From the NCBI GenBank assembly GCA_018658715.1, contig JABHUQ010000104.1, positions 1 to 55,772 on the forward strand: a stretch of 55,772 nucleotides of DNA, given 5' to 3'. Numbering within the stretch: the first letter of the stretch is position 1; the number at the start of each line of letters is the position of its first letter. Positions 1 through 55,772 of this stretch are shown one piece after another. The translations under genes and the position numbers were made by a program. The notes under the pieces are model-generated. The model was not told the origin of the DNA. It ran no database searches and worked only from the letters and a program-made list of their open reading frames with translations. Source of the stretch: Fidelibacterota bacterium (lineage in GTDB: Bacteria > Fidelibacterota > Marinisomatia > Marinisomatales > UBA1611).

Positions 1-318
1 AACAATGATACACTATTTTTATGCTTTAGTAAAAGGACAAGTTTTCTATCATTGATTATACCATTGTGTAAATTCGTACTAACGTCAAAAGGAGTTCTCT
101 TCCATTGTGGAAAATACTAAATCCACCATCATAATATATTTCATGAATAAAGTAATTAATAAAATTAAATATCTCATACATTTTAATCATCAAATTCAGG
201 TGATTTTGCGCATTTTTACTATTATAACCAAATTATCCTATCACCTTAAGGATACCATATTAATGAAATATGCGACAATATCTTGGCGACAACCATGAAA
301 CTCGGTATCTTTGCAACT
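1..318. other. Upstream region without a convincing gene
   Basis: This stretch before the first clear gene is very AT-rich. A 63-codon reading frame beginning with GTG at 107 exists, with AAAGGAG about 10 bases before it, but its product is a low-complexity Ile/Lys/Tyr-rich string with no recognisable domain, so I do not call it a gene. No tRNA, riboswitch or strong terminator was seen. It probably holds the promoter and 5' leader of the following gene. Confidence 0.4.
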
Positions 319-1518
319 ATGAAATTTCTAAGAATTTTTATACTTCCTGTAATTCTTGTTTCTGGTTTATTCAGTCAATCGGGTACAAGGGACTTTGAAG
401 ACGAATTAAAGTTTCAGAATACTGCCATCAATCAGCTCAAAAAAGATATTGATCGTCTTCATTCTAAAATTCGTTCGACTGATAAAAAAATGCAAACAGC
501 CGCATCCAGACTAACCAATCTTGATGAGGAATTAGCTATATTTAATAAGCTTATCAACCAGCTTAAAGTTCAAGAAAAAAAAACTCGGGCAAAAATTGAT
601 ATTACCAAAAAAGATATTGATGCCAGCGAAATTGAATTAAAAAATCTTAGGGAAAGATATGCAAAACGAATTCAAAATACCTATAAACAGGGACAACTTT
701 CTAGCTTAGAAAAAGTGTTTAGTTCTGCTACATGGCGACAAGCAGTCTATCGATCTGAGTATCTTGATATTATATCAGATATTGAAACAAAAATGGCCAA
801 ACGAATCAATACTCTTATTATTGATATTAGTCGCCAGAAATTAGAGCTTGAGATTTCTCTTCGAGAAAATTTGAAATTAACGCAAGAGAAAAAACATCAA
901 CAAAAACAAGTTCGAAATACAAAAATCAATAGAGAGAAAGAACTTTATAGTCTAAAAAAAGATAAAAAAGCTTTAGCCAGTTATATAAATGAAAAGAAAG
1001 CTGGTCTCAAGCAGATGGAAACACTCATTAAAACTATTTTGGAAGATAAAGCACGGTTTGAAAGAGAAGAACGTATTCGTCGTCAACAACAAGCATTAAA
1101 AACAAAAGAGTTTAAAACACTAAAGACACGACTTCCATGGCCAGCAGAAGGGCGTATTATTGCAAAATTTGGTCGCCAATGGAATCCAAACTTAAAAACA
1201 ACGACAGAAAATCCAGGGATTGACATAAAAGGGAAACCTGGCTCACCTATTCGTCCTGTTATGAATGGAGTTGTAACCACAATTACATATATACGCGGAT
1301 ATGGAACCACCATCATTATTGATCATGGAAATGGTTTTTATTCCGTGTATTCCCATGTTACCAATATACAAACGCATGTGGATAGTGAAGTAAGGACAGG
1401 AGATGTAATTGCCTATATGGGTGATTCTGGGTCTATCAATGGATCAAAGTTACATTTTGAAATTTGGGGAAAAGGTCAAAAGTTAGATCCAGAAAAATGG
1501 TTAACGAAGAAACAGTAA
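319..1518 (+). CDS. EnvC-like murein hydrolase activator (coiled coil plus LytM/M23 domain)
   Basis: Secreted cell-division factor of the EnvC type. The protein (399 aa from ATG 319) starts with a signal peptide (MKFLRIFILPVILVSGLFSQ). A long Lys/Glu-rich coiled coil follows over roughly residues 25-270, then a C-terminal LytM/M23 domain over about 285-395. The M23 signature is only partly kept: HGNG..SVYSH and LHFE are present, but the first zinc ligand (H in HxGxD) reads N in NPGID. That fits an EnvC-style, probably non-catalytic, activator of N-acetylmuramoyl-L-alanine amidases rather than an active endopeptidase. In-frame starts at TTG 283 and ATG 295 exist; ATG 319 is chosen because it puts the signal peptide at the N terminus. 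Its 3' end overlaps holB by 22 bases. Confidence 0.85.
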   Translation: MKFLRIFILPVILVSGLFSQSGTRDFEDELKFQNTAINQLKKDIDRLHSKIRSTDKKMQTAASRLTNLDEELAIFNKLINQLKVQEKKTRAKIDITKKDIDASEIELKNLRERYAKRIQNTYKQGQLSSLEKVFSSATWRQAVYRSEYLDIISDIETKMAKRINTLIIDISRQKLELEISLRENLKLTQEKKHQQKQVRNTKINREKELYSLKKDKKALASYINEKKAGLKQMETLIKTILEDKARFEREERIRRQQQALKTKEFKTLKTRLPWPAEGRIIAKFGRQWNPNLKTTTENPGIDIKGKPGSPIRPVMNGVVTTITYIRGYGTTIIIDHGNGFYSVYSHVTNIQTHVDSEVRTGDVIAYMGDSGSINGSKLHFEIWGKGQKLDPEKWLTKKQ

Positions 1519-2642
1519 TATCTTCTATTTCCCATTATCAACCCAATGTTTGGAGCCAATTAACAAAAATTTCTCAATCAGGGCTGATTGGAAATGGATA
1601 TATTTTTTCTGGACCGACTGGATGTGGTAAAGAAGGATTAGCACTATTATTTTCACAATATTTAAACTGTGAAAACCCAAAAGAAGATGTATGTGGATCT
1701 TGTCCATCCTGCTTCAGATTTCAGGGGTTACAAAATGAAAAACTGAAATTGGTTGTTCCTCTTCCAGCGCCTAAATCAAAGTCTTCAAATGGGGAAGAAA
1801 ACTCATCTATTAGTAAGGGTGATTTAGAGTTATTAACAGAATCTATTCAACATAAATCAACTGACCCATTTTATAAAATAAGTATCCCAAGAGCTTCTCG
1901 GATTCTTATTCAATCCATTCGCGAATTGAGAAAATCATTGTATCTTAAAGGGAGCCAATTTGGGAGAAAAGTGGTAATTATTTTTGATGCACATTTACTC
2001 TCAGTTGGACAAGGAGAAGCAGCAAATGCTTTGTTGAAAATTTTAGAAGAGCCACCTGAAAATACCACACTTATTTTAGTAACAGACCACCAATCTTTAT
2101 TATTACCAACTATTTTATCTCGCTGTCAACTCATTCAATTTCCACCCTTATCTGACACCTATGTGAATCATTGGCTAGAGAGTCATGGTGAAACAGAGAA
2201 TACAGCTTATATCTCAGGGTTAAGCAAAGGGAATATTCATAGAGCACGAAAATTATTAAATAAATCTTTAACGGATTTAACACAAGAAATTGAATTGTTT
2301 ATCACGCAAATAACATCAACCGACCCAAATGTTTGGCGCAAATTCACGCAAGATTATGGACGAATAGCTTTTCAAAAACCTGATGAATTAAAATTTCAAT
2401 TTCAAATGGCATCATTATGGATTCATGGTGCTTATCATTTAAGAAATAAAATATCTTTACCCATCCATAAAACAGAACTAATTCAAGGCATGGAATTATT
2501 TAATAAACAATTTCCTAATAGCGATTTGCAAGGGATAGTTCTTTTATTGGATAGCATAAATGAATCCATGGCAATGAATTTTCATATACCCTTAATTTTG
2601 ATTAATTTATTATTGGATATTCAAAAGAAATTAAACACATGA
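1497..2642 (+). CDS. holB: DNA polymerase III subunit delta'
   Basis: Clamp-loader subunit that helps load the sliding clamp. It has a Walker A-like GPTGCGKEG near the N terminus, a CxxC..C zinc cluster (CGSCPSC), and the delta'/gamma pattern NALLKILEEPPENTTLILVT followed by ILSRCQ (SRC motif). About 381 aa from ATG 1497, inside the 3' end of the envC-like gene. An in-frame alternative at 1464 would only add a basic stretch. An insert rich in Ser and Lys lies between the zinc cluster and the SRC region. The stop TGA overlaps the metG start (ATGA), so translation is probably coupled. Confidence 0.88.
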   Translation: MVNEETVISSISHYQPNVWSQLTKISQSGLIGNGYIFSGPTGCGKEGLALLFSQYLNCENPKEDVCGSCPSCFRFQGLQNEKLKLVVPLPAPKSKSSNGEENSSISKGDLELLTESIQHKSTDPFYKISIPRASRILIQSIRELRKSLYLKGSQFGRKVVIIFDAHLLSVGQGEAANALLKILEEPPENTTLILVTDHQSLLLPTILSRCQLIQFPPLSDTYVNHWLESHGETENTAYISGLSKGNIHRARKLLNKSLTDLTQEIELFITQITSTDPNVWRKFTQDYGRIAFQKPDELKFQFQMASLWIHGAYHLRNKISLPIHKTELIQGMELFNKQFPNSDLQGIVLLLDSINESMAMNFHIPLILINLLLDIQKKLNT

Positions 2643-4141
2643 ACACAAAATTTTATATCACAACACCCATTTATTATGTGAATGATAAACCACATATTGG
2701 CCACGCATATACAACAATATTGGCAGATGTGTTATCCCGATTTCATCGAACTGCAAATAACGAAACCTTTTTCCTTACCGGGCTAGATGAACATGGACAA
2801 AAAGTAGAACAAGCAGCTGAAAAACGGTGTGTTGACCCCCAAAAACATTGTGATGAAATGGCTCCTCGATTTACAGATTTATGGGAACAACTACATATTT
2901 CAAACGATGATTTTATAAGAACAACCGAAGAAAGACATAAAAAAGTTGTTCAAGATATTCTACAGCAAGTTTGGGATGCGGGTGATATTTATGAAGCTGA
3001 ATATGAAGGGTTATACTCTGTATCAGAAGAACGGTTTGTTACTGAAAAAGAAGTGGAATCTGGTGATTATAGAGATATACAGACACTGAAGGAAAAAAAC
3101 TACTTTTTCAAAATGAGCAAATACCAACAAGCTCTTATTGATCATATCGGATCCAATAAAAACTTTATTAGACCTGAACATCGAAAAAATGAAATCCTTG
3201 GTTTTCTTCGACAACCACTTTCTGATTTATGTATTTCTCGCCCAAAGTCACGCATGAGTTGGGGAATAGATCTGCCATTTGATAATGATTATGTTACATA
3301 CGTTTGGTTTGATGCACTTATAAATTATATTACAGCTGTAGGATATGGCATTGATGAAAAATCATTTGATAAATGGTGGCCTGCAAATATGCATCTTATT
3401 GGGAAAGATATTTTAACGACACATGCCGTCTATTGGCCCACGATGCTCATGTCAGCTGGTATTGATTTGCCTCAAACAATTTTTGCTCATGGCTGGTGGC
3501 TTATGGGTGATTCCAAAATGAGTAAATCATTAGGAAATGTTATTAACCCTATGGATTTAATTGAAGACTATGGTGTTGATCCTGTACGATATTATCTCAT
3601 GAGGGAAATGGTACTTGGGCAAGATGCCAATTTCACAATGGAATCATTTATAAAACGTTATAATGCGGATTTAGCGAATGATTTAGGGAATTTATTAAGT
3701 AGGGTGACAAATCTTATTGTTAAAAATTTTGATGGTAAAGTACCTAATTATGGTGAATTTTCATCTCAAGAATCCGGTATGATTAAAACAGCCAATGAAT
3801 TATCAAATATTATTTCTCAAAAAATAGATGACATGAAAATTCATGATGCTGTTGAAGAAACATTCCAATTTGTTCGAAGTATTAATCGTTACTTAGAAGA
3901 AACAGCTCCCTGGAAGCTAGTAAAAGACGATAAAGACGCTACAGCTCGAGTCTTATATTCCGCAGCAGAAGCATTACGTATTGCTGCTATTATCTTAGAA
4001 CCGATTATGCCTAATAGAATGATTGATTTGCTTAATGCTTTAGGAACTAATAATACAAAAATTACTTGGGGTGAATTACAAATTGGATCTGAAATAACGA
4101 AAGGTGAACCCCTTTTCCCGCGCATCCAAGTCAAAGATTAA
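2639..4141 (+). CDS. metG: Methionine-tRNA ligase
   Basis: Charges tRNA-Met in the cytoplasm. Class I signatures are present: HIGH as KPHIGHAYT near residue 20 and KMSKS as KMSKSLGN near residue 297. At 500 aa it is the short form without the C-terminal EMAP/Trbp111-like tRNA-binding domain. The connective-peptide region around residues 125-150 (LYSVSEERFVTEKE) has lost the zinc-binding cysteines, as in zinc-free MetRS forms. It overlaps holB by 4 bases. Confidence 0.95.
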   Translation: MNTKFYITTPIYYVNDKPHIGHAYTTILADVLSRFHRTANNETFFLTGLDEHGQKVEQAAEKRCVDPQKHCDEMAPRFTDLWEQLHISNDDFIRTTEERHKKVVQDILQQVWDAGDIYEAEYEGLYSVSEERFVTEKEVESGDYRDIQTLKEKNYFFKMSKYQQALIDHIGSNKNFIRPEHRKNEILGFLRQPLSDLCISRPKSRMSWGIDLPFDNDYVTYVWFDALINYITAVGYGIDEKSFDKWWPANMHLIGKDILTTHAVYWPTMLMSAGIDLPQTIFAHGWWLMGDSKMSKSLGNVINPMDLIEDYGVDPVRYYLMREMVLGQDANFTMESFIKRYNADLANDLGNLLSRVTNLIVKNFDGKVPNYGEFSSQESGMIKTANELSNIISQKIDDMKIHDAVEETFQFVRSINRYLEETAPWKLVKDDKDATARVLYSAAEALRIAAIILEPIMPNRMIDLLNALGTNNTKITWGELQIGSEITKGEPLFPRIQVKD

Positions 4142-4170
4142 CAATTTTTTACTTTTGTGTAAAAAAAGAT

Positions 4171-4230
4171 TTGGAACCATCTCGGTCTATGCTGTATTAT
4201 TCCTGCCATATTATTCAACGAAGAATAATA
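4171..4230 (+). promoter_or_regulatory. Candidate promoter of the ilv-leu operon with an inverted repeat at the start site
   Basis: TTGGAA (4171-4176) and TATTAT (4195-4200) are separated by 18 bases, a reasonable -35/-10 pair. They lie in the gap between metG and the BCAA operon. Directly downstream, TATTATTC (4209-4216) and GAATAATA (4223-4230) form a perfect 8-bp inverted repeat with a 6-base spacer near the expected transcription start. This could be an operator or a 5' mRNA hairpin. The assignment is by pattern only, and AT-rich DNA gives such matches by chance. Confidence 0.4.
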
Positions 4231-4243
4231 AACTAAAAGAAAA

Positions 4244-4387
4244 ATGATATTAAATAATTACAAGAAATCAAGTATCGCAGCTGAATTACCAGCCGGCCAA
4301 ACTATCGATTTATATCTATTTTCTTTAGTGAATATTTCGCTACTGCTAAATATTTTAGTCCTTATTATTATTGGACTCGTCGTCTAA
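4244..4387 (+). CDS. Candidate branched-chain amino acid attenuation leader peptide
   Basis: A 47-codon ORF between the candidate promoter and ilvD. Sixteen of its last 20 residues are Leu, Ile or Val, ending SLLLNILVLIIIGLVV and then TAA. A peptide that ends in a run of the regulated amino acids just ahead of their biosynthetic operon is the hallmark of ribosome-mediated attenuation (compare enterobacterial IlvL). The final codons CTC GTC GTC are unlike the TTA/GTA-rich usage of neighbouring genes. Only a weak AAAAGA sits before the ATG. Caveat: another reading frame (4285-4512) stays open through the same DNA, so the hydrophobic run could be a shadow of a gene remnant. Confidence 0.5.
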   Translation: MILNNYKKSSIAAELPAGQTIDLYLFSLVNISLLLNILVLIIIGLVV

Positions 4388-4470
4388 GTCGCCTTAACGA
4401 ATATAAAATTCAAACAGGCAAACAGGACGACGGGACAATCACTCCCTTAAATCTACCTACACCTGTTTTA
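4376..4470 (+). promoter_or_regulatory. ilvD leader: Candidate alternative RNA structures (attenuator) before ilvD
   Basis: CTCGTCGTCT (4376-4385), made of the last Leu-Val-Val codons of the leader, can pair over 10 bp (two G-U pairs) with GGACGACGGG (4425-4434). That pairing excludes a second helix, AAACAGG (4420-4426) with CCTGTTT (4462-4468), which is followed by TTAATC and encloses a small GGGA/TCCC hairpin. AAACAGG also occurs in a second copy at 4412-4418. A ribosome finishing the leader would mask 4376-4385 and favour the second helix, a plausible but weak terminator. A ribosome stalled earlier would favour the first. The pairings are seen in the sequence; the mechanism is inferred. 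Confidence 0.35.
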
Positions 4471-4514
4471 ATCGAATATTTGTTTAGTCATTATTTGGAT
4501 GGCATTATCTAAAT

Positions 4515-6200
4515 ATGAGAAAAATTATGAGATCAGATATGATTAAAAAAGGGTTTGAACATGCACCACATAGGAGCTTATTAAGAGCTACGGGCGTCAT
4601 TCAATCAGAAGATGATTTTAATAAACCATTTGTCGGAGTAGCTAATTCCTATATAGACCTTATCCCGGGGCATGTACATTTGCAGGAATATGGCAAAATT
4701 GCTAAAGATTCAATCCGTGAAGCAGGTGGTGTTCCCTTTGAGTTTAATACCATTGGTGTTGATGATGGTATTGCCATGGGACACATTGGTATGCGATATT
4801 CTTTAGCTAGTCGAGAGTTGATTGCTGATTGTGTGGAAACAGTGGCTGAAGCTCATCGTTTAGATGGGTTAGTATGTATTACAAACTGCGACAAAATTGT
4901 ACCTGGTATGTTGATGGCAGCTGTGAGACTTAATATTCCAACTATATTTGTTTCTGGTGGTCCAATGAAAGCTGGTAGAAATGCCGAAGGGGAAAAGGTT
5001 GATCTCATTTCCGTTTTTGAAGGTGTTGGCAAAGTGAAGATGGGTGAATTGGATGAAGAAAAATTATTGGATTTAGAACAATCTGGTTGTCCAACATGTG
5101 GATCTTGTTCAGGTATGTTTACAGCAAATTCCATGAACTGCCTTATGGAAGCACTGGGAATTGCATTACCAGGGAATGGAACCATTTTAGCAGTAGATGA
5201 ATCTAGATTGGATCTAGTAAAAAAGGTTAGCGAACGCATTATAACTATGATTAAACAAGATATAAAACCTCGAGATATAATCAACCATTCATCTATTGAA
5301 AATGCATTTATATTAGATATGGCAATGGGAGGAAGTACAAATACTGTTTTACATACTTTAGCGATAGCGCAGGAAGCAGGAATTGACTTTGATTTAAAAT
5401 CATTAAATAATTTAGCAAAAAAAACACCGTACATATGTAAGGTGAGTCCAGCAACTAAAGATGTACATATGGAAGATGTAGATCGAGCAGGTGGTATTTC
5501 TGCTATATTAAATGAATTATCTAAAAAGGAGAATCTCCTTCAATTAGATTGTCCAACTGTAACAGGCCAAACCTTAGGAGAAAATATTGAATCTTCTGTT
5601 ATTCAAGATTCAAGTGTTATTCGATCCATAGATGATCCCTATTCTGTCGAAGGTGGATTAGCTATTTTATATGGAAATTTGGCTCCAAATGGTTCTGTCG
5701 TAAAAACAGGTGCAGTATCTGAATCCATGCTAGTGCATACTGGCCCAGCACGTATTTATGAGTCTCAGGAAGATGCTTTATCGGGAATATTATCCCATGA
5801 AATTCAAGAAGGTGATGTGATTGTTATTCGAACGGAGGGACCTAAAGGCGGACCCGGAATGCCAGAAATGTTATCACCAACTAGCGCAATTATGGGAATG
5901 GGACTAGGTGATAAAGTTGCTCTCATAACAGACGGTAGATTCTCTGGCGGAACGCGTGGTGCATGTATCGGGCATATTTCACCTGAAGCAGCTGATGGAG
6001 GTCCAATATCTATTTTAGAGGAGGGAGATATGATTTCAATTAATATTCCAGAAAAAATATTAAATATAGAATTAAGCGAGAAAGAAATACAGGATCGCTT
6101 AACAAACCTTAAACCTTTCAGGCCAAAAATAACTCATGGTTATTTGGGCCGATACTCGCGGATGGTTACTTCTGCAGATACAGGTGCAATTTTAAAATAA
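4515..6200 (+). CDS. ilvD: Dihydroxy-acid dehydratase
   Basis: Dehydrates 2,3-dihydroxy-isovalerate and its methylvalerate homologue, the third common step of valine and isoleucine synthesis. The iron-sulfur cysteines are present in [12 protein letters not shown] and [20 protein letters not shown], and the C-terminal [11 protein letters not shown] is intact. The length of 561 aa is normal. The family usually starts [10 protein letters not shown], so ATG 4527, preceded by GAGA at a good distance, may be the true start rather than ATG 4515. It is the first structural gene of a ten-gene operon; ilvB begins 11 bases downstream. Confidence 0.96.
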
Positions 6201-6211
6201 AAGGAATTCGT

Positions 6212-7954
6212 ATGAATCAAACACAGAAAATATTAACAGGTGCAGAAATTATATGGGAGTCACTCGTTCAAGAAGGCGTTGAAGTAGTTTTTGGCTATCC
6301 TGGTGGGACCATTCTACCTACGTATGATGCATTAAATCAATACAGAGATAAGGTGCACCATGTCCTTGTCCGTCATGAACAAGGGGCTACTCATATGGCG
6401 GATGGATATGCACGATCCAGTGGAAAAGTTGGTGTTGCTATTGGGACATCCGGCCCGGGTGCAACCAATATGATTACTGGAATGGCTACTGCCATTTTAG
6501 ATTCTTCTCCAATAGTGTGTATTACAGGTCAAGTACCATCAAATGTCATTGGTTCAGATGCATTCCAAGAAGTGGATATTACTGGCGCAGCAATTCCAGT
6601 GACAAAGCATAGTTATCTTGTCACGGATATTAAAGATTTAGCCAGCACGATTCGAGAAGCATTTTTTGTGGCGCGTACAGGTCGTCCTGGGCCCGTTCTT
6701 GTAGATATTCCCAAAGATATTCAAAATGAGTCGACAGAATTTGTTTACTCAACCGATCCAATTAATCTCCCTGGATATCATCTTCCAAAAGAAACAAATG
6801 AATCGCATTTACAAGAATTTGCTGATATGGTAAATGCGGCAGAAAAACCGGTAATTCTTGCAGGACATGGTGTTTTATTATCAAGAGCTTGTAAAGAAGT
6901 AATGGATATAGCCGAAAAAGCATCTATCCCAATTGCTACCACCTTATTAGGAATTGGTGGAGTACCGGAGAGCCATCCACTGGTTTTAGGCATGATGGGA
7001 ATGCATGGAGAATCCTGGGTGAATCATGCTATTCAAGATGCGGATTTATTGATAGCATGTGGAATGCGATTCGATGATCGTGTTACAGGTACTTTGAAGA
7101 CGTATTCACCTAATTCAAAAAAGATTCATATTGATATTGATGCATCTGAAATCAATAAAAATGTATTAGTGGATTTAGCAGTTCATGCCGATTTAGGAAC
7201 TGTTCTGAGGAAGGTATATCCACGGATTGAGCTATCAAAGAAAGTAGATTGGTTACAAACAATTAATAGTTGGCATAAAGATTCACAATCAAGAGATATT
7301 ATAAATGTTAAATCTGAAAGATTGATAGGCGCGCAAGTCATAAGAGAAATTTGGAAAGGTACCAATGGGAAAGCCCTCATTGTTTCGGATGTGGGTCAAC
7401 ACCAAATGCTTGAAGCGCAATACTATCAACACGATGAACCAAGAACTTTACTCACATCTGGGGGATTAGGAACCATGGGCTTCAGTTTACCTGCAGCTAT
7501 AGGTGCAAGTTTCCATGAAAAAGACCGAGAAATTTGGGTTATTGTAGGAGATGGAAGTATTCAAATGATGCTGATGGAATTGGCTACAGCTATGCAAGAA
7601 AATGCAAATATTAATATTGCCATTATTAATAATGGATATCTAGGAATGGTACGCCAATGGCAAGAACTCTTTTATGATGCGCGCTATGCAGAAACACCTA
7701 TCTCTAGCCCAGATTATGTAAAATTAGCCGAAGCCTATAGTATCTCAGCATATCGAGTGAATACATTAGAAAATATTATTCCAACTATGAAAAAAGCACA
7801 GAATGAAAAAGGGCCAAGTTTAATTGAATTTATTGTGGAAGAGCATGGGATGGTTTTTCCTATGGTACCGGCAGGTGTAGGTCTTCATGAAATGATTCAA
7901 CGCCCTTACCCAGAAAATGGTCAAACAAACACTCAGGAGGAAACAGTATCATGA
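6212..7954 (+). CDS. ilvB: Acetolactate synthase large (catalytic) subunit
   Basis: ThDP- and FAD-dependent acetohydroxyacid synthase. It condenses two pyruvates, or pyruvate with 2-oxobutyrate. The N-terminal PGGTILPTYDAL and HEQGATHMADGYAR carry the catalytic Glu. The C-terminal ThDP/Mg site is GDGSIQMM...NNGYLGMVRQWQ. The size of 580 aa is normal. AAAGGA precedes the ATG. The stop overlaps the start of ilvN by 4 bases, as expected for a two-subunit enzyme made in equal amounts. Confidence 0.96.
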   Translation: MNQTQKILTGAEIIWESLVQEGVEVVFGYPGGTILPTYDALNQYRDKVHHVLVRHEQGATHMADGYARSSGKVGVAIGTSGPGATNMITGMATAILDSSPIVCITGQVPSNVIGSDAFQEVDITGAAIPVTKHSYLVTDIKDLASTIREAFFVARTGRPGPVLVDIPKDIQNESTEFVYSTDPINLPGYHLPKETNESHLQEFADMVNAAEKPVILAGHGVLLSRACKEVMDIAEKASIPIATTLLGIGGVPESHPLVLGMMGMHGESWVNHAIQDADLLIACGMRFDDRVTGTLKTYSPNSKKIHIDIDASEINKNVLVDLAVHADLGTVLRKVYPRIELSKKVDWLQTINSWHKDSQSRDIINVKSERLIGAQVIREIWKGTNGKALIVSDVGQHQMLEAQYYQHDEPRTLLTSGGLGTMGFSLPAAIGASFHEKDREIWVIVGDGSIQMMLMELATAMQENANINIAIINNGYLGMVRQWQELFYDARYAETPISSPDYVKLAEAYSISAYRVNTLENIIPTMKKAQNEKGPSLIEFIVEEHGMVFPMVPAGVGLHEMIQRPYPENGQTNTQEETVS

Positions 7955-8514
7955 AACAGACACTCATCACTTTAGTCGAAGATAAGCCCGGTGTTTTAAA
8001 TCGTGTTGCAAGTTTATTTAGGCGCAGGAATTTTAATATAGAAAGTTTATCCGTAGGAAAAAGTGAAACTCCCGGTGTAAGCCGTATGACGATTGTAGCC
8101 AATGAGCCAGATTCCCATAAACGTGGAAATCTCTACTTTAATTTATTAAAACTTGTCAATGTTATTGCGGTCAAAGATGTTTCATCATTGCCCTGCATTT
8201 CGCGAGAAACTATTTTGGTTAAGATGACTATAGGTCCAGAGCAATTAAATGATTTAAATGATGTCATTAAAAAATTTGGTGCCCGAATTGTAGATATGGG
8301 TTCCGAGTCAACAATAGTAGAAGCTATGGATGAAGAATCTGTCATTAACAAAATGATTGAAGCATTCCAACCTTTCGAAATTACTGAAATCATGCGTACA
8401 GGGAAAATAGCTATGCGAAAAGGAAAAACTCACAATATATCTTCCAACAATATTAATGCACAACTAGATGATCTATCATGGACGCCAGATCATATTACTG
8501 CTTATCAAAATTAA
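7951..8514 (+). CDS. ilvN: Acetolactate synthase small (regulatory) subunit
   Basis: Regulatory subunit that gives valine feedback control of IlvB. An N-terminal ACT domain (TLITLVEDKPGVLNRVASLFRRRNF starts at residue 4) is followed by the ALS_ss C-terminal domain. At 187 aa it is about 20 residues longer than the short IlvH type. GGAGG just before the start lies inside the ilvB coding end, which supports translational coupling. Confidence 0.95.
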   Translation: MKQTLITLVEDKPGVLNRVASLFRRRNFNIESLSVGKSETPGVSRMTIVANEPDSHKRGNLYFNLLKLVNVIAVKDVSSLPCISRETILVKMTIGPEQLNDLNDVIKKFGARIVDMGSESTIVEAMDEESVINKMIEAFQPFEITEIMRTGKIAMRKGKTHNISSNNINAQLDDLSWTPDHITAYQN

Positions 8515-8537
8515 ATGATTAAAAAAAAGGAATCAAA

Positions 8538-9584
8538 ATGAGAACAATAAATATTAATGGAATTCAAGAAACTATTATCGAGAGGTCAGACTACCCATTA
8601 GAAAGGTGTAAAGAAATATTAAACGAAGAAGTGACAGCTATCTTGGGATATGGTCCACAAGGACGAGGTCAAGGGCTCAATATGCGCGATCAAGGGTTCA
8701 ATGTAATTCTTGGACTTAGAAAAGGACAAAGTTGGGACCAAGCAATCGATGAAGGTTGGGAAGAAGGGAAAAATTTATTCAGTATTGAAGAAGCAACTGA
8801 ACGTGGAACAATTATTCAGTTTTTACTTTCCGATGCAGGGCAAATACAAGCATGGGAAACAGTTAAATCATATTTATCTGATGGAGATGCTCTATATTTT
8901 TCTCATGGTTTTGGTGTTGTGTTCCACGAAAGTACAGGAATTATTCCACCAGAAAATATTGATGTAATGCTCGTTGCGCCTAAAGGAAGTGGACTAACAG
9001 TCCGAAATCATTTTCTTGCAGGACGTGGGATTAATTCATCTTTTGCAGTCCACCAAGATGCTTCAGGAAAAGCAAGGGAACGTTGCATTGCAACTGCTTT
9101 TGCAATTGGCTCTGGACATTTATTTGAAACAACGTTTTCAAATGAAGTCCATAGCGATTTAACGGGAGAAAGATGCGTTTTAATGGGAATGCTTCAAGGT
9201 GCATTTTTAGCTCAATATGAAGTATTAAGAGAGAATGGTCATTCGCCATCGGAAGCTTATAATGAAACCATCGAAGAAGCGCTTCAGAGTTTATATCCAT
9301 TAGTTGCAGAAAAGGGCATGGACTGGATGTATGCCAATTGTTCGACAACAGCACAACGTGGCGCACTTGATTGGGCTCCTAAATTTCATAAAGCTATAAA
9401 ACCAGTTATTCAAGATTGTTATAATAATGTGTTAAGCGGAGAAGAAGCGCGTATTTCTATCGAATCTAATTCTAAGTCTGATTATCGCGTTCAACTCGAA
9501 AGAGAATTAGAAGAAATCAATAACCAAGAAATGTGGCAAGCGGGGAAACAATTACGTCCGCTTCGTCCAGAAAATCTTAGCTGA
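8538..9584 (+). CDS. ilvC: Ketol-acid reductoisomerase (Bacteroidetes/fungal-type)
   Basis: NADPH-dependent isomeroreductase, second step of valine and isoleucine synthesis. The Rossmann motif is GYGPQGRGQGLNMRD, with R and K in the cofactor loop GLRKGQSW suggesting NADPH. The rest (SHGFGVVF, VAPKGSG, GERCVLMG, LAQYEVLRENGHSPSEA, CSTTAQRGALDW, ending LRPEN) follows the KARI branch shared by Bacteroidetes and fungal Ilv5. The length of 348 aa fits that branch. The stop codon is TGA, one of the genes showing that TGA is a normal stop here. Confidence 0.95.
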   Translation: MRTININGIQETIIERSDYPLERCKEILNEEVTAILGYGPQGRGQGLNMRDQGFNVILGLRKGQSWDQAIDEGWEEGKNLFSIEEATERGTIIQFLLSDAGQIQAWETVKSYLSDGDALYFSHGFGVVFHESTGIIPPENIDVMLVAPKGSGLTVRNHFLAGRGINSSFAVHQDASGKARERCIATAFAIGSGHLFETTFSNEVHSDLTGERCVLMGMLQGAFLAQYEVLRENGHSPSEAYNETIEEALQSLYPLVAEKGMDWMYANCSTTAQRGALDWAPKFHKAIKPVIQDCYNNVLSGEEARISIESNSKSDYRVQLERELEEINNQEMWQAGKQLRPLRPENLS

Positions 9585-9586
9585 AA

Positions 9587-10648
9587 ATGAAAACGTATCA
9601 ATTAACAGTATTGTCTGGAGACGGAATTGGGCCAGAAGTTGTAGATGTCGCATTAGATGTGTTAAACATCGTAAGTGAACAGGCTAATATTAAGTTTAAT
9701 GTAACAGAAAAGTTAATTGGTGGATGCGCATTTGAAAAAGTCGGGCACCCATTGCCGCAGGATACGTTGGATGCTTGTCTAAAATCTGATGCTGTATTAT
9801 TGGGGGCTGTTGGGGCCCCAAAATGGGATGGCTTACCTCACGAATTAAAACCAGAACAAGCATTACTGGGATTAAGAAAAGCACTAGGTTTATTTTCGAA
9901 TTTACGACCCGCAAAAGTTTATAATGCGTTAGTTAATGCATCATCGTTGAAACCAAGTATAGTTGGCGGATCAGATGTAATGGTGGTGAGAGAATTGACA
10001 GGTGGAATCTATTTTAGTAAACCACGTGGTATGGATGAATTAAAAGGCTGGAATACATTAGCTTACGGAAAGGAAGAAGTAGACCGTATAGCGCGTGTAG
10101 CTTTTGAATTAGCACAAAAACGTAAAGGCCAATTAACATCTGTCCATAAAGCAAATGTGCTTGAAAGTTCGCAATTTTGGAGAGACTGTGTAAATGCTTT
10201 ACAACCGGAATATCCAGATGTTTCGTTGTCTGAAATGTACGTAGATAATGCTGCTATGCAATTGGTACGGGATCCGAAACAATTTGATGTAATTGTGACG
10301 CAAAATTTGTTTGGTGATATCTTGAGTGATATTGCTGCCATGATTACGGGAAGTTTAGGAATGTTACCTTCAGCAAGTATGGGAACCAAATATGCAATGT
10401 ATGAACCAGTGCATGGCTCAGCTCCTGAGATTGCGGGGACTAATCAAGCGAATCCAATTGCTACAATTGAATCAATAGCTATGATGCTGGAATACACCTT
10501 TAATAAGCCAGAATGTGCAAGAAAAATTAATCATGCAGTTGAACAAGTATTAAAAGATGGATATCGAACAAAAGATATTGCTGATGAAAATTCTACCATG
10601 GTATCTACATCTGAAATGCGAAATCATATTATTGAAAAATTAAATTAG
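9587..10648 (+). CDS. leuB: 3-isopropylmalate dehydrogenase
   Basis: Oxidative decarboxylation of 3-isopropylmalate in leucine synthesis. GDGIGPEV is at the N terminus. The substrate-loop arginines are in LGLRKALGLFSNLRPAK, and the catalytic Tyr/Lys region is VRELTGGIYF. The metal/NAD motifs DNAAMQLV and NLFGDILSD, and the NAD-binding EPVHGSAPEIAGTN, are also present. 353 aa, normal size. It starts 2 bases after the ilvC stop with no strong Shine-Dalgarno of its own, so translation is probably coupled. Confidence 0.95.
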   Translation: MKTYQLTVLSGDGIGPEVVDVALDVLNIVSEQANIKFNVTEKLIGGCAFEKVGHPLPQDTLDACLKSDAVLLGAVGAPKWDGLPHELKPEQALLGLRKALGLFSNLRPAKVYNALVNASSLKPSIVGGSDVMVVRELTGGIYFSKPRGMDELKGWNTLAYGKEEVDRIARVAFELAQKRKGQLTSVHKANVLESSQFWRDCVNALQPEYPDVSLSEMYVDNAAMQLVRDPKQFDVIVTQNLFGDILSDIAAMITGSLGMLPSASMGTKYAMYEPVHGSAPEIAGTNQANPIATIESIAMMLEYTFNKPECARKINHAVEQVLKDGYRTKDIADENSTMVSTSEMRNHIIEKLN

Positions 10649-10685
10649 ATTTCAAAATTAATCATTGGAACGAGAAGGGTATTAA

Positions 10686-12260
10686 ATGAAAGAAAAAATT
10701 ATAGTTTTTGATACAACATTACGGGATGGAGAGCAGGCTCCAGGAGCTTCTTTAAATGTGCAAGAAAAAGTAGAAGTTGCAAAACAACTTATTCGATTAA
10801 ATGTTGATGTTATTGAAGCAGGATTTCCAGTTTCTTCTCAAGCTCAATTTTATGCAGTACAACGAATCGCTGATTTAAATGAATCAGCAATTATTGCTGG
10901 TTTAGCTCGAACGGTTGATGGCGATATTAAAGCGGCCAACGATTCACTGAAGAATTCTAAGAGGTTTAGAATACATACATTTGCAGGGACTTCAGATATT
11001 CATATTTTGGGAAAATTCACGAGTAATCGTTATGGAAAATCTTTGGATGATAAACGAAAAACTATATTAAAAATGTCATGTGATGCGGTGGCTTATGCGA
11101 AAACATTTACTGATGATGTGGAATTTTCTGCGGAAGATGCTGGAAGAACAGATATTGGATATTTGATAGACATTATTGAAGCGGTTATAGCTGCTGGTGC
11201 TACCACAGTAAATATCCCTGATACCACGGGGTATACAATGCCCCACGAGTACGGTAAAAAAATCGCGACTCTGAAAGAAAAGGTATTAAATATTAATGAT
11301 GCAATTATTAGTGTTCATTGTCATAATGATCTAGGCTTAGCGGTTGCTAACTCATTAATAGCTATTAATAATGGAGCTCGGCAAATAGAGTGCACCATAA
11401 ATGGCATTGGAGAAAGAGCTGGGAATGCATCATTAGAAGAAATTGTTATGGCCATGAAAGTCAGAGAAGATGCTTGGGATTTCAAAACAGATATTGTGAC
11501 TTCAGAAATATTCAACACTAGCCGAATGGTATCAACGTTTACAGGAATGGTTGTTCAACCCAATAAAGCCATTGTTGGTGAAAATGCATTCTCTCATGAA
11601 TCAGGAATCCATCAAGACGGTGTTTTAAAAAATAAAGAAACATACGAAATCATGGATCCCGATTTGGTGGGCGTCCAAAAATCAAAAATCGTTTTAGGTC
11701 GCCATTCAGGTCGCCATGGGTTAATTGCGAGACTTAATGAAATAGGATATCATCCCAATGAAGAAGAATTAAAGCAGATTTATGAAAAATTTCTTGAATT
11801 AGCTGATAAGAAAAAAGAAGTATTTGATGATGACCTTCGAGTTTTAATGGGAGATGAAATTTATGTAAAAGATTACCGCCATGAATTGGATTATCTACAT
11901 GTTAATATTGGAACAACTACTATTCCGACAGCTACGGTAAGAATAAAAACTGAAGAAAGAATTGTTGAGGAATCCGCAACAGGAGATGGACCCGTTGATG
12001 CATGTTTTAATGCTATTGATAGAGCATTAAATGAAAAATTTCATATAGAATCATATAAAGTACGATCTGTGACAATGGGGAGATCTGCCCAAGGTGAGGC
12101 TACAGTTCGATTAAGAAATAGTTCAGATTCTATTACAGGGCGCGGTGTGTCAACTGATATTGTAGAAGCGAGCGCAAAAGCATATTTACAAGCAATTAAT
12201 GAACATATTATTCAAACTGATGTCAATGAATTGCTTGATTCAGTACAAACACTAAAGTAA
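10686..12260 (+). CDS. leuA: 2-isopropylmalate synthase
   Basis: First committed step of leucine synthesis (2-oxoisovalerate plus acetyl-CoA). The catalytic barrel opens with [16 protein letters not shown], has the metal ligands in [13 protein letters not shown], and carries [10 protein letters not shown]. The C-terminal LeuA dimer/regulatory domain (about residues 390-520) includes [13 protein letters not shown] and [17 protein letters not shown]. 524 aa matches the long, leucine-sensitive type. GAGAAGGG precedes the ATG. A paralogous gene four positions downstream is the shorter-motif citramalate synthase. Confidence 0.95.
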
Positions 12261-12262
12261 TC

Positions 12263-13645
12263 ATGCAGGGAAAAACATTATACGATAAATTATGGAATAT
12301 TCATTTGGTTCGATCCGATGAAAATGGTTCAGATCTACTTTACATAGATCGACAACTCATTCATGAAGTAACATCCCCTCAAGCATTTGCTGGTTTAAAA
12401 ATGAATCAACGCCATCCAAGAAGACCTAGTGCAAGTTTAGCTGTAGCCGACCACAATATACCAACCAAAGATAGAGAGAAAGGGATTGATAACCCTATTT
12501 CTGCGCTACAAATACAAACATTGGAAGAAAATTGTAAAGAATTCAAAATCCCCTATATTTCGATGGAAGACCATCGGCAAGGCATTGTTCATGTTATTGG
12601 CCCAGAACAAGGGGCAACTTTACCTGGAATGACTATAGTTTGTGGAGATTCTCATACTGCAACCCATGGTGCTTTAGGTGCATTAGCTTTTGGAATTGGG
12701 ACATCAGAAGTAGAGCATGTTTTAGCTACTCAATGTTTGGTTCAAAAGAAAATGAAAAATATGCTTATTCGAGTTGATGGTAAACTTCAGGAATGGGTGA
12801 CTGCTAAAGATGTTGTTTTAACAATTATAGCAAAAATTGGTACAGCAGGAGGAACAGGTTATACGATAGAATTTGCTGGTGAAGCTATTTCTGATATGTC
12901 AGTTGAAGAACGTATGACTGTTTGTAATATGGCCATAGAAGCTGGCGCTAGAGCAGGCCTAATAGCGGTGGATCAAAAAACAATTAATTATATGAAAGAT
13001 AAACCTTTTGCACCAAAACGGGATGATTGGGAGTCAGCAGAGGTATTTTGGGAAACATTAAAGAGTGATGCTGATGCGCTTTTTGACAAAACAATTACAT
13101 TTAATGCCAATGACATCCAGCCACAGGTTACTTGGGGAACTTCGCCAGAATTAAGTATTAATATTTATGACAAAATTCCTAAGAGGAATCCAGAATATTC
13201 CAATGCATTAACCTATATGGGGTTAAGTGAGGATACATCAATATCAGATTATCTGTTGGATAAAATATTTATTGGATCTTGTACAAATTCTCGTATCGAA
13301 GATTTACGTGATGCTGCAAAAGTAGTTCAAGGGAAAACAATTGCCGATACAATTAAACTTGCGATGGTTGTACCCGGGTCAGGTCTTGTTAAAGAACAGG
13401 CTGAATTAGAAGGGTTAGATAAAATATTTATTGCAGCAGGATTTGAATGGCGTGATCCCGGATGTTCCATGTGCTTGGCCATGAATGCAGATCGTTTGGA
13501 TGATGGAGAAAGGTGTGCTTCAACATCAAATAGAAATTTTGAAGGGAGACAAGGCCAAGGGGGTAGAACACATTTAGTAAGTCCAGTGATGGCCGCCGCC
13601 GCTGCAATCAATGGACATTTTGTTGATATAAGGGAGACGAATTAA
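12263..13645 (+). CDS. leuC: 3-isopropylmalate dehydratase large subunit
   Basis: Aconitase-family iron-sulfur subunit that isomerises 2- to 3-isopropylmalate together with LeuD. The cluster cysteines are in [13 protein letters not shown] and [11 protein letters not shown]. The substrate/active-site motif [20 protein letters not shown] and the C-terminal NRNFEGRQG are present. 460 aa, normal. It begins 2 bases after leuA and its last base is the first base of leuD. Confidence 0.96.
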
Positions 13646-14295
13646 TGGAAAAAGTATCTATAATTGATGGTGTTGTGGCTCCGTTAGATCGTTCCAATGT
13701 GGATACAGATGCTATTATCCCAAAACAATTTTTAAAGTCAATCAAGCGAACGGGTTTTGGAGTTAATCTATTTGATGAATGGCGTTATTTAGATCATGGC
13801 GAACCTGGTATGGATTGTTCGAACCGCCCACTGAATAAAGAGTTTGTATTAAATCAAACACAATATAAAAAAGCACAAATATTATTAACGCGATCAAACT
13901 TTGGTTGTGGGTCGAGTAGAGAACATGCACCATGGGCCATTGTTGATTATGGTTTCAAAGCTATTTTAGCTTCAAGTTATGCTGACATATTTTATAATAA
14001 TTGTTTTAAAAATGGACTGTTACCAATTGTCCTTTCAGAAGAAATAATTCAGCAATTATTCCTTCTATTAAAAGAACAACCAAACTTTAATCTGAAGATT
14101 GATTTAGAGAATCAAATGATTCATGGAGCATCTGAGCTATCTATTCCATTTGAATTGGATAGTTATAGAAAATATTGTTTGATAAATGGATTAGATGAAA
14201 TTGGACAAACGTTAAAATATGGAAATTCAATAGATGATTTTGAATTAAAACATAAAAAGAATTTTCCGTGGTTATTTACTGAATTGGAAGTTTAA
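13645..14295 (+). CDS. leuD: 3-isopropylmalate dehydratase small subunit
   Basis: Swivel-domain partner of LeuC. Family motifs are [41 protein letters not shown] and [18 protein letters not shown]. 216 aa, within the usual range. It overlaps leuC by one base (TAATG), with AGGGAG a few bases upstream inside leuC. Confidence 0.95.
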
Positions 14296-14296
14296 T

Positions 14297-15886
14297 ATGA
14301 ATGAAAATAGTCCTATAGAATTATTTGATACTACATTAAGAGATGGGACCCAAGGTGAAGGAATAAGTCTATCAGTGGATGATAAAATTCATATTGCTAA
14401 ACATTTAGATGATTTTGGAATTGATTTTATCGAAGGGGGTTGGCCAGGAAGTAATCCTAAAGATGAGGCATTTTTCCGAAAGATTAAAAATGAAACATTA
14501 ACAACCTCAACTATTTGTGCTTTTGGGTCAACTGCGAGATTCCCCAAAAAAATAGAATCAGATACAAACTTAATAGCTTTGTTAAAGGCTGAAACCAGTA
14601 CTGTTTGTATCTTCGGGAAATCATGGAATTTACATGCTGATGTTGGACTTGGATTGTCGAAAGAAGCAAATGAAGATCTAATATATAAATCGATTCAATA
14701 TTTAATTAATAATGGGCGTAAAGTCATTTTTGATGCTGAACATTTTTTTGATGGATATAAAGATAATCCAGACTTTGCATTAAAAATGATATTAGCTGCA
14801 GAATCTGCGGGAGCTCAAACAATTGTATTATGTGACACAAATGGTGGTACTCTTCCATCTGAAATAGAATCTATAATTAAAGTTGTTAAGAATAATGTAA
14901 ATCTTCCCTTAGGTATTCATGCGCATAATGATAGTGAATTAGCTGTTTCAAATACATTAATAGCTGTCCAATCTGGAGTAAGACATGTTCAGGGAACTAT
15001 TAATGGGGTAGGTGAAAGATGCGGAAATGCGAATCTTTGCAGCATCATTCCAAATCTTCATTTAAAAATGGGAAAAAAGACTACGAAACCGTTGGATTTA
15101 ACACGTATTACACTATTATCTCACTATGTATCAGAAGTCATGAACTTGAGGCCAAATCATCGAGCTGCTTATGTCGGAAAATCAGCTTTTGCCCATAAAG
15201 GTGGTATTCATGTAAGTGCTGTATTAAAAGATAGTAAAATGTATGAACACATTGAACCAGAAAAAGTTGGGGCTCACCAACGTGTTCTCATATCAGAATT
15301 ATCAGGACAAAGTAATGTTAGGTTTAAAGCTAAAGAATTAGGCATTTCTTTAAATGGGGATAAATCATTAACTAAGAATGTTGTTACTCGAATTAAAGAT
15401 TTGGAAAATGAAGGATATCAATTTGATGGAGCAGAAGCATCATTTGAACTTATACTGAAAGAACAAATGGGCGAATTCAAACCTTTTTTTGATGTAGTAG
15501 ATTCAAGGATACATATTAGTTATGATGATGATGGCCATCGAATGGCAGATGCTATGTTGAAAGTTTCCGTAGATGGAGAGATAGAACATACTGTCGCAGA
15601 TGGGGTGGGTCCAGTAAATGCTCTTAGCCATGCTCTTCGAAAAGCGTTAATCCGGTTTTATCCTGAAATAGCTACTGTTAAATTATTGGACTATAAAGTG
15701 CGTGTTTTGAATGAAAGCGCTGGAACAGAAGCTAAAGTTCGCGTATTAATTGAAAGTAGTGATGGTGAAAATTATTGGTCTACTGTTGGGGTATCCCAAA
15801 ATATTATTGAAGCGAGCTGGCAAGCATTAAGCGATAGTTTGAATTACAAATTATATCAATTACAATTATCAAAAGAAAAAGTATAA
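14297..15886 (+). CDS. cimA: (R)-citramalate synthase
   Basis: LeuA-family enzyme that condenses pyruvate and acetyl-CoA to citramalate, giving 2-oxobutyrate for isoleucine after LeuBCD. It shares the barrel motif [16 protein letters not shown] (the GEG after the Q separates CimA-like from LeuA's APG) and the metal motif HAHNDSELAVSN. It also has GERCGNANLCSIIP, HKGGIHVSAV and a C-terminal regulatory domain with GVGPVNALSHALRKAL. 529 aa. Its place inside the operon, and the absence of a threonine deaminase gene here, support this call over a second LeuA. Specificity is inferred. Confidence 0.87.
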   Translation: MNENSPIELFDTTLRDGTQGEGISLSVDDKIHIAKHLDDFGIDFIEGGWPGSNPKDEAFFRKIKNETLTTSTICAFGSTARFPKKIESDTNLIALLKAETSTVCIFGKSWNLHADVGLGLSKEANEDLIYKSIQYLINNGRKVIFDAEHFFDGYKDNPDFALKMILAAESAGAQTIVLCDTNGGTLPSEIESIIKVVKNNVNLPLGIHAHNDSELAVSNTLIAVQSGVRHVQGTINGVGERCGNANLCSIIPNLHLKMGKKTTKPLDLTRITLLSHYVSEVMNLRPNHRAAYVGKSAFAHKGGIHVSAVLKDSKMYEHIEPEKVGAHQRVLISELSGQSNVRFKAKELGISLNGDKSLTKNVVTRIKDLENEGYQFDGAEASFELILKEQMGEFKPFFDVVDSRIHISYDDDGHRMADAMLKVSVDGEIEHTVADGVGPVNALSHALRKALIRFYPEIATVKLLDYKVRVLNESAGTEAKVRVLIESSDGENYWSTVGVSQNIIEASWQALSDSLNYKLYQLQLSKEKV

Positions 15887-15901
15887 GAAAGAATTAAAGA
15901 C

Positions 15902-16822
15902 ATGAGTGGTGAAACTAAATATCTATGGATGGATGGTGAATTAAAGCATTGGAATGAGGGGAGTATTCACGTGATGTCTCATGCACTTCATTACGGAAGT
16001 TCGTTTTTTGAAGGTATAAAATGTTACGAAACCAGTCAAGGTCCTGCAGTTTTTCGCCTAAAGGAACATATGATACGCCTTCATGAATCGGCATCTATTT
16101 ACAATATGTCTTTACCTTTTAGCGTAGAAGAATTAGTTAAAGCTGTGAAAGATTTAATAAAGGTGAATAATTTAAAAAGTTGTTATATCCGGCCTGTAGC
16201 TTTTTATGGGTACGATACATTGGGCGTTCATCCAAAAAAGTGCCCGATTCAAATAGCTATCGCTACATTTGATTGGGGGGCATATTTAGGAGAAGGCGCA
16301 ATTGAAAATGGTGTTAGAGTAACAATTTCCCCATGGCGAAAGTTTCACTCAAGTTCATTGCCAACAGTCGCAAAAGCCGGCGGTCAATATTTAAATTCTA
16401 TATTAGCAGCCCAAGACGCACAAGAGAAAGGGTATGATGAAGGATTATTATTGAATGGTGATGGGAATATTGCTGAAGGAGCTGGACAAAACATTTTTAT
16501 AATTAAAAATAATGAAATTTATACGAATGCAGAAGATTCTTGTATTTTAATGGGTATAACAAGGGAAACAATTATTCAATTATTAATGGATCTTGGATAT
16601 AAAGTACATATTGGAAAATTATCACTTGGTCAACTATTTAATGCTGATGAAGCATTTTTTACAGGTACAGCTTCTGAAGTAACACCGATTCGAGAAGTGG
16701 ATAAACGCTCAATTGGTGATGGGAAACCGGGCGCAATTACCCAGTTAATCCAAGAAACCTATTTTGATGTGATTAAAGGTAGAAATAATAAATATGATCA
16801 CTGGCTATCTTATATAAAGTAA
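15902..16822 (+). CDS. ilvE: Branched-chain amino acid aminotransferase
   Basis: PLP fold-type IV transaminase for the last step of Val, Leu and Ile synthesis. HYGSSFFEGIKCYET, the arginine-containing LKEHMIRLHESA, the PLP-lysine region PTVAKAGGQYLNS, and EGAGQNIFIIKNN with its downstream TGITRETI-like LMGITRETI are all typical. 306 aa, normal size. Last gene of the ten-gene operon. No clear terminator follows in the 85-base gap before queD. Confidence 0.94.
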   Translation: MSGETKYLWMDGELKHWNEGSIHVMSHALHYGSSFFEGIKCYETSQGPAVFRLKEHMIRLHESASIYNMSLPFSVEELVKAVKDLIKVNNLKSCYIRPVAFYGYDTLGVHPKKCPIQIAIATFDWGAYLGEGAIENGVRVTISPWRKFHSSSLPTVAKAGGQYLNSILAAQDAQEKGYDEGLLLNGDGNIAEGAGQNIFIIKNNEIYTNAEDSCILMGITRETIIQLLMDLGYKVHIGKLSLGQLFNADEAFFTGTASEVTPIREVDKRSIGDGKPGAITQLIQETYFDVIKGRNNKYDHWLSYIK

Positions 16823-16872
16823 TTTTTTATTATATGTAGAATTGTTTTGTCCCCCTTATCACATGTCATAAA

Positions 16873-16903
16873 TTGTATCTTTAATAATACTTGCAAGATA
16901 CAA
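16873..16903. promoter_or_regulatory. Inverted repeat directly upstream of the queD-like gene
   Basis: TTGTATCTT (16873-16881) and AAGATACAA (16895-16903) are a perfect 9-bp inverted repeat with a 13-base spacer. The right arm ends 4 bases before the ATG at 16908. It could be an operator or an RNA hairpin that hides the translation start. No T-run follows, so it is not a terminator, and it does not match the preQ1 riboswitch classes I know. Confidence 0.4.
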
Positions 16904-16907
16904 ATAT

Positions 16908-17315
16908 ATGTCAAATCCAATTATTACTAAACAATTTCATTTCTGCGCTGCTCACCAATATGGTCATAAAAAGTGGTCACAAGAAAAAAACACTCAAGTT
17001 TTTGGAAAAGATGCGAAAGTTCATGGTCATAATTATACACTTGAGGTCAGTATAACTGGCGATATAAATCCAGACACGGGGTGGCTCATCGATCTTGAAT
17101 ATTTAAAGAAAATTGTAAATGAGAATGTGATAAAAGTATTTGATCATAGTCGAATTGAAAGCGATATCCCTTGGTTTCAGAATAAACAGCCATCATCAGA
17201 GAATATGGTCATATTTATTTGGGGTCAATTAAATAAAGATTTAAAAGAAGGAAAACTTCATCACATTCGCTTAATAGAAACTGAAACAATTTTTACTGAT
17301 TACTATGGAGATTAA
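16908..17315 (+). CDS. 6-pyruvoyl-tetrahydropterin synthase/QueD family protein with altered active site
   Basis: Pterin-transforming enzyme family, T-fold, 135 aa. The zinc histidines are recognisable in FHFCAAHQYGH and VHGHNYTLEV, and the family's DTGWLIDLEYLKK, FDHSRI and PSSENM...WGQL are kept. Where PTPS and QueD have the catalytic Cys (CxxxHGH), this protein reads DAKVHGH, with Asp in that place. PTPS variants with an acidic residue there (PTPS-III, with Glu) replace dihydroneopterin aldolase in folate synthesis. The neighbours (a queuosine-precursor-type transporter and folE) fit either queuosine or folate work, so I leave the symbol blank. Confidence 0.8.
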   Translation: MSNPIITKQFHFCAAHQYGHKKWSQEKNTQVFGKDAKVHGHNYTLEVSITGDINPDTGWLIDLEYLKKIVNENVIKVFDHSRIESDIPWFQNKQPSSENMVIFIWGQLNKDLKEGKLHHIRLIETETIFTDYYGD

Positions 17316-17318
17316 GTT

Positions 17319-17984
17319 TTGAAATTTAGTGATCGATTTTATCTAATTTTAGCTGGAATATTTATTTCTTCTTTAATCACGGCTAATTTAATCTTTCAAA
17401 AATTTTTCACATGGTCACCTTTTGGAATTTATACTTTTGAATTATCGGTTGGCATTCTGCCCTATCCAATAACATTTTTATGCACAGATTTAATTTCTGA
17501 ATTCTATGGGAAAAAGAAGGCAGATCAAGTTGTATTTGCTGGATTAATTTCTAGTGTATTTGTAATGGGGGTAGTTCTATTAGCAAATTCTATGAAATCA
17601 ACCATTTGGTCTCCAGTGAATGATGGGTTATTTAACCAAGTATTTGGCCTTTTTGGACCTGCTGTATTTGCATCAATGCTGGCATATTTAATTGCTCAAT
17701 TTATTGATATTCGAATGTTTCATTTTTGGAAACGTTTGACTAAGGGTAAGCATTTATGGCTTAGGAATAATGGGTCAACGATTGTTTCTCAATTGGTGGA
17801 TACATCATCAGTATTATTATTGTTATGTTTTTCAAATATAATTGATTGGGAAAAATTTTGGCCTTTATTAATGAATGGTTTCCTATTTAAAATGTTAGTC
17901 GCATTATTTGATACTCCATTCTTTTATTTAGGCGTATGGTTATTAAAAAATAAAATTCATGAATATCCTGTTGAATTAGATTAG
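17319..17984 (+). CDS. Queuosine precursor transporter (YhhQ/VUT family)
   Basis: Inner-membrane protein of 221 aa with about six hydrophobic segments. The family pattern NLIFQKFF, then [21 protein letters not shown], later [18 protein letters not shown] and [16 protein letters not shown], is that of the VUT/YhhQ family, which imports preQ0/preQ1. The start is TTG 17319, supported by GGAG at 17307-17310 inside the end of the preceding gene. The next gene downstream is folE, whose product makes the shared pterin/queuosine precursor. Confidence 0.88.
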
Positions 17985-18012
17985 AAAGGATCAATTGAAT
18001 AGGGGAAAATTA

Positions 18013-18588
18013 ATGAATGTAAAAAATAAAAAAATGATAGAATCATTAACCCACGATTTATTGAAAGAAATTGGAGAAGACCCAAGTCGAGAAGGGTTGC
18101 TAAAAACGCCTGAACGTGTTTCTAAAGCTTGGGAGTATTTTTCTCAGGGCTACAGACTTTCATTAGATGATATTATTAATGATGCTATCTTTACAGAATC
18201 ATCTGAAGATATGGTAATTGTTCGTGATATTGAATTTTTCAGTTTTTGTGAACATCATTTATTACCATTCTTTGGAAAAGCACATGTTGGATATTTACCC
18301 AATTGTAAAATTATTGGATTATCTAAAATCCCAAGAATTATTGACATGTATTCAAGGAGACTCCAGGTACAGGAACGTTTAACTCACCAAGTTGCTAAAA
18401 CATTAAATGATGTATTAGCTCCGCGTGGTGTAGCCGTAGTTATGGAGGGAAGACATATGTGTATGCAAATGCGTGGAGTTGAAAAACAAAATAGTTTTGC
18501 ATCAACATCTTCTATGATCGGTCAATTTAGAAAATCAGCTGAAACACGTTCAGAATTTTTAAGTATTTTGGGGAAAAAGTCACTGTAA
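18013..18588 (+). CDS. folE: GTP cyclohydrolase I
   Basis: Converts GTP to 7,8-dihydroneopterin triphosphate for folate and deazaguanine (queuosine) pathways. [39 protein letters not shown] (zinc Cys and His), [18 protein letters not shown] and [13 protein letters not shown] are all present. The start at ATG 18013 is chosen because AGGGGA (18001-18006) sits 6 bases before it; an in-frame TTG at 17995 lacks this. About 191 aa. Confidence 0.95.
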
Positions 18589-18593
18589 ATAAA

Positions 18594-19976
18594 ATGAAAA
18601 ATCAATATAATTGCGTTGTATTGGGGGGTGGCCCGGGTGGATATGTTGCTGCAATTCGATCGTCACAACTTGGGCTAAAGACGGCTATCATTGAAAAAGA
18701 TAAGCTTGGGGGTATTTGTCTCAACTGGGGATGCATCCCAACTAAAGCATTATTAAAAAATGCTGAAGTGTTAGATACTATTAAAAATAGTAAAAAATAT
18801 GGTATTAATGTTGATGGGTATTCTGTTGATTTTCCTGCAAATATAAAACGCAGTCGTCAAGTTTCTGAAAGACTATCAAAAGGTATTGGCTTTTTGATGA
18901 AGAAAAATAATATTGATTATTTAACTGGTGAAGGGAAATTAATTGATTCTAATACCCTTTCCATTAATGGAAATAAAAAGATAACGGCTGATTACATTAT
19001 TATTGCAACAGGAGCTCGCCCCAGATCATTTCCAAACATGAAGGTGGATGGTAAGCGAGTCATAGGATCAAAGCAGGCCATGCTATTGGACAAACCTCCT
19101 AAAGAAATGGTTATTATTGGTTCTGGAGCTATTGGGTCAGAGTTTGCATATTATTATAATGTATTTGGAACAAAAATTCATTTAGTAGAAATGATGGATA
19201 GAGTCCTTCCACTTGAGGATAAGGATGTATCTAAGGTTGTTGAAAGTTCCTTTAAAAAATCAGGAATGAAAATTTATACATCTACAAAGGTCAGCAAAAT
19301 TGAAGTATTAAAAACAAAAGTTAAAGTTCACACAGAATTTAATGGAAAGAATGAAATATTAGATGGCGAAAAAGCATTATTAGCTGTTGGAGTTACAGGA
19401 AATACAGAAAATATTGGTTTGGAGGAAGTTGGTGTTAAAACAGAAAAAGGGTCAATTCTAATCAATGAATTTAATCAAACAAATATATCGAATATTTATG
19501 CCATAGGTGATGTATCTGGGCCACCATGGTTAGCCCACGTTGCTTCAGCACAAGGACATGTTGCAGCTGAACATATTGCATCACACCACACACACCCAGT
19601 TGATTATTCAAATATTCCTAGTTGTACATACTGTCAACCGCAAGCGGGATCAATAGGTATTACAGAGGAACAAGCCATAGAGAAAGGCTTAGATGTGAAA
19701 GTTGGCAAATTTGAATTTCGTGCAAGCGGAAAAGCAATGGCTATGGGCGATACTTTAGGATTTGTAAAACTTATTTTTGATAAAGAGCATGGCGAATTAC
19801 TTGGTGCTCATATTGTTGGTTCCGAAGCAACTGAGCTTATCGCAGAATTAGGACTGGCTAAAGCACTTGAATCAACATGGGAAGAGTTAGCGCTAACTGT
19901 TCATGCGCACCCTACATTATCTGAAGCTATAATGGAAGCTGCCTTAGATGCATTTACTGGGTCGATACACCAATGA
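18594..19976 (+). CDS. lpdA: Dihydrolipoyl dehydrogenase (E3)
   Basis: FAD/NAD flavoprotein that reoxidises the lipoyl arm of 2-oxoacid dehydrogenases. It has the N-terminal FAD motif GGGPGGYVAAIRSSQLG, the redox disulfide GGICLNWGCIPTK, the NAD motif IIGSGAIGSEFA, and the C-terminal catalytic HAHPTLSEA. 460 aa, normal. Its TGA stop overlaps lipB by 4 bases. It opens a five-gene lipoate/2-oxoacid dehydrogenase operon. Confidence 0.95.
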   Translation: MKNQYNCVVLGGGPGGYVAAIRSSQLGLKTAIIEKDKLGGICLNWGCIPTKALLKNAEVLDTIKNSKKYGINVDGYSVDFPANIKRSRQVSERLSKGIGFLMKKNNIDYLTGEGKLIDSNTLSINGNKKITADYIIIATGARPRSFPNMKVDGKRVIGSKQAMLLDKPPKEMVIIGSGAIGSEFAYYYNVFGTKIHLVEMMDRVLPLEDKDVSKVVESSFKKSGMKIYTSTKVSKIEVLKTKVKVHTEFNGKNEILDGEKALLAVGVTGNTENIGLEEVGVKTEKGSILINEFNQTNISNIYAIGDVSGPPWLAHVASAQGHVAAEHIASHHTHPVDYSNIPSCTYCQPQAGSIGITEEQAIEKGLDVKVGKFEFRASGKAMAMGDTLGFVKLIFDKEHGELLGAHIVGSEATELIAELGLAKALESTWEELALTVHAHPTLSEAIMEAALDAFTGSIHQ

Positions 19977-20626
19977 TTAAATCAACATTAAGTAAAATTG
20001 ATATTATAGATTTAGGGGTATGTCCATATAATAATGTTTGGGTCATGCAAAAGGAACTCCAACAAAAAAGAATCGATGGAACAATTGATGATACTCTCAT
20101 TCTTGTAGAGCATGAACCTGTTTACACACTAGGAAAAAATGCAGATGAAAATCATTTGCTCCAAAACAGAGATAAATCAATTAAAGTATATAATATTGAA
20201 CGTGGAGGCGATATTACTTTCCATGGGCCTGGACAATTGGTTGGGTATCCTATTTTAGATTTATCCAACTATCAAAAAAGCATTAGTTGGTATATGCGAA
20301 AATTGGAACAAGTGATTATTGAACTATTGAGTAATTATGGAATTAATGCTGATAGAAATATAGGACTAACAGGGGTATGGGTTGGCGATGAAAAAATCGC
20401 TGCATTGGGAGTCCGGATAAGTCGTTGGGTAACAATGCATGGTTTTTCCATCAATATTAATCCAGATTTACGATTTTATGATGGTATCATTCCTTGTGGT
20501 ATTTTAGAACATGGCGTAACGAGTATGAAAGAAACTTTATCTCAAAACATGAATGTTTCTACAGTGAAACCCATTTTAATAGAAATATTTAATACACATT
20601 TTTCAAAGGAGAAGGTCAATGCCTAG
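19973..20626 (+). CDS. lipB: Octanoyltransferase LipB
   Basis: Transfers octanoyl from acyl carrier protein to lipoyl domains. LVEHEPVYTLGKNA, RGGDITFHGPGQLVGYPI, the lysine in DEKIAALGVRISRWVTMHGFSININ (first part) and the catalytic Cys in IIPCGI are as in the family. 217 aa. It overlaps both neighbours (4 bases with lpdA, 8 with the E1 gene). Together with lipA it gives the cell its own lipoate route next to the enzyme complex that needs it. Confidence 0.94.
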   Translation: MIKSTLSKIDIIDLGVCPYNNVWVMQKELQQKRIDGTIDDTLILVEHEPVYTLGKNADENHLLQNRDKSIKVYNIERGGDITFHGPGQLVGYPILDLSNYQKSISWYMRKLEQVIIELLSNYGINADRNIGLTGVWVGDEKIAALGVRISRWVTMHGFSININPDLRFYDGIIPCGILEHGVTSMKETLSQNMNVSTVKPILIEIFNTHFSKEKVNA

Positions 20627-22625
20627 GCTTCATGGATATACAAAAAAAGCATTAATAGAATTATACACTAAAATGGTGACTGCTCGTCGATCAGATGAAA
20701 AAATGATGATATTACTTCGTCAAGGGAAAGCATTTTTCTTGACGTCTTGTGCTGGCCATGAAGTCGCCCAATTGGCTGCGGCTCAAAATATTAAACCGGG
20801 TGTTGATTGGTCATATGTATATTATAGAGATGCTGCTTTTGTACTAGGATTAGGTACAACATCACGAGAACATTTATTATCATTTTTAGCAAAAAAGGAT
20901 GACCCTGACTCTGGTGGACGACAATTCCCCTATCATTTTAGCCGAAAGGATTTAAGAATAGTAAGCCCATCAAGTGCAACAGGAATGCAATATCTCCATG
21001 CAGTCGGAGCCGGATTAGCCATCAAATGGGAGAAATCGAGGGAAGTTGTGTATGTTTCATCTGGTGAGGGAACAACCAGCCAAGGGGATTTTCATGAAGC
21101 ATTAAATTGGGCAAGCCGCGAAAAATTACCAGTCATTTTTCATATTCAAGATAATGAGTATGCAATCAGTGTTCATAAATCACAGCAGACCGCTGGTGGA
21201 TCTATTTTTAAAATGGTAGGAGGCTATCAAAATTTGGCGAGGTTTGATGTGGATGGAACTGATTATTTTGAAACAGATTTAGCATTTAAAAATGCAGTGG
21301 ATCGAGGTCGTAAAGGGAAAGGTCCTTCTGTAATTATTTCGCATGTCGTTCGTTTATTACCCCATTCATCTTCTGATGATCATCGAAAATACAGATCAGA
21401 TAAAGAATTAGAGTCCTTATCTGAAAGAGATCCGATTATTAAATTTGAAAATACATGCATTCAAGAAAAAATATTAACTGAAAAAGAATTAGCAAAAATA
21501 AAAACAGATATTTTTACTAAAGTAAATGAAGATGCTGATTGGGCAGAGGCTCAGGAATCTCCCGAAGCATCGACGGCATTAGATCATTTATATTCAAGTG
21601 AAAACACATTAGAAGAAACAGAATTAAATATTATCAATGAAAAAGTTGTGTTGATTGATGCTATCAACCATGCATTGTCTGAAGAGTTAGAAAAAAATTC
21701 TAAAATGGTTATTTATGGTGAGGATGTAGCCGATCCAAAAGGTGGTGTATTTACAGGGACAAAAGGATTAACAACAAAATATGGTCAGAATCGTGTATTT
21801 AATTCTCCATTAGCTGAATCATCTATTGTTGGGACAGCAGTTGGTCTTGCGGCTGCCGATTATAAACCTGTCGTAGAAATACAATTTGGAGACTATATCT
21901 GGACAGCTATGATGCAAATAAAAGACGAAATAACTATGGTTCGATATCGATCAAATGGCGAATTTGTGTGCCCAGTAGTTATTCGAGTTCCTGTGGGAGG
22001 ATATATCCACGGCGGACCTTATCACAGTCAATCTATTGATAGCTATTTTTACCATATGCCAGGAATTTATGTTGCTTATCCGTCCAATGCCGCAGATGCT
22101 AAAGGATTATTGAAAGCTGCATGTCGGATGAATGATCCAGTGCTCTTTTTTGAGCATAAAGGTCTTTATCGACAAGGGTATGCTGCTAGTCCAGAACCAG
22201 ATGAAAATTATATTCTCCCTTTTGGAAAAGCGAATATTGTTCAATCTGGAGACACTTTAACTCTTATTACATGGGGAGCAATGGTTCAAAAATCATTGGT
22301 AGCAATTAAATCAAGTAGATTTGAAAGTGGAATGATTGAAGTAATTGATATTCGGACATTAAATCCAGTTGACTGGGATACACTATATTCATCAGTTACT
22401 AAAACCGGAAAAGTTCTTATTGTTCATGAAGATACGATTACGGGTGGATTAGGTGGCGAAATTTCTGCAAGAATTACAGAAAATTTATTTGAAGAATTAG
22501 ATGGTCCAATAAAGCGAGTTGGGGCTAAAGATTGTCATATACCTTACCACACAGATTTAGAAGATGTCATTTTACCACAAACAAATGATATTGTTGAGGC
22601 CATAGAAGAGATAATGGAGTATTAA
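20619..22625 (+). CDS. Fused E1 alpha/beta of a branched-chain-type 2-oxoacid dehydrogenase
   Basis: ThDP-dependent decarboxylase of a 2-oxoacid dehydrogenase complex. Residues about 1-320 match the E1 alpha subunit (RDAAFVLGLG, the ThDP motif SSGEGTTSQGDFHEALNWA with DNEYAIS, and the phosphorylation-loop-like SHSSSDDHRKYR in the form PHSSSDDHRKYR). Residues about 340-668 match E1 beta (IYGEDVADPKGGVFTGTKGL, FNSPLAESSIVGTAVGLA, PVGGYIHGGPYHSQS). Both halves lie in one 668-aa chain, as in the fused forms common in the Bacteroidetes. Substrate is not proved; BCKDH-like enzymes are the closest match, but a pyruvate or broad-range role is possible. A Shine-Dalgarno (AAGGAG) precedes it. Confidence 0.9.
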   Translation: MPRLHGYTKKALIELYTKMVTARRSDEKMMILLRQGKAFFLTSCAGHEVAQLAAAQNIKPGVDWSYVYYRDAAFVLGLGTTSREHLLSFLAKKDDPDSGGRQFPYHFSRKDLRIVSPSSATGMQYLHAVGAGLAIKWEKSREVVYVSSGEGTTSQGDFHEALNWASREKLPVIFHIQDNEYAISVHKSQQTAGGSIFKMVGGYQNLARFDVDGTDYFETDLAFKNAVDRGRKGKGPSVIISHVVRLLPHSSSDDHRKYRSDKELESLSERDPIIKFENTCIQEKILTEKELAKIKTDIFTKVNEDADWAEAQESPEASTALDHLYSSENTLEETELNIINEKVVLIDAINHALSEELEKNSKMVIYGEDVADPKGGVFTGTKGLTTKYGQNRVFNSPLAESSIVGTAVGLAAADYKPVVEIQFGDYIWTAMMQIKDEITMVRYRSNGEFVCPVVIRVPVGGYIHGGPYHSQSIDSYFYHMPGIYVAYPSNAADAKGLLKAACRMNDPVLFFEHKGLYRQGYAASPEPDENYILPFGKANIVQSGDTLTLITWGAMVQKSLVAIKSSRFESGMIEVIDIRTLNPVDWDTLYSSVTKTGKVLIVHEDTITGGLGGEISARITENLFEELDGPIKRVGAKDCHIPYHTDLEDVILPQTNDIVEAIEEIMEY

Positions 22626-23884
22626 TGATAGTAGATGTAATAATGCCAAAAATGGGAGAATCCATAACAGATGGAACAATTCTAGAGTGGAGAAAAAAAG
22701 TTGGTGATTTTGTAGAAAAAGATGAACTCTTTCTTGAAATTGGTACAGATAAAGTAGACTCTGAAATCCCATCAATTGAATCAGGAATCCTTATTGAAAT
22801 TTGTGCAGAAATTAATGAAGTGGTGGATGTAGGTGAGGTTATTGCGCGGATTGAAACAGATGTAGATGCAGCTGGGGAGATTAATACATTACCTTCAAAA
22901 AAAGTTAAAATAAAACCTTTAGAATCATCTGAATCACCTAAAGCTGAATCAGAACCAAGTGTGCAAAAACCTAAAAACAAAAACCCTAAAGGTAAAATAT
23001 TTATTACACCGGTTGTAATGAAAATAGCTCAAGCAAATAATATTTCAATTGAAATCCTTAATAAAATCCCTGGCACAGGTCGAGGTGGACGTGTTACAAA
23101 AAAAGATATTTTAAAATATTTAGAAAATAAACTTACAGTAAGTGATTCAAATTCACATCCAATAAATGTTTCAGCGTTAGAAGGAAAATCAGAAGAAATG
23201 GGGCATATGCGAAAATTAATTGCTGAACATATGCGTAGAAGTTTAGATACATCAGCTCATGTTTATATTGCAACAGAAGTTGATATGTCACTCATCATGG
23301 AATTTATAAATAATTCTCAAATTTCATTTCATCAAAAAGAAGGATATAATTTAACAGTAACACCATTTATCATGATGGCTTGTGTACATGCATTAAAATC
23401 ATTTCCAGAAATGAATGCATCATTAGATGGAGATAAAATAATTTTCCATAAGCATTTGAATATTGGAATGGCTGTAGCTGTTGAAAATGGGCTAATGGTT
23501 CCTACTCTATCCAAATGCGAGGAAATGAATTTTCTTGGTGTGTGTCGAAAAGTAAATGATATTGCTCAAAGAACGAGGTCTAAACAAATTTTACCAGATG
23601 AACTTCAGGGAAGTACATTTTCTATCACTAATTTTGGTGTATTTAACGTTACGATGGGCCTTCCAATTATTAATCAACCTAATGTAGGAATTTTAGGAGT
23701 AGGAACAATTCGTAAACGCCCTGTTGTGATTGAATCAGAAAAGGGGGATTCAATTGGAATCAAAAGTATCATGATACTTTCTTTAGGTTTTGATCATCGA
23801 CTAGTTGATGGTGCTGGTGGAAGTAAATTTATTGATCGAGTTCGGGAAGGACTTGAAACATTGAATTTGGAAAATTTGTTTTAA
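22625..23884 (+). CDS. Dihydrolipoamide acyltransferase (E2) of the 2-oxoacid dehydrogenase complex
   Basis: Core acyltransferase. It has one N-terminal lipoyl domain (MPKMGESITDGTILEW, with the lipoyl lysine in EIGTDKVDSEIPS), a Pro/Lys/Ser-rich linker near residues 90-120, and a peripheral-subunit-binding domain (ITPVVMKIAQAN...GTGRGGRVTKKDIL). The C-terminal catalytic domain ends in LGFDHRLVDGAGGSKF, the HxxxDG active site. 419 aa. It overlaps the E1 gene by one base, so E1 and E2 are surely made together. Confidence 0.94.
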   Translation: MIVDVIMPKMGESITDGTILEWRKKVGDFVEKDELFLEIGTDKVDSEIPSIESGILIEICAEINEVVDVGEVIARIETDVDAAGEINTLPSKKVKIKPLESSESPKAESEPSVQKPKNKNPKGKIFITPVVMKIAQANNISIEILNKIPGTGRGGRVTKKDILKYLENKLTVSDSNSHPINVSALEGKSEEMGHMRKLIAEHMRRSLDTSAHVYIATEVDMSLIMEFINNSQISFHQKEGYNLTVTPFIMMACVHALKSFPEMNASLDGDKIIFHKHLNIGMAVAVENGLMVPTLSKCEEMNFLGVCRKVNDIAQRTRSKQILPDELQGSTFSITNFGVFNVTMGLPIINQPNVGILGVGTIRKRPVVIESEKGDSIGIKSIMILSLGFDHRLVDGAGGSKFIDRVREGLETLNLENLF

Positions 23885-23885
23885 C

Positions 23886-24758
23886 ATGGTAATGATTTCT
23901 TCAAGACCACTAAAGCCTAAAATACAAATTCATTATGGCGAAAAATTTAGATCGACGCAATCTGCCGTTAAAGATGGGCAATTAAATACAGTATGTGAGG
24001 AAGCAAAATGCCCAAATGTATTTGAATGTTGGAATCTTGGCATTGCTACTTTGATGATTCTTGGAGATATTTGTACTCGTGCTTGTGGCTTTTGTTCTGT
24101 AAAAACAGGTAAACCTACTTGGTATGATTTAAATGAGCCACAACGAACGGCAGAAGCAGTTTTAAAAATGGGTTTACGCCATGTGGTAATTACATCTGTT
24201 GACCGCGATGATTTAAAAGGTGATTATGGATCATTTATTTGGGCAAAAACGATAGAATCCATTCGTAGATTAAATCCTGCTTGTACGATTGAGGTATTAA
24301 CACCTGATTTTAAGAAAGACAAGCAAGCTCTTATTCGTGTTTTTAGTGCAAAACCTGATATTTTCAGCCATAATTTGGAATGTGCAGAACATATTACTAA
24401 AACTGTTAGAAGCCAAGCTAGTTGGGGTACTAGTTTAGATGTTCTTCGTCAATCAGTTGAATTTGGATTATTAACAAAAACAGGTATGATGGTAGGGTTG
24501 GGAGAAAGATCTGATCATGTTTTAGAAACAATGGAACAGGCATCCAATATTGGCGTAAAGGTTTTTACAATTGGTCAATATTTACAACCAACAAAAAAAC
24601 ATTTGCCAGTTAAAAGATATGTATCAGATGACGAATTTGAAATGTATAAAAAAGAAGGAAATAAAATGGGGTTTCAGATAGTTGAATCTGGACCATTAGT
24701 ACGTAGTTCTTACCATGCTGATCAACAAGCAAAATTAATATTGAAAGAGAAAAAATGA
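23886..24758 (+). CDS. lipA: Lipoyl synthase
   Basis: Radical-SAM enzyme that inserts two sulfurs into the octanoyl arm. The auxiliary cluster motif CEEAKCPNVFEC (Cx4Cx5C) and the radical-SAM motif CTRACGFC (Cx3Cx2C) are both intact, and the C-terminal RSSYHAD serine region is present. About 290 aa. The start could be ATG 23886 or the next ATG two codons later (MISSRPLKPK). The stop overlaps the next gene by 4 bases. Confidence 0.95.
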   Translation: MVMISSRPLKPKIQIHYGEKFRSTQSAVKDGQLNTVCEEAKCPNVFECWNLGIATLMILGDICTRACGFCSVKTGKPTWYDLNEPQRTAEAVLKMGLRHVVITSVDRDDLKGDYGSFIWAKTIESIRRLNPACTIEVLTPDFKKDKQALIRVFSAKPDIFSHNLECAEHITKTVRSQASWGTSLDVLRQSVEFGLLTKTGMMVGLGERSDHVLETMEQASNIGVKVFTIGQYLQPTKKHLPVKRYVSDDEFEMYKKEGNKMGFQIVESGPLVRSSYHADQQAKLILKEKK

Positions 24759-25387
24759 TTAAAAATAAAAATTTGGTTTATGGCCTCATCGTTCTTGCAG
24801 GTATTTTAGTCGCTTACATTCCAACACAAGATAAAGTGCCAGAACGAATCCAAAAGGAAAAAATCACAGAAAATCATCAAGTTGCAAATAGAGGAGAATC
24901 TCGTGTCTCAATCCAGCCTGGATATACACAAATAGGCACAATTCAAGCTAATATCCCTCAAAACTGGTTGAGAGAAACGCCTTCTTCAAATATGCGTATT
25001 GCTCAATTTCGTCTTCCAAAAGTAAATGGTGGATCTGAAGATGGGTTGATTGCAGTCTTTGCAGGAATCGGCGGTGGAATTGAAGGAAATATTAAACGTT
25101 GGCTTGGGCAATTTAAACGCCCGGACGGAAAACCTATGAGCGAATTCGCTACTATTACAAAGGAAACAGTTGGGCATTTTAATGTTACTTTTGTATCTGC
25201 AGAAGGAACGTTATTAGCTTCATCCATGGGAGATGCAGGTGGCGAGAAAAGAGGATACTACTTAATAGCTGCAATTGTAGAAACACATTCGGATCCATAC
25301 TTTTTTAAAGGAACGGGTCCACTGTTAACAATGAAAGGTTATGAAGAATCATTTAAAAAGTTTATTAGATCTATTTTAGAATTGTAA
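24755..25387 (+). CDS. Conserved hypothetical exported or membrane-anchored protein
   Basis: I cannot assign a function. One N-terminal hydrophobic segment (NLVYGLIVLAGILVAYIP) anchors or exports a roughly 180-residue soluble domain. That domain resembles a family of uncharacterised proteins known from several phyla, with the pattern P.NW....SSNMRIAQFRLP, a VFAGIGGGIEGNIKRWLGQF block and a C-terminal GPLLTMKGYEESFKKFI. No catalytic residues are evident. It overlaps lipA by 4 bases and closes the lipoate/dehydrogenase operon. Confidence 0.75.
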   Translation: MIKNKNLVYGLIVLAGILVAYIPTQDKVPERIQKEKITENHQVANRGESRVSIQPGYTQIGTIQANIPQNWLRETPSSNMRIAQFRLPKVNGGSEDGLIAVFAGIGGGIEGNIKRWLGQFKRPDGKPMSEFATITKETVGHFNVTFVSAEGTLLASSMGDAGGEKRGYYLIAAIVETHSDPYFFKGTGPLLTMKGYEESFKKFIRSILEL

Positions 25388-25449
25388 AGAATACGCCATT
25401 ATTGCAAACTTTATTTACATTTACAGACGAATAAACATCATTTGATGAA

Positions 25450-25464
25450 TGGCACAATACTTGC
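25450..25464 (+). promoter_or_regulatory. Sigma-54-type -24/-12 promoter upstream of lon
   Basis: TGGCAC (25450-25455), five bases, then TTGC (25461-25464) reproduces the core of the RpoN consensus, with the required GG-N10-GC spacing. The expected start site, about 12 bases after the GC, leaves a leader of roughly 20 bases before the lon ATG. It lies in a 107-base gap that is free of other features, which strengthens the call. TGGCA...TGCCA also makes a short inverted repeat, an alternative reading. Confidence 0.6.
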
Positions 25465-25494
25465 CAAATAAATCGTAACGATTGAAAGAAGATT

Positions 25495-27888
25495 ATGAAA
25501 GAAGATTTAACCCCAAAAAATATTGAAAAACCTGATTTTGGAGATTCCGCAGAATTTCCAATTATGCCATTAAGGAATACAGTTTTATTTCCTCAACAAG
25601 TTATACCAATATATATAGGAAGAGAAAAATCATTACATCTTATCGGTGATTTAGACAAAGGAACAAAAAAGTATATTGTTGTTGTTGCGCAGGAAGATGG
25701 TTCAATAGAAGATCCTGGTAAAGAAGATTTATATGCATACGGAACATTAGCGCATGTATTAAAAGTATTTGAAATGCCCGATAATAGTAAATCAGCCATT
25801 GTGCAAGGAATTAGCCGAGTAAAAATATTAGATTACACAAAAGATGAGCCTTATTATGAAGCAGCCGTTACTCAACTAGAAGAAATTGAGCTATCAGAAG
25901 ATTTAGAGCTTGATGCATTATCAAATAATCTTCGTCAATCATTCGCCGATCTAATTAAAATTGCTCCAAATCTTACTGATGAGCATACAGGTATGCTCTC
26001 GAATATTCAGAAGCCTAACCGATTAGCAGATCGCGCTATTTCATTAATGACTTTATCCAATTCTGAAAAACAAGAAATACTAGAAGAATTAGATGTTAAA
26101 GCACGAGTTGAAAAAAGTATAAAAATTATTTCAAGAGAAATTCAACGTATCAAATTGGGTGAAGAAATTCAAACTGAAGTCCACGATGAAATTGCCAAAA
26201 CTCAAAGAGAATACTATTTGCGTGAGCAAATGAAAGCTATTAAAAAAGAGTTAGGTGAAGATGAAGGGACTGTTGAATTAAAAGAACTTGAAGACAAGAT
26301 AAAAGCGGCAAACATGCCCGATGATGCGGAAGAAGTAGCATTAAAAGAATTAGATCGTTTATCGCGCATCCCAACTCAGTCTCCTGAATATAATGTATCC
26401 CGAACTTATATTGAATGGTTAGCCGACCTTCCCTGGAGTGAATCATCAGAGGATACAATAGATTTAAAAAAAGCATTGAAGATTTTAGATGAAGATCATT
26501 ATGGGCTCAGTAAAGTTAAAGAACGGATTATTGAATATTTGGCTGTTCGAAATTTAAAAACGGATAGGTCTAAAGATGGTCGAGTCCGAGGTCCTATTTT
26601 ATGTTTTGGAGGTCCTCCAGGTGTGGGTAAAACATCATTGGGGAAATCAATTGCACGTTCAATGGGTAGAGAATTCGTAAGACTATCGTTAGGTGGTGTA
26701 AGGGATGAAGCTGAGATTCGCGGTCATAGACGTACCTATATTGGAGCACTTCCTGGACGTATCATACAGTCCATTAAAAAAGCCGGCACCAATAATCCTG
26801 TATTTATGCTAGATGAAATAGATAAATTGGGAAGCGATTTTCGTGGAGATCCTTCTTCTGCTATGTTGGAAGTATTAGACCCTGAACAAAATCATTCTTT
26901 CAGTGACCATTATCTAGAAGTGGATTTTGATTTAAGTAATGTTATGTTTATTGCTACAGCAAATTATCAGGATGCAATCCCGCCTGCATTAAGAGACAGA
27001 ATGGAAATTTTAGAATTTTCCGGATATATCGAAGATGAAAAAGTTGAAATTGCTAAAAGACATATTGTCCCTAAACAAATTAAAGAAAATGGCTTGACTA
27101 AAGATGAAGTCATCGTCGACAAAGCTGCAATTAAAGAATTGATTCGTTCTTTTACACGGGAAGCGGGTGTAAGAAATCTTGAGAGAGAAGTTGCAAATGT
27201 GTTAAGAAAAGTGGCTCGTGATTTTGTAGAAAAAAAATCAAAGAAATTTAAAATTACAAAATCTAAGGTTCAGGAATATTTAGGCGCATCCAAATTTTAT
27301 TCTGAATTAGCAGAACGAGTTACAAAGCCAGGTGTTGTTACAGGTTTAGCGTGGACTGCAGCAGGTGGAGATATATTATTTATTGAATCTACAAAAATGA
27401 TTGGTAAAGGACGATTAACCTTAACAGGCCAATTGGGTGATGTAATGAAAGAATCTGCAACTGCAGGATTGACATATGTTCGTGCTCATGCAGCAACATT
27501 TGGAATTAACCCAGAATTCAATGAGAAAACTGATATTCATGTGCATGTGCCAGCCGGTGCAATTCCAAAAGATGGGCCATCTGCAGGTGTTGGAATGGTT
27601 ACATCCCTTGTATCTCTTTTAACAGATATTCCAGTCAAAGAAAAGATAGCAATGACTGGCGAAATCACATTGCGTGGAAATGTTCTACCTATCGGGGGTG
27701 TGAAAGAAAAAGTAACAGCAGCACATCGTTCAGGTATAAAAGAAATTATTTTGCCTCACCATAATGAAAAAGATCTTGAAGATGTTCCTGAACATGTGAA
27801 AAAAGATTTAACATTTCATTTTGCCAAAGAAATTCAAGACGTAATTAGGGTAGCATTACCGGGAATTAAAAAAAAGAACAAAAATTAG
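25495..27888 (+). CDS. lon: ATP-dependent protease La (Lon)
   Basis: Cytoplasmic AAA+ protease that degrades damaged and regulatory proteins. An N-terminal LON domain (PIMPLRNTVLFPQQVIPIYIG) is followed by a coiled-coil region with QREYYLREQMKAIKKELGE. The AAA+ module has Walker A GPPGVGKTSLGKS and Walker B VFMLDEIDKLG. The C-terminal Ser-Lys protease domain has the catalytic Ser in PKDGPSAGVGM and the Lys in GGVKEKVTAAHRSG. 797 aa, normal size. A sigma-54-like promoter precedes it rather than any recognisable heat-shock element. Confidence 0.97.
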   Translation: MKEDLTPKNIEKPDFGDSAEFPIMPLRNTVLFPQQVIPIYIGREKSLHLIGDLDKGTKKYIVVVAQEDGSIEDPGKEDLYAYGTLAHVLKVFEMPDNSKSAIVQGISRVKILDYTKDEPYYEAAVTQLEEIELSEDLELDALSNNLRQSFADLIKIAPNLTDEHTGMLSNIQKPNRLADRAISLMTLSNSEKQEILEELDVKARVEKSIKIISREIQRIKLGEEIQTEVHDEIAKTQREYYLREQMKAIKKELGEDEGTVELKELEDKIKAANMPDDAEEVALKELDRLSRIPTQSPEYNVSRTYIEWLADLPWSESSEDTIDLKKALKILDEDHYGLSKVKERIIEYLAVRNLKTDRSKDGRVRGPILCFGGPPGVGKTSLGKSIARSMGREFVRLSLGGVRDEAEIRGHRRTYIGALPGRIIQSIKKAGTNNPVFMLDEIDKLGSDFRGDPSSAMLEVLDPEQNHSFSDHYLEVDFDLSNVMFIATANYQDAIPPALRDRMEILEFSGYIEDEKVEIAKRHIVPKQIKENGLTKDEVIVDKAAIKELIRSFTREAGVRNLEREVANVLRKVARDFVEKKSKKFKITKSKVQEYLGASKFYSELAERVTKPGVVTGLAWTAAGGDILFIESTKMIGKGRLTLTGQLGDVMKESATAGLTYVRAHAATFGINPEFNEKTDIHVHVPAGAIPKDGPSAGVGMVTSLVSLLTDIPVKEKIAMTGEITLRGNVLPIGGVKEKVTAAHRSGIKEIILPHHNEKDLEDVPEHVKKDLTFHFAKEIQDVIRVALPGIKKKNKN

Positions 27889-27918
27889 AAAATTTGACTT
27901 AATTTCCTCGCCAAAATT

Positions 27919-27992
27919 GGGCGATTAACTCAGCTGGTCAGAGTGCTTCCCTTACAAGGAAGAGGTCGGGAGTTCGAATCTCTCATCGCCCA
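27919..27992 (+). tRNA. tRNA-Val (anticodon UAC)
   Basis: A full cloverleaf can be drawn. The acceptor stem is GGGCGAT/ATCGCCC (7 bp). The D arm is ACTC/GAGT with AGCTGGTCA in the loop. The anticodon stem is CTTCC/GGAAG with loop CTTACAA, so the anticodon is TAC (Val). The T arm is GGGAG/CTCTC with TTCGAAT. The discriminator is A27992, and CCA is not encoded. It lies between lon and the cold-shock gene. Confidence 0.97.
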
Positions 27993-28047
27993 CAGAGCCC
28001 CAGTAGTAGTGGCTTGTAATAAAAAAAACAAACGCATAAGGAAAAAC

Positions 28048-28257
28048 ATGCCAGAAAGAAAAGAAGGAACCGTAAAATGGTTCAATAATTCAAAGGGCTA
28101 TGGTTTTATTGAGTGTGAAGGCGAAAAAGATCTTTTTGTTCATATGAGCGAAATTTTGATGGACGGCTTCAAAACACTTGCTGAAAACCAAAAAGTTGAG
28201 TTTGAAATTGGCGAAGGAACAAAAGGACCTGCTGCCAAACAAGTAAAACCCCTCTAA
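28048..28257 (+). CDS. Cold-shock-domain protein (CspA family)
   Basis: Small single-stranded nucleic-acid-binding protein, 69 aa, an RNA chaperone. It has [15 protein letters not shown] (RNP1 variant) and DLFVHMSEI (RNP2 variant). The ATG at 28048 is preceded by AAGGAAAAA and gives a start ([12 protein letters not shown]) that fits the family. The frame stays open further upstream, but only through tRNA sequence. A strong intrinsic terminator lies 36 bases downstream. Confidence 0.95.
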
Positions 28258-28292
28258 GTAATTCTTTGTAAAAAGGATACTTTGGAATTAGT

Positions 28293-28328
28293 AAAAAAGC
28301 CATTCGTTTCAGCGAATGGCTTTTTTTT
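28293..28328 (+). terminator. Intrinsic terminator after the cold-shock gene
   Basis: An A-run (28293-28298), stem GCCATTCG (28299-28306), loop TTTCAG, stem CGAATGGC (28313-28320), then eight T. The A-run pairs with the T-run, so it may also work on the minus strand for the broken gene that ends at 28350. Confidence 0.93.
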
Positions 28329-28349
28329 ATTTATAATATAGTTACTGAC

Positions 28350-28596
28350 TTAACAAGCACCAGCAGATTGAATCACTAAGCCTTTTCCGCGATAATCGTT
28401 TACATAATCAATCGTAAAATCGCCAACATGGTTTTGATCTTGTTCACTAATGATAACTTCTATTCCATTAATTGAATATTTGTTATCTGTATTATTAGAT
28501 TCATCCAAAACCAGCCATATAAACTCTCAATGCTTTTCCATCGTTTCGAGACAATATAGCGTAAATCTCTTTTTTTGCAATATCTGTAATAGTCAT
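28350..28596 (-). pseudogene. Broken HesB/IscA-like gene with TGA at the family's Sec/Cys position
   Basis: Read from ATG 28596, the minus strand gives MTITDIAKKEIYAILSRND, then ..ALRVYMAGFG and a TGA (28503-28501). HesB-like proteins have GFG-C/U-GGP...LALDE here. The remaining protein is in another frame: LDESNNTD directly after the junction, then a normal C-terminal half ending ..GKGLVIQSAGAC and TAA (28350). The bases of GFG-TGA and of LDE overlap in one copy of TTGGATGA. This is what a slippage deletion between two short direct repeats would leave. About 32 bases would restore a 92-aa protein. Because some HesB-like proteins are natural selenoproteins, the TGA may be an old Sec codon. 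An assembly collapse is the other explanation. Confidence 0.75.
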
Positions 28597-28715
28597 AATC
28601 AGCCTTAAATAATAATTTTATGATTATTGATTTGATACATTCATTAATATTTGGTTACACCTTTTTTAGTTAACTTTTCAAAAGAAGAACATTAAATAAT
28701 AAATAGGGAATAATT

Positions 28716-29729
28716 ATGGAACGAAAACGAGTACTTGTAACAGGTGGCACCGGGTATCTCGGTTCTTGGATAATAAAAACATTTGCGAAACATGGTTGGC
28801 ATGTTTCTACAACTGTTCGAAAAAATACCGCTCCAGGGAATTTATCCGTTTTCGATGAAATAACACAATCAACTGGTGTTAATATTGATATTAATTATGC
28901 AGACTTACTTACCCCAAATTCTTTTGATAATGCAGTAAAAAATATTGATGTTATTGTTCACTCTGCTTCACCGTTTATTGCTTTTGGAACAAAAAACCAT
29001 CAAAAAGAATTAATTGACCCTGCTATTATGGGGACACAAAATATTTTACAATCTGCCGCAAATGCAGGTATTAAAAAAGTTGTACTTACAAGTAGTATTG
29101 CAGCTATGTATGGAGATGGAAGGGAAGTAGAAGGGCAAATAATTGACGAATCATTTTGGAATAAAGCAAGCTCTGCGACCTACAGACCTTATGAATATTC
29201 TAAAACAATAGCGGAGAAAAAAGCATGGGAATTAGCAAAAACCTGTTCCATTGATCTTGTTACCATAAACCCAGGATTTATATTAGGACCCGCATTAACT
29301 TCACGCCAGGATTCTTCGTCTATCAAAATAATGAATGATTTTGTAAAAGGAAAATATAAATCGGGGATTCCTGACACATCCATCGGTATTGTGGATGTTC
29401 GGGATGTTGCTAAAGCTCATTTTCTTGCTACTGTAAATCCTAATATTAGGGGTCGTACTATTATTTGTGCTAAAGTCATTAAGTTTATTGAAATGGCTAA
29501 TGCGATTAGAAAAAAAGTAGGTGATTCTGAACCAGTTCCTAATTCATTGGTTCCCAAATATTTATTTTGGTTATTATCGCCACTATTTGGGATTGAGAGA
29601 GCTTATGTATCCGGAAATGTTGGATTTCATTTTGATATATCAAATGAAAAAAGTAAAAAAGATCTTAAGATTCAATATCGAAATTGGGAAGAAACTGTAG
29701 CTGAACATTATCAACAATTAAAGGCCTAA
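28716..29729 (+). CDS. NAD(P)-dependent epimerase/dehydratase family protein (extended SDR, dihydroflavonol-reductase-like)
   Basis: Extended short-chain dehydrogenase, 337 aa. The nucleotide motif is VTGGTGYLGSWI, the central SSIAAMYG supplies the Ser, and the catalytic YxxxK is YEYSKTIAEK. The pattern VHSASPF and DVRDVAKAHFLA is that of the dihydroflavonol-4-reductase/cinnamoyl-CoA-reductase-like group, whose bacterial substrates are mostly unknown. It stands alone, with a weak AGGGAATA before the ATG, and its end overlaps a convergent small gene by 12 bases. Confidence 0.88.
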   Translation: MERKRVLVTGGTGYLGSWIIKTFAKHGWHVSTTVRKNTAPGNLSVFDEITQSTGVNIDINYADLLTPNSFDNAVKNIDVIVHSASPFIAFGTKNHQKELIDPAIMGTQNILQSAANAGIKKVVLTSSIAAMYGDGREVEGQIIDESFWNKASSATYRPYEYSKTIAEKKAWELAKTCSIDLVTINPGFILGPALTSRQDSSSIKIMNDFVKGKYKSGIPDTSIGIVDVRDVAKAHFLATVNPNIRGRTIICAKVIKFIEMANAIRKKVGDSEPVPNSLVPKYLFWLLSPLFGIERAYVSGNVGFHFDISNEKSKKDLKIQYRNWEETVAEHYQQLKA

Positions 29730-29957
29730 TAAAATTTCAATACGATCATTTTCAACATTTGAGATATATCCTAATTCATTTCTTTCTGAATATTTGTGGA
29801 TAAACTTCATTTCCTGAAACATTTCAGACTGTACATTTTTAAAAATATTTAATTGCTGAATATCTCTTTCGAAAGATGTTTGGGTTGCTGATAGATTATT
29901 GAGAAATAACCCTAATAATAAGAGAATTGAAAATATGGCTGTTTGTATCGATTTCAT
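29718..29957 (-). CDS. Small exported or membrane protein of unknown function
   Basis: 79 aa. It begins with a hydrophobic segment or signal peptide (SIQTAIFSILLLLGLFLNNL) followed by about 50 polar residues with no motif I recognise. The gene is convergent with the SDR gene and overlaps its last 12 bases. It is supported by ORF length and the credible signal peptide only. Confidence 0.5.
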   Translation of the reverse strand: MKSIQTAIFSILLLLGLFLNNLSATQTSFERDIQQLNIFKNVQSEMFQEMKFIHKYSERNELGYISNVENDRIEILLGL

Positions 29958-30049
29958 AATAGCAATTAAGTAAATTTATCAAAGTTAAGATCAAATAGTA
30001 ATTATTCAATTATAATCTATTTATATTATTATCTTTCGACCTTAATCTT

Positions 30050-30202
30050 ATGAATAAAACTAGATTTATATACGCTATGTGGTTGGCTGGAGTCGTTATT
30101 TGGAATTATGCCTACCCGACAGTTCCACCAATATTTGATGTGGGAATGGCTGTCATATTATCCTTATTTTCATATGGATTAAATATTTTCTTTAATGCAT
30201 AA
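30050..30202 (+). CDS. Small membrane protein of unknown function
   Basis: 50 codons. Two hydrophobic segments (RFIYAMWLAGVVIWNYAYP and GMAVILSLFSYGLNIFF) are joined by a Pro-rich turn (YPTVPP). That layout looks like a real two-helix membrane peptide rather than a chance frame. No Shine-Dalgarno is clear. It precedes the hypothetical gene at 30259. Confidence 0.5.
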   Translation: MNKTRFIYAMWLAGVVIWNYAYPTVPPIFDVGMAVILSLFSYGLNIFFNA

Positions 30203-30258
30203 ATATATTATTTCAAATATTGCACTCATTCTGTACTGTTTGGTACATTCCGACCAAA

Positions 30259-31083
30259 ATGAAAAAGCTACTCACAGCTAAAGAATTACGTCAGAAATAC
30301 CGTCCCGATAAAATTCTAATGGATATCCAAAGTTCGTTCAATGATAATAAATCTAAAATTATAGACCTTTTTTCATTGCCAAGTTCACCATTAGCAAAAT
30401 ATAAAAGAAAAAAACAATTATCTATCTTAGTTGAAGAAAAATCGACAGTTGATTTTACTATTATTCATGAGCTCGTTGATACATTGAGTGATGCAATATA
30501 TTTTATGAAATTACCAAAGTCGAAAAGGACAAAAATAACGCAACGACTTCGTATGTTTGAATCCCAACTTATTGAAAATCAATTATTAAGAATTAATTTA
30601 CTTTTAGAAGATGAAGAGCTCGGGTCCCCTACACCATGGACGGATGAGAAGGGGCAAGTCAAAATAGCAAGTTCTCATCATGGGCTAGATATGGCATTTG
30701 AAATTCTATCATTAGTTAGAATTGATTTAGAAGAAGAAAGCTATTATTGGAAAAATATTTCGCGAACAGGTTATTTAACAGGGCTACAATTATCAATGGG
30801 GTCATTTTTCCAGTATTTAAAAAATCTTGGCATGACTCAAAAAGACCAAATTACGTTGGTTCAACAATTATTTGATACATTAGATGTTGATTGGGAAGAA
30901 GGAGAGAGGGAGAATATAAAAATATCACTTCAACAGCCAGCACTTGCACTTCATAATGGAAAACAAAGACTCATTGACTCTAAAAAAAATGTTTCCAATT
31001 ATCCAGAATATTTGAATAAAAACATTATTGATGAAATAACTGAATTATCGGCAAACTATAAAAAAAGATTAAGACGATTTTAA
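30259..31083 (+). CDS. Hypothetical protein, mostly helical, cytoplasmic
   Basis: About 274 aa, not recognised. No signal peptide or membrane segment is visible. It is rich in Lys, Glu and Leu, with likely long helices (KKLLTAKELRQKYRP at the start, KKRLRRF at the end) and an acidic LLLEDEELGSPTPW segment in the middle. I chose ATG 30259 because the in-frame extension to 30220 overlaps nothing and reads as non-protein-like sequence. Codon use matches its neighbours. Confidence 0.7.
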   Translation: MKKLLTAKELRQKYRPDKILMDIQSSFNDNKSKIIDLFSLPSSPLAKYKRKKQLSILVEEKSTVDFTIIHELVDTLSDAIYFMKLPKSKRTKITQRLRMFESQLIENQLLRINLLLEDEELGSPTPWTDEKGQVKIASSHHGLDMAFEILSLVRIDLEEESYYWKNISRTGYLTGLQLSMGSFFQYLKNLGMTQKDQITLVQQLFDTLDVDWEEGERENIKISLQQPALALHNGKQRLIDSKKNVSNYPEYLNKNIIDEITELSANYKKRLRRF

Positions 31084-31128
31084 TTTTTTTGACAACTAAT
31101 TTCATCATTTGATGTCCAATAAAATATT

Positions 31129-31299
31129 ATGGCTAAATACGGATATAACTATAGCGGTGAATGGGTAAAAACAGGTGTTACATTTGGTTCCGTTTTGTCA
31201 ATCGTAATATCCTTCACATTAAATAAGTCTGTATTTTGGGCAATTGTACATGGCCTTCTTACGTGGGTTTATGTTATATATTATATATTGGTTAAATAA
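31129..31299 (+). CDS. Small membrane protein upstream of PspC
   Basis: 56 aa. A polar N-terminal stretch (MAKYGYNYSGEWVKTG) is followed by two hydrophobic helices (FGSVLSIVISFTL and AIVHGLLTWVYVIYYILV). The stop TAA abuts the ATG of the PspC gene, so the two are very likely co-translated. This makes a role at the membrane beside PspC plausible. Family not recognised. Confidence 0.65.
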   Translation: MAKYGYNYSGEWVKTGVTFGSVLSIVISFTLNKSVFWAIVHGLLTWVYVIYYILVK

Positions 31300-31494
31300 A
31301 TGAGTAGAATAAAAAAATTATATCGAAATAGAAAAGAAGGTAAAATAGCTGGAATATGTTCTGGAATTGGTGATTATTTCGAAATTGACCCCGTTATTGT
31401 TCGCATCATTTTTCTTTTTGGCTTTTTCCTAGGTGGTGGTTTTTTCGCATATATGATTGGTTGGTTTATTATTCCTGATCGCCAAATAGATTAA
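31300..31494 (+). CDS. PspC-domain protein
   Basis: 64-aa membrane protein of the phage-shock PspC type: KLYRNRKEGKIAGICSGIGDYFEIDPVIVRIIFLF and a C-terminal second hydrophobic run (GGGFFAYMIGWFIIP; the sequence is given here in two short parts). In other bacteria PspC proteins sense or respond to inner-membrane stress. No pspA or pspB lies nearby; a small two-helix protein sits immediately upstream instead. Confidence 0.9.
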   Translation: MSRIKKLYRNRKEGKIAGICSGIGDYFEIDPVIVRIIFLFGFFLGGGFFAYMIGWFIIPDRQID

Positions 31495-31534
31495 TCAAAA
31501 TAAAGAGTTCTATACTTTTTCCCATATTATTAAA

Positions 31535-31555
31535 TGTTCAATCCACATTTGAACA
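31535..31555. promoter_or_regulatory. Operator-like inverted repeat between pspC and the YwaF-like gene
   Basis: TGTTCAA (31535-31541) and TTGAACA (31549-31555) are perfect 7-bp arms with a 7-base spacer, 40 bases before the next start codon. The shape is that of a dimeric repressor site. A hairpin terminator is less likely, because the following T-rich stretch begins about 10 bases later. Confidence 0.35.
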
Positions 31556-31594
31556 GGATACTATTTTCTTTTTAATGTTAATTGTTTAGAATTC

Positions 31595-32329
31595 ATGATG
31601 GTTGAACATCATATAATTCCACCATTCACCTCAACTTGGTGGATAGGACTCATTGTGAGCGCACTAGTCATTTGGGGCATAATTCAATATGGCAAGAGCC
31701 AAAGCCCTAAAAAAGAAGCTCAATTTTCATTTATTTTAGGTATTGTTTTAATTCTAAGGGAAATAGTGAGAGAAATATATCTTTATTCAATTAATACATG
31801 GCACATTACAGATAGCCTCCCATTACATTTATGTGGGATTTCATCCATAATTGCTGGACTTATTTTAATTTATCGCAATCAATTTTGGTTAGAGTTTATT
31901 CTTATTTTAGGTATTCCCGGAGCAGTGCATAGTTTTTTAACTCCAGAACTTACACATGGACATGATGCTTATTTACTCTTTGAATATTATTTTAGTCATT
32001 CGGGTATTATTCTTTCAGGTTTCTATCTTGTTTTTGTTCACAGAATGTCGCCACGTCTAGGTTCTTGGAAAAATGCTTTTTGGGTTGCGCAAGGATTACT
32101 CATTTTTATCGGTTTAATGAATCTAATATTAAAATCAAATTATATGTATTTATCAAAAAAGCCACTTGTCTCAAATCCATTAATTATTGGTGAATGGCCA
32201 TTTTATTTACTGGGATTTGAAATTGCAGGTCTTGTACATATTCTTCTTTTTTATAGTTTTTTTATTTGGGTGGTGAAAAAGAATCCTGCAAAAGTCACCA
32301 TAAATAAAAACGGTCAATCAAAAATATGA
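31595..32329 (+). CDS. YwaF/TIGR02206-type integral membrane protein
   Basis: 244 aa with about six or seven hydrophobic helices. The arrangement LPLHLCGISSIIAGLILIY, then GIPGAVHSFLTPEL and HGHDAYLLFEYYFSHSGIIL is typical of the YwaF family (TIGR02206), whose biochemical role is unknown. Two adjacent ATG codons (31595, 31598) are possible starts. The end overlaps the next gene by 4 bases. Confidence 0.85.
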   Translation: MMVEHHIIPPFTSTWWIGLIVSALVIWGIIQYGKSQSPKKEAQFSFILGIVLILREIVREIYLYSINTWHITDSLPLHLCGISSIIAGLILIYRNQFWLEFILILGIPGAVHSFLTPELTHGHDAYLLFEYYFSHSGIILSGFYLVFVHRMSPRLGSWKNAFWVAQGLLIFIGLMNLILKSNYMYLSKKPLVSNPLIIGEWPFYLLGFEIAGLVHILLFYSFFIWVVKKNPAKVTINKNGQSKI

Positions 32330-32937
32330 AAAAATATTTTTTTGTATTTATACTTAATTCATTATTAGTACAATTCCTTTCTGGGCAAATATTAGAAATT
32401 GTTTTAAAGTCTGGCGATGTTATTGCATCTAGAAACAAATATACAATCGATAATAAAAGCCTTATTTTCTGGAAAGATAGTTTAGCCGTTCTGGCCATAC
32501 CAGTCATGACAATTGATGGTGTATATTATTCTACAAAAACTTATAAAGCGTTAGGTGTTCCGTTTCAAGTAATGGGTGGATTTATTGCTGGATCTTCTAT
32601 GGCGGCATCTGTAGTAGGGCATAGTGAATATTTATCTTATGGATTGCCTACCGGACTTTTATTATACGCAGCAGGACGTAGGCTCAATTATTGGGGAAGA
32701 GATCATGGAAAAGATGCCATATTTTATGATTTTCATGAGCTAGGATTCTTGAACCGACTTGTAATCTTTGAAAGTATTCAACTCGATATTAATCGAAAAA
32801 ATAGTCAAAATGATCGAGGCTATTTTAAAGTTGGTCCCGAGGGAGAAACACCTCCAAGTATATTTAAATGGGATGGACGAAAAATTTGGAAAAAATGGTT
32901 TAAGAGAAAGAAAAGGAAGTGGGTGGAGTTCGGTTAA
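32326..32937 (+). CDS. Hypothetical exported protein
   Basis: 203 aa. A signal peptide (KKYFFVFILNSLLVQFLSGQ) is followed by a domain opening EIVLKSGDVIASRNKYTIDNKSLIFW. This reads like a small beta-rich unit seen in FCB-group exported proteins that handle a surface-associated or stress role, but I cannot name it. A hydrophobic Gly/Ala/Ser stretch lies near residues 85-105, and the C terminus is strongly basic (KKWFKRKKRKW). It overlaps both neighbours. Confidence 0.65.
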   Translation: MKKYFFVFILNSLLVQFLSGQILEIVLKSGDVIASRNKYTIDNKSLIFWKDSLAVLAIPVMTIDGVYYSTKTYKALGVPFQVMGGFIAGSSMAASVVGHSEYLSYGLPTGLLLYAAGRRLNYWGRDHGKDAIFYDFHELGFLNRLVIFESIQLDINRKNSQNDRGYFKVGPEGETPPSIFKWDGRKIWKKWFKRKKRKWVEFG

Positions 32938-33506
32938 TATTAACGGCATTAAAAGCAGAATCTGCTCCTATCATCCAGCATTTTAATTTAAATAAAATTT
33001 CTGCATCCTTTCCGTTATATAATAGAGAAAATATTTATTTGGCTGGCACTGGTATGGGAGAAAAAGGCGTTTCCCAATCTATGCCAAAAATAATTTCCTT
33101 TTTTAAAGATAAACCAATTGATCATATTATAAATGTTGGTATATCAGGTGGTAGTCCAAGGGAAACGCAAATTGGTCAATTATATCAAGCTAGATCAATT
33201 TCAAAAGAAGGAGTAGCGTCATCTTTTTTGCTTAATAAATTTCACGAAAACATTATTGAATTACCTTTAATAACCGTTAACCGTGAAATAAAAAAATGGA
33301 CAGAAGAATTTCCTGATATTGTAGATATGGAAGCATTTCACATTATTAAGCATATAAGAGAGATGTATCCTCTTGAGAAAATGACAATTATAAAAGTCGT
33401 TTCTGACTATATGGATATCAATAAAAGAGTGGTCACAAAACAGGATGTTAGTATTTTTATCCAAAAACAAATGAATATGATAGAAACCGTTATCTTGAAC
33501 GGGTAA
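32919..33506 (+). CDS. MTA/SAH nucleosidase-like (nucleoside phosphorylase superfamily) protein
   Basis: 195 aa. The superfamily signposts are present in order: LTALKAES at the start, INVGISGG near residue 70, VDMEAF (catalytic Glu position) near 138, and KVVSDYMD (catalytic Asp position) near 163. It is shorter than typical MTA/SAH nucleosidases (about 230 aa) because the middle is trimmed. A futalosine-hydrolase-like or other purine-nucleosidase role is equally possible. The start is GTG 32919, inside the previous gene by 19 bases. Confidence 0.75.
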   Translation: MGGVRLILTALKAESAPIIQHFNLNKISASFPLYNRENIYLAGTGMGEKGVSQSMPKIISFFKDKPIDHIINVGISGGSPRETQIGQLYQARSISKEGVASSFLLNKFHENIIELPLITVNREIKKWTEEFPDIVDMEAFHIIKHIREMYPLEKMTIIKVVSDYMDINKRVVTKQDVSIFIQKQMNMIETVILNG

Positions 33507-33518
33507 ATTCAACCCACT

Positions 33519-33620
33519 ATGAAAACAATTATCTTTTCCCTAATCGTACTATTTGTTGTTGGCTCATTAGTGCTTGCTTTTATTTATAGACTTCAAGCGC
33601 CAGATGATCCTGATGCTTAG
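33519..33620 (+). CDS. Very small single-helix membrane protein upstream of the selenoprotein
   Basis: 33 codons. A single strong transmembrane helix (TIIFSLIVLFVVGSLVLAFIY) has a short acidic tail (QAPDDPDA). It lies 12 bases after the nucleosidase-like gene and 6 bases before the start of the candidate selenoprotein. The selenoprotein's Shine-Dalgarno (AGGAAG) overlaps its stop codon. Clean membrane topology and tight spacing support it; length alone would not. Confidence 0.55.
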   Translation: MKTIIFSLIVLFVVGSLVLAFIYRLQAPDDPDA

Positions 33621-33626
33621 GAAGTA

Positions 33627-35153
33627 ATGCCGCAAATAGGAATATATTTATTTCTATTATTGACCCCAATTATTGTGGGTCAACCTGGATTTAGTTTAGA
33701 AGATTTAAATCCAAATTCATTTACCTACGGCCAAATGATTGGACCTTCTAATTATGAAGGAGATATTACCATTCTTTTTTTTGGTCATGAAACATGAGGC
33801 ACTTGTCGAAACCGGTTTGGTTTTCTTAACAAAATACATACAGATTTAAAAATATTAAATGTAACGGATGTTCATATTCTTGGTATAGGCAAAGATGCAT
33901 ATAACGCATCATTAAACCAAATGATCTCTGGTGCGCATTTACCTTGGTTGGAAGATTCGAGTGCCACAGGATACCCAGTTTGGTCTTCCTGGAACGCAGA
34001 GCAAAGATCTATTTTTATACTGAATCGTGATGGGACTCAGGACACAACATTTAATATTACACCTTATACTGAAGATGATCCGGAAGATTATTTGTATTTA
34101 ATGCATTTAATTTTAAACTACCGAAATACCGGGGGAAATCAAACGATTCGGATTCCGCAAGATTATCCTGAAATACAAACAGGTATTGAAATTAGTCAGG
34201 ATGGAGATTTAATTTTAGTCGATTCGGGTACATATTTTGAGCATTTAAATTTAATGGGAAAACAAATTACTTTAGCTTCATTATCGTTCCATCGTATGGA
34301 TAATAATTACTTAGATGATACAGTTATTGATGGACAAGGTATAGATAGAGTTATTACTATTGAAAATGGAGAAAATACTTTAACCAAGATTATTGGATTA
34401 TCCATAATAAATGGTAATGATGACACTGGAGCAGGAATATTAATTAATAATGGTTCTAATCCGGTTATTGAAAAAAATAAAATTATCAATAATAATAGTT
34501 TCGGTTGTGGTGCTGTTGGTGGTGGAGTAGCAATTATAAATCATTCAAATCCAAGAGTAATTGGAAATATCATTGAGAATAATACCGCAGGAGGCTCATG
34601 TGATTGTATCTGCTATTTTGGAGGTGGAATATTTGTTGATTCTACATCGTTCCCAATTATTGGAGGTGAAAACGGGTTAGGAAATTCATTATTTTCGAAT
34701 AGTAGTGATTACGGCTACCATCTTTTTAGGCAATTGCCCATGGATACAACTGATATTGTACCGATAAATGCTAGGTTTAATACTTTTGATCATTGCCCTC
34801 CAGAATTTATTGGTGATGTTTACCCAGAGTTTGGATGGGATGTGTCAAACTGTTTACCGCAATTATCCATTGAACAAGAATTTGTAGCAGATTCTTATAC
34901 ACTATTTTCTGCTTATCCAAATCCATTTAATGGACATGTAACTTTATCATTTTCAATAGAGAAGGATGAAATCATCCAAATGAAAGTATATGATTTATCA
35001 GGCAAATTAGTAGATAAAATATTGAATGAAAAAAAGGAAAAGGGGGATTATACCATTACATGGGACGCAAATAATTATGCAAGCGGTGTATATATTGTTC
35101 AGCTAAATTTTGGTGATGCACAAGTATCTCAAAAAATACTTCTCCTTAAATAA
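33627..35153 (+). CDS. Candidate secreted selenoprotein: UxxC thioredoxin-like domain, beta-helix, type IX sorting domain
   Basis: 508 aa if TGA 33795-33797 is read as selenocysteine (Sec57). Upstream of it lie AGGAAG (33619-33624), ATG 33627 and a signal peptide (YLFLLLTPIIVGQ), all in frame. The strand DITILFFGHET leads into U57-G-T-C60, a UxxC redox motif at the usual thioredoxin-fold place. It is followed by a helix and strand (LKILNVTDVHILGIGKD), then HLPWLED..PVWSSW and IFILNRDGT. By eye this resembles the SelP N-terminal domain. Residues about 175-395 form a right-handed parallel beta-helix with NNGSNPVIEKN- and NHSNPRVIGNII-type rungs. Residues about 425-508 are a Por/type IX sorting domain (YPNPFNGHVTLSF...KVYDLSGKLV...GVYIVQL). 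A SECIS-like hairpin follows the TGA. The alternative is a TGT-to-TGA nonsense mutation. Confidence 0.8.
33798..33830 (+). promoter_or_regulatory. Candidate bacterial SECIS element
   Basis: GAAACC (33808-33813) pairs with GGTTTT (33819-33824, last pair G-U) around a 5-base loop GGTTT (33814-33818). Lower pairs TTG/TAA-type (33803-33805 with 33827-33829) extend the stem past a 2x2 mismatch. The apical loop begins with G and sits 16 bases after the TGA. These are the features described for bacterial SECIS hairpins: a short stem, a 3-14-base loop with a G in its first two positions, and 16-37 bases from the UGA. The structure was drawn by hand, with no energy calculation. Confidence 0.6.
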
Positions 35154-35904
35154 GGCTCTTATTTGTATTGCTATTTTAAATGCAGAACCATCCTTGCAAG
35201 GAGAAACTTCTTCCAAGGTAGAAACCATGATTAAAGAAATTGATTGGGCGGGGATATCGTTCAAAATGATTCAATCTGGGGAATCTGACCACAGATTAAT
35301 TTGGTTACACGGTGATGAGAAAACCGCAAAAATGGCATTGGAAGATTATGTGAAGCACTATTCTGGGATAGCTTTTTTTATTCAATCTTCAGATAGAGAA
35401 ATTCCGTTCATAGATACTATAGTAGATCCAAACCGTATTTTTTCAACGGAGGGCTCAAGTAAAGCTCTTCAAAAATTCAAATCAAATTGGAATCAAACTC
35501 AACTCAATGAAGCAATATCATTACTTGAAAAGGGACGGAAAACTTTTTTAAATGAAATATTTCCAACGAATGGAGGTCTCTTAATTGCTCTTCATAATAA
35601 TTCTCGTGGATATAATATACATTCAGAAACTCAGAACAGTACATCCGTTTCAATTAAGAAAGACCAAAACCCACGAGATTTTATCATTTGCACAGAAGAA
35701 GTAGATTTTTTAAAACTAGAACATGGCCCCTATAATGTAGTTCTTCAAAATAAGAATCTTGGATATGATGATGGTTCTTTATCCTGGGCATCTTTAGAAA
35801 ATGGGGTTCGTTATATTAATATAGAAGTACGCCTAGGGTGGTTATCCAAACAAAAAAAAATGTTAAACTATATTCATTATACATTAATACATGCGAATAA
35901 TTAA
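35116..35904 (+). CDS. Exported protein with M14/AstE-like metallohydrolase motifs
   Basis: About 262 aa from ATG 35116 (an in-frame ATG/GTG at 35110 is possible), inside the 3' end of the selenoprotein gene. An N-terminal hydrophobic stretch (LNKALICIAILNAEP) suggests export. The body carries LIWLHGDEKTA (HxxE, a possible zinc pair), then VDPNRIFSTEG and LLIALHNNSRGY (a possible third zinc His). Their order resembles the carboxypeptidase M14/succinylglutamate-desuccinylase superfamily. I recall similar DPNR..F / ALHNN proteins of unknown function in the Bacteroidetes. The enzymatic role is inferred. Confidence 0.6.
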   Translation: MHKYLKKYFSLNKALICIAILNAEPSLQGETSSKVETMIKEIDWAGISFKMIQSGESDHRLIWLHGDEKTAKMALEDYVKHYSGIAFFIQSSDREIPFIDTIVDPNRIFSTEGSSKALQKFKSNWNQTQLNEAISLLEKGRKTFLNEIFPTNGGLLIALHNNSRGYNIHSETQNSTSVSIKKDQNPRDFIICTEEVDFLKLEHGPYNVVLQNKNLGYDDGSLSWASLENGVRYINIEVRLGWLSKQKKMLNYIHYTLIHANN

Positions 35905-36181
35905 TTCATTTATACAAAAGGCTATTAAGTTGATGCCAGTCATATTATTATTTATGATAGCAACCATAGATAGAAATAACTCATTATATGTCGCCTTTTT
36001 TCTAATTATTTTATTTGGTTATTCCACCATATTAATTGCTAGAGTTCTTGAATCAAAAAAGAAATGGTATCAAGAAAATAGTGATTTAGCAGATTTAGGA
36101 ATTGATGAATCAATTGACACAATGGGTGACATAACAAAAAAAATAGAAAAAAAATTAAATGGAGGAAATAATGAAAAATGA
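35891..36181 (+). CDS. Small two-helix membrane protein
   Basis: 96 aa. Two hydrophobic segments (LMPVILLFMIATI and SLYVAFFLIILFGYSTILIA) are followed by a charged cytoplasmic-looking tail rich in Asp, Lys and Glu. No family recognised. It overlaps the preceding gene by 14 bases and the following one by 11, so it belongs to the same operon as the candidate selenoprotein. Confidence 0.65.
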   Translation: MRIINSFIQKAIKLMPVILLFMIATIDRNNSLYVAFFLIILFGYSTILIARVLESKKKWYQENSDLADLGIDESIDTMGDITKKIEKKLNGGNNEK

Positions 36182-36548
36182 AATTGATCAAAAAAGTTTT
36201 ATAATTGGAGTATTGTCGGCAACTTTATTTTTTGTAGTTGTTGGGGCAGATGAAATACCTAAAGAAGTAACTGAAAATCCGTTAATTGAAAGAAACTTAG
36301 GGGATATAGTTGTTAATTCAATTACAGTATTAGATGATGGGCATGGTGGATATATTTCAACGTATAACCAAGATGGGAATCGGACGGTTTATATTGGGAC
36401 AGGTGAAAATAGAAATGGATATATTAGTACATTTAATAAAATGGATGAGGCTACAACCTATCTGGGGACTAACAAAGAATTAGATGGTGTAGTAGTTTTA
36501 AAAGATCGTTATGGCGATTTAGGGTGGAGCCAAACAGGAAAACAATAA
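36171..36548 (+). CDS. Membrane-anchored protein with short beta repeats
   Basis: 125 aa. GGAGG (36161-36165) sets the start at ATG 36171 rather than the upstream in-frame ATG 36159. One N-terminal anchor or signal (SFIIGVLSATLFFVVVGADE) precedes an external part containing imperfect repeats: GGYISTYNQDGNRTVYIGTG, NGYISTFNKMDEATTYLGTN and DGVVVLKDRYGDLGWSQTG. Such YIxxY/TxxxGT units suggest a small beta-sheet stack exposed in the periplasm or at the surface. Function unknown. Confidence 0.7.
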   Translation: MKNEIDQKSFIIGVLSATLFFVVVGADEIPKEVTENPLIERNLGDIVVNSITVLDDGHGGYISTYNQDGNRTVYIGTGENRNGYISTFNKMDEATTYLGTNKELDGVVVLKDRYGDLGWSQTGKQ

Positions 36549-36634
36549 TGTCTTATGTTTGGATATTGATGGTCATTCTTGTGCTATTTGGTTTTATTAA
36601 GGCTAGAGAGCGATTAGAAAATTATGATGAATAA
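36548..36634 (+). CDS. Very small single-helix membrane protein
   Basis: 28 codons. The ATG shares its A with the stop of the preceding gene (TAATG), so it is probably made by re-initiation. One helix (YVWILMVILVLFGFI) is followed by a charged tail (KARERLENYDE). A strong terminator follows 4 bases after the stop, which makes this the last cistron of the transcript. Confidence 0.55.
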   Translation: MSYVWILMVILVLFGFIKARERLENYDE

Positions 36635-36662
36635 AAAAGCTCCGGTTTCCCGGAGCCTTTTT
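36633..36662. terminator. Probable bidirectional terminator
   Basis: GCTCCGG (36639-36645), loop TTTC, CCGGAGC (36650-36656), with six A just before and CTTTTT just after. It ends the plus-strand operon. The A-run would serve as the T-run for the minus-strand gene that stops at 36671. Confidence 0.92.
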
Positions 36663-36670
36663 ATTATTCT

Positions 36671-37156
36671 TTACTCAGCTTTGACAAAATTTGGACCGTT
36701 AGGAAAAGTGATCGCATCTACAGGGACAATATCTACTAACGATATACCAGAGTTTGAAGTATCCTCATCATTTAGATCTTGAGCTGGTTTTGGCATCGGC
36801 GGTGCTTCATCAGCTAAATGTGTAGTATATGATTGTCCATTCCAAATAAAGGTATTGTTTGGCCCGAGTAGATCGCGTGCTTGGGCAAATGCTTCACCAA
36901 ATGAATCAGAATCAATAATGATTGATTTTGGCGCTAATTCAATTTCAGTTTCTAATTGATCATAATTATCAACAGTATTTATTGTTTCTACAGGTTCATC
37001 TTCAACATAAATATCTGTTTCAGAAAATGTTTCAGGTGCTTTATTATTTTCAGCCGAAATATTTTTTGACCCACCATGTTGAATGAATACGCCAATAAGA
37101 ATTGCAACACTCATTATGCCCATTGTTTGTAGGATATTTTTATCTGTTTTTTCCAT
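36671..37156 (-). CDS. Single-pass membrane protein with a small conserved C-terminal module
   Basis: 161 aa. One N-terminal helix (TMGIMSVAILIGVFIQHGG) is followed by an acidic low-complexity linker rich in Glu, Asp and Thr. A short module SFGEAFAQARDLLGPNNTF and IWNGQSYTT comes next; this AFxxARxxLGPxxxFxWxGxxY pattern recurs at the C termini of many FCB-group membrane proteins of unknown function. AAGGAA precedes the start. It is transcribed toward the selenoprotein operon and shares its terminator. Confidence 0.75.
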   Translation of the reverse strand: MEKTDKNILQTMGIMSVAILIGVFIQHGGSKNISAENNKAPETFSETDIYVEDEPVETINTVDNYDQLETEIELAPKSIIIDSDSFGEAFAQARDLLGPNNTFIWNGQSYTTHLADEAPPMPKPAQDLNDEDTSNSGISLVDIVPVDAITFPNGPNFVKAE

Positions 37157-37286
37157 ATTATATTCCTTTCATGGATTTGTTTTTCATTGGATAAAACATG
37201 AAAAATACTATACAAGTTCCATTCAAAAGTCTTTTATAGAAAATCAATTAAGAAAACGGGTGTGAATATTAGTAATTTCTTCGTCT

Positions 37287-39494
37287 ATGAAATCTATTTA
37301 TTTTACTATTCTTTTATCTTTGGCATCATCAGCTTTAGTCGGAAAAACTGTGATCAGGGGTGTTGTTTCTGACAAAAACACCAGAGAGCCTATTGTTGGA
37401 GTCAATATTGAAGTTGTGGGAACTGATATAGGATCTTTTTCTGATAAAGATGGCCAATTTAGAATACAGACAAATCATTTGTTCCCAATAGAGTTAAAAA
37501 TGTCTCACATTGGTTTTGAAACAGTAGCTATGATAATTCAAGATGATCAACCCATAGAGATTTTTCTTGTACCATCTGTCATCACATCACAATCGGTAGA
37601 AGTGGTTGGGGAAAGAAAGAAGTATGAAGCAGATGTTTCATCATCCATTGATATTGTCGACTTGGAAGATATAGAACTTCAAGGTGCTCGAGATTTGGGG
37701 AGTTCATTGCGTCGTGTCAGTAGCATTAAAATAGATTATTCCACTTCAGGTAAACAAACAATAAGTATTCGAGGGAATAATGCAACGGATGTTGCGGTTT
37801 TTCTTGATGGGATTAAAATGAATGACTCAAATACAGGTGTTGCAGATTTATCTTCACTTGATTTAAATGTGATAGAACAAATTCAGGTCATTAAAGGCGG
37901 GAATTCCACTTTGTATGGTTCTGGAGCCATCGGTGGTGTTGTGAATATGGAATCTAAACGAGCTGAAAAAAATGGATTTTATATTAATCAAGGGATTGGT
38001 CAAACATATAGCGATGATGTTGATTTTTCTGCTGGTGCAACTGGGCGATGGAAAGCATTTGGCCTTGGGGGGAGATATTCGGGGAAAACCCGCGCTTATG
38101 GTGGGAGAACCATTACCACATCAATATTTCAGAATATTTTCACCAATTTAGACTTGAATTCAGGAAATATTAATGGTCGATATTATCAATTTAATAAAGG
38201 TTTGGAATTCCCATCTGGTGGAATTGCAACTCAAGATGACATGACATTATATAGTGTGCAATATGATGGTCGAATTTTCAAGTGGGATGGATGGTCTTTA
38301 CAAGCGGGGCAAAGATTATGGGACCTTTCTCAAGACTTTTTTACTAGTTTAAATGAAAATCTTCATGATGAATCATTAAATGCACAAGTATTGAAACATG
38401 GTCGAGTTGGTAAATTGGACATTTCTCTTCAATACGAATTGGAAGATCAAAAATTTAAAGGAATAAAAAATTATAAATCCTTATTTGGTGATACTACTGT
38501 GATTCAAACCGGTGATATGAAGCGAAGAAGCCAAGCGGGATCATCTATATTTCAATGGGAAGTATTAGGCGATCACCCTTATGTGGATATTATAGCTTTT
38601 GAGTTGGCGATGCGATTAAATTTTATTCAAACTATTCGCGAGCAATCATTTTCCTTCCCAGGAATCCTCGGAAATAGTGGAAATATATATTATGAAAAAC
38701 CTGGATCATTTTTGGCATCTACTCCATCTTCAAAAAGAATTGGTATTCGGATGGAAGGAAAAACGCCTCGACTGGATTATAGCTTTTTTGTAAATCAAGG
38801 GAATAATACACGATTACCATCCTTAAGTGATTTCTTTCGCTTTTCTAATGCGAGGGAAGAAGACAAAGTGGATTCAGCATTAGTGAATGAAAATGTGTCA
38901 ACCACAGAAGGGAATCTTCAATTTAATTTTAAACTTTTTGATAATTCAAAGATTCTCGATGGCTTGGATTTAGCTTTTGGATACTTTAGAAACCACTACA
39001 CAAATAAAATTGCGTATCGATTATTAGAAGATTCTCCACCAGTTCCATATAATACACTAACATCAGAAATAAGTGGACAAGAGTTTACAATTCATTCATC
39101 TAATCTAGATGGGAAGTTAAATCTTTCATTCGCAACAACACTTTTACAAATATCGGATGTTCAAATATTTCCAAATAAACCAGAAAGAAGAAGTGTAACA
39201 ACCATTGAATGGAATCAAGATTGGTTTGTAGCTACATATGATATGACTTATGATGGCGAACAATTCTTTTTTATACCAGGTGTGGGCGGTGGTGTTATAG
39301 AACCCAAAGAAAATGCGAATTTAAGTATATCTCTTAGAAAGAAATATTTGGGTTTAAATTGGCGTGCATCTTATACAATTAGGAATATTTTATCTAAAGA
39401 TGAAATAGACTTATCATTAGAAGAAAGTTTAGAACGTGGGTATAATTATTTTGATAAGTATAGAGAAATTATCACATTCAAAGTAGAATGGTAA
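37287..39494 (+). CDS. TonB-dependent outer-membrane receptor
   Basis: Energised outer-membrane importer, 735 aa. Signal peptide (KSIYFTILLSLASSALVG), then a carboxypeptidase-regulatory-like domain (IRGVVSDKNTREPIVGVNIEV), residues about 20-95. The plug spans about 105-215 (RRVSSIKIDYSTSGKQTISI, IRGNNATDVAVFLDGIKMND, VIKGGNSTLYGSGAIGGVVN). The beta-barrel ends in aromatic VEW. The substrate cannot be told from sequence; no TonB-box-defining neighbour or SusD-like gene accompanies it. A lipoprotein gene follows after 4 bases. Confidence 0.92.
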   Translation: MKSIYFTILLSLASSALVGKTVIRGVVSDKNTREPIVGVNIEVVGTDIGSFSDKDGQFRIQTNHLFPIELKMSHIGFETVAMIIQDDQPIEIFLVPSVITSQSVEVVGERKKYEADVSSSIDIVDLEDIELQGARDLGSSLRRVSSIKIDYSTSGKQTISIRGNNATDVAVFLDGIKMNDSNTGVADLSSLDLNVIEQIQVIKGGNSTLYGSGAIGGVVNMESKRAEKNGFYINQGIGQTYSDDVDFSAGATGRWKAFGLGGRYSGKTRAYGGRTITTSIFQNIFTNLDLNSGNINGRYYQFNKGLEFPSGGIATQDDMTLYSVQYDGRIFKWDGWSLQAGQRLWDLSQDFFTSLNENLHDESLNAQVLKHGRVGKLDISLQYELEDQKFKGIKNYKSLFGDTTVIQTGDMKRRSQAGSSIFQWEVLGDHPYVDIIAFELAMRLNFIQTIREQSFSFPGILGNSGNIYYEKPGSFLASTPSSKRIGIRMEGKTPRLDYSFFVNQGNNTRLPSLSDFFRFSNAREEDKVDSALVNENVSTTEGNLQFNFKLFDNSKILDGLDLAFGYFRNHYTNKIAYRLLEDSPPVPYNTLTSEISGQEFTIHSSNLDGKLNLSFATTLLQISDVQIFPNKPERRSVTTIEWNQDWFVATYDMTYDGEQFFFIPGVGGGVIEPKENANLSISLRKKYLGLNWRASYTIRNILSKDEIDLSLEESLERGYNYFDKYREIITFKVEW

Positions 39495-39498
39495 TTTG

Positions 39499-40992
39499 AT
39501 GAATATTATTTCACATTCCTTTTTTATAATTGGCTTATTATTAGTTATTAGTTGTGAAGTCCCCACATTACCTGAAGAAAAGAAAGATGATTCTTTGTTT
39601 CAGGTTTCAATTGATTATGATGGACACCCCATTTACCATCCAACAGAAGTAGAAATCACTTGGACTGAAATTGTTGTAAACGGATTCAAGGAAATAATGG
39701 TTGAAAAAGCAAAAATTATAAATAATGAAAAAAATTGGATCCATTTAGCATCTATTACTGATTCATTAGCTATTTCATATATTGATACGATTGATGATGA
39801 TGGATCTTTTCAATATCGAGTCAGGCTTTTAGATAAAAAAAACCAATTTATTTCTGCTGAGTCGAATTCATTTGATGTACCAAATGTTACAGCAATAGAA
39901 ATGCCTTCTCATTATGGTTCATTGGCAATTGCCTATGAATCACATTTTTTAGATGAAGGGGATTCAATTAAAATATCACCTGGTACATATGCCGGTAATT
40001 TTAAATTATTGGAAAAGAATGTTACTATAATCGGTATGTCTGGAGCAGAAACAACTATATTTACTGGTATTTCTGATACAATGCCTGTTATTGAAATGAG
40101 TATTGGAACATTCTCTGGGTTTACGGTTACAGAAGGACAATCTTATAATGCGGGAGGTATACGAGCCACAGGGAATGTCCTGATTAAAAATTGTATTATT
40201 TCAGGAAACGCCACCATTGAAAATCAAGATGCTAATATTCAAATATACCCATTCGCTTATGGTGGTGGTGTCTATCTAACTGATAATGCAATCATGGAGA
40301 ATTGTATCGTAGCTGAAAACTGGTCTTGGTTCGGCGCAGGGGGAGTCTTGATGGATGAAAATGCTATTATAAGAGATTGTGTTGTGGATAAAAATAGGAC
40401 TAAAGGATTGGGCGGTGGCATCCTTGTGTATTCAGGTAACTGTACTATTGAGCGTGTTGACTTTAAAAGAAATCGTTGTTTAGGACAATCAATGGGAGGT
40501 CCCGCAGATCCAAGTTTTGGTGGCGGTTTAGGTGTAAGGTCTGGAACTGTTACGGTTAATAATTCTTTATTATGGAAAAATAATGCTATGAGTGGAGGCG
40601 GAGGATTTTATAATTTTTTGGGTGGAAGTTTGTCCTTCACTAATTGTATAATTGTTGAAAATACATCCGGTCTTGTGAACCATAAAGAAGGTTCAGGGGT
40701 TAATTGGGGGGATCTTGATGTATTAAATACAATTATTTGGAATAACACGGGAGGAAACCCAAGGCGATTATGGCAAAATGCAATTTATTGTAATATTGAT
40801 GAAATATTTATTGTAAATACAAGTTTGGGTAATATTCAAGAAAGCCCTGAATTTTTACAAGAAACAGCAGATGATTTTAGAATTAATAATTCGTCACCCT
40901 GTGTCGATGCAGGACATCCCGATATACAATATAATGATACTGATGGGACCAGAAATGATATGGGTATTTTTGGAGGCCCCGGCAGCCCTTAA
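39499..40992 (+). CDS. Surface lipoprotein with FnIII-like and parallel beta-helix regions
   Basis: 497 aa from ATG 39499. A lipobox (LLVISC, Cys near residue 19) marks it as a lipoprotein. Residues about 30-115 look like a fibronectin-type-III-like beta domain (DGSFQYRVRLLDKKN). From about 140 on there is a right-handed beta-helix with NCIISGNATIENQ, ENCIVAENWSWFGAGG, RDCVVDKNRTKGLGGGI and NNSLLWKNNAMSGGGGF rungs. It ends in SPCVDAGHPD and DGTRNDMGIFGGPGSP, a common close of such surface proteins. It is co-transcribed with the TonB receptor and may bind a carbohydrate polymer. Confidence 0.85.
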   Translation: MNIISHSFFIIGLLLVISCEVPTLPEEKKDDSLFQVSIDYDGHPIYHPTEVEITWTEIVVNGFKEIMVEKAKIINNEKNWIHLASITDSLAISYIDTIDDDGSFQYRVRLLDKKNQFISAESNSFDVPNVTAIEMPSHYGSLAIAYESHFLDEGDSIKISPGTYAGNFKLLEKNVTIIGMSGAETTIFTGISDTMPVIEMSIGTFSGFTVTEGQSYNAGGIRATGNVLIKNCIISGNATIENQDANIQIYPFAYGGGVYLTDNAIMENCIVAENWSWFGAGGVLMDENAIIRDCVVDKNRTKGLGGGILVYSGNCTIERVDFKRNRCLGQSMGGPADPSFGGGLGVRSGTVTVNNSLLWKNNAMSGGGGFYNFLGGSLSFTNCIIVENTSGLVNHKEGSGVNWGDLDVLNTIIWNNTGGNPRRLWQNAIYCNIDEIFIVNTSLGNIQESPEFLQETADDFRINNSSPCVDAGHPDIQYNDTDGTRNDMGIFGGPGSP

Positions 40993-41408
40993 GGTTCTAC
41001 TATACCCTTGATAGATAGAATTCCCCATCCATTATAAGCTAAAGTTGAATCATCTGAAATAAGGACAACGGGGTAGATGCTTTCAGGATTCTGGAAAAAT
41101 AAAACTAAATCTTGATACAGTAAAGATGAATCTGGCTGCATTTCAATATTGTGTGTGAAGAATAATCCTTTTGGGATAACTTGATTTGGTGTTTCTAGAG
41201 ATACTTCAATTTCCCATCCTGAAAGTATTTCATCAGATGTATTTGTAATAAGCCAGTCCGTTTTAATATATCCATCATACCCCTCAATGGTAATTTTTTG
41301 GACATTTGCATCAATATCTACATACTCAGTTTGATTCAAGTCGTTGGTTAAGCTACAACCTAAAATTGTTAGGCAAAAAAGGGGTAAAATGTGACGAATT
41401 AATGGCAT
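40989..41408 (-). CDS. Hypothetical lipoprotein
   Basis: 139 aa from ATG 41408; an upstream in-frame ATG at 41444 would bury the signal. The lipobox is FCLTILGC, with Cys near residue 18. The rest is beta-rich (VQKITIEGYDGYIKTDWLIT, LSGWEIEVSLETPNQVIPKG), like small immunoglobulin-like domains in other exported proteins. It is convergent with the preceding beta-helix gene and overlaps its last 4 bases. Function unknown. Confidence 0.7.
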   Translation of the reverse strand: MPLIRHILPLFCLTILGCSLTNDLNQTEYVDIDANVQKITIEGYDGYIKTDWLITNTSDEILSGWEIEVSLETPNQVIPKGLFFTHNIEMQPDSSLLYQDLVLFFQNPESIYPVVLISDDSTLAYNGWGILSIKGIVEP

Positions 41409-41512
41409 TATTTGTGTTTTATTAATTGAATAAGTTTGATTCATTGGTAATTTAAAGGCTGAAAATAAACAGCTTTCAATCTTTTTGGAAGCTCAAAAGT
41501 TAAGAGGCTAAA

Positions 41513-42538
41513 ATGAAACCTATAAATATTGCAATTTTTGGATTTGGACGAATTGGTCGAAATCTATTTAGGCAAGGATATAAAAATCCAAATTTTAATT
41601 TTGTTGCAATCAGTGACCTAGGACCTGCTGAATCACTCCATTATTTATTATCTCGTGACTCCATTCATGGTCCAATTGATAATGAAGTGATACTGGAAGG
41701 TCATTATTTAGTGGCAAACGGTCAAAAAATAAGAATATTACCAGGCGGTGAACCAGGGCAAATTCCTTGGGATTCATTGGATGTAGATGTTGTTATTGAT
41801 GCAACTGGTAAATACAAAGATGTAGCTGATTTAAATAAACACATTGAAGCAGGTGCAAAGCGAGTCATTGTAACTGTGCCTCCAGAAAATGAAGTTGATC
41901 GTATTGTTGTTCTTGGGATTAATAATAGTGATATAGCGTTATCTGATAAAATAATATCAACAACATCATCAACTACACAAGTATTGGCGTTAATGTTAAA
42001 AATGTTGGATGATAAATTTGGCGTAAAACGAGCCATGATGACAACTGTCCATGCTTATACATCAGATCAACCATTGGCAGATACCGCGCAAAGCGATCTT
42101 CGCCGTAGTCGATCAGCTGTAGAAAATATTATTCCAAATAAAACATGGGCTCCAGAACTGGTTGGAAAATTAATGCCACAATTTGAAGGCAAAGTTGAAG
42201 GAACTGCTTTTAATGTTCCTGTTCCTGATGGTTCTGCCGTTGATTTAACAACAGATCTAGAAAACCTACCATCTGTAGAAGAAGCAAACGAAGCAATTCA
42301 AACATTTGCAGATGGTGCATTAAATGGTATTGTAGGTTTTACTGACGATCCTATCGTTTCTAGTGATGTTATAGGTAGAAGTGAAACAATGCTTTATGAT
42401 GCTAAAGCTACAATGATTACTGCAAACAAATTGTTAAAAACAGTTTGTTGGTATGATAATGGTTGGGGATTTTCTGCACGCATTTTGGAATTAATAGAAT
42501 CTTATCAAACATTGGAAAATGAAGGGGGCGAATCATGA
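41513..42538 (+). CDS. Glyceraldehyde-3-phosphate dehydrogenase paralogue lacking the catalytic Cys
   Basis: 341 aa, full-length GAPDH fold with FGFGRIGRNLFRQG at the start and WYDNGWGFSARILELI at the end. The invariant active-site ASCTTN reads TSSTTQ, with Ser153 in the Cys position. The general-base His is kept (VHAYTSDQPLAD, His180), and the phosphate-binding region is partly kept. Such a protein should not form the thioester intermediate, so it may be a regulatory or structural partner of the true enzyme encoded next, or have another role. AGAGG precedes the ATG. It overlaps the next gene by 4 bases. Confidence 0.9.
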   Translation: MKPINIAIFGFGRIGRNLFRQGYKNPNFNFVAISDLGPAESLHYLLSRDSIHGPIDNEVILEGHYLVANGQKIRILPGGEPGQIPWDSLDVDVVIDATGKYKDVADLNKHIEAGAKRVIVTVPPENEVDRIVVLGINNSDIALSDKIISTTSSTTQVLALMLKMLDDKFGVKRAMMTTVHAYTSDQPLADTAQSDLRRSRSAVENIIPNKTWAPELVGKLMPQFEGKVEGTAFNVPVPDGSAVDLTTDLENLPSVEEANEAIQTFADGALNGIVGFTDDPIVSSDVIGRSETMLYDAKATMITANKLLKTVCWYDNGWGFSARILELIESYQTLENEGGES

Positions 42539-43533
42539 GAATAGCCATTAATGGATTTGGAAGAATAGGAAGATCTGTTTTTCGGATTATGAATGAACGA
42601 GATAATATTGATGTTATTGCTATTAATGATTTAGCAGATAATGACGCATTAGCCTATTTGCTTAAGTATGATACCGTCATGGGGCGATTCAAAGATACGG
42701 TAACAACCGAAGGTGATATTCTAAAAACATCTACTAATACCATTAAAATGTTAAACCAACGAGAACCATCTCAATTGCCTTGGGCTGAAATGGATGTAGA
42801 TATTGTTGTAGAAGCAACAGGTATTTTTAGAACTCGTGCTTTATTAAATCAACATTTAGATGCAGGTGCAAAACGTATAATTCTTACAGTTCCTGCTAAA
42901 GAACCTATTGATAATATGGTTGTAATTGGCGTGAACGACGATACATTAAAACCAGAGCAAAAGATTATATCCAATGCGAGTTGTACAACAAATTGTTTAG
43001 CTCCAATGGCCAAAATACTTCAAGATAATTTTGGTATTGAAAATGGTGTAATAAATACAATTCATGCTTATACAAATGACCAGCGATTGGCTGATGTCCC
43101 TCATTCTGATTGGAGACGTAGTCGTGCTGCTGCTGAAAATGTGATCCCTACATCAACTGGAGCTGCAAAAGCGGTTGGTAAAGTTCTTCCTGAATTGGAA
43201 GGAAAATTAGACGGAATTGCAATGCGTGTTCCAGTCCCAGATGGTTCTGTTGTAGATGCTGTATTTACATTAAATCAGGATGTGACGGAATCTCAACTGA
43301 ATGAAGCTGTTTATGAAGCTTCCCAAACTGAAAGATTGTCTAATATAGTGGAATATTCCACTTTACCTGTTGTTTCTACGGATATTATTGGTAATCCACA
43401 TTCATCCATTTTTGATGCACCTTTTACAAAAGTTGTAGAAGGGAATATGGTTAAAACATTAAACTGGTATGACAATGAATGGGGTTACTCAAACCGCGTT
43501 GTTGATCTTATTGGTTTAGTTTCTGCCTTGTAG
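42535..43533 (+). CDS. gap: Glyceraldehyde-3-phosphate dehydrogenase (type I)
   Basis: Glycolytic and gluconeogenic NAD enzyme, 332 aa. All key features are present: INGFGRIGRSVFRI, catalytic Cys150 in SNASCTTNCLAPMAK, His177 in IHAYTNDQRLAD, HSDWRRSRAAAENVIPTSTGAAKA and WYDNEWGYSNR. It overlaps its Cys-less paralogue by 4 bases, so equal production is expected. GGGGG-rich sequence before the ATG (AAGGGGGCG) provides a Shine-Dalgarno. Confidence 0.96.
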   Translation: MRIAINGFGRIGRSVFRIMNERDNIDVIAINDLADNDALAYLLKYDTVMGRFKDTVTTEGDILKTSTNTIKMLNQREPSQLPWAEMDVDIVVEATGIFRTRALLNQHLDAGAKRIILTVPAKEPIDNMVVIGVNDDTLKPEQKIISNASCTTNCLAPMAKILQDNFGIENGVINTIHAYTNDQRLADVPHSDWRRSRAAAENVIPTSTGAAKAVGKVLPELEGKLDGIAMRVPVPDGSVVDAVFTLNQDVTESQLNEAVYEASQTERLSNIVEYSTLPVVSTDIIGNPHSSIFDAPFTKVVEGNMVKTLNWYDNEWGYSNRVVDLIGLVSAL

Positions 43534-43591
43534 AAAAAGTCTAATGACCGGATAGCTCTGGAATATTTTTATATAATTCTAAGCTATCCGG
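43534..43591 (-). terminator. Candidate terminator at the end of the acetoacetyl-CoA synthetase gene
   Basis: On the minus strand CCGGATAGCT (43591-43582) and AGCTATCCGG (43557-43548) make a perfect 10-bp stem with a 24-base loop. The stem lies inside the last codons of the gene. The stop TAG and then five T (43538-43534) follow within about 14 bases. The long loop and the gap before the T-run lower the confidence. Confidence 0.4.
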
Positions 43592-45493
43592 GTTAGCTAA
43601 AACATCTTTATTGGTGACTTCTTCACCGTCAATTACTTTTTTTACTGCTACTTCCACTTTTTTCCCATTTATTGTATAAGGAATATCATTAATTGGTAAT
43701 ATGATTGATGGTACATGACGTGGAGAACAATGTTTTTTTATTAATATTCTTATATTTAAAATTCTTTCATCTGTTATTTTTTTATCATTCTTTAATTTAA
43801 GGAATAAAACCACACGTTGATCTCCTTCCCAATCCTGCCCAATGACAAGGCTATCTTCGATATAATTTAGATTTTCAACGACACGATATATTTCAGATGT
43901 CCCAATTCGGACACCTCCTGGATTCAATGTCGCATCGCTTCTGCCAAATATTTTAACACCACCATATTCAGAAATTTGTATAAAATCACCATGGTGCCAA
44001 ATATTTGGAAATAGACCAAAATAAGCATTATGATATTTTAATCCATTTGGGTCATTCCAAAAATAAATTGGCATGGATGGGAAAGCTGTTTTGCAGGCTA
44101 ATTCTCCTTTTTCATTAATTAGCGAATGACCCGCATGATCTAGAGCATGAACATCCATTCCTAGGCCTCGGCATTGCAACTCACCTCGAACCACCGGGAG
44201 CATAGGATTTCCCAAAGCGAAACAAGAAACAATATCTGTTCCTCCAGAAATTGATGCCAGTAATATATTTTGTTTTATTTTGGAATACACATAATCAAAG
44301 TTTTCTTCAACAAGAGATGAACCTGTCGATAATATGGTTTTCAGTGATGACAGGTCCGCATCATGACTTGGGTCAATATTTGCTTCTTTGCTTGCATCTA
44401 TAAATTTTGCACTTGTGCCAAAAATAGTGATATTCAATTCATCAACCATATACCACATGGCATTTCCGTCTGGATAAAATGGTGATCCATCAAATAATAC
44501 AATTGTAGCACCAAGACCTAAAGATGAAACAAGCCAGTTCCACATCATCCACCCACATGTTGTATAATAAAAAATAGTATCTTCTCTTGAAAGGTCGCAG
44601 TGCAATCTAAGTTCTTTTAAATGCTGTATAAGGGTTCCACCTGCCGAATGAACAATAGATTTTGGTAGCCCTGTTGTCCCAGAAGAATACATAATGTATA
44701 ATGGATGATCAAATGGCAATTGTTCAAAGATTAATGGTTCAGGGCTCGTAGACAAGAATTCTGAATAGTGAACAGCATTATCAATATGTGAGACTTGTGG
44801 TTTGTTTTCAGAATATCCTACTATAATAACTTTTTCAATGGATGGAAGAGACTTTAGGATATTGGAAAGTTTATCTAATGAGTCGAAAGATTTTCCATTA
44901 TAATAATAACCATTTGCTGCAAAAATGACTTTAGGCTCAATTTGGGTAAACCTGTCTAAAACACCTTTGATGCCAAAATCAGGAGATGATGAACTCCAAA
45001 TTGCTCCGATTGAAGCAGTCGCCAACATAGCAATAATTGCTTGGGGCATGTTGGGTATAAATCCTGCTACACGGTCTCCTTTTTTTACTCCTAATTCACG
45101 TAATGAATGTGCAAGTTGTTCTACTTCGTTATAAAGATCACTATAGGAATATGTTTGTGTAGGCTGTCCTTCGCCTTTGAAATGAATGGCAGGGCGGTTA
45201 TCACGATATTTTAGAAGGTTTTCAGCATAGTTCAATTTTGATCCGGGAAACCATTTTGCCCCGGGCATTTTCTTTTCATCATCTACAACTTGATGATATG
45301 GTGCAGAATGTATAATGTTTGAATAATCCCAAAATTGATTCCAAAATTCTGACACATGACGAACAGACCAATTATGGAATTCTTCGTAAGATGACAATTT
45401 TAATTGATTATTTGTATTCACTCTTTGTAAAAATTGAGCCATTTGAGTTTGCTCAGGGTAAGGAGGAGTCCAAAGAATTTGTTTATGTAACAT
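43541..45493 (-). CDS. Acetoacetate-CoA ligase
   Basis: Adenylate-forming enzyme that activates acetoacetate in ketone/polyhydroxyalkanoate metabolism. 650 aa, as in AacS. An N-terminal extension with WSVRHVSEFWNQFWDYSNI and PGAKWFPGSKLNYAENLL is specific for the acetyl/acetoacetyl-CoA synthetase group. Core motif A3 is YIMYSSGTTGLPKSIVHS, then YYTTCGWMMWNWLVSSLG and GRSDATLNPGGVRIGTSEIY. The C-terminal lysine is in YTINGKKVEVAVKK. It is transcribed toward the gap genes and diverges from the pfp gene across a 219-base AT-rich region. Confidence 0.93.
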   Translation of the reverse strand: MLHKQILWTPPYPEQTQMAQFLQRVNTNNQLKLSSYEEFHNWSVRHVSEFWNQFWDYSNIIHSAPYHQVVDDEKKMPGAKWFPGSKLNYAENLLKYRDNRPAIHFKGEGQPTQTYSYSDLYNEVEQLAHSLRELGVKKGDRVAGFIPNMPQAIIAMLATASIGAIWSSSSPDFGIKGVLDRFTQIEPKVIFAANGYYYNGKSFDSLDKLSNILKSLPSIEKVIIVGYSENKPQVSHIDNAVHYSEFLSTSPEPLIFEQLPFDHPLYIMYSSGTTGLPKSIVHSAGGTLIQHLKELRLHCDLSREDTIFYYTTCGWMMWNWLVSSLGLGATIVLFDGSPFYPDGNAMWYMVDELNITIFGTSAKFIDASKEANIDPSHDADLSSLKTILSTGSSLVEENFDYVYSKIKQNILLASISGGTDIVSCFALGNPMLPVVRGELQCRGLGMDVHALDHAGHSLINEKGELACKTAFPSMPIYFWNDPNGLKYHNAYFGLFPNIWHHGDFIQISEYGGVKIFGRSDATLNPGGVRIGTSEIYRVVENLNYIEDSLVIGQDWEGDQRVVLFLKLKNDKKITDERILNIRILIKKHCSPRHVPSIILPINDIPYTINGKKVEVAVKKVIDGEEVTNKDVLANPDSLELYKNIPELSGH

Positions 45494-45712
45494 TATAACT
45501 TCATTGTTGATTACATATGAAATTTATTTCATTTAATAAAATAAATGAATGATGATATTAGAAAAATGATAAATGGAAATGGATAGTCATTATTGATTGT
45601 TTTGTTAGGAAGTAATTAAGAAAAAAATATCAATTGTTAATACATAATTTAGTTACTAATGAGATTCGTCTTTAACTTTCGGGCTAAAATTAAAGAAGGA
45701 ATTTCATATTTC

Positions 45713-46903
45713 ATGAAAATTGCATTTTTAACTGCTGGGGGAATTGCCCCATGCTTATCATCTTCAATTGGCGCATTGATTGAAAAATATAATATTTTAG
45801 CTCCTGAAACAGAATTGATGGGTTATTTAAATGGATATCAAGGTCTATTGCTAGGAAAATCTATTTCTTTTCCAGAATCTGTTAAAAAAGATTATTCTAT
45901 TTTTTATGATTTTGGGGGAAGTATGATTGGAAATAGCCGTGTCAAATTGACCAATGTGGAAGATTGTATTAAACGGGGATATGTCCAAGAAGGGGAAGAT
46001 CCTTTAAAGGTTGCCGCAGAGCAACTTAAAAAAGATCAAATTGATATATTACATACGATTGGTGGTGATGATACAAATACGATGGCAGCACAACTTTCTT
46101 TTTATCTCAAAGAAAATGGATACGATTTAACTGTGGTTGGATTACCTAAAACGGTTGATAACGATGTTTTTCCAATAACTCAAACATTGGGTGCTTGGAC
46201 AGCAGCTGAACAAGGTGCCGTATTTTTCGAAAATATAGCAAATGAAAATACAACAAGTACACGTCAACTCATCATTCATGAAGTGATGGGTCGAAACTGT
46301 GGTTGGTTAACAGCAAAAACAGCTTTTGATTATCGCGAAAGGATGAAACGACGCTCTTTCTTTCCCGACATGTTGATTGATGAAGTACGTTGGGGTATTG
46401 ATGCTCTTTACATTCCTGAAATGGACTTTGATTTTCAATCTGAAGTTGAACGTCTTAATAAAAGAATGGATGAAAAGGATGGGATCAATATTTTCTTAAG
46501 TGAAGGTGCTGGTTTAGATGCCATTGTGCGAGAAATGGAATCTCAGGGCGAAGATGTTCCAATGGATGCATTTGGCCATGTACGGTTGGATGAAATAAAT
46601 CCAGGGCAATGGTTCGCGAAAAAATTTGCTAAAGGATTGAATGCTGAAAAAGTATTAGTGCAAAAAAGTGGGTATTTTGCTCGATCTGCAAAACCAAATC
46701 AACAAGATTTAGATTTAATCAAACAATCCGCCTTTTTTGGGGCAGAGCAAGCATTAAAAGGACAAAGTGGTGTCGCAGGTTTAGATGATGATGCAGACCA
46801 GACGCTTTCCTTAATTGCATTCGAAAGAATCAAAGGGGGAAAGCCTTTTGATTATAACGTAAGTTGGTATCATCAATTATTGGCTGAAATTGGTCAAAAG
46901 TAA
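45713..46903 (+). CDS. Pyrophosphate-type 6-phosphofructokinase
   Basis: Interconverts fructose 6-phosphate and fructose 1,6-bisphosphate. The phosphate-donor motif is IGGDDTNTMA; Asp after GGD is the mark of PPi-dependent enzymes, where ATP enzymes have Gly. PKTVDNDV supplies the matching Lys. MGRNCGWLTAKTA is the substrate motif. About 396 aa from ATG 45713, where MKIAFLTAGGIAPC fits the family start; an in-frame ATG at 45659 would add 18 unusual residues. The aldolase gene follows 14 bases later, forming a glycolytic/gluconeogenic pair. Confidence 0.93.
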   Translation: MKIAFLTAGGIAPCLSSSIGALIEKYNILAPETELMGYLNGYQGLLLGKSISFPESVKKDYSIFYDFGGSMIGNSRVKLTNVEDCIKRGYVQEGEDPLKVAAEQLKKDQIDILHTIGGDDTNTMAAQLSFYLKENGYDLTVVGLPKTVDNDVFPITQTLGAWTAAEQGAVFFENIANENTTSTRQLIIHEVMGRNCGWLTAKTAFDYRERMKRRSFFPDMLIDEVRWGIDALYIPEMDFDFQSEVERLNKRMDEKDGINIFLSEGAGLDAIVREMESQGEDVPMDAFGHVRLDEINPGQWFAKKFAKGLNAEKVLVQKSGYFARSAKPNQQDLDLIKQSAFFGAEQALKGQSGVAGLDDDADQTLSLIAFERIKGGKPFDYNVSWYHQLLAEIGQK

Positions 46904-46917
46904 GAAAGAGGAAACAT

Positions 46918-47991
46918 ATGAGTTATTCATTAAAACCGGGTGTAGTCACTGGAGATGATTACAAAACTTTATTAAAAGCAGCAAAAGAAGGTGCATATGC
47001 CATACCTGCTGTCAATACAGTTGGAACAAATTCAGTAAATGCTGTTATGGAAGCAGCCGCAAAAAATAATTCTGATGTCATTATTCAGTTTTCTAATAGC
47101 GGTGGACAATTTTATGCAGGGAAAAGCCTTGAAGATGCATTTGAAGCCAAAGTGTTGGGTTCTGTTTCTGCTGCTCAACATGTTCATTTATTAGCTGAAA
47201 AATATGGTATTTGTGTTGTATTGCACACAGATCATGCTAACAAGGGGTTAATTCCATGGGTCGAGGCTTTAGTTAGCCATAGTGAAGCTTATTATGAAAT
47301 ACATGGGAAACCATTATACACTTCCCATATGTTAGATTTATCCGCAGAAGATATTGATTTCAATTTATCCGAAAGTAAACGCCTATTGGAGAGGATGGCT
47401 CCTATTGGTATGAGCCTTGAAATCGAATTGGGTGTGACTGGTGGGGAAGAAGATGGCGTTGGGTCTGATGATGATATTGGCGCAGATAATCCATTATTAT
47501 ACACTCAACCAGAAGATTGTTTGCGAGCCTGGGAATTATTATCACCCATTGGACATTTCAGTTTAGCAGCATCCTTTGGAAATGTGCATGGTGTCTACAA
47601 ACCGGGAAATGTGAAACTACGTCCAGAAATCTTGAAAAGCGCGCAAGAGTTGGTTGAATCCACCTGTGGAACGGAATTAAAACCATTGGACTTAGTATTC
47701 CATGGCGGTTCCGGGTCTGAAAAAGCAAAAATAACAGAAGCCATTTCATATGGTGTCATTAAAATGAATATTGATACAGATACACAATTTGCTTACGCAA
47801 AAGCTGTAGGCGACTATGTAGATGCGAATGCAAAAGCATTTAAATATCAAATTGATCCAGAAGATGGAACGCCCTATAAAAAACAATATGATCCACGTAA
47901 ATTTTTGCGTGCAGGTGAAGAAGGAATGGTGGAGCGCCTTGATGAAGCCTTTGCTGATTTGAGTTCAATTGGTAAATCTTTAGCGCAATAA
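46918..47991 (+). CDS. fba: Class II fructose-bisphosphate aldolase
   Basis: Zinc-dependent aldolase for the step next to phosphofructokinase. 357 aa, the FbaA-like class IIA length. Zinc and catalytic residues are in VVLHTDHANKG, LEIELGVTGGEEDGVG, FGNVHGVYKPGNVKLRPEIL, LVFHGGSGS and GVIKMNIDTDTQFAY. GAAAGAGG precedes the start. A strong terminator follows 23 bases after the stop. Confidence 0.96.
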   Translation: MSYSLKPGVVTGDDYKTLLKAAKEGAYAIPAVNTVGTNSVNAVMEAAAKNNSDVIIQFSNSGGQFYAGKSLEDAFEAKVLGSVSAAQHVHLLAEKYGICVVLHTDHANKGLIPWVEALVSHSEAYYEIHGKPLYTSHMLDLSAEDIDFNLSESKRLLERMAPIGMSLEIELGVTGGEEDGVGSDDDIGADNPLLYTQPEDCLRAWELLSPIGHFSLAASFGNVHGVYKPGNVKLRPEILKSAQELVESTCGTELKPLDLVFHGGSGSEKAKITEAISYGVIKMNIDTDTQFAYAKAVGDYVDANAKAFKYQIDPEDGTPYKKQYDPRKFLRAGEEGMVERLDEAFADLSSIGKSLAQ

Positions 47992-48014
47992 AACTAGATA
48001 TTTACATCATTATT

Positions 48015-48043
48015 AAGGGCATTCATTTTGAATGCCCTTTTTT
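48015..48043 (+). terminator. Intrinsic terminator after the aldolase gene
   Basis: AAGGGCATTCA (48015-48025), loop TTT, TGAATGCCCTT (48029-48039), with a T-run to 48043. The T-run touches the stop region of the convergent symporter gene. Confidence 0.93.
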
Positions 48044-49394
48044 ATTTTATAATAAAATATCCCATAATTAGGGATGATATCATTCCAGGGTAAAATGGTT
48101 CAATATTTAACAAAGGTTGCGTAAATATTAAACTTCCTCCCATCCATGTAGCTGAAATAATTACTGGTACAAGTATCCATAATGTACTTAACATCGATGT
48201 AACGGTACATTTTGGTTTCCATATATTTAGCAGGAAAGGGAATATTAATCCAGGTATAATAATTGAACCAATTGTGTAAAACAATTTAACAACAGATGGA
48301 ACGATTAAGGCTAAGCCCCAAGCTAAAAGTGTAGAAACAATTAGGCCCATTCTTATAGATTTTATATTTAGATGTTGTCCTTTTAATCGCCCAATAATAT
48401 CTCGCCCAAATGTAAATGAATTCACAAATCCTAATGAATCAATCGTAGACATAATGGTTGCAAAAATTCCAGCTAAAAATATGCCATACACTAATGGTGG
48501 TAATATATTTTTCCCTAGGAGTGGAAATGAAAATAATGGATTATTAGGAGAAATTAGTTGAACGGCATACAAACCTGTAATCAGTGTGAGAGCATCAAAA
48601 ATGCCCCAAAAAAGGATGGACATTAATATCCCTTTCTGAGCGATTTCTGGAGTTTTTGCCGCTGCGCATCTTTGGTAAAATCCTGGATCAATGAATGTCC
48701 AAGATGCAATAAAAAACCAAACTATCACATATTGAATTGTATTTCCACCTAATGGAGTCACATGTTTTTCTGGTAAAGAAGTCAATAATGTTACAGGTGA
48801 ACCTAATTCAGCCCAACAGTATGTAAGAAGGAGTCCAAACCCTAAAAACATAAATACAAATTGAAAAATATCAGTTCGAATAACTGCCTTGAATCCACCA
48901 AACCAAATATAAATCAAACTAAATAAACTGGCTAAAACCATTGATACCCAAGATGGGATATGAAAAATAAATTGAATTAGTATTCCCATACTTAATATAT
49001 AAGGAGCTGGGCTGGATAAAATAAAGATATAGAATGCACTTAATATACTCGCTGTCTTTCCAAAACTTTCATTAAAATGATCTGGGATTGAAAAATGGTT
49101 TGCTGAACGGATTTTTGGAGCAATCCAATATGCATACATTGTAGCAAAAATATAATAGGGGAGTCCAAAAATAAACCAAGTTTGGATTCCGTAGAGAAAT
49201 GTATTTTCGCCAATTCCTAATATTCCGCCATACCAAGTTGTAACTAATGTAGCGGTAAAGGCAGGCAAACTCAATGATCGACCCGCTAAAATGTATTCTT
49301 CAGGACTATTGCTAGATTGATTATGTCGAAATAATCCAATTAAAATAAGGAACCCAACATAAAGGGTAAGGACTAAAATATCAATCCAATGCAT
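48042..49394 (-). CDS. Sodium:solute symporter (SSS family), possibly for thiamine or a precursor
   Basis: Inner-membrane transporter of 450 aa with about 12-13 hydrophobic helices. SSS signatures are GRSLSLPAFTATLVTTWYGG near the N terminus, WFGGFKAVIRTDIFQFVFMF in the middle and FATIMSTIDSLGFVNSFTFG later. The start codon abuts the stop of the thiamine pyrophosphokinase gene (TAAATG), so the two are co-translated. Since SSS transporters linked to thiamine genes are known (predicted ThiV type), uptake of thiamine or a pyrimidine precursor is a reasonable inference. Confidence 0.85.
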   Translation of the reverse strand: MHWIDILVLTLYVGFLILIGLFRHNQSSNSPEEYILAGRSLSLPAFTATLVTTWYGGILGIGENTFLYGIQTWFIFGLPYYIFATMYAYWIAPKIRSANHFSIPDHFNESFGKTASILSAFYIFILSSPAPYILSMGILIQFIFHIPSWVSMVLASLFSLIYIWFGGFKAVIRTDIFQFVFMFLGFGLLLTYCWAELGSPVTLLTSLPEKHVTPLGGNTIQYVIVWFFIASWTFIDPGFYQRCAAAKTPEIAQKGILMSILFWGIFDALTLITGLYAVQLISPNNPLFSFPLLGKNILPPLVYGIFLAGIFATIMSTIDSLGFVNSFTFGRDIIGRLKGQHLNIKSIRMGLIVSTLLAWGLALIVPSVVKLFYTIGSIIIPGLIFPFLLNIWKPKCTVTSMLSTLWILVPVIISATWMGGSLIFTQPLLNIEPFYPGMISSLIMGYFIIK

Positions 49395-50039
49395 TTAATC
49401 TATTGTATGGCTTTTAAAAACGATAACTGAGTCGGAAGCATCAATTGAAAATGTAGAGCCAATTGATTGATTAGAAATGGCACGAGCTGATGGGTCTAAA
49501 ATCATTTGATTGATAGGATATTTTAAAGCAGTAGATGAAATGACTGTTCCAGAATGATGTGCAATGATAGAAACAGTTTCACCCGGATTAGAATTGAATG
49601 ACTTTTGTCCTTTATGGCAAGTAATAGTGAAATGGTCCGTAACCATTGTTATATTAATTTTGTCAACATAGTCAAACAGAATATAATGATTTGCCAAGGT
49701 CATGTCTTCTCGATAACCCGTTGCACCTAACAGAATAACATGTACAACCCCATGATCAATACACCAATCTAAAGTTTTTTCTAAATCTGTTTTATTTTGA
49801 TCTGGTAATTCTATCCAATTTCCAATAAAATTTTCTTTTTGAATAGATGTGGAATCCATATCACCAAAAATATAACTAGGTTGAATTTGATGTTGGGTCG
49901 CTTGCGTGTATCCCCCGTCAATCGCAAAGATTAATTTTGCTTTATTTAATAACCCAAGTGGAAGTGAATGTGTTGGGAAAATACCATTCGCTATCAATAC
50001 AATTGGGGAATCGGCAGAAAAAGTCGGTTTCATTTCCAT
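49395..50039 (-). CDS. Thiamine pyrophosphokinase
   Basis: Makes thiamine diphosphate from thiamine and ATP. 214 aa. AIDGGYTQATQH, FGDMDSTS, the substrate motif DQNKTDLEKTLDW, and LLGATGYREDMTLANHYIL are all family hallmarks; the beta-sandwich C-terminal half has GETVSIIAHH and LKYPINQMIL. The short 75-base region before it, shared with the divergent RND gene, holds no TPP riboswitch that I can recognise. ThDP made here would serve IlvB and the fused E1 in this window. Confidence 0.92.
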   Translation of the reverse strand: MEMKPTFSADSPIVLIANGIFPTHSLPLGLLNKAKLIFAIDGGYTQATQHQIQPSYIFGDMDSTSIQKENFIGNWIELPDQNKTDLEKTLDWCIDHGVVHVILLGATGYREDMTLANHYILFDYVDKINITMVTDHFTITCHKGQKSFNSNPGETVSIIAHHSGTVISSTALKYPINQMILDPSARAISNQSIGSTFSIDASDSVIVFKSHTID

Positions 50040-50114
50040 ATAATTTACAATAGGAAATGATTATTGAATCAATTCCATTAAGCATATGATATTTACTAAA
50101 TTTGCCGACTTTAT

Positions 50115-52403
50115 ATGCCATTAAAATCATTATATACAAAACTTTTTAATTTTGATGCCCATTTTCCGAGATCATTGATTGCCGGAACGGTCTTCATTAC
50201 CCTTTTATTTATCTGGGGGATTCCACGTTTAGAGCTTGACCCTGGTGTTCGCTCTATGATTCCTCATCAACATCCAATGGCAAATACTATGGATATGGCT
50301 GATAGTTTGTTTGCTGGAACGGGTATGATCATTATTGCTGTGGAGTCGGATAGCCTATTTTCGCCGGAGGTATTAGAAAAATATTCATCTTTCCATGATT
50401 CACTTGAGAATCTTCAATTAATCAGTCGTGTTTATTCTCTTTATTCTCATTATTCCATTGTTCCAAAATTAGAAGAATTTGTTATTAATAAAACAATAGA
50501 CTCTTTTCCTGATGATGATTCTTTAAGAAATGAATTTATAAAAGAGTTAGAACAAACAGATATTATTGAAAGTCTCATTTCAAGTGATTTGAAAAAAATG
50601 AGCTTCCTATGCCGAATGGGATCTGCATATGATTTTGAAGAAACAGTTTTCAGAGACAGAATTGTTTCTATTATTAGACATTATGAAGATCCGGAAAGAA
50701 TTTATTATTCAGGATTCCCAATTATGCGTGCTGATGTTATTGATAGCATGAGAAAAGATTTAGTCCTATTTACACCTTTTGCTTTAGGACTTATGATGAT
50801 ATTACTCATTTTAAGTTTTAGAAGTTGGGCAGGTGTCTTCCTCCCATTTTTTGTCGTGGGGATTTCTGTCATTTGGACTTTTGGTCTTATGGGATGGTTA
50901 GATATGAGTGTACCATTTATTGGTGGGCTTATTCCCGTGATGCTTATTGCCATAGCGAATGATTATGGAATTCATATTATTTCTCATTTCTTTGAATATT
51001 CAAGGATGGATAAAGAAGCAACACGAGGAGCTATTTTAAGAAAAACTATTCAGAAATTAGGGATGCCTATTTTTATTGCAGCCATGACAACTATTGTGAG
51101 TTTTCTTGGACTTGCAACACATGTTCTTCCACGTGTCCGTGAAATGGGTTTCCTTATTTCTTTTGGTATTTTTGTTGCCTTTATATTGAGTGTTTTTATT
51201 ATTCCATCTGTCCTTGTTCTATTAACACGTCCAACATTTCTTTCAAAAAAGTCAGATCATGAGAAAATAAACAATGCCTTAGTTGCCTTGGGAGACTTTT
51301 TTATTAGGTTTAGGGTTTCTTTACTGCTTGGCTTAAGTGTGATTGCTTTTATTCTTGGTAGTGGGATTAGGGATATAAAAGTAGACACAAATCCCGATCA
51401 TTATTTCCCTAAAAATGGCAGGCTTCGCATTCACAATACTGCAATTTCAGATGCATTTGGTGGGGCGACTCAATTAACTGTTATGGTAGAAGGTGATATA
51501 TATGAACCAGAAACTTTAAAGAATATTGAAACGTTGACGAATCATATTTCCGAGAGTTCAACTTTAGTTACAAAAACACATTCAATTACAGACGTTATAA
51601 AAAATCTACATTTTGGATTTAATGGCGGAGATTCAGTGTATTATACAATTCCAGATGATAGAGAATTAATTACCCAATACATGTTTTTATTTTCATTAAC
51701 GGGGAATACTGATGAGTTTGATTTTATTTTAGATGATTGGGAAGATCCATCATTTACACAAATTTTTATCAGATTAAGGCAAGTTCAAACAATACGAATA
51801 GCTGAAATTGTAGAAGATACTGAGCAGTTTATTCAAGCAAATTTTTATGACCAAAGTCCCATGCAACTTACAGGACCAGCGGCGTTTCTTGGAGTATTAA
51901 CTCGTTTAGTCGTAAAAGGTCAAATTATAAGTTTATTTATATCTGCATTAATTATATTCATAATTATGTCATTTGTATTTCGTTCAATAGTTGGCGGTCT
52001 CTTAGCTGTTCTTCCAATGGCAACATCCGTTTTATTAGTTTTTGGTGTTATGGGGCATTTAGGTATTGTCTTGAATATGACGACATCGTTGTTAACAAGT
52101 ATCTTAGTTGGTGTCGGAGTGGATTATACGGTACACTTTTTATGGCACTTAAGAGACCATATCCGTTCAGGGGAGTCAATAGACGATGCAATTAGATCCA
52201 CCTTTCGAATTTCAGGAAAAGGAATTTTATTTAATGCGGCATCTGTTATTTTAGGTTTTACAGCATTATTATTTTCTGAATTTTTACCGGTCGTAATTTT
52301 TGGTATATTAGTGATGGCATCAATCACATTTTGTCTATTTGGTGCATTAGCTGTTTTACCAGCACTTATCAGTTGGGTTAACCCGAAATTTTTATATAAA
52401 TAA
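50115..52403 (+). CDS. RND-superfamily exporter (MMPL/predicted lipid exporter type)
   Basis: Inner-membrane proton-driven transporter of 762 aa. It has two repeats of a periplasmic loop plus a six-helix bundle. The first helix is near residue 25, a periplasmic domain covers 45-210, and helices run from about 215 to 370. A second periplasmic domain follows, then helices from about 600 to the end. Proton-relay acidic positions are in IANDYGIHII and VGVGVDYTVHFLWHL. The first periplasmic loop begins with LELDPGVRSMIPHQHP. It diverges from the thiamine genes and heads a cluster with a LolA-like protein, TetR and a second RND gene, a typical lipid or hydrophobic-compound export set. Confidence 0.9.
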   Translation: MPLKSLYTKLFNFDAHFPRSLIAGTVFITLLFIWGIPRLELDPGVRSMIPHQHPMANTMDMADSLFAGTGMIIIAVESDSLFSPEVLEKYSSFHDSLENLQLISRVYSLYSHYSIVPKLEEFVINKTIDSFPDDDSLRNEFIKELEQTDIIESLISSDLKKMSFLCRMGSAYDFEETVFRDRIVSIIRHYEDPERIYYSGFPIMRADVIDSMRKDLVLFTPFALGLMMILLILSFRSWAGVFLPFFVVGISVIWTFGLMGWLDMSVPFIGGLIPVMLIAIANDYGIHIISHFFEYSRMDKEATRGAILRKTIQKLGMPIFIAAMTTIVSFLGLATHVLPRVREMGFLISFGIFVAFILSVFIIPSVLVLLTRPTFLSKKSDHEKINNALVALGDFFIRFRVSLLLGLSVIAFILGSGIRDIKVDTNPDHYFPKNGRLRIHNTAISDAFGGATQLTVMVEGDIYEPETLKNIETLTNHISESSTLVTKTHSITDVIKNLHFGFNGGDSVYYTIPDDRELITQYMFLFSLTGNTDEFDFILDDWEDPSFTQIFIRLRQVQTIRIAEIVEDTEQFIQANFYDQSPMQLTGPAAFLGVLTRLVVKGQIISLFISALIIFIIMSFVFRSIVGGLLAVLPMATSVLLVFGVMGHLGIVLNMTTSLLTSILVGVGVDYTVHFLWHLRDHIRSGESIDDAIRSTFRISGKGILFNAASVILGFTALLFSEFLPVVIFGILVMASITFCLFGALAVLPALISWVNPKFLYK

Positions 52404-52723
52404 TGAATCAAAAACTAGATAAAATAATTAGTATTCTCTTTCTAATAGGTTCTTTAGTAATTGTTGGTTGGTGGATTTATAGTGCCTATGTGGATGGAAT
52501 ATTTTCTGTATGGATATTACAATTAAACTCAAATAGTCAATCATGGGTTGATATGCTAAAATCAAACTGGAGAATAATTGTACCCGTTTATTTATTTATT
52601 TGTTTCCAAGCAGCTGGTATTTCAGAAATCAAAAAAAATCAAAATTATTTACATGCTGTTATTATCAGCATATTCTTTACACCTATTAGTTTATTTTTTA
52701 TTAATGGCGAAAATGATAAATAA
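52403..52723 (+). CDS. Small membrane protein in the RND cluster
   Basis: 106 aa with three hydrophobic segments (IISILFLIGSLVIVGWWIY, WRIIVPVYLFICFQAAGI and AVIISIFFTPISLFFI). No family recognised. Its ATG overlaps the RND stop (TAATG) and its end overlaps the following LolA-like gene by about 11 bases, so it is part of the export operon. Confidence 0.7.
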   Translation: MNQKLDKIISILFLIGSLVIVGWWIYSAYVDGIFSVWILQLNSNSQSWVDMLKSNWRIIVPVYLFICFQAAGISEIKKNQNYLHAVIISIFFTPISLFFINGENDK

Positions 52724-53489
52724 GACGAAAGCAATATTATTCATTATACTTTTATCTCAGCTTCTGTTGGGTGAAATAACTGGACTAGAAATTATGAATC
52801 AGGTAAGAAATAATCCAATTCCTGCTTCATCAATTACCCATTTTGAGCTTACTATTATCAAAAAGAAAAAAGGACGATTGAAGAAAAAGGTTCGTGAATT
52901 TGTCCGGTATCAAAAAAATTATAAATTTGGAAAATATAATAGAAAAACTCTAGTTCGATTTAGTAAACCTGCAATAGTGAAAGGGACCGGACTTTTAAAT
53001 TGGAGTTATAGAAATGGAGAGCAAGACCAATGGTTCTTCCTCCCAAAATTAAAAACAGCAAAAAAAATAAATTCGAAAGATCGTTCTAAAACATTTATGG
53101 GGACTAATTTTACTTATGAGGATTTAGAGTCAAATGCGATAAGTAATCATACATATAAAACACTGGGAATTGAAACTTTATATGGATATCCCTGTCATGT
53201 TATTGAAGCTATTTCTTCATCTTCAAGTATTTATAAATGGAAAAAATACTGGATTGATATGGCAACATTTCAAATTAAAAAAATTGAATACTATGAATCG
53301 GGAACTAGCCCCATTAAGGTGCTTACGGCACAAAAACATAAACTCTTAGAAGGCTATTATATTCCAGAATCAATGGTTATGACATCATCAAATGGCGACC
53401 AAACAACTATGGCAATACGTAAGGCAATCATGGACGCTGGCATCCAGGATGATATTTTTACACAGAAATTTTTAATCCGCATAAAATAA
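52713..53489 (+). CDS. Outer-membrane lipoprotein-sorting (LolA-like, COG2834-type) protein
   Basis: About 258 aa from ATG 52713 (ATG 52704 is an equal alternative), with a signal peptide MINKTKAILFIILLSQLLLG. The body has the half-barrel pattern of LolA/LppX relatives: GLEIMNQVRNNPIP, LVRFSKPAIVKGTGLLNW, DQWFFLPKLKTAKKI, MGTNFTYEDLES and YWIDMATFQIKKIEYYESG. Such proteins often sit next to MMPL/RND exporters and are thought to carry lipids across the periplasm. The position here fits that. Confidence 0.86.
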   Translation: MINKTKAILFIILLSQLLLGEITGLEIMNQVRNNPIPASSITHFELTIIKKKKGRLKKKVREFVRYQKNYKFGKYNRKTLVRFSKPAIVKGTGLLNWSYRNGEQDQWFFLPKLKTAKKINSKDRSKTFMGTNFTYEDLESNAISNHTYKTLGIETLYGYPCHVIEAISSSSSIYKWKKYWIDMATFQIKKIEYYESGTSPIKVLTAQKHKLLEGYYIPESMVMTSSNGDQTTMAIRKAIMDAGIQDDIFTQKFLIRIK

Positions 53490-53528
53490 GTATTCTAGTT
53501 TGATTTTATAAAATAAATATTTAATATA

Positions 53529-53556
53529 GGAAACGAAATAAACGAAAATCGTTTCC
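53529..53556. promoter_or_regulatory. Operator candidate for the TetR regulator
   Basis: GGAAACGA (53529-53536) and TCGTTTCC (53549-53556) are perfect 8-bp arms with a 12-base spacer containing a further AACGA. The right arm ends one base before the TTG start of the TetR gene. Binding here would block the regulator's own expression, the usual TetR autoregulation. As RNA it would also form a hairpin over the start site. Confidence 0.55.
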
Positions 53557-53557
53557 A

Positions 53558-54175
53558 TTGATTAATTCACAAAAACAACAAGAAGAACATATCCTCGAAC
53601 AAAGTTTTGAAGCCTTGACGCGGGATGGTGTCCGCTCCTTTACGGTTGATTCCCTATCGCAGAATATGGGAATGAGTAAAAAAACAATTTATAAATATTT
53701 TCCAACGAAAGAAGATTTAGTCGATAAGAGTATCGGTTTCTTTCACGGGCTCATTGAGAAGAAATTAAATAAGTTAATGGCGACTGAGCCAAACCCAGCC
53801 ATTCAGTTTGTAAAAGTAATGGAATTTATTATGGGCCATATTTCAAATGTTTCCATTGAAAGACTCGCGGATTTAAAAAATCGTTTTCCGCAAGTATGGA
53901 AAAGAATGGAAGCGTTTCGTTTGGATCGGAGAGATGATTTTTATAATATATTATTCAATGCGCAACAACAAGGGTATGTGAGAAAAGATGTGGATATTAG
54001 CATTATAGCTACATTATACATGAATATTATCAATTCTACATTTCAGCCTGAATTCTTTCTCAAAAATAATTTGGCACCATCCGATGCTATCTCCAATTTT
54101 TTAAAAATGGTATCCAGCGGTTTGTTTACACTAGATGGTAGCCATTATGTTAATACACTATTTAATAAGGAATAA
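53558..54175 (+). CDS. TetR-family transcriptional regulator
   Basis: 205 aa. The N-terminal helix-turn-helix reads FEALTRDGVRSFTVDSLSQN and MGMSKKTIYKYFPTKEDLVD, the classic TetR DNA-binding region. The C-terminal ligand domain is variable. The start appears to be TTG 53558, because the next Met lies inside the HTH; no good Shine-Dalgarno is seen. An inverted repeat overlaps the start region. It separates two RND genes and probably controls the one downstream, 7 bases away. Confidence 0.88.
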   Translation: MINSQKQQEEHILEQSFEALTRDGVRSFTVDSLSQNMGMSKKTIYKYFPTKEDLVDKSIGFFHGLIEKKLNKLMATEPNPAIQFVKVMEFIMGHISNVSIERLADLKNRFPQVWKRMEAFRLDRRDDFYNILFNAQQQGYVRKDVDISIIATLYMNIINSTFQPEFFLKNNLAPSDAISNFLKMVSSGLFTLDGSHYVNTLFNKE

Positions 54176-54182
54176 ATAATAT

Positions 54183-55772
54183 ATGGGACATCCTATTAGA
54201 GAATGGGTTATAGAGAAAACATTAAAACACCCTAAAAGAACTATTGTTATTAGTTTGATTCTAACATTGATGATGGCATCAGGAGCTCGATATTTTGTTA
54301 TTGATGATGATATGATGAAAATGTTGCCCAAAAATATGCCATCTAGAATTGCATGGGATAATGTGATGGAAGAATTTGGGAATACGGATATGGTATATGT
54401 AACATTTGGTATTCGCGACGAAAAAGGTATTAATCCAAAAATGTTATCATCCTTGTGGGACTTTACTCGTGCATTGGAAGTTATGCCAGAAGTAGAAAAA
54501 GTTACATCCATTACTACAACAGAACGAATGGATAGTGAAGATAGTTTTATGGAAGTGAGTGATTTACAGTATACTCGTGATTTATATCCAGAAGAAGTTG
54601 AAGAAATACAAAATTATTTAGATAAAAATGAGAACATTAAAAAACAACTTCTTAGTCGAAATGAAGATTACCTAAATGTGGTAATCCAACCAGTAAAAAA
54701 TGCTCCATTTGATGTTCTAAGTCATAATATCAAAAATCTTGGAACATCACTATTATCTGATTATGAGACGAATTATGGTGGAGCTGCCTACATAACAGGC
54801 ATGGTGCCAGGCTTAATTCGAGAAGATGTAGGAATGTTAATGCGAGCTGGTATGTTAATCATGGTGATGATATTACTTGTCAACTTGAGAAGTATTGCGG
54901 GTGTTGGGATGGTTCTAATGACAATTATATTGTCCCTAGTTTTTATGCTTGGATTTATGGGGTGGGTCTATCGATTAACAGGGTCAGAGAAATTTTTATT
55001 TACTATGATGAATACATCAATGCCGATTATTTTATTAACAATTGCCAATTCTGATGGCGTTCATATGATAGCCAAATTTTTTAAAGAATTGCGGAAAAGA
55101 AGGGATACTCAAGAATCAGTTCGTGTAGCCATGGACTCTTTATTAATTCCAATATTTTTAACAAGTATTACAACTGCGGCCGCATTTTTAGCTATGGTAT
55201 TTGCTCCAATTGAACAAATGATTGGCTATGGTATTTCAATATCTGCTGGAATTTTATGGGCTTGGATATTGTCATCTACCATGCTACCTGCAATCATATC
55301 TCTTAAAAAATGGAAAATGGATTCAAAAGCAATAACGCATGCAAGTATCTTTGAAAATGGAATAGATATTCTTGCGAGGCAAGTAGCTAAACATCCAAAG
55401 TATATTTTAACAGCTGGGCTATTTCTTGTTTTTATTGGTGGCTTCGGAATTACCATGGTTGAAGTAGATGTAAACTTTAGTTCCTTTTTCAAAAAAGGAA
55501 CTGAAATCAGAGATGGCATGGATTTCATGGAAGAAGAAATGTCTGGAACAATGGACGTCCGTATTCGCGTTGAAGGAGATATCAAAAATCCAGAAAATTT
55601 ACAATCTTTGATAGGACTTCAAGATTATATGGAAGAAGAACCAAAAGTTGGTATGAGCTTCTCTATCGCAAACATGGTTCAACAAATGCATAAAACAATT
55701 ATGGATGATGACCCAGAATATGAAACAATTCCTGATACGCGAGGAAAAGTAAATAACTTATTTACTATGTAT
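54183..55772 (+). CDS. RND-superfamily exporter, 3' end outside the window
   Basis: Open for 530 codons from ATG 54183 to the window edge without a stop. An N-terminal helix (RTIVISLILTLMMASG) is followed by a periplasmic loop starting FVIDDDMMKMLPKNMPSR. A helix bundle comes next with the relay-like IANSDGVHMIAKFFKEL, then the start of the second half (LTAGLFLVFIGGFGITMVEV, VNFSSFFKKGTE). It is a relative of the RND gene at 50115 but clearly diverged. It lies directly after the TetR gene, so it is the likely regulated target. Confidence 0.88.
   Translation, partial: MGHPIREWVIEKTLKHPKRTIVISLILTLMMASGARYFVIDDDMMKMLPKNMPSRIAWDNVMEEFGNTDMVYVTFGIRDEKGINPKMLSSLWDFTRALEVMPEVEKVTSITTTERMDSEDSFMEVSDLQYTRDLYPEEVEEIQNYLDKNENIKKQLLSRNEDYLNVVIQPVKNAPFDVLSHNIKNLGTSLLSDYETNYGGAAYITGMVPGLIREDVGMLMRAGMLIMVMILLVNLRSIAGVGMVLMTIILSLVFMLGFMGWVYRLTGSEKFLFTMMNTSMPIILLTIANSDGVHMIAKFFKELRKRRDTQESVRVAMDSLLIPIFLTSITTAAAFLAMVFAPIEQMIGYGISISAGILWAWILSSTMLPAIISLKKWKMDSKAITHASIFENGIDILARQVAKHPKYILTAGLFLVFIGGFGITMVEVDVNFSSFFKKGTEIRDGMDFMEEEMSGTMDVRIRVEGDIKNPENLQSLIGLQDYMEEEPKVGMSFSIANMVQQMHKTIMDDDPEYETIPDTRGKVNNLFTMY

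Follow-up and report, generated by a model that had tools for sequence, protein, structure and literature searches.

A predicted secreted selenoprotein that joins a thioredoxin-fold domain to a type IX sorting domain in a Marinimicrobia genome

Introduction

Does an in-frame TGA in a long reading frame of a Marinimicrobia genome end the protein, or is it read as selenocysteine (Sec)? The question is raised by contig JABHUQ010000104.1 of assembly GCA_018658715.1, whose 55,772 nucleotides, the whole stretch of DNA that was analysed, are called the window here. An initial annotation of this DNA had proposed a candidate secreted selenoprotein, and had named three findings that would speak against the proposal: a genome without Sec-decoding genes, a sense codon at the site in close homologues, and a sequencing error for TGT or TGC. 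None of the three was found, and the proposal is supported by the conserved TGA, the selenocysteine machinery, a SECIS element, coding constraint and a predicted thioredoxin fold. On the sequence evidence presented below, the UGA is almost certainly read as selenocysteine in a redox active site.

Results

The reading frame and its TGA

When TGA is translated as Sec (U), the frame at 33627 to 35153 of the forward strand gives 508 residues with a single TGA (33795 to 33797, U57) and ends in TAA, as had been described. The residues around U57 are ILFFGHET-U-G-T-C-RNRFGFLN. The gene indeed has its own Shine-Dalgarno sequence, AGGAAG at 33619 to 33624 of the forward strand, which overlaps the stop codon of a preceding conserved ORF of 33 aa, and since an in-frame stop lies closely upstream, ATG 33627 is the sole possible start. 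Past the TGA, 451 codons remain open, for which the chance probability is about 6e-13 at the stop-triplet frequency of the window (0.061). The earlier statement that TGA normally terminates elsewhere in the window also held: it closes 7 of the 45 longer ORFs, and in all seven the frame meets another stop 1 to 16 codons on, so that TGA is no general sense codon there. Comparison of two congeners yielded dN/dS values, which are rough and have synonymous sites near saturation, of 0.12 upstream of the TGA, 0.095 over the 41 codons from the TGA to the first downstream ATG and, past that ATG, 0.055 over the rest of the domain and 0.17 over the remainder (range 0.06-0.17), indicating that coding constraint continues straight across the TGA.

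Conservation among relatives and gene neighbourhood

Query residues 24-166 matched in 26 of the 33 genomes of the taxonomic family, and all 28 readable loci of that family carry TGA at the same place, within the motif forms UGTC, UGAC, UGVC, USTC, UNAC, UGLC and UGMC. The TGA was likewise present in all 18 additional loci that the domain model retrieved and in each of the 20 GTDB contig loci from Ca. Neomarinimicrobiota, the three sets of 28, 18 and 20 overlapping in part. Across the phylum, the NF053656 domain model matched 80 of 245 genomes (47 above cut-off). Where such a match had E < 1e-8 and covered the site, one or two TGA were always present. In the contig scan, which used a profile from the alignment of closer relatives, the relatives in named records all belong to Candidatus Neomarinimicrobiota (Marinimicrobia, SAR406) and the rest to the same phylum set. 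Since the same TGA stands in many independent assemblies, a sequencing error for TGT or TGC is excluded, and every readable close homologue has TGA in place of a sense codon. No cysteine form of the family was seen among the readable family, phylum and GTDB contig loci. Stop-free weak domain matches were considered as cysteine homologues and rejected, those that were read being CxxC proteins of the ResA/TlpA type; ResA/TlpA proteins are the nearest proteins with cysteine. A scan of viral contigs for the family gave no match.

Five loci from other genomes of the phylum (L108, L109, L110, L117 and L118) encode paralogues of the domain with two in-frame TGA (UGGU, UAGU or UNGU). Some of these two-TGA paralogues continue into repeats resembling dockerin type I (PF00404 in L109, E 3e-6).

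The gene order is conserved in many relatives: a futalosine-hydrolase-like gene (window 32919-33506), the 33-aa ORF with a single membrane span (33519-33620), the selenoprotein gene, and two further families with no Pfam match (35110-35904 and 36159-36548). Upstream of the cluster, a TMEM164-family protein (PF14808, E 2e-41) is encoded at 31595-32329.

Selenocysteine machinery of the genome

The assembly (2.46 Mb, 96% complete) was searched for the selA, selB, selC and selD genes that the initial annotation had listed for checking, and all were present. The selA (520 bits) and selB (336 bits) genes adjoin on one contig (C99), and a single gene for tRNA-Sec (60.7 bits, anticodon TCA) was identified. 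Two contigs carry the latter; they overlap exactly by 141 nt and the gene lies within the overlap, so a count of two tRNA-Sec genes was rejected. The selD gene (398 bits) is interrupted by TGA in its classical GSGUACK motif, and selD is itself a predicted selenoprotein, the second Sec gene of the same genome. It lies at about 1480-2430 of locus L018 (G000:C85), and it would be cut short by gene callers that stop at TGA.

Among the 245 phylum genomes, selA was above cut-off in 58 of the 67 with a strong domain match vs 117 of the 178 others (Fisher p = 0.001, without correction for relatedness). The nine domain-bearing genomes without a full selA match are mostly incomplete, and one genome of the same genus (G016, 92% complete) has selA and no copy of the selenoprotein gene. 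A family of small genomes in the same order (f9, G068-G091, about 0.4-1.0 Mb) has neither selA above cut-off nor the domain, which suggests loss of the Sec trait.

A SECIS element downstream of the TGA

A hairpin at 33807 to 33825 of the forward strand, starting 9 nt past the UGA, has a 7-bp stem with compensatory changes and the apical loop GGUUU at 33814-33818. In a gap-free alignment of 27 sequences from the TGA onwards, the 7-bp stem is common to all and the GGUU(C/U) loop is invariant, so that the conserved G of the apical loop is present, as in bacterial SECIS elements. Paired stem cells amounted to 79.4% vs 63.7 +/- 2.1% in shuffled alignments, changes on both sides of the stem numbered 28 vs 9.8 +/- 2.4, and the covariation score was 0.470 vs 0.208 +/- 0.030, with 0 of 500 shuffles as high; helices slid to other registers scored much lower. 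The arginine codon in the loop is CGG or AGG in 28/28 loci vs 19.5% of arginine codons elsewhere in the genes, a restriction that the loop forces on the codon. More distant family members have the same hairpin. As a single sequence its energy is unremarkable (-5.8 kcal/mol, z = 0.40, no more stable than shuffles), and the case for a SECIS element therefore rests on covariation. The stem GAAACC/GGUUUUC can be drawn both with and without a bulged U in its upper part. From this sequence pattern, we read the predicted hairpin as a bacterial SECIS element.

A covariance model of the family element was run on the own genome, where only the gene at 33627-35153 was credible; two further weak matches were rejected, as they fall in short frames. 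Because the model recovered only this gene, the other selenoproteins of the genome, including selD, would have SECIS elements that are differently shaped or below detection.

The thioredoxin-fold domain

The region at 33684 to 34118 of the forward strand matched the NCBIfam model NF053656 (redoxin_TUGYCR), "TUGYCR motif thioredoxin fold (seleno)protein", with 147.8 bits against a cut-off of 100 (residues 20-164, E = 2e-43, model positions 2-145 of 146). AlphaFold modelling of the domain with 29 sequences returned a confident thioredoxin fold (pLDDT 93, pTM 0.89), in which the Sec site follows a core strand (28-33) and stands at the N-end of a helix (39-57); in this model, Sec occupies the nucleophile position of the fold. 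The best PDB match of the domain was ResA (E 9.5e-11, TM 0.72), and a profile search aligned UGTC on the CEPC of ResA, in agreement with the earlier placement of the TGA at the first cysteine of a thioredoxin-like CxxC.

Export signals and the C-terminal regions

A putative signal peptide of about 20 aa, judged by eye from a hydrophobic stretch, is encoded at 33627 to 33686 of the forward strand. The signal peptide proposed by the initial annotation has a hydrophobic stretch, which is followed by ...VGQ, and lacks the usual Lys/Arg; more distant orthologues do have basic N-terminal residues (MKMKRTKYF...). Behind the redox domain, residues 173-390 (34143 to 34796, forward strand) form a passenger resembling a right-handed beta-helix by Pfam Beta_helix (E 2e-4), alignment and model, with invariant cysteines C294, C325, C327, C329 and C390, and C409 just after it. 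Confidence of the full-length model was moderate (pLDDT 71). At the C-terminus, residues 430-505 (34914 to 35141, forward strand) match the type A sorting domain of the type IX secretion system with both TIGR04183 (E 1.1e-12) and Por_Secre_tail (E 1.2e-13), and the whole-genome scan recovered the domain again, so the secretion-sorting domain noted earlier is confirmed. The same genome encodes a SprA homologue (574 bits) and has 82 sorting-domain matches. Several family members of 180-240 aa have no room for a beta-helix and a sorting domain.

Discussion

The Sec codon, its machinery, the SECIS element, the fold, the sorting domain and the SprA homologue are well supported. SelB bound to the predicted hairpin would deliver Sec-tRNA(Sec), and the ribosome would insert Sec57 at the first, nucleophilic position of UGTC in the ResA/TlpA-like thioredoxin domain, where it may form a selenenylsulfide with Cys60. 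For the later steps we infer export, a surface location, a substrate and a direction of the reaction: the signal peptide would take the protein out of the cytoplasm by the general secretion pathway, and the type IX system would recognise the sorting domain, carry the protein across the outer membrane and probably anchor it at the surface. Once outside, the selenothiol/thiol pair could act as a thiol-disulfide oxidoreductase or as a peroxide-reducing centre; its substrate may be the protein's own Cys-rich beta-helix, or other surface disulfides or peroxides. For this explanation as a whole, from Sec57 insertion through SelB and SECIS to type IX surface delivery and a redox role, we estimate a probability of roughly 0.93. 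It also seems likely that Marinimicrobia display a selenothiol centre on the surface by type IX secretion, in cis with a Cys-rich beta-helix, within a Sec-only family that has UxxC, UxxU and dockerin branches.

If the TGA were a true stop, or had arisen as a pseudogenising mutation, there would be a short N-terminal peptide and a separate ORF from ATG 33921, and it is indeed as 33921-35153 that the ORF list gives the downstream part, in a window where TGA normally terminates. Yet the TGA is invariant across the phylum loci and the 41 codons between it and ATG 33921 are under strong purifying selection (dN/dS 0.095), while termination would halve the thioredoxin fold and leave a downstream protein with a sorting domain and no signal peptide. 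We regard this reading as very improbable and rejected it in both its forms, along with a change of the genetic code. Some bacteria show readthrough without Sec, and the UGA might in the same way be recoded as tryptophan, glycine or a near-cognate residue; against this stand the full Sec machinery with a canonical SelD selenoprotein in the same genome, the covarying hairpin and the alignment of the position to the catalytic cysteine of ResA, so that insertion of another residue is hardly credible.

The location of the protein is a separate matter. A Sec protein that is periplasmic or released, with the beta-helix and sorting part as a structural accessory, would suit the members too short to hold these regions. 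Against it stand the type A sorting domain, clear both in this protein and in its orthologues, and the presence in the genome of SprA and some 80 further sorting-domain matches, and a location away from the surface is unlikely. If surface export is true, the gene would couple the use of selenium to type IX secretion and suggest that selenium is spent on redox chemistry outside the cell; our literature search turned up no such coupling (the one paper mentioning both is an unrelated rabbit-feeding study). Gene callers for which TGA always means stop cut such genes short or divide them, with the consequence that a putatively extracellular selenium-dependent redox family is hidden in a widespread uncultured ocean lineage.

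The redox domain is not a new family, since NCBI already lists it as a (seleno)protein; 29/29 aligned relatives match NF053656, which has the Sec motif at the same position. The motif here is TUGTCR, not TUGYCR, and the model covers the domain only, without beta-helix and type IX sorting domain. A literature search found no occurrence of 'TUGYCR', and the family does not appear in the available part of the table of a 2026 review (PMC13188914). The 2008 GOS survey (Zhang and Gladyshev, PMC2398784) describes a marine group, 'Prx-like 2', with UxxC, several UxxU, weak SelP_N similarity, fusions and no strong homologues in the genomes of that time. The relatives here are alike in being marine and in having UxxC and UxxU members (UGGU/UAGU/UNGU), dockerin-like C-termini and a weak SelP_N match (PF04592, in 9 of 29), and differ in that 100 cysteine homologues are listed there vs none seen here. 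Compared by these described features only, the two are probably the same group. ResA/TlpA thiol-disulfide oxidoreductases are the best fold and PDB sequence match, with CxxC aligned on UGTC, but identity is only about 22%, Sec replaces the first cysteine, and the column of the ResA cis-proline holds a conserved arginine, so that CxxC with a cis-Pro loop is not found. The gene is thus a well-supported addition to a known domain family, and its architecture, a Sec-thioredoxin domain with a Cys-rich beta-helix and a type IX sorting domain, is apparently undescribed. With type A cargo of the type IX system (TIGR04183) it shares the C-terminal sorting domain, a putative signal peptide and SprA in the genome, and it differs from such cargo in being predicted to contain Sec.
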